Assembly: GCF_016808095.1 (NCBI RefSeq)
Contig: NC_068971.1
Location: 6,646,501-6,710,500 of the forward strand
From: Vigna angularis
Taxonomy: Eukaryota; Streptophyta; Magnoliopsida; Fabales; Fabaceae
Direction: 5' to 3'
DNA: 64,000 bases
Part shown: positions 1 through 64,000 of the stretch, piece by piece
Position numbering within the stretch: the first letter of the stretch is position 1
Layout of the letters: every line of letters begins with the position of its first letter
Program-made: the position numbers and the translations under genes
Notes under the pieces: model-generated
What the model saw: only the letters and a program-made list of their open reading frames with translations
Told to the model about the DNA's origin: nothing
The model's database searches: none

Positions 1-84
1 GAATGGAAAAGATCTTATTATTTTGAGATGAATATAATATTGGAATATTGAAATTGCAATAATTCACATTACACGATACATTAC

Positions 85-5698
<5,614 letters not shown>

Positions 5699-6702
5699 CG
5701 GAATGGAGAGAGGAGAACGGAAAACTTCCAAGATCGAACGAAGGGTTCGTTACGCTTTATGGTTATGCGAAGGAAGGAATAAAGGTTCAGATTCTTACAC
5801 TTTTCACTTTTTCCTTTTTTTCTTTTTATTAGTTTTTTGAATTTTCTGGGGAGGGGAAAGCATGACAAAATCCGAAGTGGCTGCCACGTGGAACGGTTAG
5901 AGAGCACGTCTTCTCGCATGCCGCGTTAACATAACTGACTGTCATGGAATGAGGGATGATTAGACGGCGCGTCACCACCGCATAGTTGTCGTTGAGCATG
6001 CAGGGACGGTGTCCCCCAACATGTAGCATGTTTTTTTCGCTTTGGAAATAATAGCTATTTGAAAAATACATTCATTTGTCATAAGTTTTTAATAATAAAA
6101 TATTAAATTAACATATAAATTAAATTATTAACTATATATTATTAAAAGTTTGTGTCAAACTATCATTTCGTTTCTCTTTCGCATACTATTTATTAACCAC
6201 TTTTTTCAACATTTTGAATTTGTTTTATTTTTTCAGATTAAAAATAAAACCCTTTTATGATTCAAACTTAAAAAAATAACCACAACTTTAGCCTATAAAA
6301 AAAATTAGATTAGCTTCTTAAATTTTAATGAAACATCTAGTTTATCCCTGAATGTCTACTGATAAATGTTCGTGTTTATTGAAAAAAATTGTATGTTAAA
6401 AAGTATGATTATTTTAGTAAAATTATTTAATAAATGATATGTTCCATATTATTTTTAATATGTATTAAAAAAAACTGGTGTTTTATTCTCCTGAAAATAT
6501 GAACAAATACAGAGAACTTTGAAGACCGTGACTCCTAACAAGCAAGCAGAAAATGACTTTTAACTTCAGAAACTAAAATTTAAATCACTTTAATTTTGAA
6601 ATGATTTTTTTATCGCTTTGAAATTAAATGTTTTTAATAATAGAAAATACACACTGAACTGCACTTACCCTAAATTTGAAATACTAAAAAAGTAATTAAA
6701 TG

Positions 6703-6765
<63 letters not shown>

Positions 6766-8761
6766 CATTTTGTTGTTTTTTAAATTTATTGATTGAATAG
6801 TCCAAAATTGCTTCTACAAATTATTATGTAGTTCCGTCTGTCTGTCTCTCTATATATATATATATTGTGACAAATAATTGTAGATTTTATATTATTAATC
6901 TTTGATAGCTAAAAGCTAATTATTTTATTAAAGACATGTTTTACTTCTAAGTGGAATAATGGGAAAGTTTTTAGATTACAAAAATCTGAAAAAATTTAAA
7001 CCTGCAGAAGAAAATGAGAATTTTCGTATTTAGCGGGAAACGTATGGAGGTGCAAAAAGAAATCGCCAAAATCAGGTTAAAAGATGGGCCTTTCTCGATT
7101 CTGGGCCTATGACATAACCTCATGGAAGCGACGTGTCATTGTTGGCGTGAAAACGCAAGCAAAAAGCAAAGGTTTTTGTCAGTGAGTGAGTGTGGCTCTG
7201 ATGTTGCTTATTAATAATTAAAAATATTATTTATTAATGAAAAACGCGAACAAGGAAAATGAAAAACATAACCAAATACATTGTACAAGGACTGATCTTA
7301 CCTCTTGTTAAATTTCTCAAAGTACTATAGAGTAGAGACAGATGCTGACAACAGGAAGAGCTTTCAACTTTGGTGTATTATTGTTCCGCTCGCTTGTCTC
7401 TGCTTTCTCTTTTGTAAGCTGTTTCTGCTTTTTTATTTTTTGCACTTCTCCATAAGTTTTTTATCATTTCCTTTTCTTTTTTGCTTGACTGCTTGCCAAA
7501 GTTTGATTCTTTTTGCGTACTGCATGGCTTGAAATTTCACAAATTCATCTGGGTGCTGTGGACAATGGCTGAATAGTAAATGTAAACTGGTGATTCTTTA
7601 GTGTGAATGGACCCATTCTCTCGTTAGGTTTTGCTGCAAGGAATCTATTCCTTTTTTGTGTCTAAAGAAAAAAGAATAGTGGGGTTTGTGTTTGAAGTAT
7701 GTGAAGCTTCAGGTTATAAGCAAAGTTTCTTTCTTTTTGTTTTTATGGGGTGTTTAGATTTTATCTCGTTTTTTGCTTACAAACTGTGTTAAAAGGAGCG
7801 TTTTCATTCTTGTGCTCTGAAAATGATGGAGTGTGGATGGTGGTGACTTGTTGGAGGTCAGGTTAGTGAAGTGTTTTTCTGTGGGTTCACGTGGTTAATG
7901 AAGTCTTCAATGTCGATGGGAATAGGGAAGTATGGTCATCGAAGAAAAGTATTATTGTTTAAAGATGCAACTATAGAAGTTTCTCCGTGTAGGGATTGCT
8001 TCTATGTGGAATTTTGTGTTAGATACCCTCATAAAGGACCTTATTGGTCCAGTTGTTGCTACCGTTGGCAAAGGTTCTTTCAGAATGTGGTTGTTCATGA
8101 AAAAAAAAAAACTGAGAAAATCATGGGCTCTTGTGGTTTATTAATTAATATCGTGGCACATTAAGAGGTTCCTTGAATTTCTCTGTAGAAGAAAGATGAA
8201 CATTTTTACTTCAGCTTATTGAGCTTGCCACTTTTTCTTTGCAACAAAGATGTCTCGTGCTTAGCTGGCTGGTCCTTTTGTATAAATTATAAAAAAGGAC
8301 TAGTTTCCATTTTGCTTTTGCATATATATTATAAATGAAAATTTCATGGCACTAAAGCTTTTTAAGATTTTCAATCATCACAATATTGTATTGATATTTC
8401 AAATGCCTGTGGTGAAACTTGCTTACCCTTCTTTCCTTCGTTCATATTAGTTTATGTGAATTGCAACTCCTTAAGGGCTTTTTAACTAATGTGCAGGTTA
8501 AAATCAGGAGTTAAACTGCTTTTGTAGATTGAAGATATATTCTATCCGAATCCAATATTTGAGAGATGTGTCCTGTGATTTGTAAGATGTATTCAATTTG
8601 TCATTTACTTCTCTATATTCATAATATTATACACTTCAGTGGTGAATGCTTGACTCTTAAGTGGAATGGACTTTATTGGTGACCCGTGTTGTAATTTGTC
8701 TTCTTCAGTGCTCCAAGCCTAGCATCCAGCAGTTAAGGAGTTCTTATCCAAAGAAGTTTAA
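5699..8761. promoter_or_regulatory. Divergent intergenic region between the UGT80 gene and the CHR4-like gene
   Basis: The two flanking genes are transcribed away from each other, so both promoters and 5' leaders must lie in these 3.1 kb. Bases 5700-6060 are GC-richer and probably hold the UGT80 leader and promoter; 6060-6960 is AT-rich with an (AT)n run. Bases 7100-8760 are T-rich with pyrimidine tracts and several plausible GT/AG sites (for example an acceptor-like CTTCTTCAG ending at 8709), which fits a spliced 5' leader for the plus-strand gene. Short frames here (for example 7871-8164) match nothing I know. No TATA box can be assigned with confidence. Confidence 0.45.
6705..6762. repeat. 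(AT)n microsatellite
   Basis: A 58-bp AT dinucleotide run in the divergent intergenic region; a shorter AT run lies near 6851-6865. Confidence 0.95.
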
Positions 8762-11700
8762 ATGTTTGGGAACAAAGTGTTTCTAACTTATAAAAGAAGG
8801 CGTCAATCTCCAACTAGTAATTTTATCCATGGGAATTGTAACCAACATTCAGTGTGTGAAGATGCCCTTAATGACAACCAAACTGTGGAGAAAACATCAG
8901 AAAAGCATGAAGAAAAGACGGTGAGATTCTTAAAACCAACTTCCGGTTTTGTTGATATGTTCATGGAGCATCAAACTTCTATCTCTCTCTTTCTCTCTTT
9001 CTGCAATTCCATATCTAACAAGATTTAACAAGACTCTTGTAGGCCTTGGCATAAACTACTAGGCAGTGGCAAGGTTCATTAATGTATTTCTCTCAAATAA
9101 AAATGGTTTTCATTGTTAAAAAAATACTGGATTTAAGTGCATTGGTGTATACTGGCAGTGAATTGCCAGAGAGAAAAACTATGACATTATATTACTGGGG
9201 CTCATGTACTTTATGTAAACTCTCATGTCTAACAGGTGAAGGTAGCATTGTGAGGGCCTTGATACGAAATATTTTTAAATGCATTGATGTATATTGGCAG
9301 GAGTATAAATCTACAGAAGTATAAAGAAATTGGAATGGATAACTTTTAATTTTATAGTAAGAAATTACCTTCTTGAGATTGTTTTTGTGATTAGAGAAAA
9401 GATGTAGTTAGAGGCATGTGAAAATAATAACTTCAGACCTTTTTGGATAAACTTCTCTATAAACACTTATGAAAGAAAAAGATAAAATAAATTGAACTTC
9501 TCTCATAAGCTAAATCAACTTATGCGCATGATTTTTATTGAACCTCTTTTCGTTTAAGTTTTCCAATGTATAATTTGATGTTATCTTTTGGGAGAAGCTT
9601 AATTCATCACACCACTTTTTATCTCCTTTCCTACAAGTGTTTATGGAAAATTTTATGTAAACAAGGCCCCTACTGATTTATTTTCCTTGTAGTGTTATTT
9701 TTAGTAATGTGAAAATCTTTGAGTTAGGTTTGAATACGCTCTTGTAAGATGCACCCTCAAGTGACAAAAATGTAATATATTTTCCCCATATTATTATGAA
9801 TTTGGAGGAAGAGAAGAAGAAAACAAGTTGGTGAGAGAATCAAGAAGGCAATGCTCTATAATAACAAATGATTTTTGACTTTGACCTGGTAAAACAACCA
9901 ATAGGTTAAGTCAAAATATATAGGGTTAAATATGTTTTTGGTCTTTTAACTTTTAGTGAAAATTGGAAATAGTCCCTTTTTAAAAAAACTTTGGTCCAAT
10001 TTAGTCTTCCAACTTTAGAAATGAGTGGATTTAGTCTTTTTAATTGAATTTTGTTGGGTTTATTTCATGTTTCAAACACGTTTCTGATAGGATCTAAGGC
10101 AAGAGGATAGAAGGCGAGAAAATGAGAGAGCGGTTAGGAAAGGCGGGATGGGAGAGCTTATATAAATAGAGTTCTATTCATTGTTAGAAGGCAGCTAGCC
10201 ATTTTCTTATGTTTTGTAAACAGGTTTTGGACCTTGTTGAGGGGGATTAGGCTCCCGAGTTGTTATTGTTTTTCATTACACTTACAGTAAATACATACAA
10301 TCACAGTGAAATTCATACAATTCCTTTGTTTTTTATTGTTTGATTGCCTTTGATTTGAGTGGGTGTTGTGAGAAAGTTAGGTCTCTAACTCGGAAACCTA
10401 ACAATTGGTCTGACCTGCCGGATCCAATTAAAGGCGGAGCCAGATGGTGGGCAAGCTACCGCTTGGGAGAATAGAATCGAAGGGAGGATAATCGTGATGG
10501 AAGGAAGAGACAATACCTGGGAGAGGAGGACTAGCGAAAGGAGCATGGTAGAATACAGAAGAAATATGGAAGAAATACGACAAGAAACGGCCGCGATGCG
10601 TCAAGACTTACAAGAAATCATGCAAAGGCTGGGTGGACGAAACAGGAACCAGGATGGACACGCAGATGGGGGCCAAGCGTCCGTCAGTGAGAATCAGAGG
10701 GTGAGGCGGAAAGACGAAGGAGGAAGGGAAGGCGAACATACTGAGGGGCAAAACAGCTGGCGGAAATGGGTGGCGTTACCCGTCTTCGAGGGGATCGATC
10801 CGTTGAACTGGATCAATCGCTCAGAGAAATTGTTCGAGTTACGTAGGGTATTAGAGGAGTAAAAGGTGCGCTTAGCCGATATCAGTATGGAGGGGAGCGC
10901 TGCCTACTGGTTCAGAGCATGGAAGGAGAAAGCCAAGAATCGTTCCTGGGATGGCTTGAAGGAAGCCCTGGTGATAAGGTTTGGAACCATTATTGAGCGT
11001 TTGGCGGCATCGAAACAGATGGGGACAGTGGAAGAGTATGTACAGGGAGGCGAAAAGGTAAGGAAAGGGAGTGGGATAGAAGACGAGTCATCTAGGGGAC
11101 GAACGCGAGGAGCGGTTACTGAGCGGTCCGAGGCCAAGTATTGTAGACCGGACCGATCGGTATTAGCCGAGCAGTCCGAGGCCGATCGCTATAACACAGG
11201 CCGATCGAGAGTTGTTGATCAGTCCGAGGCCATAGAAGACCTGAACGAAGCCTGAGGGTGACTATATTGGGCGAAGATGAGGTCGAAGAGGATGAAGGAG
11301 CGGAGGATGAGGTGGAACAACGACAGATGGAACTTTCGGCTTTCTCTGCAGGAGGATTAACTCAATCCAGGACGATGAATCTTCAGGGGAAGATAACGGG
11401 GAGACCGGTGCTACTTCTGATTGATAGTGGTGCCAACCACAACTTCATATCATAGAGGTTGGTGGAGGAGTTGGCCTTAGAGGTGGAGGATACCAGGCAG
11501 TATCAGGTGAGCCTGGGAGATGGGCAGAAGAAAAGAACCCAGGGGCTGTGCAGGAAGGTAATACTGGAGATAGGAGAAGTGGAGATAGAGGAATAGTTTT
11601 ATTTGTTCGAGTTAGGAGGGGTAGACGTGATATTGGGAGTAGATTGGTTGGCAAAATTGGGAGAAGTGACTACTGACTGGGGAAGACTAACTATGGTCTT

Positions 11701-14700
11701 TAGGCAAAGAGGGAAGCAGGTAACAATCCAGGGGGATCCCACATTGGCCAAAGAAGTGGTGGTGCCAGAAGCCCTGTTGAAGATGACAGAAATAGAAGAG
11801 GTGACAGTAGTATGGAGCTTAGGACGTATGGAGGGAAAAAAAACCAGAGACTTAACTCAAGGATTGACAGTAGCACAGGGAGAAGAATTGGAGAGCATAC
11901 TGGAACAGTATAAAGTGGTGTTCCAAGAGCCTAGAGGGCTACCCCTAGATATCCACATAAAATACCATTGAAAGAAGGAGAGGGTCCCATTAATGTAAGA
12001 CCCTATAGATATCCACATATGATGAAAGGAGAAACTGAAAAACAGGTGGAGGAGATGCTTAAGACGGGAATAATAAGGCCTAGCACAAGCCCTTATTCAA
12101 GCACGATTATTCTCGTCAAGAAAAAGGATGGGAGTTGGAGATTCTGTATAGATTATAGGGCTCTTAATAGAGCAACCTTTCCTAACCGCTCTCTCATTTT
12201 CCCGCCTTCTATCCTCTTGCCTTAGATCCTATCAATGATAGGATCTAAGGCAAGAGGATAGAAGGTGGGAAAATGAGAGAGCGGTTAGGAAAGGCGGGAT
12301 GGAAGAGCTTATATAAATAGAGTTCTATTCGTTGTTAGAAGGCAGCTAGTCATATACTTTTGTGTAAACAGGTCTTGGACCTTGTTGAGGGGGATTAGGC
12401 TCCCGTTTTTGTATTTCGTTATACATTACAGTATATACATTCACAGTGAAATTCATACTATTCCTTTGTTATTTCTTGTTTCTGTGCTGTTGGGTGTTTG
12501 GATATTGTGAGAAAGTTAGGTTTCTCAATCGGAAACCTAACAATTGGTCCAACCTGCCGGATCCAATTGAGGGGAGAAGAGAGCAATGGAGGGCAGACTC
12601 GATGGAAGACTGAGTGTAGTGGAGAACCAGCTGAAAGCCATGGAGATTGCGGTCGACGGAATAAAGGCTAAAAACTTAGCACTGCGCCAAGATACGACGA
12701 CGATACGGCAAGACTTGCAAGAAGTCATGCAGATTTTGGGAGGAAGGGCGCGTGACCAGGAGGGGATGTTGGACGGTAGTCAAGCGTCTGTAAACGCCAA
12801 TCAGAGGGCGAGGTGGGAAGACAAGATCATAGGAAGAGATGGAGAGCGTGGCGAAAGTCACAGCGGGTGGCGAAAACGGGTAGAATTGCCCCTTTTCGAG
12901 GGTTTTGATCCGCTAAATTGGATCAATCGCGTGGAAATATTTTTCGGAGTGCAAGGCGTATCGGAGGAGGAGAAAGTGTGATTAGCATACATTAGTATGG
13001 AAGGGAGTGCAGGATACTGGATCCGGTTCTGGAGAAAGAAGGCCAGGAACCAATCCTGGGAAGGGCTGAAGGATGCGCAGGTAATGAGGTTTGGGGTCGA
13101 AACAGAGGGTCAGTCGTTGAGCGATTAGCAGTGACTAAACAAATGGGGACAGTGGATGAGTTCGTCCAAGAATTCGAGTGTTTGGCAGGGCTGACGAAGG
13201 GGTTGCCGGAGGAACAACTACTGGGGTATTTCCTCGCGGGCTTGCAGGAGGATATACGAAATCAAGTTCGAATACAAGATCCTCAAGCACTAATGGCCGC
13301 CATGCGAATAGCCAGGGACGTGGAGGAAGCTCGCAAGGGAAATAAGGATGGGGGCTGGAGCGGAAATAAAAACCCATCAGCATGGGGGCGAAGTGTAGGC
13401 AGAGGAGGTGCGGTGGCGAGGGTCTAACCAAATCGAAGCAGTGAAGAAACGAAACAAAATAGGTGTGCAGAAATTTTTTTTGAATCATAGGGCGTTTCGG
13501 AGGAAGAGAAGATCCGCTTGGCTTACATTAGTATGGAAGGGAGTGCGGGGTACTGGTTTCGGTTCTGGTGGACGAAGGGGAGAAACCAATCGTGGGAAGG
13601 ATTGAAGGACGTGCTGGTAATGTGATTCGGGGGACGAAACAGGGGTACTATTTTCGAGCGGCTGGCGGCGACCAAGCAAACTGGCACTATGGACGAATTC
13701 GTTCAGGAATTTGAGGTACCGGTGGGCCAAACGAGTGGGTTACTGGAGGAGCAATTGTTAGGGTATTTCCTTGCGGGGTTACAGGGGGAGATTCGAGATC
13801 AGGTTCAAATACTCGACCCTAGCGAATTGATGACGACCATGCGCATTGCTAGAGATGTGGAAGAAACTCGCCGGAGTAATAAGGCGGGAGGTTGGAGCGG
13901 AAGTAAGACCCCATCATCGTGGGGACGCAGCACAGGCGGAGGAGGGAGGAGTGGCTGAATAGAACTCTATTTATATAAGCTCTCCCATCCCGCCTTTCCT
14001 AACCGCTCTCTCATTTTCCCGCCTTCTATCCTCTTGCCTTAGGTCCTATCAGTTTCATAATAACTTTTGATTTGTTTACACATTTCCGCTTCAATGTTAA
14101 TTGTGAAACACATTTAAATATGAAATAAATTTAACAAAATTTGGTTAAAAAGATTAAATCCACGTAGTTCTAAAAATGGGGGGCTAAATTGGTCCAAAGT
14201 TTTGAAGATGGACTAATTCTAATTTTCACTGAAAGTTAAGGGATGAAAAATATATTTAACCCAAATATATAAAAGGAAAAATTAGACTAAGTCAAAATTT
14301 ATCTAAAAATCATCATTCACAATTTACTCAATGCTAGGCTTGTTCCTTTAGAACTTCTGAGATACTCATAGATATAACCAAATTTTGAAATACCATAAAT
14401 CTGTTGTATACTGTACAAAACATGAAAGCAAGAAGGCCTACTGCAATTTTGGGATGTGAGGGGAGGAATCCAGAAAGCTGATAACCGAGTAACAAATTTA
14501 AACAACCAACCAATAGTTTACTATTTTGTTATATTTACAGGAGAGGAAGGTGATTTTTTTGTTGAGAAAGTTCTTTCGATGCTGGGATATCATGGCCATT
14601 AAAGTTCAGTTTTTTCCTTTTTCCTTTTAAAGAACAATGGAAATATCAAGTAAACAACACTCGTGTGGAGTTTCCCTGGTGATGTGATGCATTACAATAA

Positions 14701-17700
14701 CATCCACCTTTCTTATAATTATCAATTACAGAGCAAGTAAATTAATTTTGGGAGCAAAACAGGCTATATACTGGAATAACACTTAACTGCCGATTACATG
14801 GACAGCTTTTGTGATCGCATCTGACAGGCTTACTCATCTATATATTTTGTAGGATACTTGTGGTGGGAAAATGCCGTGTTTCAAACAGCGGGATTATTCA
14901 TCATTGCCTCTGCTTCAAAGCACTGGTGATCCTAAGACAGAAGTGCTTGGAAACAATGATACAATAGAAGCAATGGCTACTGCCCATGAATCATTTTCAA
15001 CAGAGGATCCCTGTGAGGATAACATCAAGAATGATGATGGTGAGTTGCCCATAGTAGAGAAGACTTCAGATAATGATTGCAATACTCAGAGAAATTCCTG
15101 TGCCCTTGAAAGCTCTTGTAATGGATGTGACAACTGTTCTAATAAAATTTCCCTGCCAGTTGAATTGGGTGCTGTCAATGATTTTAATTTAGTCAACTCA
15201 GAAACATTGATCACAAGGGATATCAGTTCTTCGCAAGTCAATACATCTACTATTTCTAATATTTCAATGGATGATCCTACTGGTTGTCGCCCCAAAGGTA
15301 ATATTGGAAACCCATCTGTAGATAGGGTTATTCGGGCCAACTTGACCAGTCCTCTAATAACCTTCAGTCGATGTTACAAAAGAAAAAAGTGGTTAGATGG
15401 AAATGACAAGCAAAACAGCTTATTGCACACGAAGGAAAACATTTCAGTGTTAACCAAGTGGAGTATGCTTGCAAATGGCAATCTATGTTCTAGTGATGAA
15501 TCATCCAGCGAGGAATGTCCTGTAGATAATGTACCTGACCTTAATCAATCAGTGGAGCTTTCAGAAAAAGGGAAGACATTGAGTGAAACTAAATACAAAA
15601 AATCTTGTAGAAGTTGCTCTATGTCTTTCCTGACAGACCTTAATCAATCTGCTGAGCTTACAGAAAGAGGGGAGCTTTGTCAAACTCAAGAAAAAGTATG
15701 GCTTCCTGGTGATTCTCTTAAACCTTATGGTTTTTTACTTGAAATTTTGATTTATTCATGAAGTTATATGATAATTACTTTAGGTGATGATTTTAATTTG
15801 TAGAAGCTTCTTAAGTTTTGTATTAATATTTATCGCTAATTTTAGGATTATCATTTGTCTTCTTTGCTGATGATCTTTATATGTGAATGCAGTGAATGAT
15901 TTGATGATTTATAAATTACTTCATTCACTTGGATAAAGGGATTTTAGCTTTGCTATTATTCTTCGACTAGTGTATATTATTGAACTACAATTTTGAGTGT
16001 GGAGAACCTCATGTTGTCAACAAACTTTTATACTTCTATTGAAACATCATTGGTTTTTAGTGCAACCGCAAGTAGTTGTTATCCATGGATTGGTATATTT
16101 CTGTATACTTTTTTTTAGATCATGACTAAAATCATCTTGTAATCTGACTTAGTATTTTATCCATCACTAATTTCACAGTCTGTTATGCAGTTAGGTTAAC
16201 TTGAAAAGTTAGTTTAATTGTACTTTTTGTTCCTTTATTTTTTTAGTGTTATTTTGGTCTTCCAAATTTTTCTAGAACCAAATTTTGGCCCCCCCTACCA
16301 ACTTTTTTCCCTAAAACCTTAAAATTTTTATTTTCTATACAAATATTTGAGGCTTATGATGAGTTACGGCTATGAAATAATTTTAAAATTTTAACAGTAA
16401 AAAGTTGAAGAATTTTCTACATAGATCAGGGTTGAAGAGGGAAGTTTTTATATTTTGGTTACTTAGTTTTGAACAGATTAATGTTTGAAACTATATAATC
16501 AATTCATTTTTTTGAAGATTGAGTGAGAATTTAAATGCTTTAGATAGAAAATGAAGGAACCAAATTTGCTTAATTTTGAAAAGATTGGGACTTAATTGAC
16601 TCAAAAACTTAGAGGATCAAAGTCACGTACAATTCAAATAAGAGAGACCAAAAGAACAATTAATCATACAAAGCTTTTAGTAGGTTTAAAATTCTTTATC
16701 CAACTTAGATACAGGGTTTTGTCTCCTCTTCTAATCCTTTTCTGGAGATGTAGTGACGAAGTCAACAGATAATAGCTTAAAGACATGGGAGTAAACAGAC
16801 TCAAAACGGTACTCTATACATTAGACAGAGCTATTGGACATCTTGATCATGAAAACTACTCAGTTTCATAGAGGGATTGACTATGTGACAAATTTTGATG
16901 TTGATCATCAATCAATTAGTCACAGATCTCGTGAATAACAGTAGCTCATAATTTTATGACAGGTCAAAAGTAGTGATTCTCCGTGTTCCCCTGGAGTTGT
17001 TTCTGAAACATGGTATATTTTCATAAATCTCAACTCTGCATTTTTTTTTAATATTATAAATCCAATAGAAAACCATTAGCTGCGGGGGAGAATTGTATTC
17101 AGTGCTTTCATTCTAACAGTATGACAGACATGAGAAAGAAACTTGGTCATGGGGAAGACTCCGGAAAAAATGCCTCTCATACAGACAGAACAGGAGAACT
17201 GAGCCACAGTTGTCTGATTCACACGGAAGACCTACATCTTAATAAGGATTGCCAGGTAGTCTCTGTCAAAGTTGATTCTGAAGATCCCTATCCTGCAGCC
17301 GCAGGCACTAATCAGGAACTACAAAAGTCCCAAACCTTGTTGTGTGAGGCCAATGAACATGGTTTGGGCAATGAAATGATGAAAATTGCTGAATACCAAC
17401 CTCAGTTTGACCTACCTAATAACTCTGCGGGTAAGATTTTCCCCTTAGCCTCAAACATTGAAATATCAATCTAAATATTTTTTCTGTAATTGTGAAGTTT
17501 TTATTGATTTATATATTGCTTCGAAGCTTCGTCATGCATTATTTTCATTTTGTTTAAAGAATTTACTCTTCATATAAATTTTCTTGTGATACAGAAGAGC
17601 ACATTGTTGATTTAAACATGGGTGCTGAGAAGCATCCCTTTCATTTGAGGATGAGAGCTCCTGCGTCCAAATTGGAATCTGCATGCAGTAGTTCTGCCAT

Positions 17701-19418
17701 TGCTGAAGATAAAGTTTCTGAACTGGACCTTTTAAATGCTAGAAATACACAGGTATAATAGGATGCCAATGCATTTCTATAACTTCAAAGGTGATATTTT
17801 ATATTTTAGAAAAGAAAATTACAATGTGCAAATCCCGGCAAACATATTCCTATTTAGGAAGAATTAACAAAATCTAGAAATAATGGTTAAGTAGTTAACC
17901 AATAAAAGATCGGATAAAACATTGTTTTTGTCCCAATTGGAAATATAAATGTTTTAATTTATCCTGGTTGGAAATATGTGTACTAAGACTTAATTGGATT
18001 TCTTCAAAAATGGTTTGTGCACTGTTAGTCTTACTTCCCAAGTGCAACATTTCTCACTCTTTTAAAGCTTGTTGGATGGGGCTGTTTGTAAACATCAACT
18101 ATGAAGTTCATGTTATATCTTCCCTTTAAAAGACGATGATAGTGTTCCTCATTATTGATGTCTGGTTCTCCTTATCCTCTTGTATATCCAGCTGATTTCA
18201 GAAGGAAAGACTACAGCCGGTGTTTGCTCAAGTAGTACTCAAGCTCAGTTAATGATGACTGAAGAAAGAATGAGGGTTCAACAAACAAAAACCAGTAAAC
18301 AAAAATCGATGCCTATGATTTCTCTTTCTTTGGGCTTGTCTTTACCTATGGAGCTCAAGGCTAGGGTCAGTGATTCTGTTAATAGTATGTCAGTTTTGTC
18401 TTTGTCAAATTCAACCACTGAAACTATAGATATTGTGCAAGATGGACTATGTCGGTCTTCATCACCAAACCGGAAACTATCGCATCCCAGGAACCAGGTA
18501 GTATTTGACAACATTGTACGCAGAACAAGAGCTTTAAATGAAAGAGGAAAATTTCAAGAATACTTGAAGCCACACCCTATCATGTGGTCTGAAGAGGAGT
18601 TGGATTTTCTTTGGATTGGTGTAAGGAGACATGGTAGGGGCAATTGGGATGCCATGTTAAGGGATCCTAGATTGCGGTTTTCACCATCAAGGGTGGCAGG
18701 GGACCTTGCTGAGAGGTGGGAGGCTGAACAATTAAAACTTTTGAACGATATTGATGTTTCACAGTTCATGTATCCAGCAGCAGAAAGGGCAGCAGCTGTG
18801 GCATCATTGCAAGGAAACTTTTGCCACTTGGATCCTAAACAAAGTTTCTGGGAGAGTAACCATTTGAAGAGGCCTATTACCAGATATAACTTTCAAAGCA
18901 ACACCACTGCGCACACTCATAGGCCAACTATTCATTCCAGAAAGACCAATTACAACAACAGAGACAAGTATGAACTAGGATTTTTCCACTCTCCTGGAAG
19001 TTTGAGCATTTGCAGGCAGAACTCTTACTCGAATAACTATCCCTTTAATTGTTTGGCTGCGACAAATAATTTGCCCCACTGGCTCAGAGAAGCTGTTAAC
19101 ACTCCTCCAATCATGCCAAATATGTCTGCAGTGGGTTCCTTGAGTTCTCACCCAGACATGCCAGGAACTTCAGATCATTGCTTTAATACCAGCAAGTCAT
19201 GCTTTGTACCTCAAAATTGGTTCAATGGTCTGAGGGCAAGTGAGCCACACATGCCAAATGGTTCTTACTATTCAACCTATTCAAGGAGAAAATATGGGGT
19301 GGTGAAGATGAACAAGTCTCTGGAATCTCGTGTCCAGAAACCAGATGACTTGATCATTGTTGATAGTGACACTTCTTCTGAAGAGACCATATCTGATGAT
19401 CATCGTGCCAGCTTGTAG
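8762..19418 (+). CDS. SANT/Myb-like nuclear protein resembling the C-terminal half of CHR4/PKR1 (no helicase)
   Basis: Exons: 8762-8920, 14853-15695, 16963-17012 (50-nt microexon), 17120-17430, 17595-17752, 18192-19418; phases 0,0,2,1,0 agree and give 915 residues. An in-frame TAA directly precedes the ATG. The N-terminus has a basic YKRRR stretch, and CYKRKK occurs again in exon 2. Two DLNQS[VA]EL repeats lie in exon 2. The last exon holds an LSLGLSLP stretch (EAR-like LxLxL, about residues 551-559), a SANT/Myb-like module (about 639-690, [20 protein letters not shown]), LPHWLREAV (about 799-807), and an acidic tail with [12 protein letters not shown]. The [13 protein letters not shown] and tail signatures are what I recall from plant CHR4/PKR1 Mi-2-type remodelers, which also carry PHD, chromo and SNF2 domains; none of those is seen here. 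A nuclear chromatin role is inferred. Intron 1 is 5.9 kb because of nested transposons. Confidence 0.85.
10085..10403 (+). repeat. LTR of unit 1
   Basis: A 319-bp LTR, TGATAGG...CCTAACA, with a TATATAAATAG TATA-like box near 10160. It is followed two bases later by TGGTCTGACCTGCCGG, which has the position and TGG start expected of a tRNA primer-binding site; the tRNA was not identified. About 85-90% similar by eye to the LTR at 12236. Confidence 0.85.
10494..12175 (+). pseudogene. Degenerate gag-protease-RT of unit 1
   Basis: The gag start carries a coiled-coil-like segment and the motif [12 protein letters not shown] (10494-10862), continuing after a stop as [19 protein letters not shown]. 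The second half of gag is replaced by imperfect repeats of a unit containing 'SEA' and 'DRS' (about 11119-11232). An aspartic protease follows with [14 protein letters not shown] (active-site DSG) near 11410-11452, then [15 protein letters not shown] near 11616-11660. The start of reverse transcriptase has [12 protein letters not shown] and [12 protein letters not shown] (about 12080-12175). The frame breaks several times, and RT is cut off just after the DYRALN motif by the inverted LTR fragment. Family: Ty3/gypsy by domain order. Confidence 0.88.
12176..12294. repeat. Head-to-head LTR palindrome (59-bp arms, 1-bp spacer)
   Basis: Arms 12176-12234 and 12236-12294 are nearly perfect reverse complements (one mismatch seen, CCCGCC versus CCCACC) around a single A at 12235; the centre reads GATCCTATCAATGATAGGATC less its outer bases. 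Each arm is the first 59 bp of the LTR. This is the junction between the two units. Confidence 0.93.
12236..12542 (+). repeat. LTR of unit 2
   Basis: A 307-bp LTR, TGATAGG...CCTAACA, again followed by a PBS-like TGGTCCAACCTGCCGG. It shares a TATA-like box and overall sequence with the LTR at 10085, but differs by small indels and substitutions, so the two units derive from distinct family members or are old. Confidence 0.85.
12586..13956 (+). pseudogene. Degenerate gag of unit 2 with a repeated gag segment
   Basis: The frame from 12586 has a heptad-like N-terminal part and [21 protein letters not shown]. It is interrupted by TGA near 12979 and continues to a retrotransposon gag core ([33 protein letters not shown]) ending near 13425. 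From about 13487 the sequence jumps back to the VSEEEK... MEGSAGYW segment and runs through a second, clearly diverged copy of the same gag core ([17 protein letters not shown]) to 13956. The two cores look about three-quarters identical at DNA level. No protease or polymerase follows. Confidence 0.85.
13957..14051 (-). repeat. Inverted LTR-start fragment closing the composite element
   Basis: Ninety-five bases, from GAATAGAACTCTATTTATAT to CCTATCA, are the reverse complement of the first 95 or so bases of the LTRs at 10085 and 12236. It forms the right terminus next to the GTTTC target duplication. Confidence 0.92.
15696..16962 (+). other. Intron 2 of the CHR4-like gene, possible degenerate MITE at 16213-16664
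   Basis: The 1.27-kb intron is non-coding. Near 16213 it reads TTAATTGTACTTTTTGTTCC, and near 16664 the complement reads TTAATTGTTCTTTTGGTCTC; these could be about 30-bp terminal inverted repeats of an old MITE. I found no convincing target duplication. Confidence 0.35.
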
Positions 19419-19841
19419 ATCTCAACATTGAGGATGATTAAATGACAAGCTTTGTTAATAACTGTTGTTAGCTGCAAAAAGGTTGTAGTAAAATGATGCA
19501 TGGTTTTGTAGTTGAGCAATCTGTAAAATGTAGGAGATTGAAGTGACTTGCTGCCAAACATTGATTTTCATATTCAACTGAATTTTTTAGAGATATTAAA
19601 TGGTTGGCATTTATTTGAGGAATCAGATGAAATGCACTCTTTTGTTATGAATCTAATCTGTCTAAATATCATTCCTTGATTTGTTTTTATTTTTGATAAG
19701 GAAATTTTACAATGTAGTTGATTTCACTTTAAATTGTTGTTTTTTAAATGTTCTGTTTACATAAAATTTTAATCTCTTTATAAAGTATTTTTATTATCAT
19801 TAAATATAAAAGTTTATTGGTTAAAGTCTGTTTTGTCCCCT
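19419..19841 (+). other. 3' flank of the CHR4-like gene
   Basis: Non-coding, T-rich sequence expected to hold the 3' UTR and polyadenylation site of the upstream gene. Nothing else was recognised. Confidence 0.4.
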
Positions 19842-20187
19842 TTATTTTTTGGTTTAATACCCAATTTTGTCTCCATTTTAGTTTGGAAATCTCAAGTTAA
19901 TTCCTTTTTAGAAATGTAAGTGCAATGGATCCTTACTTGTAATTATTTGAGTCTAATGAGTTCCTTCCGTTAAATAGAAAGAAACGGAGTTAGTGGACTG
20001 ATGATGTGGCAGTTGTCATTGGTGAGGTGTCAAGACGCAATTGTGTGCGTGCTTACGTGGTGTTAGGGTTCCCATTTTCAAATTGGGTTTTATTAAAAAT
20101 TGGGGATAAAATGATTTGGGGGTGATTTGTTGGAGATTAGGGCATGTTCGTGTGTGAGGAAGAAGACAGAGGCAGTGATCACAAATA

Positions 20188-20642
20188 TTAATCTACTACT
20201 GGAGGAGCCATCTTGCGGAGTTCAGAGCGGAGACACTCGTAATCGTGGTTGGCCTCGGTGCCGCCCTTCCAGGGCAGGCAGTCAATTTCAGCAGAGGCAT
20301 CAGGGGAGGGAGCGGAGCCGAAGCGGTGAATCTGCAAATCGAACTCCATGGCCTTCTTAAGGCCCTTGCATCCGGAGCGCTGACAACGACGGGATCGGGG
20401 GCCGCAACAGAAGTCGGTGGCGGCAAGGGAGAGGGCGAAAAAGAGGAAGAAGGGGAGGAGGTAGGAGAGAGGGAGGGAGGGAAGGAGGAGGGAGAGGGAA
20501 TGAAAGATGTATGAGAAATAGGAGGAGAGGAGGAAGGCCCCTGAGAAGAGGACGAGGAGCAGAATGAGAAGGTCCAAGGTTGCCGAGGGAGAGTGCTTGC
20601 AGTTGAACACATTGTTGTGATTATGGTGCTTGCAGTTGCACA
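20188..20642 (-). pseudogene. Captured fragment of an At5g19025-like (L34e superfamily) gene
   Basis: The minus frame reads CKHSPSATLDLLILLLVLFS, a hydrophobic leucine-rich segment, CCGPRSRRCQRSGCKGLKKA, MEFDLQ and ECLRSELRKMAPP, then leaves the family sequence and stops. I recognise this as most of a plant membrane protein of the At5g19025-like group; function not known to me. The usual end of the protein after the MAPP motif is missing. It is fused in frame downstream of a transporter fragment within the Pack-MULE. Confidence 0.75.
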
Positions 20643-20988
20643 CAATGTCACTGTAGCGACCTGCCAGAATGATTGAAATGGTTGTTGGCACAAATGTATA
20701 AAGCAATGTGTGGAATTGAAAGAGATAAGGAATATGAGAAAAATATCTCCCAGTTGTTTTGCTTTTTAGTTGTAATAACATATGTTTTGGAAAGAGAAAT
20801 TCCTGAGGAGAAATGTAGAATAGTTTTAGAAAGGAGATTTTGAAGCTAAGAAATGAGAAGAGCATCCAGCAGGTTCTTACATTTTCTCCTCCCATCTGAG
20901 GAACAAGAGAGCTGGGAATCAGTACAGTTGTTCCTAGCATCACCTGGTAATGTTGGAAACCAAGTAGGATTGCCTCAGCTTCATTAGC
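20643..20988 (-). pseudogene. Captured fragment of a nucleobase-ascorbate transporter (NAT) gene
   Basis: Minus-strand translation gives EAILLGFQHYQVMLGTT and LIPSSLVPQMGG, the first membrane-segment signature of plant NAT/NCS2 transporters. After a stretch that looks like retained intron comes YTFVPTTISIILAGRYSDIV, a second NAT signature. About 40 residues normally between them are absent or replaced. The fragment joins the At5g19025-like piece directly after SDIV. The open frame 20188-21060 (290 codons) starts inside the right TIR and runs through both fragments. Confidence 0.82.
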
Positions 20989-21224
20989 AAATGGGAACCC
21001 TAACACCACGTAAGCACGCACACAATTGCGTCTTGACACCTCACCAATGACAACTGCCACATCATCAGCCCACTAACTTCGTTTCCTTTTATTTAACGGA
21101 AGGAACTCATTAGACTCAAATAATTACAAGTAAGGATCCATTGCACTTACATTTCTAAAAAGGGACTAACTTGAGATTTCCGAACCAAAGTGGAGACAAA
21201 ATTGGGTATTAAACCTTATTTTTT

Positions 21225-22525
21225 CAAATAATTTTACAATGTTTAGAAAAGAACAGTAAATTTGATATTTTTCATTGAATTGGTGTTAATTACAGAGAAA
21301 GGAATGATGTAGTACACTAACTAAACCTACACCCAATGTCACATGTACATGTTGAAAACTAATTCAAACCGTATCTTTATTTAGTTTCTCTCGTATGTTA
21401 GAGTAAATTTATGACTGATATTCTTTTGGAGAAATTGGAATCAGTGATTCATCCTAGGAAGAGGAAACAAAACATAAAATGTAAAAAGATAATCTGGTTC
21501 AAGTATTTCTGGAAGTGGAGGGTGCGTCATTCACTTGTACAGTTTGAAACTACTTTAAATGATGAACTAATCTGCTTAGATTAAGTTATTTAGGTATTCT
21601 CCACCAAGATATTTATTTTAATTTAATCATCGTCATCATCATATTCATATACTTTTGTTATAATATTTTTATTTCTCTCTTTCACTGTAGGATAAGGTCT
21701 ACACTTTTTTCTTTCTTTCTTTCAATTCACTTATCTCGTCATCAAAAAAAGCTAATATAAAGAAGTTAGTTGCCAATTGTGATTAATTTAATGTTGGAAA
21801 CAACATTTTTCCTGCCTTATGTTCCTGCTACAATATCATATACACGTTATTAATTATAGATGCATGTGAATATTTTAAAAAATATTTTTATAAATTTTTA
21901 AAATAAATATAATAAAATTACAAAAAGAATATAAAATATAATATAAATTAAATTAAATATCAAATAAAATTGAATTTTAATAAAATATAAATAAATTAAT
22001 TGTAATTTTAATTAAAATTAACTTAAAAGAAATAAATTAATTTTTTTTGGATAATATATACTCATTAGGTATGGATAATATGATACATATAATCAACCAA
22101 TTTATAATTAAATAGTAAAATATTTGTTATCGGTTGATAGTAGTAAAATATTGGTTATCTGTTGATAATAAATACTGATTTTGTGTTTCAAATTTTATTC
22201 ACAAATATAAATATTAACATGAATATTTTTTTGTCATTCTAACTTAAGCATTTGGGTTTGGGTCTAATTGGTGCAAGAAATCTTACATGAGATTTATTAC
22301 TTTGCATCAATCACACAAAAGTAAGGTCTACTTTTTTTTTCTCATCACAAAGCACCTTTGATTCAAAAAATAAAGTCCCATTATCTTTCAATTATATTTT
22401 CCACAGTTTGTAATAATTACACATGTCAACATCTTTGGCATTCTACAGACCAAAACTTCTTATAAATGATACGTGATCTGATCAGTTTTTTCAAACTAAG
22501 AAATTTTGATTGAGTTGCATAAACA
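21225..22525 (+). promoter_or_regulatory. Upstream region of the first subtilase gene
   Basis: Bases from about 21400 to 21840 and 22280 to 22525 are similar to the region upstream of the second subtilase (27875-28633), so the promoter was duplicated with the gene. This copy holds an extra AT-rich block of about 400 bp (about 21850-22270). TATAAAT at 22461 lies 65 bp before the ATG, a plausible TATA box. Confidence 0.6.
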
Positions 22526-24838
22526 ATGAGGGAGCCAATGGCTAACTTTGTGATTCCACTTCCTTTCATGCTCTTCATTACTCGTTGGTTTCTGTTGGCT
22601 CATCATGGCAGTGCTGCAGAGACTTCCACATACATAGTACACATGGACAGATCCCTTTTTCCCACTGTCTTTTCAACGCATCATGATTGGTTTGAATCCT
22701 CCGTTCAGTCCATAAAATCAGCAACACCTGGTCACTCATTCAAGCAATCACAGAAACAGATAGTGTATTCCTATAACCATGCCATGTATGGTTTTAGTGC
22801 AGTGCTAACCTCAGAAGAGTTAGAGGCTCTCAAGAACTCTCGTGGTTTTGTTGCAGCTTATCCAGACAGAAATGTCACCATAGACACCACTCACACTTTT
22901 GAGTTTCTCTCCCTAGCCTCTTCCAGTGGCCTCTGGCACGCTTCCAATTTGGGGGAGGATGTCATTGTGGGTGTTATTGACTCTGGTGTGTGGCCTGAGA
23001 GTGAAAGCTTCAAAGATGATGGCATGACCAAGAAAATTCCAAGTAAATGGAAAGGAGCCTGTCAGGAAGGGCAAGACTTCAACTCTTCCATGTGCAACTT
23101 CAAACTGATCGGAGCTAGATATTTCAACAAAGGAGTGATTGCTGCAAAACCCAAGGTTAGAATCACTATGAACTCAGCCAGAGATACAGTGGGTCATGGA
23201 ACTCACACATCTTCCACAGTTGCTGGCAACTACGTCAGTGGAGCCTCTTACTTTGGCTATGCCAAAGGGGTGGCAAGAGGCATTGCACCAAGAGCTAGGC
23301 TTGCCATGTACAAGGTCATTTGGGACGAGGGTCTTTACGCCTCTGATGTTTTGGCTGGAATGGACCAAGCCATTGCTGATGGGGTTGATGTCATTTCCAT
23401 CTCTATTGGGCAGACTGGTGTTCCATTTTATGAAGATCCTGTAGCAATAGCTTCTTTCGCAGCAATGGAAAAAGGGGTGGTGGTTTCATCCTCTGCAGGT
23501 AACCAAGGTCCTGCTCTTGGAACTGTGCACAATGGAACCCCCTGGCTTCTGACTGTGGCTGCCGGAACAGTAGACCGCACATTTGGTTCTCTGACTCTTG
23601 GAAATGGTCAAACCATTATTGGTTGGACCTTGTTTCCCGCAAATGCGTTAGTGGAAAATCTTTCACTTATCTACAATAAGAATACATCAGCCTGTAACTC
23701 AGTGAAGTCGTTATCCAAAGTGGCCATGGAAGGGATCATTTTATGTGACTTGGTGTCAGACCCGGAGTTAGTGATTAAACAAAGGAGGTTTGTTAAAGAA
23801 GCCAGTTTGTTAGGGGCAGTATTTATCTCTGATCAACCATTAGTAAATGAAGAACTTGCCAGCTCTCCAAGTATTGTAATCAGTGCAAAGGACGCACCAT
23901 CTGTGATCAAATATGCAAAAAGCCATAAGAATCCAACAGCCAGTATCAAATTTCAGCAAACATTTGTTGGAATAAAGCCAGCACCAGCTCTTGCTGATTA
24001 CTCTTCAAGAGGTCCTTCACCTAGCTACCCTGGGGTCTTGAAGCCTGACATAATGGCACCTGGCTCTAGTATCCTTGCTGCTTACCCTCCTGATATATCT
24101 GTAGCTGCAATTGGTGACAATGTGTTCTTACCCAGTGACTACAATTTCTTGTCTGGAACATCCATGGCCTGCCCTCATGCTTCTGGTGTTGCTGCTCTTT
24201 TGAAAGCTTCACACCCTGAATGGAGTGCAGCTGCTATAAGGTCTGCACTAGTAACCACAGCTAGCCATCTAGATAATACACAAAATCCAATTAGAGACTA
24301 TGGCTATCCTTCTCAATATGCTTCCCCTCTTGCCATGGGAGCAGGTCAAATTGACCCTAACAAAGCACTTGATCCAGGTTTGATATATGATGCCACCCCA
24401 CAGGACTACGTTAATCTCCTTTGTGCTTTGAATTACACACAAAAACAGATCTTAACCATTACAAGATCAGGTTCCTATAACTGTTCTAAACCATCGTTTG
24501 ATCTTAACTACCCTTCATTCATAGCTCTCTACAGCAACAAAACAAGGTCAGTCGTCCACAAATTTAAGAGGACAGTGACCAATGTTGGTGATGGTGCTGC
24601 CACATACAGAGCCAAGGTGACAGAACCTAAGGGTTCTATGCTGACAGTGTCACCTGAGACATTATCATTCAGATACAAAAATGAGAAGCTAAGCTACAAC
24701 GTGATGATAATGTATAGCAAGTACAAGAAGGAAAATATCTCGTACGGGGATCTTGTTTGGATCGAAGATGGTGGAAAACACACTGTTAGGAGCCCCATTG
24801 TAGTGGCACCAAGTGGAATTGTACGAGCTGTAGTTTGA
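22526..24838 (+). CDS. Subtilisin-like serine protease (SBT1 type, closest recalled SBT1.9), tandem copy 1
   Basis: Intronless, 770 residues, the usual size of plant subtilases, which are secreted to the cell wall space. Order: signal peptide (about 1-31, hydrophobic then ...HGSAAE), I9 propeptide starting STYIVHMD (about 35-118), S8 catalytic domain with Asp152 (VIDSGVWPES), His224 (GHGTHTSS), oxyanion Asn326 (SSAGNQGP) and Ser546 (SGTSMACPHASG), a protease-associated insert between Asn and Ser (about 365-480), and a C-terminal fibronectin-III-like domain from about 665. All catalytic residues are present. Its neighbour at 28634 is a close paralogue in the same orientation. The substrate is unknown. 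Confidence 0.95.
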   Translation: MREPMANFVIPLPFMLFITRWFLLAHHGSAAETSTYIVHMDRSLFPTVFSTHHDWFESSVQSIKSATPGHSFKQSQKQIVYSYNHAMYGFSAVLTSEELEALKNSRGFVAAYPDRNVTIDTTHTFEFLSLASSSGLWHASNLGEDVIVGVIDSGVWPESESFKDDGMTKKIPSKWKGACQEGQDFNSSMCNFKLIGARYFNKGVIAAKPKVRITMNSARDTVGHGTHTSSTVAGNYVSGASYFGYAKGVARGIAPRARLAMYKVIWDEGLYASDVLAGMDQAIADGVDVISISIGQTGVPFYEDPVAIASFAAMEKGVVVSSSAGNQGPALGTVHNGTPWLLTVAAGTVDRTFGSLTLGNGQTIIGWTLFPANALVENLSLIYNKNTSACNSVKSLSKVAMEGIILCDLVSDPELVIKQRRFVKEASLLGAVFISDQPLVNEELASSPSIVISAKDAPSVIKYAKSHKNPTASIKFQQTFVGIKPAPALADYSSRGPSPSYPGVLKPDIMAPGSSILAAYPPDISVAAIGDNVFLPSDYNFLSGTSMACPHASGVAALLKASHPEWSAAAIRSALVTTASHLDNTQNPIRDYGYPSQYASPLAMGAGQIDPNKALDPGLIYDATPQDYVNLLCALNYTQKQILTITRSGSYNCSKPSFDLNYPSFIALYSNKTRSVVHKFKRTVTNVGDGAATYRAKVTEPKGSMLTVSPETLSFRYKNEKLSYNVMIMYSKYKKENISYGDLVWIEDGGKHTVRSPIVVAPSGIVRAVV

Positions 24839-27800
24839 TATTTCCTTGTTCTGGGCATGAAATCCTGCTTCTTCCATGGGACCCAAAATAATAAACAGTG
24901 TGATGAATAAGTAATTTCGTATTAGTTCCATTTCCAGTGTCCTATCAGTCATAGCTATCTAGGTGCATGGTGTACTTTTGTGGAAGGGTGAATCAAATGG
25001 ACTTGTGAAAGTGTTCAATATGGTAAATAAAAATCATGTTTTAGATTAAATAGGTATTTTCTCCAACACATGGCCATGAATCTTTACTCGAATAAGTAAT
25101 GGATGACACGAAGAAGAGACAATCAGAAAGAAGTGACCTTTGACTGGTTTAAGAACAGCACTTTTGGTTTCTCTTTGAAGCGACGCATCTCACTTATAAA
25201 GTCTCATTTTCTGAAGATTGTGATAAAGAAGGTGATGATGGGTTTGAGAGACACAGACATGGTGGTTCAATCATTCTCTTGGATAGAGAAGACACGTGAA
25301 CGACAATCTGAACTTTAACATGATCGGAGAAATAGTGGTGCCGCATTCTCACTTCCTCAAACGTAGGAGTAGATTGATTATTTTTCTAAAAGTATTGAAA
25401 CAAAATTGAGATTTTTAAATATAGAGTGATTAAATTTTACAAAAATCAATTTAAGAAAAAAAAAGTATTGAACCGAATTTATTTTAATATTGAACTATAT
25501 TTAATAATTCAAAAACATTGATGCCTTTGGTTTGATGGGAGGCTTTTCTCTGTTCACATCTGTTGTTGTTATTTTTAGCTCATGTCGGCACAATTATTTT
25601 GATTTACATTGGTTAAAGTTATTATTTTACTTCTGGGTTGATGATTTTTTATAGCCAACTTTTCACAAGTGACGTTGACTAAAACCAATACTATTGAATG
25701 TTGGCTAAGAGCTTTCTCAATCGATATTGAAAAAATTAAATGCTAACGAATTTTGAACAAAGAAATAATATTGATAAATAAAATTATACTTACACGCATA
25801 GACTAAAATATATCTAGAAGAAAACCTTAACTAATGTCTATTAAGAAATATTTATGACCTCTGTTGAAAGAAAACTGATTTCAATAATGTTATCGGAAAC
25901 ATATAACTTCTATCAACATATTTTTTTAAAAAAAATACTATAAGTAAATATAGACAAGAATATAGCATTATCTACCATGATTGAGAAGAAAACCTTGATT
26001 AATGATTAATCAATAACCTCAACTTATGCAACCAAAAAATAATTTTAAATAAAAATGGTTAAAAGAACAATCTTTAGTTTGAAATTATCTAGTTAATAGT
26101 AACTGTAAAAAGAAATATCATATTTTATATTTGTTTTTATCTTGGAAGGAAGTAGAAGAATGATATCAAGATTGAAGTGAAATTGAGGAGAGATTATGAA
26201 GAAAAATAAACTACACAGATACGTAAATACAAAAAAGGTAGACGACAAATCTACCTCTTCTCCCCTGTTCCATCACTCTCTTTTTCATCCTCCACTTTTC
26301 ACTAAAATTTCAAATGTCTTCGTCTACTTCAAAATTTCTATTTTTCTATACATTTTATCTTCTTAGTTTTCTTATTATTAAATTTTATTGGAGTTAGTTG
26401 AGAAAAGTAGTTATCTCTAATTAAAAAATTTATGATTTTGATAGAATTGTGGAATATTTGACATAAATGTGAAAATGACTTAGTTTCTAAATTTTGGTTT
26501 TTATGCAAGTATCGTGGTTGATTGAAAATTTGTTTAAATGTTTGAAGAGGAGTGTTGTTGGATTTAGTTTGATAAATGATTGTTTAAATGTTTTTTATTA
26601 AATATTGTTATTGATAAATTGAGGCTAGATTATATATTAACTATAGAGTTTTCTTGAGTGAAGTTGTGGACATAATAAATATAAACAAATTAAATTTATA
26701 TAACCTTTTATTATGAATTTGATAAAATGTTGAGTTACGGACCAAGATTAATTTGAAACAAGTATAAGGTTGATTTTTTCTTATATTTTAAACAAAACGA
26801 AGAATATTAACATTTTTACTTCCAAGAAATATCTTGGTAATTGAAAAAAATCAAATACAAGCTTATAGTAATTTTGAGTGGGATGTCTAAATTTTATGGA
26901 CTTTAAGTCTATTATATAACTGTTGTCATTCACTTCATTACCTATTTTTGGTGATGTGAGATTTTTTAAAATATATTATTTTTAGCAACTTTTTTATAAA
27001 TGCAAAATGAATATTAATTTTTATATTTGATTGAATTGTAGTGTTATTCGAATGAATTATATTGTATTATAATTTTTATATGTGAATCATTATTTGAGTT
27101 GTATACTAAGTGTTGACACTTATAATGTAAAAAATATCTCTTCATTCATTAATTATCTAAGTTACATAAACTAAAATATTAGGTGATGAGAAAAAACAAA
27201 TAAAGGAGTTGTTACATATTATGACGTGTAAATGTGGAAAGTTGAGTTGTAATAAATTTATCCAAATTCATGATTCAAATTCACTTATAAATTCAAGTTT
27301 TAAATTGGATCAGATGTTAATATCTTATAAGACTTACTTAATACAAATTTTTTGAAAGTGTCAATCAATATTTCATTTGTTGAATATCTTTTCACATACA
27401 AATTTCCAGTTTATATTTATTTGGAATGTTTGTGTTTGATTGAAATTAAATTATTTATAAATTGCTAACAAACGATTTTTACATTGATGCTATGTGACTA
27501 TTCAGTTTAGCTATTAGAGGAAACAAGTTATGCAAGTAATTTACGCTATTATCCATTTACATACTATTTTTATGTAAAGAAAAGTACAGACTTTGCTATA
27601 AATAACTTGTAAGTGATCGCCAACAATTTCTAACAATGTAAAGTTTTTAGAGGCAATACAAAGTTATTAAATTATAGTTATAAGAGAAAATAAGTTATAT
27701 AACGACAATATACAATAGTTTATTTTATCTGTAATTGGTCTTTGTTTAGTTTTGTCTGAATAAGTTTTCATATAGGTAGGACACAAGGCGAAAATCAGAA

Positions 27801-27874
27801 AGAAAAATAAAACAAAACCCTTCAGCTAAAAGAATAATTTTTATGTAGAAAAACTTCTCTTATGTGTGTGTTGC
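24839..27874. other. Intergenic DNA between the tandem subtilases
   Basis: Bases 24839-25100 match the 3' flank of copy 2 (30929-31175) and include the 3' UTR; homology stops near 25110. The rest, to about 27870, is AT-rich and non-coding by inspection. Two stretches (25900-26050 and 27600-27750) are especially A/T-rich; no transposon ends were recognised. Confidence 0.5.
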
Positions 27875-28633
27875 AGTAAATTTATGACTAATATGCTGTT
27901 GGAGAAATTGGAATAAGTAATTCATCCTCAGGAAGAGGAAACAAAACACAAATGGTCAAGAAAGAATCTGGTTTAAGTCTTAAAGGAAGAGGAGGCTAAG
28001 TAATTCACTTGTACTATTTGAAACCACTTTAAATAATAAGCTAATCTAGTTAAATTAAGGTTGTTTAGGCATTCTGTACCAAGATGTTTATTTTGATTTA
28101 ATCATCCTTATCACACTCATATAGTTTATTATATATTTTTTTTTTCTCTTTCTTTCACTGCTAGCATAAGGTTTACACTTGTTTCTTTCTTTCTCTTTCA
28201 ATACACTAAACTGGTCATTAAAAAATGCTAATATAAAGAAGTTAGTCGCCAATTGTGTGATTAATTCAATGCTGGAAACAACATATTTCTTGCCTAATGT
28301 TCCTCGTACAATATCATTCTCACACGGTTAAAACACTTTTATGGGCAAGTATACCAAGAGGATTTGTGTCTGATTGCTGGAATAAGGAAATCTTACATGA
28401 GATTTATTACTTTGAATCAGTCAGAAAAGTAAGGTCAATTTTTTTTTTCTCATCACAAAGCACCTTTGATGCAGAAAATTTGGTCCAATTATATTGCAAT
28501 GATATTTTCCACAGCTTGTAATAATTACACGTCAACATCATTGATGTTCTACAGACAGAAAAAATCTTATATATGATGCATGATCTGATCAGTTCTTTCA
28601 AACTAAGAAGTTTTCATTTGAGTTGCATAAACA
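27875..28633 (+). promoter_or_regulatory. Upstream region of the second subtilase gene
   Basis: Similar to 21400-22525, including the shared segments 'GGAGAAATTGGAAT' and 'AAATCTTACATGAGATTTAT'; it lacks the AT-rich block present upstream of copy 1. TATATAT near 28568 lies about 66 bp before the ATG at the same relative place as the TATAAAT of copy 1. Confidence 0.6.
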
Positions 28634-30928
28634 ATGAGGGAGCCCATGGCTAACTTTGTGATTCCACTTCCTTTCATGCTCTTCATTTCTCATTGGTTTC
28701 TGTTGGCTCATCATGGCAGTGCTGCAGAGAGTTCAACATATATAGTCCACATGGACAAATCCCTGTTTCCTCGAGTCTTCACCACCCATCATGATTGGTT
28801 TGAATCCATCATTGATTCCTCTAAATCGGCAACACTTGGTAACTCATCCATACAATCACAGAAAGTGTACTCCTATAGCCAAGCAATGTATGGCTTCAGT
28901 GCAGTTCTAACATCAGAAGAGTTAGAGGCTGTCAAAAGCTCCCTTGGCTTTGTTGCAGCATATCCAGACAGAACTGCCACCATAGACACCACTCACACTT
29001 TTGAGTTTCTCTCCCTAGACTCTTCCAGTGGTCTGTGGCATGCATCAAATTTTGGGGAGGATGTCATTGTGGGTGTTATTGACTCTGGTGTGTGGCCTGA
29101 GAGTGAAAGCTTCAAAGATGATGGCATGACCAAGAAAATTCCAAGTAAATGGAAAGGGACCTGTCAGGAAGGGCAAGACTTCAACACTTCCATGTGCAAC
29201 TTCAAACTGATCGGAGCTAGATATTTCAACAAAGGAGTGATTGCTGGAAACCGCAAGGTTAAAATCAGTATGAACTCAGCTAGAGATACAGAGGGTCATG
29301 GAACTCACACATCTTCCACAGTTGCTGGCAACTATGTCAGTGGAGCCTCTTACTTTGGCTACGCTAAAGGGGTGGCCAGAGGCATTGCACCAAGAGCTAG
29401 GCTTGCCATGTACAAGGTCCTTTGGGAAGAGGGTCGTTACTCCTCTGATGTTTTGGCTGGAATGGACCAAGCCATTGCTGATGGGGTTGATGTCATTTCC
29501 ATCTCTATGGGGTTTGATGGTGTTCCACTTTATGAGGATCCTATAGCAATAGCTTCTTTTGCAGCAATGGAAAAAGGGGTGTTGGTTTCATCCTCTGCAG
29601 GTAATGAAGGTCCTGATCTTGGTACTCTGCACAATGGAATCCCCTGGCTTCTGACCGTGGCTGCAGGTACCATTGACCGCACATTTGGTTCTCTAATTCT
29701 TGGAAATGGCCAAACCATTATTGGATGGACCTTGTTTCCTGCAAACGCGGTAGTGGATGACTTTCCACTTATCTACAATAAGAATACATCAGCCTGTAAC
29801 TCAGTGAAGTCGTTATCCGAAGTGGCCATGGAAGGGATCATTGTATGTGACCCAGTTTCAGACCCTGAGTTAGTGTTTGAACAAAGGAGGTTTGTCAGAG
29901 AAGCCAGCTTGTTAGGGGCAGTATTTATCTCTGATCAACCTTTAGTAAATGAAGGACATGCCAGATCTCCAAGTATTGTAATCAGTGCAAAGGATGCACC
30001 ATCTGTGATCAAATATGCAAAAAGCCATAAGAATCCAACAGCCAGTATCAAATTTCAGCAAACATTTGTTGGAATAAAGCCAGCACCGGCTCTTGCCGAT
30101 TACTCTTCAAGAGGTCCTTCACCTAGCTACCCTGGGGTCTTGAAGCCCGACATAATGGCACCTGGCTCTAATGTCCTTGCTGCTTTCATTCCTGATACTC
30201 CAGCAGCTGCAATTGGCAACAATGTGTACTTACCTACTGACTACAATTTGCTGTCTGGGACATCCATGGCCTGTCCTCATGCTTCTGGTGTTGCTGCTCT
30301 TCTGAAAGCTGCACACCCTGAATGGAGTGCTGCTGCTATAAGGTCTGCACTAGTAACCACAGCTAGCCATCTAGATAATACACAAAATCCAATTAGAGAC
30401 TATGGCTATCCTTCTCAATATGCTTCCCCTCTAGACATGGGAGCAGGTCAAATTGACCCTAACAAAGCACTTGATCCAGGTTTGATATATGATGCCACCC
30501 CACAAGACTATGTTAATCTCCTTTGTGCTTTGAATTACACACAAAAACAGATCTTAACCATTACAAGATCAGGTTTCTATAATTGTGCTAAACCATCGTT
30601 TGATCTTAACTATCCTTCATTCATAGCTCTCTACAGCAACAAAACAAGGTCAGTCGTCCACAAATTTAAGAGGACAGTGACCAATGTTGGAGGTGGTCCT
30701 GCCATATACAGAGCCAAGGTGACAGAGCCTAAGGGTTCTGTGTTGACAGTGTCACCTGAGACATTATCATTCAGATACAAAAATGAGAAGCTAAGCTACA
30801 ATGTGCTGATAAAATATAGCAAGTACAAGAAGGAAAATATCTCGTATGGGGATCTTGTTTGGATCGAAGATGGTGGAACACACACTGTTAGGAGCCCCAT
30901 TGTAGTGGCACCAACTGGAATTGTATGA
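28634..30928 (+). CDS. Subtilisin-like serine protease (SBT1 type), tandem copy 2
   Basis: Intronless, 764 residues, same architecture as copy 1: signal peptide, I9 propeptide (STYIVHMDKSLFP), Asp150, His222, Asn324, Ser544, protease-associated insert, fibronectin-III-like tail. All catalytic residues are intact, so it should be an active secreted protease. It ends ...APTGIV: a CGA-to-TGA difference relative to copy 1 removes the last four residues, RAVV. Differences from copy 1 are concentrated in the propeptide and early catalytic domain, while the stretch around residues 460-700 is almost identical. Confidence 0.95.
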   Translation: MREPMANFVIPLPFMLFISHWFLLAHHGSAAESSTYIVHMDKSLFPRVFTTHHDWFESIIDSSKSATLGNSSIQSQKVYSYSQAMYGFSAVLTSEELEAVKSSLGFVAAYPDRTATIDTTHTFEFLSLDSSSGLWHASNFGEDVIVGVIDSGVWPESESFKDDGMTKKIPSKWKGTCQEGQDFNTSMCNFKLIGARYFNKGVIAGNRKVKISMNSARDTEGHGTHTSSTVAGNYVSGASYFGYAKGVARGIAPRARLAMYKVLWEEGRYSSDVLAGMDQAIADGVDVISISMGFDGVPLYEDPIAIASFAAMEKGVLVSSSAGNEGPDLGTLHNGIPWLLTVAAGTIDRTFGSLILGNGQTIIGWTLFPANAVVDDFPLIYNKNTSACNSVKSLSEVAMEGIIVCDPVSDPELVFEQRRFVREASLLGAVFISDQPLVNEGHARSPSIVISAKDAPSVIKYAKSHKNPTASIKFQQTFVGIKPAPALADYSSRGPSPSYPGVLKPDIMAPGSNVLAAFIPDTPAAAIGNNVYLPTDYNLLSGTSMACPHASGVAALLKAAHPEWSAAAIRSALVTTASHLDNTQNPIRDYGYPSQYASPLDMGAGQIDPNKALDPGLIYDATPQDYVNLLCALNYTQKQILTITRSGFYNCAKPSFDLNYPSFIALYSNKTRSVVHKFKRTVTNVGGGPAIYRAKVTEPKGSVLTVSPETLSFRYKNEKLSYNVLIKYSKYKKENISYGDLVWIEDGGTHTVRSPIVVAPTGIV

Positions 30929-32157
30929 GCTGTAGTTTGATTTTTCCTTGTTCTGGGCATGAAATCCTGCTTCTTTCATGGGACCCAAAATAATAAATAG
31001 TTTGATGAATAAGTAATTTCGTATTAGTTCCATTTCCAGTGTCTTATCAGTCATAGCTATCTAGGTGCATGGTGTACTTTTGTGGAAGGGTGAATCACAT
31101 GGATTTTTGGAAGTGTTCAATACGGTAACTAAAAAGCATCATGGCCTCAATCTTTCCTTGAATAAGTGATGGATCACAGAGAGAAGGAGAATATAGCCAA
31201 TAGGATCCACGTAGATTAACTCATTCTTGCACTGCAAAATCCTTTTAACTGGGAATGCTGCTTACAAGTTTTTGCAAAAACAAATTTTGATGTGACATTT
31301 ACATTAGCCATAAGAATAGCAGTTCACAGCTAAATAACTTTCACAATATTAATATAAAAAACAAACTTTAAAGACTAGAAATGTTACATGAATGTGTCCA
31401 TTATATTAGTTCTTGAATACTTAGTAATTACAAAAATTTCAACTGCTTCAGAGGAACCTCAATAGTTATTTTTACATGTATCTGATCGAGTTAAAAGTAA
31501 TTGGTACAGATATTCTCCTTTATTCAATAAGTAACATGTTCATAAAAAAGCAAAATTAAAAAACCAAATTATATATCTTCTTTGAACTTTCTATAAGTGA
31601 AAGCAACTGCACTCATCTCTGAGTAGACTTTTGTTAGAATGAAAAAATAAAATAAGGTATCCAGCTTTGTTTTTGTTCTAGTCATTAAAGATATATTGTC
31701 GCATAAGGAAAGTAATCCCCTTTAAATTTGTCGGAAAAGAAGAAGAAGAAAACAACCCCTTTAAAGTTCTCCATATTCGCTGTTTTATATTCTCGAATGA
31801 CATTCGACCACTTCAAATTAGACACGGAAATATGTGAAGACAAATGCTTTGTTGTCTAAGGCCTAACCTTTATATGAATCTACCAAGTGCCCATTAAGGG
31901 AAATATCATATTATAAATAAAACCACAATTAAAAAGTTTCAAAGTTTGCATATTTCTTTTCAATTTAAATTTAAAATTACATATGATTTTAGTCTCTTAT
32001 TACACCAATTTTGATTTCATTCCTGTTTTAAATTTTGAATCATTTACATCTTCAAACTTCATTAAATGAATTTATTCATGATGAAGATGTTAAAAATTTG
32101 TTTAAATAGGCAAAATTGTCACGTATATAATTTCATATTGACATACTTGTCTTTACG
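30929..32157. other. 3' flank of subtilase copy 2 and AT-rich intergenic DNA
   Basis: Bases 30929-31175 are the duplicated 3' UTR region shared with copy 1. The remainder is AT-rich; nothing coding or repetitive was recognised. Confidence 0.45.
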
Positions 32158-33162
32158 GGTATGTTCGTTTGAGTGAATAACATTGTTTAGGTTGATTTGA
32201 GAAATCATTCATGTTCGTTTGGAGGAATTTGAGAGTGATTAGAGATGCTGATTTGTGGGATTAATGATTTTTTTCATCTGCACTAATGTAAAGAGATTTG
32301 GGAGATATACAATGAAAAACTCTATTTACCCTTGAAGAAACATGCCTTCAAATCATCACAAAGGTTACATAACGGTGGTGCAAGGGAATCTTTTGGGCTG
32401 TGAATCATTTTATTACAACCTGTATATCTACTTTTTATTATTATTATTTTAAAATAATTTATCAGTGTATTTATTGTATTTGAGAAGACAGATCTGAGAA
32501 ATCATTCATGTTTGCTTGGAGGAATTTGAGAGCGATTAGAGTCGCTGATTTGCAGGATTAATGGTTTCTTTCACCTTCACTAATGTAAAGAGATTTGGGA
32601 GATATACAATGAAAAACCCTATTTGTCCTTGAAGAAACATGCCTTCAAATAATCACAAAGCTTACATAATGGTGGTGCAAGGGAATCTTTTGGGTTGTGA
32701 ATCATTTTATTACAACCTGTATATCTACTTTTTATTATTATTATTTTAAAATAATTTATCGGTGTATTTATTGTATAAACATGAATATTTAATTTGACTT
32801 TAAAAACAAAAAATTATAATAATAATAATAATAATGGAATTTTAAAAATTATTTTTTATTTTTCTTCTCTCTTTATAATAATTTTTACAATTATATATAA
32901 TATTAATAATTATCATTTTATATTACTTTTACTATTAAGGGTATTTTGGTAATTTTTAATTTCTACCAATTAAACAAATTTTTTAAATCTGTCACATCAA
33001 TCAAATCCTACGCTAATTCTCACCGACTTTACTTCTAAATCCACTCTCAATTACCTCCAAATCCACTCAAACAAACAACAAAAAATTTATCCTCAAATCA
33101 TTCATTCACTCTTTCCCAAATCATCTCCCACAAATCATCTCATGTGAACAAAGCATAAGTGT
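32158..33162. mobile_element. Probable MITE with an internal tandem duplication
   Basis: The left end reads TATGTTCGTTTGAGTG and the right end reads the complement of TATGCTTTGTTCACATGAG. Subterminal segments (left 'GTTTGGAGGAATTTGAGAGTG', right complement 'GAGTGGATTTGGAGGTAATT') are also similar. There is no coding frame and the superfamily is not assigned (PIF/Harbinger or hAT are possible); no clear target duplication. A roughly 286-bp segment occurs twice with a 297-bp period (32194-32479 and 32491-32775). Confidence 0.5.
32194..32775. repeat. Tandem direct duplication, 297-bp period
   Basis: Copies 32194-32479 and 32491-32775 match almost base for base (for example 'AATGTAAAGAGATTTGGGAG' and 'GGTGGTGCAAGGGAATCTTT'), differing at roughly 5-7% of sites by eye. 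No coding frame. Confidence 0.9.
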
Positions 33163-35116
33163 TGGTCCACATGTTTATATGTATATCCACTTTAGTATAT
33201 ATTAACATGTGACAATACCGGTTATAACATAAACAAATATTTAATGTTGTTTGACTATAAACATTAAATATATTCATTAATAATGTTTCGGAATAAAAAT
33301 GAATGAAAATTTATAATAAAAACCAAATCCAATTTTATAAAAGTTAAAAGTTTAAAATCATATTTAACCTTTTAAAATTTGAAAAACATATACTTTTTAA
33401 TTAATATTAGATGATTTTGAGCTCACTAGTACAAATATTATACACATTATATTATAGGTTTAATATCCTCTTTGGTCTCAGTTTCAGTAGTTAATGTCAA
33501 TTAAGTCCCCATTTTTGAAAGTGTTTTTAATATATCCAAAGTTATTTAAATTTGCGTCAATTTTGTCCCTTCCGTTTACTATTAGGAAACGAAGTTAATG
33601 CATTGATGATGTAGCAGTAATTATTGGCAACATGTGAATAGATTGTTGTGTGTGTGGTGACGTGTATGTTAGTAACAGAAGTAATCGTGCTGTAATAAAG
33701 ATTGGGTAGGGCACTGATTTAGGGCACACAAAAAACCAATAAGGGTCTTCTTCTCCATTAGGGCACAAGTACAGTGGTAGGTCTTGCTCTTGAAATTTGT
33801 CTTCTTCTCCTCTGTGTTGTTATTGTTTACGGTTTGGATGTTACTGTTGTGAGTTGGCAGTAAGGTGGTGGTTCGTCTTTGGCGGTTCGTCTTTGGCGAG
33901 TTCGTGTTTGGTCGTTCACAGTTGCTTGGCGAAGTGGTTCATGGTTGGTGGTTGTCTCGCTTTGAGCTTCGCTTTTAACTAGCAATGTCTTTCAATTAAG
34001 GTTGTTCATCTTGCTCATGGGGGAGCTCTCGTGGTGCTTCATCGAGGGGATTCGTTGCAAACCAAATATGCCATTGAGGAGAGGTTGTTGTGTTGAGAGT
34101 GGCAAGAACTGTTAAGAACCAGGGGAAGCAATTCTGGGGCTGTCCTAATTACAAGGTTTGTAGTTTAATTTCTGTTATAAATTTTTTTGGTGATTAACTA
34201 AATGTTTATGGTTGGATACTTTGAACAACGGACAAGAAATGAAGAATTTCAAAGATGCAACTTCTTTAAATGGCGTAATGATGATAATGTAGATGATGGT
34301 GGTAGTATTATTGCTTGGCAAAGGAGAAAGATTAATAGCCTGGAGAAATCTCTTATGGGTTGTCAAAAAAGGGAGAAGATGGGGTTAGGGATGGTATGTT
34401 TGATGGGGTTGATGAACATCATCGTTGTATGTATTTTGTTTAGAAGTCCATGATATGTTCTACTATGATTAATGTTGTGAAGAGCACTTTGTCCTTATTG
34501 TAATATGATGTTTTGTAATGAATGAGAAGAACACTTTGGCCTTATTGTGAAGAGCATATTAATTTGTGGTCTGAATATACATGTTGTCTCATATATACAA
34601 CATAAGCACGCTGAAGTTTAATTTGAAATTAGAATAAAATGAAGAAGTGGTTTAAGCACAATCATAGTAAAACCAAATTATTTTAATGACAAAAAGGTAA
34701 GTGTCCCCTGAACTGACAAAGATGAAGGTAAGTTACATTTACTACTTAGTGTGACCTGGACTGAAAAAGATGAGTACCTGTAAATTGACTATACATCACA
34801 ACAAATAACCATAAGTTTGTGATCTCAATATTATTACAAGTAATTTATATTGTAATTCACATTATAATCAGAAATTGGAAATCAAATTCACATCGAAAAG
34901 ATAAACTGTCATTGACATTGAGATTTTAAGCATCCAAATACATATTGTACTTTACAAAATACCCACATCACAGCTAACAAAATACCCACTTCAAAATGGA
35001 GTTCAAAGTACAACTCAATGTTTACAAAGAAGCCAATAATGGCTATAACACTTAAGCTAAAGTTCTCAATACTGTGATATCAATGTTCAAAATACAAGTG
35101 AAGTTGTATATAACTT

Positions 35117-37320
35117 CTAAAGTCCTGTTGTAGATGGTTGGGTTTGAGGTTCCTGACTTGGTCCTGTACTTGGCTGGGTTTGTGGTGCCTGACTTGGTCC
35201 TGAAGTTGGCTGGGTTTCAAGTTGTTGACTTGCTTCACATTGGTTTGTTGGATGACGTTGTGGGCATGTATTTCTTTTGTGACCAAGTTGTCTGCATATG
35301 GAACATCTCTTACGAGTTCCATTTTGCTTTAGCTGTGTCTCATCCTTCTTTAGTTCCCAAGCCTCTAGCCTTCTCTTCTTTTTTGCTCTACCAGGTAAAG
35401 TCCTTTTAGGTGGGGGCAAAACATCAGGCTGAGAAGTCATTTCCCATAGTTGATGACCGTTGACAGGGTATATGATTGAGATGTATGTTTCTTGGTATGT
35501 TGACCTTCTAAACCAATTTGGGACGTAGTCTTCTCCATTGATGTTTAAAAAATTCATTGTAGCTAATGCATGACAGCATGACATGCCTGTTAAAGTCCAC
35601 TTTCTGCAAGTACAGTCCAATTGGTCTATGTCAACCACATACTTCTCACCAATCATTAAAGTGTGTCTCACCTCAAAAATTTTCTCTCCTGACCAACTGC
35701 AATGACAACTAATTTAAATAAGTATCTATAGAAACAAAAATTATAACATCAACATTAAATCCAAATTCTTATGTGCAGATGTTCACATACCTAGGTAGCC
35801 AAAATTGAGTCATGTGGAATTCCTTTTGAAATCTTTTTTTTATCTTTGGGCAAAGATGACCTTCAAATGTAGTTATTTTCTGTCTATTTGTTGACCATCT
35901 CTTCATGAGATATAAACGAATGTCTTCCATCATTGTAATGATGGGCTTACCTCTTGCATGTAATATGACACTGTTAAAAGCTTCAAACATATTATTCACT
36001 AAGGTGTCACAAACAGCTCTACCTGTAAACCTTGAATGTGACCAAAATCTAATTACACAAAAAAACAGTTACATATAATCAGCTAGGCAAACAAACAAGA
36101 AGAATGGATTTAAATATATGTTACCTTGGTGGAATTGCTAGCAAGTGTTTAAATGCATCTGGATTGACATCTTTAATGTCTCTCATCACTGCCTCCCATG
36201 CTGTAGGGTGTGTTGATGATGCTGCCTTCCATAATAGACGTCTTAGAATTTGGCGAGGAAATTTCTTCCTAAAATTTGTATAAATGTGACGAACACAAAA
36301 TCTTTACTCCACACCAGGGAGAAGTTCTTGTAATGCTGGCAGAAGTCCCTATCAAAGTTCCAAACATGAAGTTATACAAGGTATAATACAAAACAAGAAG
36401 GTGTGAAAGATATATAACAACATTGGGCTACGTTACTTACTTTTTGTTGATCTGAAATATATGTGTTAGTTGAACAAAGCTCTACACCACCAAGATCATC
36501 AATGAGTAATTGTAAAAACCAATGCCAACTGTCCTTATTCTCCACTTCAACAACAACATATGCCAAAGGACACATTTGGTCATTCCCATCTCTTGCAACT
36601 GCAGTTAACAACTCACCTCCATATTTTCCTTTTAAGAAACAACCATCTAAACCTATAATAGGCCTACAAGACACAAAGCTGTCTTTGCAGGCCTTGAAAC
36701 ACACATACATTCCAGAACATCTACATCAGCCACTGCCTCTACTTCAATTTCTACCTCACCTTCTACCAGAACATCTACACCAGCCACTGCCTCTACTTCA
36801 ACTTCTACCTCACCTTCTACCTCACCTTCTACTTCTACTTCAGCCTCTACCTCAGGCTCTACATTACCTACTGCTTGAACCTCTGGTATACCAACCTCCA
36901 TCTCAACATCCAATTCAACACTCTCTCTGTCAACTTCTGCTTCACCACTAGGTGCCACAATTTCTAGTTGAGAAGAGTATTCCAACTCCAGAATATACTG
37001 AGGCTTACACACCTTGTGTATAACATAAACGTGACCTTGACCATTCAACATAGCAATATTCACTACATGACATGCACCTTTGTCATCTAATAAAGGTTCT
37101 AAACAATCTTCTAACACAGGACCACGACCCAATGAATACCACAACTCCTTTACATTCCTATAACCCATCTCCTTAAGAATGTTTAATATTTCAAAATAAC
37201 TCCATCGATCTGGATCAATTTTTAAAGTTGTGGTTTGACCATAGTGGTATATGAATGTCCCATTATTCTCAGATTTCCCCGCATGGTGAAACACAATTTC
37301 AACGTCTGAGTTGGCTATCT
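35117..37320 (-). pseudogene. MuDR-type transposase, internally deleted and with a stop codon
   Basis: Segments, 5' to 3' on the minus strand: an N-terminal domain (about 37320-36960, GKSENNGTFIYHYG, EILNILKEMGYRNVKELWY); an acidic Glu-Val-rich repeat (about 36960-36720); MULE catalytic segment (36710-36441, CRPIIGLDGCFLKGKYGGEL, DSWHWFLQLL); an exon at about 36350-36130 with RFCVRHIYTNFRKKFPR; one at about 36045-35793 with RFTGRAVCDTLVNNMFEAFN; and the last, 35700-35117, with a SWIM zinc finger (CTCRKW...SCCHA) and a CCHC knuckle (CSICRQLGHKRNTC). Splice sites are visible between the later exons. Defects: the region normally between the acidic part and the MULE domain is missing with a frame change, and TAA at 36306-36304 interrupts GVE-RFC. 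So it is not expected to be active. Confidence 0.88.
36720..36865 (-). repeat. Imperfect coding repeat (Glu-Val-rich)
   Basis: Units such as 'CCTCTACTTCAACTTCTACC' recur, encoding an EVEVE/VEGEVE-type acidic stretch and a repeated DVLVE/DVLEC block in the transposase remnant. Confidence 0.75.
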
Positions 37321-38049
37321 AAACTAATATAAAAATTGTTTAAAGTTAATGATTGCTTAACCCAAATGTTATCTACCCAAAAAACAAGTAAAACAAAGCA
37401 AAAGCACAATTACAAAAGCACAATTACAAAAATAATCCAATATTGTCCAAAAACCATCAGGGGGGACCACAACCATAATGACGCAACAATGTTCAAAGCA
37501 CATGCACAGATAATGGGGGACAATAAACAGACAAACCATACACTAACTTTTTGGGGGACCATAGTGAAAGCAACCAAACACAGATAAAAGGCTACTGTAA
37601 ACGCACATTCGAATCGTGATTTTCGTAATACCCACAAACGTGTCAACGCACCTTCCAAATCCAACGAAGATAGATCTATCCACGATTTCTGTGCTCGATA
37701 TCTTCGTCAGCGACAATGACTCTATCTACTCTCGCACATTTCCAATTGCCCTAATCTCGCGTATCAGTGCCCTAAATCAGATTTTCCCCAAAGTACAAAA
37801 CCCAATCTTTATTACAGCATGATTACTTCTGTTACTAACATACACGTCACCACACACAACAATCTATTCACACGTTGTCAATAATTACTGCCACATCATC
37901 AACGCATTAACTTTGTTTCTTAATAGTTAACGGAAGGGACAAAATTGACGCAAATTTAAATAACTTTGGACATATTAAAAACACTTTCAAAAATGGGGAC
38001 TTTAACCACTGAAACTGGAGACCAAAGAAGATATTAAGCCTATATTATA

Positions 38050-39640
38050 TTATATTATATGTATTCTAAGAAAGAAATATAAAAAAAGTAAATTGAAAAA
38101 AATTAATATATACATATAATATAAATTATAAACAAAAAATAATCTATTATATTATTTTTGAAATAATTATCAAAATTTACTTCAAAATTAGATTAATTAA
38201 ATTTTAAATATCAAAATAATAGTTAAAATTCAAATAAAATTATAAGTAATATATATATATATATATATTAATATGTAAAATAATAAAAGTTATTAATTAT
38301 AAATGTAGTAAAAACATTTAAATTATGTAATGATATAAAAGAAAAAAAGATAAGTTAAGAAATATACGAAATTGCAAGAAAATAAAATAAAATTTTAAAT
38401 ACTTACTTTTTTATATTCTATGTTTTATAAACAATAAAATTTTTCAATTTATATATTTCTATTCTATAGGTAGAATACATATATAATATATAATGTATAG
38501 TATATTTTTACTAAAGTAAAAATCATCTAATACAAAAAAAAAATATATCGTTTATTTTAATTTTAAAATAATTAAATATGTTTTAAATTTCTTAATTTTT
38601 TACAATATTAAATTTTATTAATATTTTAAACTTTGATTTATTTTTATTTTAAATTTTATTAATAAATAATGTAGATGTAACCACACATATTTACATGTAC
38701 TGCGTACTTACATGTTAACACACATGTTAATACATGTAAAGATGTAAACACATGTGACTTGTTATCATTGATCATAAAAATTAAAACCATTTATTAATAA
38801 ATTTAAAAAAAAAATTAATATAAGAATAAAATTGAATTTTTTTTAAATAGTAATAACTAAAAATATATTTAACTCTAAATTATAATATAAGTTATGACAT
38901 GTCACATTTATTTTTAAATTACTCTCATGTATAAAATCTTACTGCCCTTGTTTCTATTTGTAACACCAAACAACCCTGTAGGAGTTATAACACACAAATG
39001 GTAAACAGAATAAAAAAATGTTTGTATTTATCTTAGTTATCTTAGTTATTGTGAAAATACAAACACTTTTTGCATATTTGTATGACAAGAAAAAAATATT
39101 AAATATAATTAAAAAATTGAAATAATTATTATTTATAATAAAAAATAAATATTAAAATATAAAGAATTCAATTGTAATAAAATGTGTATCTAAAAGAGTA
39201 TTTTTATTAATTGCTATAATTACACCAAAAAAATACTTTCAATTTTTTATTATTTCATTGAGTAATTTCTTGTAAATCGTAGAAACTAAAAAAGTGATTA
39301 ATAATAAAAAAAATTGCAAAAAGTAAAACAGATAATAAAATGTGTACATAAAAGGTTAAAAAACCAATAATCATTATTAACTGTTATATATTTCTCGTCT
39401 AATCCCTAATTATAATTAATGATTATTTTCTGCTTTTCATCATGCACTTCACAATAATATTACAACGAATCAACAACAAAGTGCATAATTATGATTTGGG
39501 ATTTTTCAATTACCTAGTAAAACTTGAGCATTTCCGGTATTATTGTGGAGAGATGAAAATATTTTCATTTATAATTAAGCATGCCACATGCTGAAAATTG
39601 AAAAATGAAACACAAGTTAACAGACAAGAATCTGGTTTTC
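38050..39640. other. AT-rich intergenic DNA
   Basis: Very AT-rich, with poly-A/T runs and a short AT microsatellite (about 38250-38268). No genes or transposon ends recognised. The last bases before 39640 would be the 3' flank of the LysM-WAK pseudogene. Confidence 0.5.
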
Positions 39641-41599
39641 CTAGAAGGATGTGGAGTCTTGTTCTGAGCAAAGTGGCATCCTTTCGTCTGTGCATTCTTC
39701 AACTATGTCAGTAGTTGGGTATTCATCATCATGTTTGATCTGTAAGGAATTTTGAACCTTTCTCAATGCTTCTAATTCCAGTGAAACCTCCTTCATTGTT
39801 GGCCTTTTCCTCCCATTAAGTCTCAAGCATCTCATTGCAAGGTTTCCAATGGCAAAAATGTCATCTTTCATTGCCTCCTTAGCCACCATTCCATCTAAAA
39901 TTTCATTAACTTGGTTCTCCTTCAGAGAAAGAAACTCTGCAATCAGATTTTGACCCTCATCTTCCTCTAAGAATGAAATTGGCTTTCTCCCACTTATGAG
40001 CTCTACCAGCACTACCCCTACACATCACTTTTATCTGAAAACTTTCCAGACTGAAAATATTCAGGGTCAATGTACCCAAAAGTTCCTCCTACAGCTGTGG
40101 TCAAGTGAGTCTTATCTTGTGGCACTGATCTTGATGTTGGGGGAGTTTCGACACACACATAGAACTCCACACATGATAAGATATTGTCTGCTTTGGGCCA
40201 AGCCCTCACGGATTTGTTTTTGGTACTACTCCAAAAGGCCTTTTGTCATTGGAGATATCTATGTGTATATAAACCCTTGACCAGTCCTTATTTCACTCAA
40301 TGTGTGACTTTGTTTGCACTCCAACACTTGATGTTCCAAAATCAGACACCTTGGCACTGAAGTTGCTGTCTAAAAGTATGTTGGTAGGTTTAATGTCTCT
40401 ATGGAAAATGGGAATTGAAGCTGCAAAATGCATATATGCCACTGCTCCAGCAACCTCACATGCAATTCTAAGGCGACTCTCCCATGAAAGGGAGGGCTCA
40501 TTGTCTCTCCTGTGGATATGGTGAGAGAGTGTTCCATTTGGAATGAATTCATAGACTAGTAAAGGAGTTTCTGTCTCAAGACAACAACCTAATAGTTTGA
40601 CAATGTTCCTGTGGTTGATCTGTGATAGAATCACCACTTCATTCACAAAAGTCTCTATCTGGTTCCTTTCAATTTCTTTGGACCTTTTAACTGCAACTAT
40701 GGTTCCATCAGGTAACATTCCTTTGTACACTGTGCCATAGCCACCCTGACCAACAAACCTACTGCTGTTGTAGTTATCTGTGGCTCTTTGTAGCTCCTCG
40801 CCTGTAAAAAGCTTTGCCATTTCTCCATTTCCGTAAGATGAGAGCTTCTCTTGTAACAAGTAGCCACCATTTTTCCTGAAAAGGTTTTCCTTTCGGATAC
40901 TTTCTCTCCTTTTCTGTATGTACTGATATGATTTGTATCCCAGAAGAAACAAACACAGAAAGCCTAAACCAAGTCCAACACCTGCAAATTCCCAAGTTTT
41001 TCATTAGGGTGGCAGAATAAACTTGCAAAGATACTCCTTTTTTTTTTTTGTAACATTGACTAATTAACAAGTTGGAAGTTCAAGGTTAAAATTAAATATT
41101 GGTTCTGTGATACATATCGACCAAACCTTATCTGGTCAAGTTATTCAGAAATATAACCAAAATACTGTATATAATTGGAGGCAATTTTTCACCCTATTAT
41201 GAATTAGTTTTAGTTTTTATGATTGAGTTAAGCTCAAATCTTGATTTTAGGTTGACATTAAATCTTTAAGTATTCTTACTCTATTGAATTGATGCTACTT
41301 GATGATAATAAGTCTATCTTAAATAATTGTCTATTATGTCTTTACATTGAGTATTGAGTAGTACATGGGTAGGCAATGCTTACAGGGTTGTCATAGGGAG
41401 ATTTGGACCTGAAAACTAAGAAGGAAGTGCATGAATCTTGAAGGCCATTGCAAAGATATCCTTTTGCTACAGAAGGGTCATTAGAGCAGTCATAGACAGT
41501 GTTGTTGAGGTATACTTGTTGGCAATTTTGTGAATGAGGGAACAAATATAGGAACAGGATTGTGATGAGAATATTGAGCTTGTGAAGCTCCATGAACAA
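39641..41599 (-). pseudogene. LysM-WAK receptor kinase, pseudogene copy A
   Basis: Same two-exon plan as the copies at 42832 and 47171, but broken three ways. (1) Exon 1 keeps only the signal peptide and first LysM start (41599 to about 41365, CQQVYLNNTVYDCS...SPYDNPVSIAY), then runs into unrelated sequence; about 200 residues of ectodomain are gone. (2) In exon 2 (40981-39641) a 192-bp solo LTR splits KVSDFGTS from RSVPQDK. (3) Seven bases are missing at the DVYSFGVV site (about 40019), shifting the frame and creating stops. The TM ([19 protein letters not shown]), P-loop ([12 protein letters not shown]), HRDIKPTN and C-terminal lobe remain readable. Confidence 0.92.
40135..40326. mobile_element. 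Solo LTR (192 bp) inside the kinase exon
   Basis: TGTTGGGGGAG...CTCCAACA, with inverted TGTTGG/CCAACA ends, flanked by the exact 5-bp direct repeat CTTGA (40130-40134, 40327-40331). It holds a TATATAAACCC TATA-like sequence near 40267. The intact paralogues lack it, so excision of 192 + 5 bp restores alignment. Its small size suggests a TRIM-type or other short-LTR element; superfamily not assigned. Confidence 0.9.
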
Positions 41600-42831
41600 G
41601 TCTTCAGGGAATACCTCAGATGAGTTATAAAAATATCAGTGGAAAGTTGTGTTAATTGCGGTCATTTATAAACTACAATGATGCTGAAAGGCTTACGTAT
41701 GAAGAGAACTAGAAAATGGTATCTACTCTCTTAAGTTCTTCATATTTGGTTGAGAACTAGAAAAAAGTTATCTCAATTAGAAATATTGTCTAAATAATGT
41801 TGATAAGATTTTGATTGTTCTGATTTTACAAGTCATGTGATATTGATTTGCATCTTACATTCAACTTTTCAGAAAACATCAAATATATTAGTTATTATTT
41901 GTGAGAGAAAAAAGCATAAAAGCATAAATATGAGAAGAAAAGATATGAATGAATTTAACAAGATAGAAAATATGGACTGTAGATTAAACAAAATTCAATA
42001 TAATTTTGAAAATGAATCTTGTTGTAAAAATTTAACCATATAATAAAATTTATATAGTTGATTATTGTATGTTGATACAATGAAATGATATAACAAAATA
42101 TTTTTGTTAAACTTTTTAATAAAATAATCTCAAATTTTTAATTATATTGTTTATGTTTCGTTTAAACTTAACCATATTAATTTCTATTTTTTCAATCTAT
42201 TATGTTATTTTCCGTTACACGAAGTGGAAGAAATGTTAAAATGTTCTGACTTTTTAAGTTTTAAACTACTTTTAAGAAGTTTTTTGTGAAGAAAAATACA
42301 AAATATCCAATTTGATGAAAAGCACAGCAGTTGAAAAGACTTCCCAAGATTGACACGAGGAGAAGAAGATTCAATTGGTATGACTAATTTGATAGGATGA
42401 CAAATTGAAAATTGTTAGTTCTATTTTTCGATTTGTTTTAAGTATGATTTAAAGATTGTAGATAGATGCAAAAAAAATTATCTTTTTAAAACTTTTATAA
42501 AAATTAATTAATTTTTGTTTTTATTTTATCTTTATTTATTTTTACATCACAGGAGTCGTCCCATCATACATTGGTGAAGTTTCTAAGAGCCAGAGATGTC
42601 TATTTTGTTCATCATAAAAAGGAAACTAAGACAAAGATGAACACAGACCATCATAACACATCTACCACTAACAAAGATAACAAGCATATTAGCTCAATTC
42701 AGAAGCATAACGTTTTAGTTATGATAATAATATTAAATATGAAAGTATTCATACTGTCATTTAATACTGAAAGGTGAAAATGAAATACTGAAGCATAGTT
42801 AACAAAGAATACAAAACAAAATTTCTGACTT
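41600..42831. other. Intergenic DNA between copies A and B
   Basis: AT-rich; includes the presumed promoter of copy A (right of 41600, minus strand) and the 3' flank of copy B. No further features recognised. Confidence 0.45.
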
Positions 42832-45047
42832 CTAAAAGGATGTGGAGTCCAGTTCTGAGAACAGTGGCATGCTTTCATCTGTGATTTCTTGAACTGTCTC
42901 GCTAGTTGTATACTCCTGATCATGGTTGATCTCTAAGGAACTTTGCAGCTTTCTCAATGCTTCTAATTCCAATGAAACCTCTTTCATTGTTGGTCTTTTC
43001 TTCCCATTAAGTCTCAAGCATCTCATTGCAAGGTTTGCAATTGCAAGAATCTCATCTTTCCTTGCTTCCTTAACAACCCTGCCATCTAAAATCTCATAAA
43101 CTTTGTTCTCCTTCATCACAGAAAGAAACTCTGCAATCAGATTCTGACCCTCATCTTCCTCTAAGAAGGAAATTGGCTTTCTCCCACTTATAAGTTCTAC
43201 CAGCACTACCCCAAAACTGTACACATCACTTTTATCTGAAAACTGACTAGACTGAAAATATTCAGGGTCTATGTACCCAAAAGTTCCTCCTACAGCTGTG
43301 GTCAAGTGAGTCTTATCTTGTGGCACTGATCTTGATGTTCCAAAATCAGACACTTTGGCACTGAAGTTGCTGTCTAAAAGTATGTTGGTAGGTTTGATGT
43401 CTCTATGGAAAATGGGAACAGAAGCTGCAAAATGCATATATGCCACTGCTCCAGCAACCTCACATGCAATTCTAAGGCGACTCTCCCATGAAAGGGAGGG
43501 CTCATTGTCTCTCCTGTGGATATGGTGAGAGAGTGTTCTATTGGGAATGAATTCATAGACTAGTAAAGGAGTTTCTGTCTCAAGACAACAGCCAAAGAGT
43601 TTGACAATGTTCCTGTGGTTGATCTGTGATAGAATCACCACTTCATTCACAAAAGTCTCTATCTGGTTCCTTTCAATCTCTTTTGACTTTTTAACAGCAA
43701 CAATGGTTCCATCTGGTAGCATTCCTTTATACACAGTGCCAAAGCCACCCTGACCAAGAAATCTACTTCTGTTATAGTTATCTGTTGCTTTCTGTAGCTC
43801 CTCGGCTCTAAACAGCTTTGCCATTTCTCCTTTCCCATAATAAGAGAGCTTCTCTTGTAACAAGTAGCCACCATTTTTCCTGAAAAGGTTTTCCTTTCGG
43901 ATACTTTCTCTCTTCTTCTGTATATACTGATATGATTTGTATCCCAGAAGAAACAAACACAGAAAGCCTACACCAAGTCCAACACCTGCAAATACACAAA
44001 CAAGGACAAAATTTTTAAGCAACTACCAAAATCATCTCTATAATTGCTCTATCAAAAAGAAAATAATTATTGGCAATCTGTAAACCATGTTTTACCTCAT
44101 TAAATTGCATCAGCTACATACTACGGCCATGCTAAAAACCAAAATTCAAACAAAACTAGATTTAATTCTATTTACGGTTCAGAAAAAATACCTAAGGAAG
44201 CAACCAATTTGGTAGGAAAACTTTCAGCATCAGATTCATTACATTGGAACCCCATGAAGGTTCCATTCGCAACCGTTCCCTGGGAGCAAGTACAATAGAA
44301 ACTGTCAGGGTCCTCTTTGCAACTCTTCCCTCTGAGAGGAACCAAGATAGGAGTTGTGGCATAGATGATTATGATGTTGTCTGCAGTTGACGGCACTGAC
44401 AACCCGTTGGCCTCTAGCATACTTTGTTCGTCAACACCATAAGCCTCTCCAATGGACTTAACAGTATCACCATTTTTCACTGAGTAAACCAGCAAGGAAG
44501 TGACCCCTCTTGCTGTCTGATTTTCAGTGGGACAAGCACATACTACTGGAACTGTGAGCTCAGCACCAACTGTAATGCCATCAGAGGCATAGTAATTCTG
44601 ACCCATCAGGGCCTGGCAGGTGGTGAGGCCTTGGTAAATTTCTGTAACCAACTTGAAGTAGGTGTCATTCTTGGTGGCAGTGTAAGGTGTGATATGCTGG
44701 TAGATATTTCCAGAACATGAACAGAATACAGGAACAATGATTGACTTATTGGAAGGAATCTTATCATCTTTTGAGATGTTGTTTATTGAGGCTATGGTAG
44801 ATGCTTCAGAGCCAAAAAGGTAGGCAATGCTTACAGGGTTGTCATAGGGAGATTTGGACCTGAAAACTAAGAAGGAAGTGCATGACTTTTGAAGGCCATT
44901 GCAGAGGTATCCTTTTGGTGCAGAAGGGTTCTCAGAGCAGTCATAGACAGTGCTGTTGAGGTATGCTTGCTGAGAGTTAGCAGATTCAGGAAACATCTGT
45001 AAGAACAGAATTATGCAGAGAATGTAAATGTAAGGATGAAACTCCAT
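42832..45047 (-). CDS. LysM ectodomain / WAK-type kinase receptor, intact copy B
   Basis: Exon 1 45047-44192 and exon 2 43985-42832 (206-bp GT-AG intron, phase 1) encode 669 residues. Exon 1: signal peptide (MEFHPYIYILCIILFLQMFP), then a cysteine-rich region with three LysM-like units and the paired CxC motifs of LysM receptors (CSCSG, CACP); LysM3 contains YSVKNGDTVKSIGEAYGVDE and ends TPILVPL. Exon 2: TM (about 287-300, [14 protein letters not shown]), then a kinase with GQGGFGTVYKG, Lys384 (VAVKK), HRDIKPTN with Asp481, SDFGTSRS with Asp499, and [11 protein letters not shown]. These wordings are WAK/WAKL, not LYK. It is an RD kinase with all catalytic residues. Chitin- or Nod-factor-like glycan binding is inferred from LysM only. 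An in-frame ATG at 45113 exists; 45047 aligns with the paralogue's signal peptide. Confidence 0.92.
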
Positions 45048-47170
45048 GAACCTATTGTCTCTGGAGAAGACAAAGTAAATTTGGTAGTGCTGTTTAAGAT
45101 CTAATGCATTCATGATACCGTGTTGTGCTTTCTTATTTTATGGAAAATTTGTTATTACTTTTTTAGCGGTAGAGACATGCTTCATAGGATCTCGGATTCA
45201 TAGACAAAATAAACGATTTGAATCATTCAACGTTGAAGAAACAATTATAACATGGTGTGAGTTAGTGTTGATCCCTCTAAATAAAGTCAATAATCAGACA
45301 CTTTGAGTAACAAAATTTTGTTTCTCCTGAGCACTTTGACTTTTCAATGGCTGCCTTGGTCATGCATTTGAAAATCATCAAAGTAGCCAAATGCATAGGT
45401 TGTCGGAATGTAAAACTAGATCAGTATCATGTAACAGAACCAAACTGGTTGTTAAACCTTGAATTCGTGTTAAATAGTTTGGCTATAATAGAATTATAAT
45501 CCTAATTTTTTAAACAATAACTAAAACTATACACTTTACATTTTAGAAAAATCAAATCTATAAGAACAGTTAATTTTATCAATCAGTTTTTGCATGCTTG
45601 CAAAGTTTGATGTTATTATAGTTGACTTTTTATTTGGGCATAGATGTCATATAACCATCACCTTTAAATTTAATTTTAGATTATCTATTGCGTTGAAATG
45701 TTAATCTTCCTTATCTGGGTTCTAACTAATTATGAGATATCGTTTACGAAAATGACAACACTGGTCTCATGATGTGTACTCATTCGTGTTAGAATGTTTG
45801 CTTTAGGCATTTTTTTTTTCTTATATCAAGAAAGGTCCAAACACGCAAGTGTATTTTGTCTTATAGCAGATAGAGTATAGAAGACCCGTTTTTGTAACTA
45901 AGAAAAACAAAGGATAGAAAAAAGAAGATAGAAACAAGTTAACATCTATTACTATTTGTTTTGTTTTAGGTGTTGGGTCGAAATGTTCACTTAAAATAAT
46001 GTTTCTATCACTTATTCTTTGGCTATCATCATCCTATTGGCATATTTTGTTCTCCAATTAATTGGATGTACATACTAAAGATATTATGATGTTTACTGAG
46101 TCATTAAGCAATTGATGTTGTAATAAATGTGTTGTAAAAAGTTTCAACTAGTATATTTTTAACCTATTTTTAGTTTTATCTATAAGCTTTTGACTAAAGT
46201 CGATCTAATTGTACCATCGATTATGACATTTGATTGATTCGTGATTGATTCGTACTAGTCGACACATATAGTACACTATTAAAAAAATATTTTTACCAAT
46301 TTTCTTTTGAAATTTTTTTCCAAGAAAATACTTATAAATTTTGTTATGAATAATAATTTATAAAAATTGTTTTTAGTTATTGTACAAAATATTATGCATA
46401 AAACATCTTTTACAGAAAATTTTGTAAATAATACTTACAAATTTTATAATTTTATAATTTTATAAATAATTATTCATGAAGGAATTATATGTCATGAAAT
46501 AAAAAAAAAAAGTTTTTTCTTATAAAATTTTATAACAAATTTGTAAGAAAAATTTCATGGAATATGAAACTTTTTAGAAGATCAGTTATTGATATTTTTA
46601 TTAATTTAAATTTTATTAATTATGTGTTTGATTTTGTCAAATTTCTCAACCCTTTATTTATTTGAATCAATATTGAGAGCACATTTTATCCACTAAAATA
46701 TATCCCTAGAGGAATCAAATCGTCATATTGTATATCTTTGAAATTTTCAACATGCTTTATGTTGCATGTTTCAAGCTTTGACTTTGAAATTTTTCTATCG
46801 CTCAACGTGCTTCATCCTTCAATTTTTGCAGCTTCAATTATGGAAATCTCAATTTTTAATAGGCTCTTTTCTTTTCCATATAGTAATACGTTAAAAAATT
46901 AAAATTATAAAATATATAACATGTTCATTAGTTTATTATAGCCCATTCCAAAAGGCCACTTCAACGAGGCAACAACAAAGTGGAGAAGTATGAATGAGGA
47001 TTTGTCTATTATGAACTATGAGTATTTCCAAGTTTCAACTGATGTTCTTGTGGAGAAATGCAGACTTTGTTATCCACACATGTCAGTAAAAGAAAACATG
47101 AAACACTAGTTAAGAAAAAAGGGGGTATCTGGCTTCCTACAACAACACTATAAAGAGAAAATCCAGCTTC
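45048..47170. other. Intergenic DNA between copies B and C
   Basis: Holds the presumed promoter of copy B just right of 45047 and the 3' flank of copy C. The rest is AT-rich with T/A runs; no coding sequence or transposon ends recognised. Confidence 0.45.
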
Positions 47171-49785
47171 CTATAAGGATGTAGACTCTAGTTGTAAGGA
47201 CAGTGACATGCTTTCCTCTGTGCACTCTTGAATAATATCACTAGTTTTGTGCTCATGATCATGTTTGATCTGTAAGGAACTTTGCACCTTTCTCAATGCT
47301 TCTAGTTCCAGTGAAACCTCCTTCATGGTTGGCCTTTTCCTCCCATTAAGTCTCAAGCATCTCATTGCAAGGTTTGCAATGGCTAGAATGTCATCTTTCA
47401 TTGCTTCCTTAGCCACCCTTCCATCTAAAATTTCATAAACTTGGTTCTCCTTCATCAGAGAAAGAAACTGTGCTATCAGATTCTGACCCTCATCTTCCTC
47501 TAAGAAGGAAATTGGCTTTCTCCCACTTATGAGCTCTACCAGCACTACCCCAAAACTGTACACATCACTTTTATCTGAAAACTTACTAGACTGAAAATAC
47601 TCAGGGTCAATGTACCCAAAAGTTCCTCCCACAGCTGTGGTCAAGTGAGTCTTATCTTGTGGCACTGATCTTGATGTTCCAAAGTCAGACACCTTGGCAC
47701 TGAAGTTGTTGTCTAAAAGTATGTTGGTAGGTTTGATGTCTCTATGGAAAATGGGAACAGAAGCTGCAAAATGCATATATGCCACTGCTCCAGCAACCTC
47801 ACATGCAATTCTAAGGCGACTCTCCCATGAAAGGGAGGGCTCATTGTCTCTCCTGTGGATATGGTGAGAGAGTGTTCCATTTGGAATGAATTCATAGACT
47901 AGTAAAGGAGTTTCTGTCTCAAGACAACAACCTAATAGTTTGACAATGTTCCTGTGGTTGATCTGTGATAGAATCACCACTTCATTCACAAAAGTCTCTA
48001 TCTGGTTCCTTTCAATTTCTTTGGACCTTTTAACTGCAACTATGGTTCCATCAGGTAACATTCCTTTGTACACTGTGCCATAGCCACCCTGACCAAGAAA
48101 CCTACTCCTGTTATAGCTATCTGTTGCTCTTTGTAGCTCCTCAGATGTAAAAAGCTTTGCCATTTCTCCATTTCCGTAAGATGAGAGCTTCTCTTGTAAC
48201 AAGTAGCCACCATTTTGCCTGAAAAGGTTTTCCTTTCGGATACTTTCTCTCTTCTTCTGTATATACTGATATGATTTGTATCCCAGAAGAAACAAACACA
48301 GAAAGCCTACACCAAGTCCTGCTCCTGTAAATTAAAAGAAAAACTAAAACTCATTCAAAATGAAAGCAAAGGCTTACAAGTTGCAAGTTCAAGTAAGTGA
48401 AAATTAAATTTTGGCCAGTTGTCATTAGAGACCATTTTGGGTCTGCTTGATTTCTTTGTAACTATGTTATTTTGAAAGCTGTTTCCTAAGACAATTTCAC
48501 ACAACTTAGCAATTAAATTAACTTCTCCTAAAATATCTATTAAGATTTAATTTTTTTTTCCAATATATGCCTTTTAGGAACCACAAACTACAAACAGTTT
48601 AGGACGTTTTTTCATCCTATTCTATTTTCTTCAAATGCTCTAATCAAGTGTTCAAGGGATAAACATTTCGAAACAGAGAAATGTGCTTAAGAAAAACACT
48701 TTCAAATGTGCTCAGGGAACGAAAAAATGTTAGAAAACAGAAAGCTATTTTTAAAACAATAAATACAAGTTCTTACTGCACTCTATTGCTCTTACTCTTC
48801 TAGGATGATACATAGCACATAAGGGGTGTAATCTCCAAACAACAGCTATATGCTATTCTAAAATCCAAAGCCAAAGTTTCAATGAAAGCATATTATGATT
48901 CTTCTTGAAGAGGGTTTAAACAAAAGTACCTAAAGCGGCTACCAACTTGGCAGGGAATTTCTGACCATCAGACTCATCACAGAAGGGCCCCTTAGAGCTT
49001 CCATCCGGTGCTTGATAACATTTGCAATAGAATTTATCTGGGTTCTCTTTGCAGCTCTTCCCTATTAGAGGAACTAAAAGAGGTGTCAAGGAAAGGAGAT
49101 CCGTGTTTATGTTTTCACTTTGTGGCACAGCCAACTCATTGGCCTCAAGCATTCTTTGTTCATCCACACCATAAGCCTTTCCTATGGATTCAATAGTGTC
49201 ACCATAGTTCACCAAGTAAACCAACAAGGAGGTGACCCCTATTGCTGTCTGATTTACAGTTGGACAAGCACATAACAAGGGAACTGTGAGCTCAGCACCA
49301 ATTGCAATTTTGGTTGCTGCATAGTAATTCTGACCCATCATTGATTGACAGGTAGTGAGACCTTGGAAGGTTTCTGTTACCAACTGATAATAGGTGTCAT
49401 TCTTGCTGGCAGTGTAAGGTGTGTTGTGCTGGTAGATGTTTCCTGAACATGAACAGAAAACAGGAACAATGATTGTCTTGTTAGAAGCAATCTTGTCATT
49501 TCTTGAGATGTTGTTGATTGAGGCTATGGTAGATGCCTCAGAGCCAAGAAGGTAGGCAATTCTGACAGGGCTATCATAGGGAGGTTTGGACCTGAAAAGT
49601 AAGAAGGAAGTGCATGACTTTCGAAGGCCATTGCAAAGGTAGCCTTTTGGTGCAGAAGGGTTGTCAGAACAGTCATAGACAGTGTCATTGAGGTATGCTT
49701 GTTGGCACTTGAGTGAGTGAGGGAACATGCATAGGAGCATAACTGTGGTGAGAATGTTGAGGTTGTGAAGAAGCTCCATGAACAA
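47171..49785 (-). CDS. LysM ectodomain / WAK-type kinase receptor, intact copy C
   Basis: Exon 1 49785-48930 and exon 2 48324-47171 (605-bp GT-AG intron, phase 1), 669 residues. Exon lengths (856 and 1154 nt) are identical to copy B. Signal peptide MFMELLHNLNILTTVMLLCM, then CQQAYLNDTVYDCSDNPSAP, CSCSG and CACP pairs and three LysM-like units (the third with VNYGDTIESIGKAYGVDE). The TM begins after [19 protein letters not shown]. The kinase has [11 protein letters not shown], Lys384, HRDIKPTN (Asp481), SDFGTSRS (Asp499), [11 protein letters not shown] and DVYSFGVVLVELISGRKPI. The kinase is intact and RD-type. The alternative ATG at 49779 would trim two residues. Same orientation as A and B, so the cluster arose by tandem duplication. 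Confidence 0.93.
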
Positions 49786-50481
49786 AAATGTGCAGAGAAG
49801 ACAGCAGATGAGTTACAGATAAATTTGGTTTCTAATGTTTGTGTTAGTTTAGTTCTGATCACGCGGTGTGGTTGTTTTATGTTTCGTCTTGGTATGCCGA
49901 ATATTCAGCACAGTGAAGTCGGTTAGCTCTCTCTCCATGATTTTTCAAATATGGATGAGAAGGACATTTATTTATATTGAAAAGTGCAGGAATTCAACAA
50001 CGAAACTGTGTTACTTGTGTCCGATTTTGAACTCTGGGACCCAATCATAAATCATTACAAAGTTAATAATATGCCAAAGTTGTTAGATTCAAACTATATG
50101 GAAAAAGAAAAAAAAGGAAGATTTAACCCGGTGGTTAACTAATTAGATAACTATTATTTGTTGTTAATAAATGATATCAATGTTCTTTCTTGTACTAATG
50201 TTATTCATTCGGGATGGCTATTCTTGATGAACCCTATTGAATTCTCATCTTTGCAGTGGTAACAGTTTAGAGTTAAGAATATGATCACATTGCCGTTGAT
50301 CTGTTTGTCAAATTTATATTATAACAAAATAGCTGTGAATTCCTAATCTTCATATATAAAGGTAATTTTCACATCTTAGTTCAATGGATTAGTATATCTT
50401 TAAAATACAAATTTATTGGTTAATTTTTCAAAGAATTTAAAATGAGATGATTTTAAATTTTCATAAGAACTTTTAAAAAAG

Positions 50482-50529
<48 letters not shown>

Positions 50530-50781
50530 CTCTTACATTTATATCTTTTCTTTTATTTTTTATTTTCTCTTGTAGGTTTTGTCTATTTTGTTCATTATTT
50601 CTGTTTTAGAAATCTCAAAATGCGAAACGAGTCAAGCAGTTGACCTGTAGGCCCACAGTGAAAACAAAGTGTTAGAGTTGTATTTATTACTATAGTGGTT
50701 TTGATGATATGATTATGAGAAAATACTATAGATTTCAATCTCTTATTAATTTTATTATGGCAACATGCAAAGTTAAAGAGC
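49786..50781. other. Upstream region of copy C and intergenic DNA
   Basis: Presumed promoter of copy C just right of 49785; further right AT-rich DNA with an AT microsatellite at about 50484-50524. Bases 50600-50781 may be a degenerate continuation of the LINE relic beyond the inserted copia-type element, but this is weak. Confidence 0.4.
50484..50524. repeat. (AT)n microsatellite
   Basis: About 41 bp of AT dinucleotides between the receptor cluster and the copia-type element. Confidence 0.93.
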
Positions 50782-51850
50782 TATTGAATATAGTGATAAT
50801 TATATATGAGATTAATCTCCCTTGTGTTGAATATATACATAGAGTCTTCTATTTATAATGAAAAAAATATGAGCTAAGTCAAAAATACAAATAATAACAA
50901 ACTAACTAAAGATAAAAGATAAAGATAAAAGATAAATATAAAATAAAGATAATATATCTAAGACTCCCCTCAAGTTACTGGATACACAAGTTAGTGGATA
51001 CAAATCGTATGTATCAAGCTTGTTATTAATATAATCCATAAAGACTCAGTGAAAATATCTACTTCTGAACTCGAGTGACACCAAATTACTAATGATTTGT
51101 AAGACGACATAGAAGACTCTCCATGAACAATAAATCTGGGAGGTTGCTCCATGTAAATCTCTTATTGCAAATTGTCGTTGAGGAATGCCACCAATGGATA
51201 AAGAAGTAATTGTTGGAGAGCCACCACGGCTATAAATAAGAGACAACAGAAGAAGTCATGGATAAACAAGAGAGAGAAACTATAAAAATCAAAGATTATC
51301 CAATCAAGGCACTTAAAAAAGGAAAAAGAGCAACCTCGATGCTCTGAATAACTGCTTGAGAGAAGACATGACATGCAACAACACACGATGAATGTGACTT
51401 TGACACTCTAAATTACTATTAGATATGCCATCATGCATGACAGAAAAAGGAGCAAATCCATAACTTCAAAAGGCGTTGAGAGCGCGTAAAAGCTCCAATG
51501 AAGGCGTCGTTGATGACATGGTGGTTGCCTAGTCGAGACGATTAAAACCATGTGATCGTCAATCGAAACTAAAACTTTGGTAATGACAACGGTAGATGGC
51601 GCTGCCGCCGGCTGCGACAAATGTAGTGGTAGAGGCACCATAAACTTTTTTCCTTAAAAGAACCTTAGGCTCTAGATACCATGTTGAATATAGTGAAAAT
51701 TATATATGAGATTAATCTCCCTTGTGTTGAATATACACATAGGATCCTCTATTTATAATAGAAGAAATATGAGTTAAGTCCAAAATACAAATAATAACAA
51801 ACTAACTAAAGATAAAAGATAAATATAAAATAAAAATAATATATCTAACA
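50782..51850 (-). mobile_element. Short non-autonomous copia-type LTR element
   Basis: Direct repeats at 50782-50963 and 51682-51850 read, on the minus strand, TGTTAGATATATTATTTT... to ...ATATTCAACA. On the minus strand the 5' LTR (51850-51682) is followed at once by TGGTATCTAGAGCC, one base off the initiator-Met-tRNA primer-binding site typical of plant copia elements. The 3' LTR is preceded by a purine tract, GAGGGGAG. The 0.7-kb interior keeps only a short frame and no polymerase. No clean target duplication was seen. Confidence 0.88.
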
Positions 51851-52180
51851 AATTGGGTGATAGTCATCCAAATGCACAACGTTGTTTCATATTTAATAGT
51901 TCTAAACAATTTTACATAAATACTATACATGGTAAGATTTCTATTTGGAAGAAAATTGTTTGACAAATTCCACCTTCTAATTGGATAAAGGTAAACATGG
52001 AGCTACTAAAGGTTGTCTTAGTCTAGTTGCATATGGTGGTGTTTTTAGAAGTTGCATATGTGAATATATTGGAGGTTTTTTTTTACATTCTCGGGTATAC
52101 AAAATTTTATTTATGCAAAATTTGTGGGGTCATCTATGCATATAAACATGTCTAGACTGTGGGTTTTAGGAACTTTGATT
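51851..52180 (+). pseudogene. LINE-type RNase H domain relic
   Basis: Plus-strand translation with frameshifts gives IPPSNWIKVNM then, one frame over, GATKGCLSLVAYGGVFRSC, EYIGGFF and FMQNLWGHL. This matches the plant non-LTR retrotransposon RNase H pattern (PP..W.K.N.DG..KG......GGV.RD..G....GF ... AE.WG). Stops and frame changes show decay. The copia-type element abuts its 5' side and may have inserted into it. Confidence 0.7.
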
Positions 52181-54150
52181 GGAATGTAACTCTTATTTAA
52201 TTTGTCATGTTTTTTTCTTTCTCATATGATAGTGCCTTGAAATTTTAGGGTAGATGGTGTAGATGTTTATATATTTTTAATAAAATTTAGTTTAAAATTT
52301 TACATATTTTTCATGAAAAAAGTTATTATACGGATAAATTCGTGAATTTGGATATGGAAAATAAAAAAACAGTATAAGAGATATAATATCATGTCTACAT
52401 TTATTTATTTAGATTTCTTTCACAATAAATATCATCTACCTATGTTTTGTAAAGTGTAAACTTTTTTTTTTATTTCTTTATCTTATGTTTAGTGTGATAT
52501 TTCCATAATTTGTATTCTTCATTTATTTTATATTTATTTTAATAAATTTGTCATATGATAACGTATGATTGATATACTTTGAGTGTGGTAAATATATATA
52601 GATGAACTTAGATTGTACAACGGAGATAATTGTTATCCATATAAATTGAAAGATGTTAATAAACAGAAATCTCTCTTCCTATTCAAACTGTATGAATATT
52701 AATGAACTTGGATCCAAAGGAAAAACATTATCAACTTGTATTTTCGTATTATTGGATATCTTTTAATATTAAAATAGCTTTTATATTTAATACATTCTAT
52801 CAAAGAAACTAAAATTTCTGAAGTTTAATTTTTTTGTTCAAGAATACTTAAGAAATAAGTTGAAATTAAAAAGTAGTTAATATAGTGAAATTTGTAAAAG
52901 ATATGAAATTTTCCCACACAATCCATTGTCACTTTGCTTGGGGGAGACAAAGTGGTTCCTCAAACACATTCGATTATCTGACTAAGTTCAGAATTTTGAC
53001 TGATTCTTCTTCGGCACACCAATTAAAAATTCTCACTACTTTCTAACTTTCAAATGCACATAATAATAAATTTATTTAACGATTCTTCACATTTAGATGT
53101 AAGATTCTGGAATCTCTTAAGAAACATAAACTATAGATTACGAGCAAGAATTGGTCATCACTAGTAAATGAGTCTCTAAAACAATGTTCCTATATTATAT
53201 GATTTTGGTGTTTTCTACACATTTGAAGTGAGATGATGAATATACTTTAAACGTAATAATTATTATTAGTAGAAAAAAAGTAGTGATTGGTATTTTAAAT
53301 AATATGAAATTGCAGGCATATACAAATAAAAAAAATAGGTACCTGGAAATTCCTTGTAATATTATTTTGGTCATGCATTTCCCACTATCACATGGTAGTC
53401 TCAACTTCTGATTTTTTAAAACAAACGTATTATTCAGTTTACTATTTTAAGAAGAACATCTTTGTCACATAAGATAAGAATCTTGAGTGTCAAATAAGAC
53501 AGGTTTTTGCATCGATGTTGTAACAACGTTAATTACTATTTTATGGCGTTGTAACGATGCAGATATTGAAGAATGATGGAAGGGATGAAATAACAATGGT
53601 TTGGTTGATCAATTCAACGTTCACGGGCAAATTAAGCTCTCAAATCTCATTCACAACAAACCAAATTTCTCCTAATTAAGAAATAATGCATGTCGTCTTT
53701 GATTTGACTAAATAGGAAACTGTAGAGAGAAACATGGAACTATAATCAAAGTTATATGTTTATCTTTATAAATATTTTAAGAGTTAACCTATTTTGATAT
53801 AGAAAATAAAAAAGTACAATTATATATTTTAAGTATATAGTAAATTTAAGTATTTAAATTCAATCTTCACAAACAAAATTTATTAAATATTTATAATTTT
53901 TATATTTTTTCATTGAATTTATATTAATTGACTTTTTGTCATTAATTAATTGATGTGAGATGTGATTTCCTGCATTATGTGTAAGACACACATCAAACAT
54001 CTTTACCAAAATCTACTACTTGCCACAAAAGTGAAACTTACCTTTTCTTTGTCTAATTCCCAATAAATCATAAAACTTTGTTTCATTCACAATAACAAGC
54101 GCCATCATTTTATCATGCTTAATAATGTGTTTATTTAATATTCATTGAGA
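52181..54150. other. AT-rich intergenic DNA, nothing recognised
   Basis: About 2 kb of AT-rich, non-coding sequence. Short frames such as 53195-53404 do not resemble known proteins. Confidence 0.45.
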
Positions 54151-55213
54151 CGAGTCACCTAAGTCATGCACAATTTTCTTCAAACGCTGTCTAGCCTACG
54201 TTTTTTTCGTTTTTTCTGTCCGGTCAAGTTTCGTCCAATCTCTTGTGCACCGACCGGAGGTGTACTTGTTAAAGGTGTTCCGATACCAAAGTCAGTGATA
54301 GTCCGATCGGTAAGTTAAGTGCTGTAATAAATGCGTAATTAATGAATCCCCTTACCTCTTACCTTTGACCTGTATTTATAGTTTCGGTTGTGGGCCATGG
54401 ATTAGCGATACATTAATCAAGGCCCAATCGCAGCCCAATGACTCATAATCACCGTTTTATCTTAATCTCCCACTTACCATTTTGTGGCCGTTTGGCCCCA
54501 TTACTAGCGCGTACCAGACGGGGATACCACCCGGTGGATCCTCTAGTACACCATGGCGCCTACCGTGGGGCTCGAACCCATGACCACAAGGTTAAGAGCC
54601 CCCTTTTATAGCAAAATTTTCGAAACCGCAAATACATCACAACCATCGAAATCTGCCATGATCAACGACCCAGATCAAATGACACTCCCACTACCCGAGG
54701 ATGACAACTTCCAATAACGCGACACGTGTCTTTCCTGCCAAAGCCCAATTCAAAACTTACCGACCGATTAGCTACCCCTTTTAAAACCCAACGACAATTG
54801 ATTGTCTAGGGCTTGAGGGGCCTGGTGTACTAGAGGATCCACCGAGCGGTATCCCCGTCCGGTACGCACCAGTAATGGAGCCGGACGACCATAAAATGTA
54901 AGTGGGAGATTAACATAAAACGATGATTATGAGTGATTGGGCCTTGATTAAGGTATCGCTAATCCATAGCCCACAACCGAAACTATAAATACAGGTCAAA
55001 GGTAAGAGGTAAGGGGATTCATTAATTACGCATTTATTACAGCACTTAACTTACCGATCTGACTATCATTGACTTTGACATTAGAGCACCTTTAACAAGT
55101 ACACCTCCGGTCAGTGCACAGTAGATTGGACGAAGCTTGACCGGACGGAGAGAACGAGGAGAGCGTAGGCTGGACAACGTTTGGAGAAAATTGTGCAGGA
55201 CTTAGGTGACTCA
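54151..55213. mobile_element. Retroelement derivative with two LTRs in inverted orientation
   Basis: The left LTR (54151-54553, C/TGAGTCACCTAAG...CTAGTACACCA) is followed directly by TGGCGCCTACCGTGGGGCTC, a primer-binding-site-like sequence of gypsy type. The right copy (54825-55213) is the same LTR reverse-complemented, so both LTR 3' ends face the 271-bp interior. The arms align over about 390 bp with scattered differences. The interior has no coding sequence. No flanking direct repeat was seen. Confidence 0.88.
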
Positions 55214-55642
55214 ACCCTATACTGGAACACAATGCATTTACAACCTTTCATTTTTTGTCATATCTAAATTTATTTCAAGAAATAATATCATACACATAAA
55301 TATATATTTAAACAGTTACATCATACCAATTTCAAAAAGAATAAATCAAAATATTGTAAAACAATAAACAAATCAAAAGAGAATATTGTTTGAGTGATCT
55401 TCTTGTATGAGTAAGAAAAAGTAATAGTTTGGCATCTTCCTTACTTAAACATCATATTAGTTCCTTGAATAATTTCTTGAATAAGTGTTCATACAATATT
55501 TTAGCGACATAAGTTTACAGGATAAATAATCAACTAAAATTCTTTTTTTTCAAATACTCAAATTGTCTCATGAGTAGCCAAACTCTTGATAAAGAAAAAA
55601 TTGATATGACTTCCTTTTTCTCAAGTCACAACATAATAGTGA
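55214..55642. other. Short intergenic stretch
   Basis: AT-rich, no features recognised between the inverted-LTR element and the CACTA-like element. Confidence 0.4.
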
Positions 55643-56533
55643 CACTAGAAAAATCTGGAATTTCACCAGGGTTTCTTTTAACATTTTCGGCGGTTTTAAC
55701 CCCTGGTAAATACATTTCCCACGGTTGAGAAAACCACTAGGAAAAGCACTGTCACAAATACTTTTCGGCGGTTTTGTGTGTAACCGCCGTTACTAGCGGG
55801 GGCCATTATTTGCGGGGGTTTTGTGAAAATCGCCGCTATTTGGGGGAGGGGGTTTTATGAAAACCGCTAGTAATTGTTGAGATTAAGCAAAACCGCAGGT
55901 ACTTGTGAAGGTTTCCCAAAACCGCCGGTAATTACTGAATTTTCGTAGTTGGGGTTTCCAGAAGCGCTAGTAATGTAAATAATTTAATTGTTTTTATTAT
56001 TCAAATGAATTTAATGATCATAAAAAATGTTTTAATAATAAACCAGAATTTGAAACCAAAATTAAATATTATTATATAAAATAAACAGTAAATGTTAATA
56101 CAATTAATTATTCAACTTAAAAAATAACATGTTCAATCTTAAAAATTACAATAAACATTTTCTAAATTACAATCATCAATTTTGTTGTTCTTCATTTGTC
56201 TTCTCTACCTTCATCATTTGGTACACTTCATCATTTGGTATACTTCTTTGTTCATATAGATACCTACAATATAAAATAATAGTTAGTTGTTAATATATTA
56301 ATGGAATGCATTAGCTTAATTAAGACAAAGTTATCAATATATGTTCTACTCCTCTAAGTAAAGTAACTTTATTCAGATGAGAAAAATATCATAAAATATC
56401 TATATCAGTGAGAAAATATCATAAAGTATATATATCAGTGAGAAAATAATTTTCTAATTGTTAATATATTAATGTTAGAAAGTTTTTACAAAAAGACAGA
56501 CTAAAAATATACTACGGATGTAGTAAATTTCAC

Positions 56534-57123
56534 CTAGGAAAGTTAGCAAGTTTAGTTGGGTTTGGCTTTCCCATAACCAAAGTATAGGCCTTCTTGTCTG
56601 CTCCAGTTATGAGCTCCTTCATTTGATTGATTATGTGAAGATAACCAGCTGCATCAGTAGACAATATGTTAAATTAAATCCCACTTCTATTAAAAAAAAC
56701 AAGCATATAAAATATTTACTCTCACACGAGATAGTTTCCACATTTCTTATAGGTACCTAAACCATATGACCAAGATTGTGAACCATTTACATATGCATTC
56801 TTAATCATAGACAATAATCAAATGATGTCTCACATAATTCTTCTTATCGCATTCAAGGTTAGTAACATTAAGGATTCACTCTTGATATCCTTTCTTACTA
56901 GACAACAATATTCAAATAAAATGTTTTGTTTTTTGGATGTTTGCAATATTGTAATGCTTCACAAGGAATGTGACAATATAATTCTGTATATGCACATGCT
57001 ACTTTAGCAATTATCATGGACATAAAAAAAAAAAAAATTTGACAAGACAACATACCAACCCCAAGAGTTGCAACTAAAATCCCAACAATATTAACATCCT
57101 TAGCTCTCTCCACAAGGTAATAT
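56534..57123 (-). pseudogene. Captured fragment of a diphthamide-synthesis (DPH1/DPH2 type) gene
   Basis: Two exons with good splice sites and matching phase: 57123-57056 reads LVERAKDVNIVGILVATLGV, and 56648-56534 reads AGYLHIINQMKELITGADKK then AYTLVMGKPNPTKLANFPR. This is the C-terminal part of the 3-amino-3-carboxypropyl transferase subunit family that starts diphthamide formation on elongation factor 2; the TLVMG.PNP.KLANFP signature is recalled from DPH2. Only two exons are present, inside the CACTA-like element. Confidence 0.8.
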
Positions 57124-57186
57124 CTGCATAGTCATCACTCTAGCTTAGTAAAGGAAAGAGTTATGATGAATAAAGGGAAACAAACT

Positions 57187-57289
57187 CACGCAATCAAGCA
57201 TGACTCCTTTGTTGTTGGTTGATTTTCCAAACTCTAGAGCTCTCTGGCCTGTGAATTCAAAGAGGAGAATGCCAAATCCAAAAACATTA
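57187..57289 (-). pseudogene. Captured fragment of an LRR receptor kinase (NIK/SERK type)
   Basis: The minus-strand frame reads VFGFGILLFEFTGQRALEFG then KSTNNKGVMLD. It matches the kinase subdomain IX-X wording of NSP-interacting kinases (FGILLLEL.TGQ.ALEFGK...KG.MLDWV), ending at a GTGAGT donor-like site. A single partial exon within the CACTA-like element. Confidence 0.8.
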
Positions 57290-57308
57290 GTCTTTATTGG
57301 AGGAAACA

Positions 57309-58012
57309 ACCATACCAAGCATTGTTGTTCCAAAGTCTTTCATCACAGTTTTTACATCAGCAAAATCCACATTTACAAGCCTAGGTATCTGTAAAAAGAC
57401 AATAGAAATATCGTCCTTATAAACCAACATCAAAATGTACTTTGCAATATATAATTGTTCAATTATGACAGTGGGGCAAACACTTCAATGAGTTGGGAGA
57501 AAGGATATGGAAAATGATTCAAGCCTGTAATGTACTCTCTTACTCTTCTCAATCTACCATCCTAAAATGAAGAACTAATGCTTTCCATGGTACAATGACC
57601 GCTTCCAAATAAAAAGTTTGCTAAAATTGTTAATTAACTCACTGTTATGATGTTTGATATTCCCTGCACTCCTTGCCTAAGAACATCATTTGCTAGACGA
57701 AAGCATCCTGGAGAGGTGTCTACTCATCAACCATGTCAAGGAGGCGGTAATTTGGAATCACTATAAGATTATCCACATTTTTCTGCAGCTTTTCAGTGGC
57801 TTTTAGTGCCTGAAAGGATAAAACTGGAATTTTAACTTCTATAAGTACAATACAATATAACATCAATCAATTTTCAAAGTACATTATCACAGTTCAAACA
57901 TAACTAAGATGATTATTAGTTATAACACATGATTTAATCATATTCTCAAATAAGGAAAGAAATGACACTTGCCTGCAATGATATTTTGCGTCCTAAAAGC
58001 AAATGGTTACCT
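57309..58012 (-). pseudogene. Captured fragment of a plastid-division FtsZ2 gene
   Basis: Order on the minus strand: about 58012-57974 (GRKISLQ), 57811-57651 (ALKATEKLQKNVDNLIVIPN, YRLLDMVDE, stop in place of Gln, TPLQDAF, one-base frameshift, RLANDVLRQGVQGISNIIT), then 57391-57309 (IPRLVNVDFADVKTVMKDFG). These are contiguous C-terminal-half FtsZ segments (plant FtsZ2 wording), with introns between them retained. The stop and frameshift show it is not functional. It lies upstream of, and in the same direction as, the kinase and DPH pieces. Confidence 0.88.
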
Positions 58013-59903
58013 GAAAAACAACCTCCAAAAGTACCAATGCCCTTGTAATGCCACATTTGCTCTCTATCTAAGTATAGTTAAACAAATATGACTAACTTAT
58101 CCTGTAATATGCTCTCTATCTAAGTATATGTATTTACACACACATCTATATAAGTAGTTTTCTGTAAACAAAGTTTCACTATCTTGTCTGGATTCTTGAC
58201 CATACCTAACAAAATCAGTTTATCAGTGTTTAATATCATGGTAATTATGTACAAATAATATTGGGCAAGCTTATGGTTTTTAATTATGGATTAAATAAAT
58301 ATTGGGCAAGATTATGTACAAGTGGTATTTCAGGACCGCTATGCATCAAGATTCAATAGGGGTGTGTAAAAAATGCATAAAGATTCAATAGGAGTGTGTA
58401 AAAAATGCATCAAGAATAAAGAAGAGTGTAGAAAAAAATTATGAACTACCTGGAAAATACTATGGAACAAAATAGTGCACCAAAGGCTGGGAGAAGGAAG
58501 ATAAACTTTGCAAGACTTCCTATGCCACTAATTATGACACAAGAACCAAAGAGTGCAAGCACATATTACAGTAGAGAAAAATAATAGTGGATGCAGCATG
58601 AGAGCTAAAACTTGTTAGCCAGAGCATGCATGTTCAAGACTTCAAGCGAAATTTTCCTGTCTCAGAATATTTCGTTTCCAGCTGCTCAGTTTTGTTAAAT
58701 TTAAAACCCTTGATTCTTAATACCTCAGGCTCTGTCGTATCTTTGTAATCAACAGTTTGAAGGATCCAACCGTTGTTTTGAACTGAACCATTCATGTTTA
58801 CCTAATTTATTTAAATGAGTTCAAGTATAGTTTGAAATATTCATCATTCAGTGACATGTACATCAGTGGTGGAGTATAATAATAAAACTAAGAATAGGAA
58901 ACACTAGACCATGTTAGTGGTACTTTTTCAGCCATAAAGATAAGAAGTATCCTATAGAAACAAGAACTAACAGGGCAACTGCTGCTGGATTCTGGAAAGC
59001 AACTGGAAGGGACCAAGGCTGTTATGGAAGGAAAACATACTGGATTATAAATGAATATAGGCATCAAACCTTTGAACCATATTGTAACATACCCATATTG
59101 TGTTTCATAATAATTCTTCTACTTAATGAATATCTTCGTTTTTCACTACTAAACCATGAAGATTGAAGAGATAAGATGAACATACCAAGGAGGATTTGAG
59201 TTTGAGGGGTTGGAGACAAAATGTGTTGTACTGTAGTGATAGAAATCACCCCAACAGATTCCTGGTACCTTCAACAAGTTTCATTAACTTTTACATAAGT
59301 GCTAAAACCAGAAAGCCAAAGCCAAAGACGAAATGTTTTGAGTTATAACACAAAGATTGAACATCAGTAGATCAAAGAAAGAACGAGAGAGCCAAAACCA
59401 AAGAGCCACGATCGAACACAATCTTACCTCGACCTCGACCTAAGATCGGTCAGTACGGGAGTGCGCTAGAGCACCTCGATCTCGCTCAACCCACAAATGC
59501 CTCGACGCCTCCACCTCGACGCTCAACCAAGCAGGAGAAGGAGAACACGAAGCCAAGCAGGAGAAGACGAACACGAAGCCAAGCAGAGAAGATTGTGGTG
59601 CGGGGAAGGGTATGGGGAAAAATTTGATGAAGGCGGGGAGGAAGGTTAGGGTTTAGATATTTTTAGAGAATTACATTAGATAATAACTGAAGGCGCGGGG
59701 GAGGGGATATGTGTTGGGTAAGCATTCTAAAAATAAAAAAATTATATTTTAAGGGTGATTTTCGTTATTAACCGCGGGAAAGTTTAAAAAATAAAAATAA
59801 AAAAGGTACTGCGGTTTTAGACATAAACCGCTGGGAATTATACGGGGTTTCTAAAACCATCGGAAAAATAACTACTCCTAAAATCAATTATTTTTGTAAC
59901 GTG

Positions 59904-61082
59904 AGTATTGAGAATAAATTTTTGAGTGACCAATTAAGCGATTAAGGGATGAATTTTTGTACCAATATTAAATGTTATTATTTAAGTCTTACTTGAGTAA
60001 CCAACGTGGAAATATGTTGAAAATAGAAACTTGAGACTTACACAATTGAACCAAAATTATATTTCTTTACTAAATTTTCAACTGAAAAATGAAAAAAAAA
60101 ATCAAAATGTATAAATCTCTCAAGTAAAGCATCCGACGTTAAAAAAACAAAATATTTTAACAATATGACAGCAAAAAAGATACATCACAAATAAAAGTCA
60201 ACAACACATCCTCAATCATCCAAACATAAAGTTTTACTCAAACAAAATTAAATTAACTTCCATACCTTATAATTTTTATTCTTAAAACACACAAAAAATA
60301 TCTTATTTGCTCTTCTAAAATTTTAGAGTAAACCAATTACATCATTATAAACTAAAACTAGCATTAATTGTTTTTGAGCTCGAATCCCACAAGAAAAAAA
60401 ACATACACAAAAAATTAAAGATTGTGAAAAATAAAAGAACTTACTCAAAACAAAAATTTACATATAATTCTTATACTGAATATGGTCAAGTAATTTTGAC
60501 CTTATCAACATTAATCTCTTCTTAGAATAGCTTAGTGCAAATTTCTTCCTAAAATAGCTTAGTGCAAAGCACACCCTATATGTCACATGTCGAAGGCTAA
60601 GTGCTACTTACTAAAGGTTGCATGTCGTCTACCAAGAGCCAAGTGCTACTTACTAAGTGCCGACAACTAGAGTGAGTTATCTCTTACCTAAACCAAGTGT
60701 CGTCTACCGAGAATCAAATGTTCTCTACTAAGTGTCAATTACCAAAACACACCCTATGTGGTGCTTGTTGATGTTTATATGCCGCCTACTAGAGCTAATG
60801 GTGAACTACCTGGCCACAAGTCAGTTTGTCTTACTGTTTCTAGCCTTCCACAAGCCAACATGTCTTACTGTTTCTACCTAACCATAAGTCGATTTGTCCG
60901 ACGAACTTTCAGACTAACAAAGCTAATGACATATTACTCTATAACTTAGGAGAATCTAGATCAAACAATTGACTCATGAGGTAAATGTGTCATTGGGCCT
61001 ATCTAGACCGATATAAGTGAAGACCCACAAACGTCATAATTACCATATAAATAGTACAATTATCGAGGTAAATAACAGATGT
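59904..61082. other. Intergenic DNA with degenerate short repeats
   Basis: Bases 60530-60930 hold loosely repeated phrases such as 'AAGTGCTACTTACTAAG' and 'GTCTTACTGTTTCTA', possibly part of an old retroelement. The rest is AT-rich. No gene recognised. Confidence 0.4.
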
Positions 61083-61091
61083 TTATTATTA

Positions 61092-62478
61092 GGTTTAATC
61101 ATTTCGGACATCCCTATTTTTGCATGATCGTCTCAAATAGATTCTCGTATTATAAATATTCTCAATTAGGTCTTTTATTGTGGAAAATTGAATCAATTTA
61201 GACATCGCCGTTAGTTTTGTACTAACACCGTCAAAGGAAGTGACACGTGTCAGTTCGTAGTTTTTTTGAATTTTTGAATTATTTTATTTATTTTTATTTT
61301 TTTTAAATAAAATTAAAAAAATGCCACGTGTCAAACTAATATTGTGTCACATGGCAATGACAGTGCCACGTGGCACATTCAGGCCATATATCATTGCATT
61401 AGTCTCAATTTGGTCCTTGTATTTTTATTGTATCTCAATTTGATCCCTATATTTTTATTTTATCTCAATTTAGTCTTAATTTTAAAAAGTAAACAATTTG
61501 GTCCCTCCTCAAATTCAAACAAAATTTAAATTGTATATAAATATTAACAAATATTTTTATTAAAATTGATATTTTTATTAAATATTTTTAACAAGATTAA
61601 GTTTAATTATATTTATATTACTTAATCATATAAATGTTAATTATGTTATTTAAATATACCTATAAGGGTTTAAAAAAAAGTGACATAACATGCTGGTGTG
61701 AATTTTCGTGGAGAAAGTTTTCATGGAAAATCATGAAAGAAGAAACTACCTTCCTCCAATTTTTTATTTAAAAAAAAGTGAAATTTCACATCGATAATTT
61801 GTTCAATGAGCTAAATCATTTGGAAAATTCACACCATCATGTTATGTCACTGTTTTCTTTTAACTCTTATAGGTATATTTAAACATCATAATTAACATTT
61901 ATATAATTAATTAAATAAAAATATAATTAAACTTAAACTTGTTAAAAATATTTAATAAAAATATCAATTTTAATAAAAATATTTGTTAAGATTTATATAC
62001 AAATTAAATTTTATTTGAATTTGGAGAGGGACAAAATTATTTAATTTTTAAAATTAAGACTAAATTAAGACAAAATAAAAATACAAGGATCAAATTGAGA
62101 CACAACAAAAATACAAGGACCAAATTGAGACTAATGCAATGACACATGACCTGACAATGACATGTTGTATTGTCGGTACCATGTCACATTGTCATTGCCA
62201 CGTGGCACAATATCAGTTTGACTCATGGCATTTTTTTAAAAAATTATTTTTAAGAAAACTAAAAATAAATAAAAAATAAAAATATAAAGAATTAAAATTT
62301 TTAAAAAAACCACGAACTGACACGTGTCACCTACTTTAACGGTGTTAGTACGGAATTAACGGCAATGTCTAAATTGATTCAATTTTTCACAATAAGAGAC
62401 CTAATTGAGAGCATTTACAATACGAGGACCTATTTGAGACGATCTTGTAGAAATAGGGATGTCTGAAATTATTAAACC
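61092..62478. mobile_element. Foldback Mutator-like element (nearly palindromic)
   Basis: Starts GGTTTAATCATTTC and ends ...ATTATTAAACC. Arms of about 617 bp (61092-61708) and 657 bp (61822-62478) are long inverted repeats around a 113-bp loop. The exact 9-bp direct repeat TTATTATTA flanks it at 61083-61091 and 62479-62487. No coding capacity. The arms carry CACGTG palindromes at 61244, 61325, 61367, 62199 and 62321. The GGTTTAAT end is shared with the elements at 19851 and 33457. Confidence 0.92.
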
Positions 62479-62540
62479 TTATTATTATAACATTATATGT
62501 TATCTCACACACTCGGGTAACTTGGGTGCTTGAGTGTCTT

Positions 62541-63753
62541 TGTTAAACTCTTTGGCAAGTGCACCAAATCGTTCAAGTAATAAACCGTGGTAAGACCAGG
62601 TATCGTTTTCCCAAGAGACTCGTAATACTAGAAAATTGTGCGATTAACAACTCATCTAGACTCAAGAACAACTCATCATTTAAGAATATGTGCAAAAAGA
62701 TAAATTCACGAGTAATTACAAGGTTGGACTTTGGCATTGAAGGCACTTGGAAATGGAAAAGACTAGAAATGGTATGAAAGGGCATTGTTAAGGTTAGTTT
62801 TCACCAATGCACTCTTGTGTATAACCAATTTTATCTTCTCTCTATCAATTTACTAAAGTCAATCAACTAAAACACTCTAGCCCTAATTCCTTAGGTGAAA
62901 GAGCCTAGGTTTTCCTTATCAAACTCCAATCCCTTGGACAATCTAACAAGTAAACCCGCATTAAGAACTAGGATCTAAGACAACATGTGAATCATATCCC
63001 ATCCCTGGCTCAATGACCCACAAGGACTCTTGTTTCAGTTCAAGATTTCATATCCCATCCCTGGCTCAATGAAACGCCAAAATCAAGTCATGAACGTCCC
63101 CATTACATGCAAGCTTTAAGATCGGAAACAAGAATACTAGTAATAGATAGAAAAGACATTTATAAATATGAAACAATCATTCATTACACAAGAGTTCATA
63201 GGCTACATCTAACCCTAACAAGATGAATCTGGTTCTCCATTTCCATGGAGAACCCTAAAGCTTACAAACATGGAAGATGGAAGAAGAAGGACACCCAAAG
63301 GAAGAGGAGGAGATGTTCCCACAAGCTCCTTGCGCCCTCCATGAGCTCCAGACGTGAAATCGCGCCTCCAAAGAACCAAAGACCATTTTTCTTTCTGCCT
63401 CGTGAGTATATATACTGCCCGAATTCTCGCTTAAGCTAAATTATTCTCGCTTAAGCGAGAATAAAGATAGTCATTTTTGGTTAAGCTAAATTATTCTCGC
63501 TTAAGCGAAAATGACTTTTAAATCAATGACTTCCTGGATCACCGAGGCTCTTCAATGTAATGGAGGATCTTCCTAACATCGAAATAGATCAAAAAAAACA
63601 AGGGATTAAAGTATTATTTACGTAATGTAGCTCAAAATATAGATAAATACTAAAACTAAATAAAAGAGAGGATTTAAGCAAGTAATAAGCTAAAGAAGAG
63701 TTGATTTTGCTACTAAAATGATGCTTAGATAATGGTAAGAATTAACATTATCA
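62541..63753 (-). repeat. LTR (about 1.2 kb) of a minus-strand retrotransposon entering from the right
   Basis: On the minus strand the sequence runs TGATAATGTTAATTCTTACC (63753) to ...AGAGTTTAACA (62541), with TG...CA ends. Directly before its start, at 63754-63768, the minus strand reads AAGTTTGGGGGAGTT, a polypurine tract, so this is the 3' LTR. It contains the palindromic phrase CTCGCTTAAGCGAG, repeated near 63430-63510. The internal region and 5' LTR would lie right of the window. Class (gypsy or copia) not determined. Confidence 0.75.
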
Positions 63754-64000
63754 AACTCCCCCAAACTTACAACTTTGCTTGTCCTCAAGCAAAAGTACTT
63801 CACATAGTAAACGATTCAATCACGACAGTCTAGCAACTCAAGCACAATTTCAATCAAATAAACAAAATCAATCATGCTTGCTCAACTCGAAAATTACATT
63901 CAAGAGATAAAATGGCCTTAGCAAGCTAAACTTCAATCATGGTGCTCACAATTTAAAATCACAAGATAGATGTAATTGATAGATCAACAAACGTGGCAAG
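63754..64000 (-). mobile_element. Internal 3' end of the same retrotransposon
   Basis: Begins with the polypurine-tract complement AACTCCCCCAAACTT, followed by TTGCTTGTCCTCAAGCAAAA, a phrase common next to plant LTR polypurine tracts. No coding frame is visible in these 247 bases. Confidence 0.6.

What the first reader, a model, noticed from the sequence alone, without database searches (positions are those of the whole stretch)
39641..49785. Tandem array of chimeric receptors: LysM ectodomain fused to a WAK-type kinase
Canonical LysM receptor kinases carry LYK-type kinase domains, and WAKs carry GUB_WAK/EGF ectodomains. Here three neighbouring genes pair a three-LysM CxC ectodomain exon with a TM+kinase exon whose wording is WAK/WAKL ([24 protein letters not shown]...[16 protein letters not shown]). 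The phase-1 intron lies exactly between ectodomain and TM, and two copies have identical exon lengths, intact frames and complete catalytic residues, so the fusion is real and conserved rather than an annotation join. Exon shuffling could have wired glycan sensing to a WAK output. I cannot tell whether this class is already described.
Basis: partly seen in the sequence, partly recalled or inferred. Interest (0 to 1): 0.88.

Follow-up and report, generated by a model that had tools for sequence, protein, structure and literature searches.

The report
Known LysM–WAK fusion receptor genes
Two intact bean genes and one broken copy encode a cell-surface receptor that joins a chitin-type sugar sensor to a wall-associated-kinase engine; this class of natural hybrid is already described, though its age, the exact join and its spread to a parasitic plant look less well known.

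Summary
The chimera is real and already described. Two intact tandem genes (49779–47171 and 45047–42832, minus strand; window closest to Vigna angularis) each encode three LysMs, a TM and a kinase in two exons with a phase-1 GT–AG intron. The third copy (41593–39641) is a relic. A kinase tree puts the kinases inside WAKs, away from LYR and CERK1; the ectodomain is LYR/LYK4-5-like and its model best matches the chitin receptor CHIP13. This is Group III / LysM-III, also called LYRIV (MtLYR5, MtLYR6, LjLYS20/21, PpLYR5), whose chimeric origin was proposed by Arrighi et al. 2006 (via PMC6625017, PMC6207691). Added here: (i) the exon-1 segment between LysM3 and TM looks like a decayed WAK EGF half-module, so the join probably lies inside exon 1, not at the intron; (ii) members occur in Nepenthes, Bertholletia and Liquidambar, although print says rosids only; (iii) broomrape (Orobanche) members nest inside Rosales, which indicates horizontal transfer; (iv) the two kinase exons share a gene-conversion-like tract. 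Function is inferred. New members of a known kind.

The parts
48930..49779 (-). Gene A exon 1 (850 bp): probable signal peptide (about aa 1-25, by eye), three LysMs, cysteine tail
   Evidence: AF2 model of the exon, mean pLDDT 80.7
49447..49617 (-). Gene A LysM1 (aa 55-111)
   Evidence: Pfam PF23446, E 2.1e-21
49276..49434 (-). Gene A LysM2 (aa 116-168)
   Evidence: Pfam PF23472, E 6.4e-18
49066..49227 (-). Gene A LysM3 (aa 185-238)
   Evidence: Pfam PF23473, E 1.3e-14
48931..49059 (-). Gene A tail between LysM3 and TM (aa 241-283), Cys 243/252/254/267: probable decayed WAK EGF half-module
48325..48929 (-). Gene A intron (605 bp, GT-AG, phase 1)
47171..48324 (-). Gene A exon 2 (1154 bp with stop): TM, juxtamembrane, kinase
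47300..48154 (-). Gene A kinase domain (aa 341-625), WAK type, catalytic motifs present
44192..45047 (-). Gene B exon 1 (856 bp): probable signal peptide, three LysMs, cysteine tail
43986..44191 (-). Gene B intron (206 bp, GT-AG, phase 1)
42832..43985 (-). Gene B exon 2 (1154 bp with stop): TM and WAK-type kinase
41348..41593 (-). Relic C, start of exon 1 only (residues 1-82 of V. umbellata P0009, 89% identical)
39641..40981 (-). Relic C, exon 2 with an insertion and two small deletions; frame broken
40135..40326 (-). Insert in relic C: 192 bp, TG...CA ends, 5-bp direct repeat on both sides (197 bp in all); solo-LTR-like
   Evidence: and the sequence

Best explanation
A tandem cluster of Group III (LysM-III, = LYRIV) LysM receptor kinases in a Vigna: two intact genes and one relic. 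Shown: an LYR/LYK4-5-type three-LysM ectodomain, joined through a short cysteine tail that resembles the last WAK EGF to a WAK-type TM and a kinase with the catalytic motifs, in two exons. Inferred: the LysM triplet replaced most of a WAK ectodomain before the rosids arose, the join falling between LysM3 and the last EGF half of a WAK and keeping the WAK intron. Inferred mechanism: the LysMs bind a chitin-type oligosaccharide, as the nearest solved structure, CHIP13, does; unlike LYRs, which lack the catalytic motifs, this receptor can itself phosphorylate through a WAK-type RD kinase. Near-identical kinases with diverged ectodomains suggest copies with one shared output and different ligand preferences, kept alike in part by gene conversion.
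For: Two-exon structure and frames. LysM and kinase Pfam hits. Kinase tree: 30 LysM-WAK rows one clade 99/92, with 22 WAK-kinase rows 100/99, 13 LYRs and CERK1 on the other side 100/95. Ectodomain: with LYRs against the two LYRI rows 100/100; PDB scores CHIP13 167 bits, CERK1 ectodomain 50; Foldseek best matches CHIP13, also with chitooctaose (TMt 0.87-0.91, 42-43% id), then MtLYR4. Four catalytic motifs: 107 of 111 LysM-WAK, 19 of 21 WAK, 0 of 13 LYR. Cysteine tail CxC..C in 74 of 84 LysM-WAK and 0 of 12 LYR; tail HMM hits 8 of 21 WAKs above the best of 420 shuffles and 0 of 13 LYR; reverse HMM hits 65 of 109 LysM-WAK above the best of 109 shuffles and 0 of 13 LYR. dN/dS A-B 0.13 in the kinase, 0.34 in the LysMs. 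Published class: passages in PMC6625017, PMC6207691, PMC7487666. A pear member, PbrWAKL1, rises after fungal infection.
Against: No transcript or binding data for these genes. The strict EGF pattern (PROSITE PS01186, recalled) fits only 4 of 84 tails, and 27 of 111 proteins could not be scored. 13 of 21 WAKs are not hit by the tail HMM above shuffles, and the reverse HMM rests on 5 WAK sequences. The Liquidambar model P0131 lacks the tail. In the ectodomain tree the LysM-WAK/LYR split has no support (35/0) and no LYK ectodomain was included. The tail of the AF2 model is of low confidence. Ligand identity is by resemblance only.
Confidence: 0.85

Rival explanations
1. The join was made by exon shuffling exactly at the phase-1 intron: all of exon 1 is LysM-derived and all of exon 2 is WAK-derived; the cysteine tail arose by itself.
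For: The intron sits between the cysteine tail and the TM. The strict EGF pattern fits only 4 of 84 tails; the Liquidambar model has no tail.
Against: Tail and WAK last-EGF profiles find each other above shuffles while the 13 LYRs do not score; the two LYRs read by eye have a Pro/Ser-rich linker there (P0133, P0134).
Confidence: 0.15
2. Two separate neighbouring genes (a LysM receptor-like protein and a kinase) joined by annotation.
For: Both exon-1 frames run only a few codons past the donor before a stop, so a truncated form is conceivable. The V. angularis record P0121 chains the exons differently.
Against: Splice sites and phase fit in both copies; 111 of 164 proteins sorted carry the same order; exon 2 brings no ectodomain of its own.
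Confidence: 0.03
3. The receptor no longer senses chitin-type glycans; it acts on another ligand or only as a partner or regulator.
For: LysM dN/dS (0.34) is higher than kinase dN/dS (0.13); no binding data appeared in the searches made.
Against: Fold and 42-43% identity to CHIP13 solved with chitooctaose; invariant CxC and LysM columns in 48 aligned sequences; a pear member is induced by a fungus.
Confidence: 0.3

Closest known systems
Group III / LysM-III LysM-RLKs, = LYRIV (MtLYR5, MtLYR6, LjLYS20, LjLYS21, PpLYR5); WAKL group of Rosaceae LYPs
   Same: Three LysMs with CxC, two exons, kinase with conserved residues related to WAK, chimeric origin already proposed
   Different: Nothing essential found; these are further members, two intact and one relic, in a Vigna
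LYR / LYK4-5 (LYRIII) receptors, e.g. Lotus CHIP13, MtLYR4
   Same: Ectodomain fold and sequence
   Different: LYR kinases lack the catalytic motifs (0 of 13 here) and the cysteine tail before the TM (0 of 12)
WAK / WAK-like kinases
   Same: TM, juxtamembrane, kinase, and probably the last half EGF
   Different: No GUB_WAK domain on exon 1 by Pfam at E 0.1; LysMs instead
LYK / CERK1-type receptors
   Same: LysM ectodomain with an active-type kinase
   Different: Kinase of another clade (CERK1 the only LYK row); two exons against ten or more

Membership tests
Group III / LYRIV LysM-RLK | Three LysMs with the CxC between LysM1 and LysM2 | tested here: met
   Pfam; CSC at residues 109-111 in A and B, the position given for LjLYS20
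Group III / LYRIV LysM-RLK | Two exons | tested here: met
   Frames and splice sites; no transcript seen
Group III / LYRIV LysM-RLK | Kinase with conserved catalytic residues, unlike other LysM-RLK kinases, related to WAK | tested here: met
Group III / LYRIV LysM-RLK | Ectodomain closest to Group II (LYR) | tested here: met
   With LYRs against LYRI 100/100 (no LYK ectodomain in that tree); PDB scores CHIP13 167 bits, CERK1 50; Foldseek
Group III / LYRIV LysM-RLK | Clade with the named members LjLYS20/21, MtLYR5/6 | tested here: inconclusive
   Groups with Lotus P0020 ('LysM type receptor kinase', 678 aa) among legumes; its LYS number was not verified
LYK (CERK1/NFR1 type) | LYK-type kinase | tested here: not met
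   On the other side of a 100/95 branch from CERK1 (one LYK row only)
LYR (LYRIII) | Kinase without the catalytic motifs | tested here: not met
   Motifs present
Canonical WAK | GUB_WAK and EGF ectodomain | tested here: not met
   No such Pfam hit on exon 1 at E 0.1; only a decayed EGF half by profile
Chitin/LCO receptor | Binds its glycan | not testable with these tools
   Resemblance to CHIP13 only

The most novel reading that the evidence does not exclude
The LysM-WAK chimera is older than published (it predates the rosids, with members in Caryophyllales, Ericales and Saxifragales), was made by a join inside an exon that kept the last half EGF and the intron of a WAK, and was later captured by broomrapes (Orobanche) from a Rosales plant, giving a root parasite a host-derived glycan receptor with an active-type kinase.
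Probability: 0.55. Interest if true: 0.55.

Novelty: new member of a known kind. Interest (0 to 1): 0.33.

Why it matters
It shows a natural rewiring of glycan sensing from the LYK/LYR signalling pair to a WAK-type kinase, in a class for which the papers searched gave few functional data. The tandem set (near-identical kinases, diverged ectodomains, one relic with an intact sister-species copy) is a tractable system for testing what the WAK output adds. The class itself is not new.

Tried and rejected
Considered and rejected: LYK/LYR kinase origin; annotation join; three working genes.

Papers: 10 of 10 searches used. The term 'LysM-WAK' gave no paper; two searches gave nothing useful; two searches were seen as listings only. 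No functional study of LYR5/6 or LYS20/21 appeared in the listings. Passages (find) were seen in PMC6207691, PMC7487666, PMC10834447, PMC12184373, PMC6625017, PMC7536700 and PMC6039847; no paper was read in full. Arrighi 2006 and Lohmann 2010 are not held and are cited through the papers that quote them. That no paper reports the non-rosid members, the Orobanche transfer or the EGF remnant rests on these searches only.

Limits. The three protein searches were capped: searches list the best 120 each of 6746 and 7899 hits, one search lists all 86; so absence from other taxa is not shown. 19 partial or odd proteins (Macadamia P0155 among them) were dropped from the 164 before the group counts. 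The kinase tree uses 30 of the 111 LysM-WAK proteins, 22 WAK-kinase rows (21 WAKs and P0155), 13 LYR rows (12 of 13 fetched LYRs and one PDB chain), one LYK, FERONIA and BAK1, and it warns that long branches meet. The ectodomain tree uses 30 LysM-WAK, 12 of 13 LYRs, P0155 (counted with the LYRs), two LYR and two LYRI PDB chains; its bootstrap had not fully settled. The full-length tree (42 rows) was rooted by hand on Nepenthes. For one search a TM was found in 11 of 21 WAKs, some of these placements are plainly wrong, and 5 segments with CxC..C made the profile. In one search two of the three best WAK hits (P0159, P0161, both Rhododendron) have nearly the same EGF and are not independent. P0155 was among the test sequences and does not appear among the 45 best hits.
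Full report
What is there. On the minus strand lie two complete two-exon genes. Gene A: exon 1 49779-48930 (850 bp), intron 605 bp, exon 2 48324-47171 (1154 bp), 667 aa. Gene B: exon 1 45047-44192 (856 bp), intron 206 bp, exon 2 43985-42832 (1154 bp), 669 aa. Both introns are GT-AG and phase 1; a donor one base away gives 26 stops in A and 23 in B. Exon 1 carries a hydrophobic start (by eye), three LysMs and five N-glycosylation sequons in A, seven in B. Exon 2 carries the TM, a juxtamembrane stretch and a kinase with the G-loop, VAVK, HRDIK and DFG.

The third copy is a relic. Matched piecewise to the V. umbellata protein P0009, its counterpart by sequence (96-98% identical in two kinase stretches), it keeps residues 1-82 of the ectodomain, lacks the rest, and its kinase exon has a 197-bp insertion and two small deletions. 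The insert (192 bp with TG...CA ends between 5-bp direct repeats) looks like a solo LTR; no other convincing match was found in the window (next best E 0.12).

Source. P0001 (V. umbellata) differs from gene A at 2 of 667 residues. A V. angularis protein (P0121, named 'Cell division protein', plainly a mis-chained model) contains 172-aa and 204-aa stretches identical to A and B. The window is V. angularis or very near it.

Kinase. In a 68-row tree 30 LysM-WAK kinases form one clade (99/92) nested among 22 WAK-kinase rows (all 52 together 100/99), while 13 LYRs and CERK1 lie on the other side (100/95). Long branches (BAK1, FERONIA, CERK1) are flagged there. phmmer scores of the gene-A kinase against the 148 proteins then loaded separate as well: full LysM-WAK kinases 430-629 bits, 14 WAKs 287-412, 13 LYRs 114-161; cut-off kinases fall in between or lower. 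In the PDB, FERONIA (217 bits) and BAK1 (210) come before CERK1 (175).

Ectodomain. In 47 rows it groups with LYRs against LYS11 and NFP (100/100), but the split between LysM-WAK and LYR is unresolved (35/0) and no LYK ectodomain was included. In the PDB, CHIP13 scores 167 bits and the CERK1 ectodomain 50. The AF2 model of exon 1 (mean pLDDT 80.7, low in the tail) best matches Lotus CHIP13, also solved with chitooctaose (TMt 0.87-0.91, 42-43% identity), then MtLYR4.

Where the join lies. Between LysM3 and the TM the family has a cysteine tail, CxC...C, in 74 of 84 proteins with a locatable LysM3 end (27 of 111 not locatable); none of 12 LYRs has it (1 not locatable); the strict EGF pattern fits only 4 of 84. 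A profile of 72 such tails finds 8 of 21 WAKs above the best of 420 shuffled sequences (top 20.3 bits, E 1.1e-5), in five of the eight (P0159, P0072, P0071, P0091, P0154) with a hydrophobic stretch right after it by eye, and none of 13 LYRs. In reverse, a profile of 5 WAK pre-TM segments finds 65 of 109 LysM-WAK segments above the best of 109 shuffles and none of 13 LYRs. Against this: 13 of 21 WAKs and 44 of 109 LysM-WAKs do not exceed the shuffles, and the Liquidambar model lacks the tail. On balance the WAK part probably begins inside exon 1. The intron is then a WAK intron, and shuffling at that intron is not needed. That WAK genes have an intron there is recalled, not tested.

Evolution within the array. 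A-B dS is 0.49 in exon 1 and 0.195 in exon 2; dN/dS is 0.34 in the LysMs and 0.13 in the kinase. Exon 2 has a 168-bp identical run that none of 10000 permutations of the differences reached (third positions alone: 29 of 10000). This fits gene conversion of the kinase core; locally strong constraint is the other reading.

Known or new. PMC6625017 (passages): Group III LysM-RLKs have two exons and classical kinase residues; Arrighi et al. and Lohmann et al. proposed a fusion; 117 putative members, rosids only. PMC6207691 (passages): LYRIV, in legumes and peach among eight species, kinases 'closely related' to WAK. PMC7487666 (passages): a WAKL group in Rosaceae, PbrWAKL1 raised after Botryosphaeria infection. 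The finding therefore belongs to a described class.

Wider distribution. Searches list LysM-WAKs in Nepenthes (Caryophyllales), Bertholletia (Ericales) and Orobanche (Lamiales), and one in Liquidambar (Saxifragales; a 569-aa model, shortened at the C-terminus and without the tail) (taxonomy). In the 42-row full-length tree Nepenthes, Bertholletia and Liquidambar fall outside the 38-row set of rosids plus Orobanche (100/99), the tree being rooted by hand on Nepenthes. The kinase tree, rooted on other kinases, gives the same order with weak support (86/76 to 93/36). O. minor and O. gracilis sit inside Rosales, with Trema and Morus in the full-length tree (100/100) and with Morus and Parasponia in the kinase tree (100/93); the ectodomain tree leaves them unresolved. 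Holding Orobanche with Bertholletia costs 185 log units (p-AU 1.5e-36); holding Rosales together without Orobanche costs 105 (p-AU 7.9e-10). The groups for these tests were chosen after seeing the tree. Two species whose proteins are 89% identical, on contigs of 56 and 110 Mb, speak against contamination. Transfer of the Nepenthes or Bertholletia genes is not excluded either.

Function (inferred). The receptor pairs a ligand head of the chitin-binding LYR kind with a kinase that has the catalytic motifs (107 of 111 family members; 0 of 13 LYRs). It could therefore signal without an LYK partner, into whatever WAK-type kinases phosphorylate. No binding or genetic data were found.

Noticed in passing
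Proteins P0118 (Orobanche minor) and P0160 (O. gracilis): LysM-WAK receptors of two broomrapes nest inside Rosales (100/100); trees that keep them out of Rosales or join them to Bertholletia are rejected by AU tests. Candidate host-to-parasite gene transfer.
   Followed up: partly
Protein P0155 (Macadamia integrifolia): One 913-aa model holds a LysM triplet, GUB_WAK and WAK domains and a WAK-type kinase: an intermediate-like architecture or a chained gene model.
   Followed up: partly
window 42832-43985 and 47171-48324: 168-bp identical run and locally very low dS between the two kinase exons: gene-conversion-like tract.
   Followed up: yes
window 40135-40326: 192-bp TG...CA insert with 5-bp direct repeats in relic C, solo-LTR-like.
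   Followed up: partly
Protein P0121 (Vigna angularis): Public record named 'Cell division protein' contains ectodomain stretches identical to genes A and B: a mis-chained gene model.
   Followed up: yes
window 22523-24838 and 28631-30928: Two single-frame subtilases (Peptidase_S8, I9, fn3_6), a second tandem pair.
   Followed up: no
window 35117-37318: Minus-strand frames, one with a SWIM zinc finger (35117-35713) and one with a repetitive acidic stretch; transposase-like (MULE type by recall).
   Followed up: no
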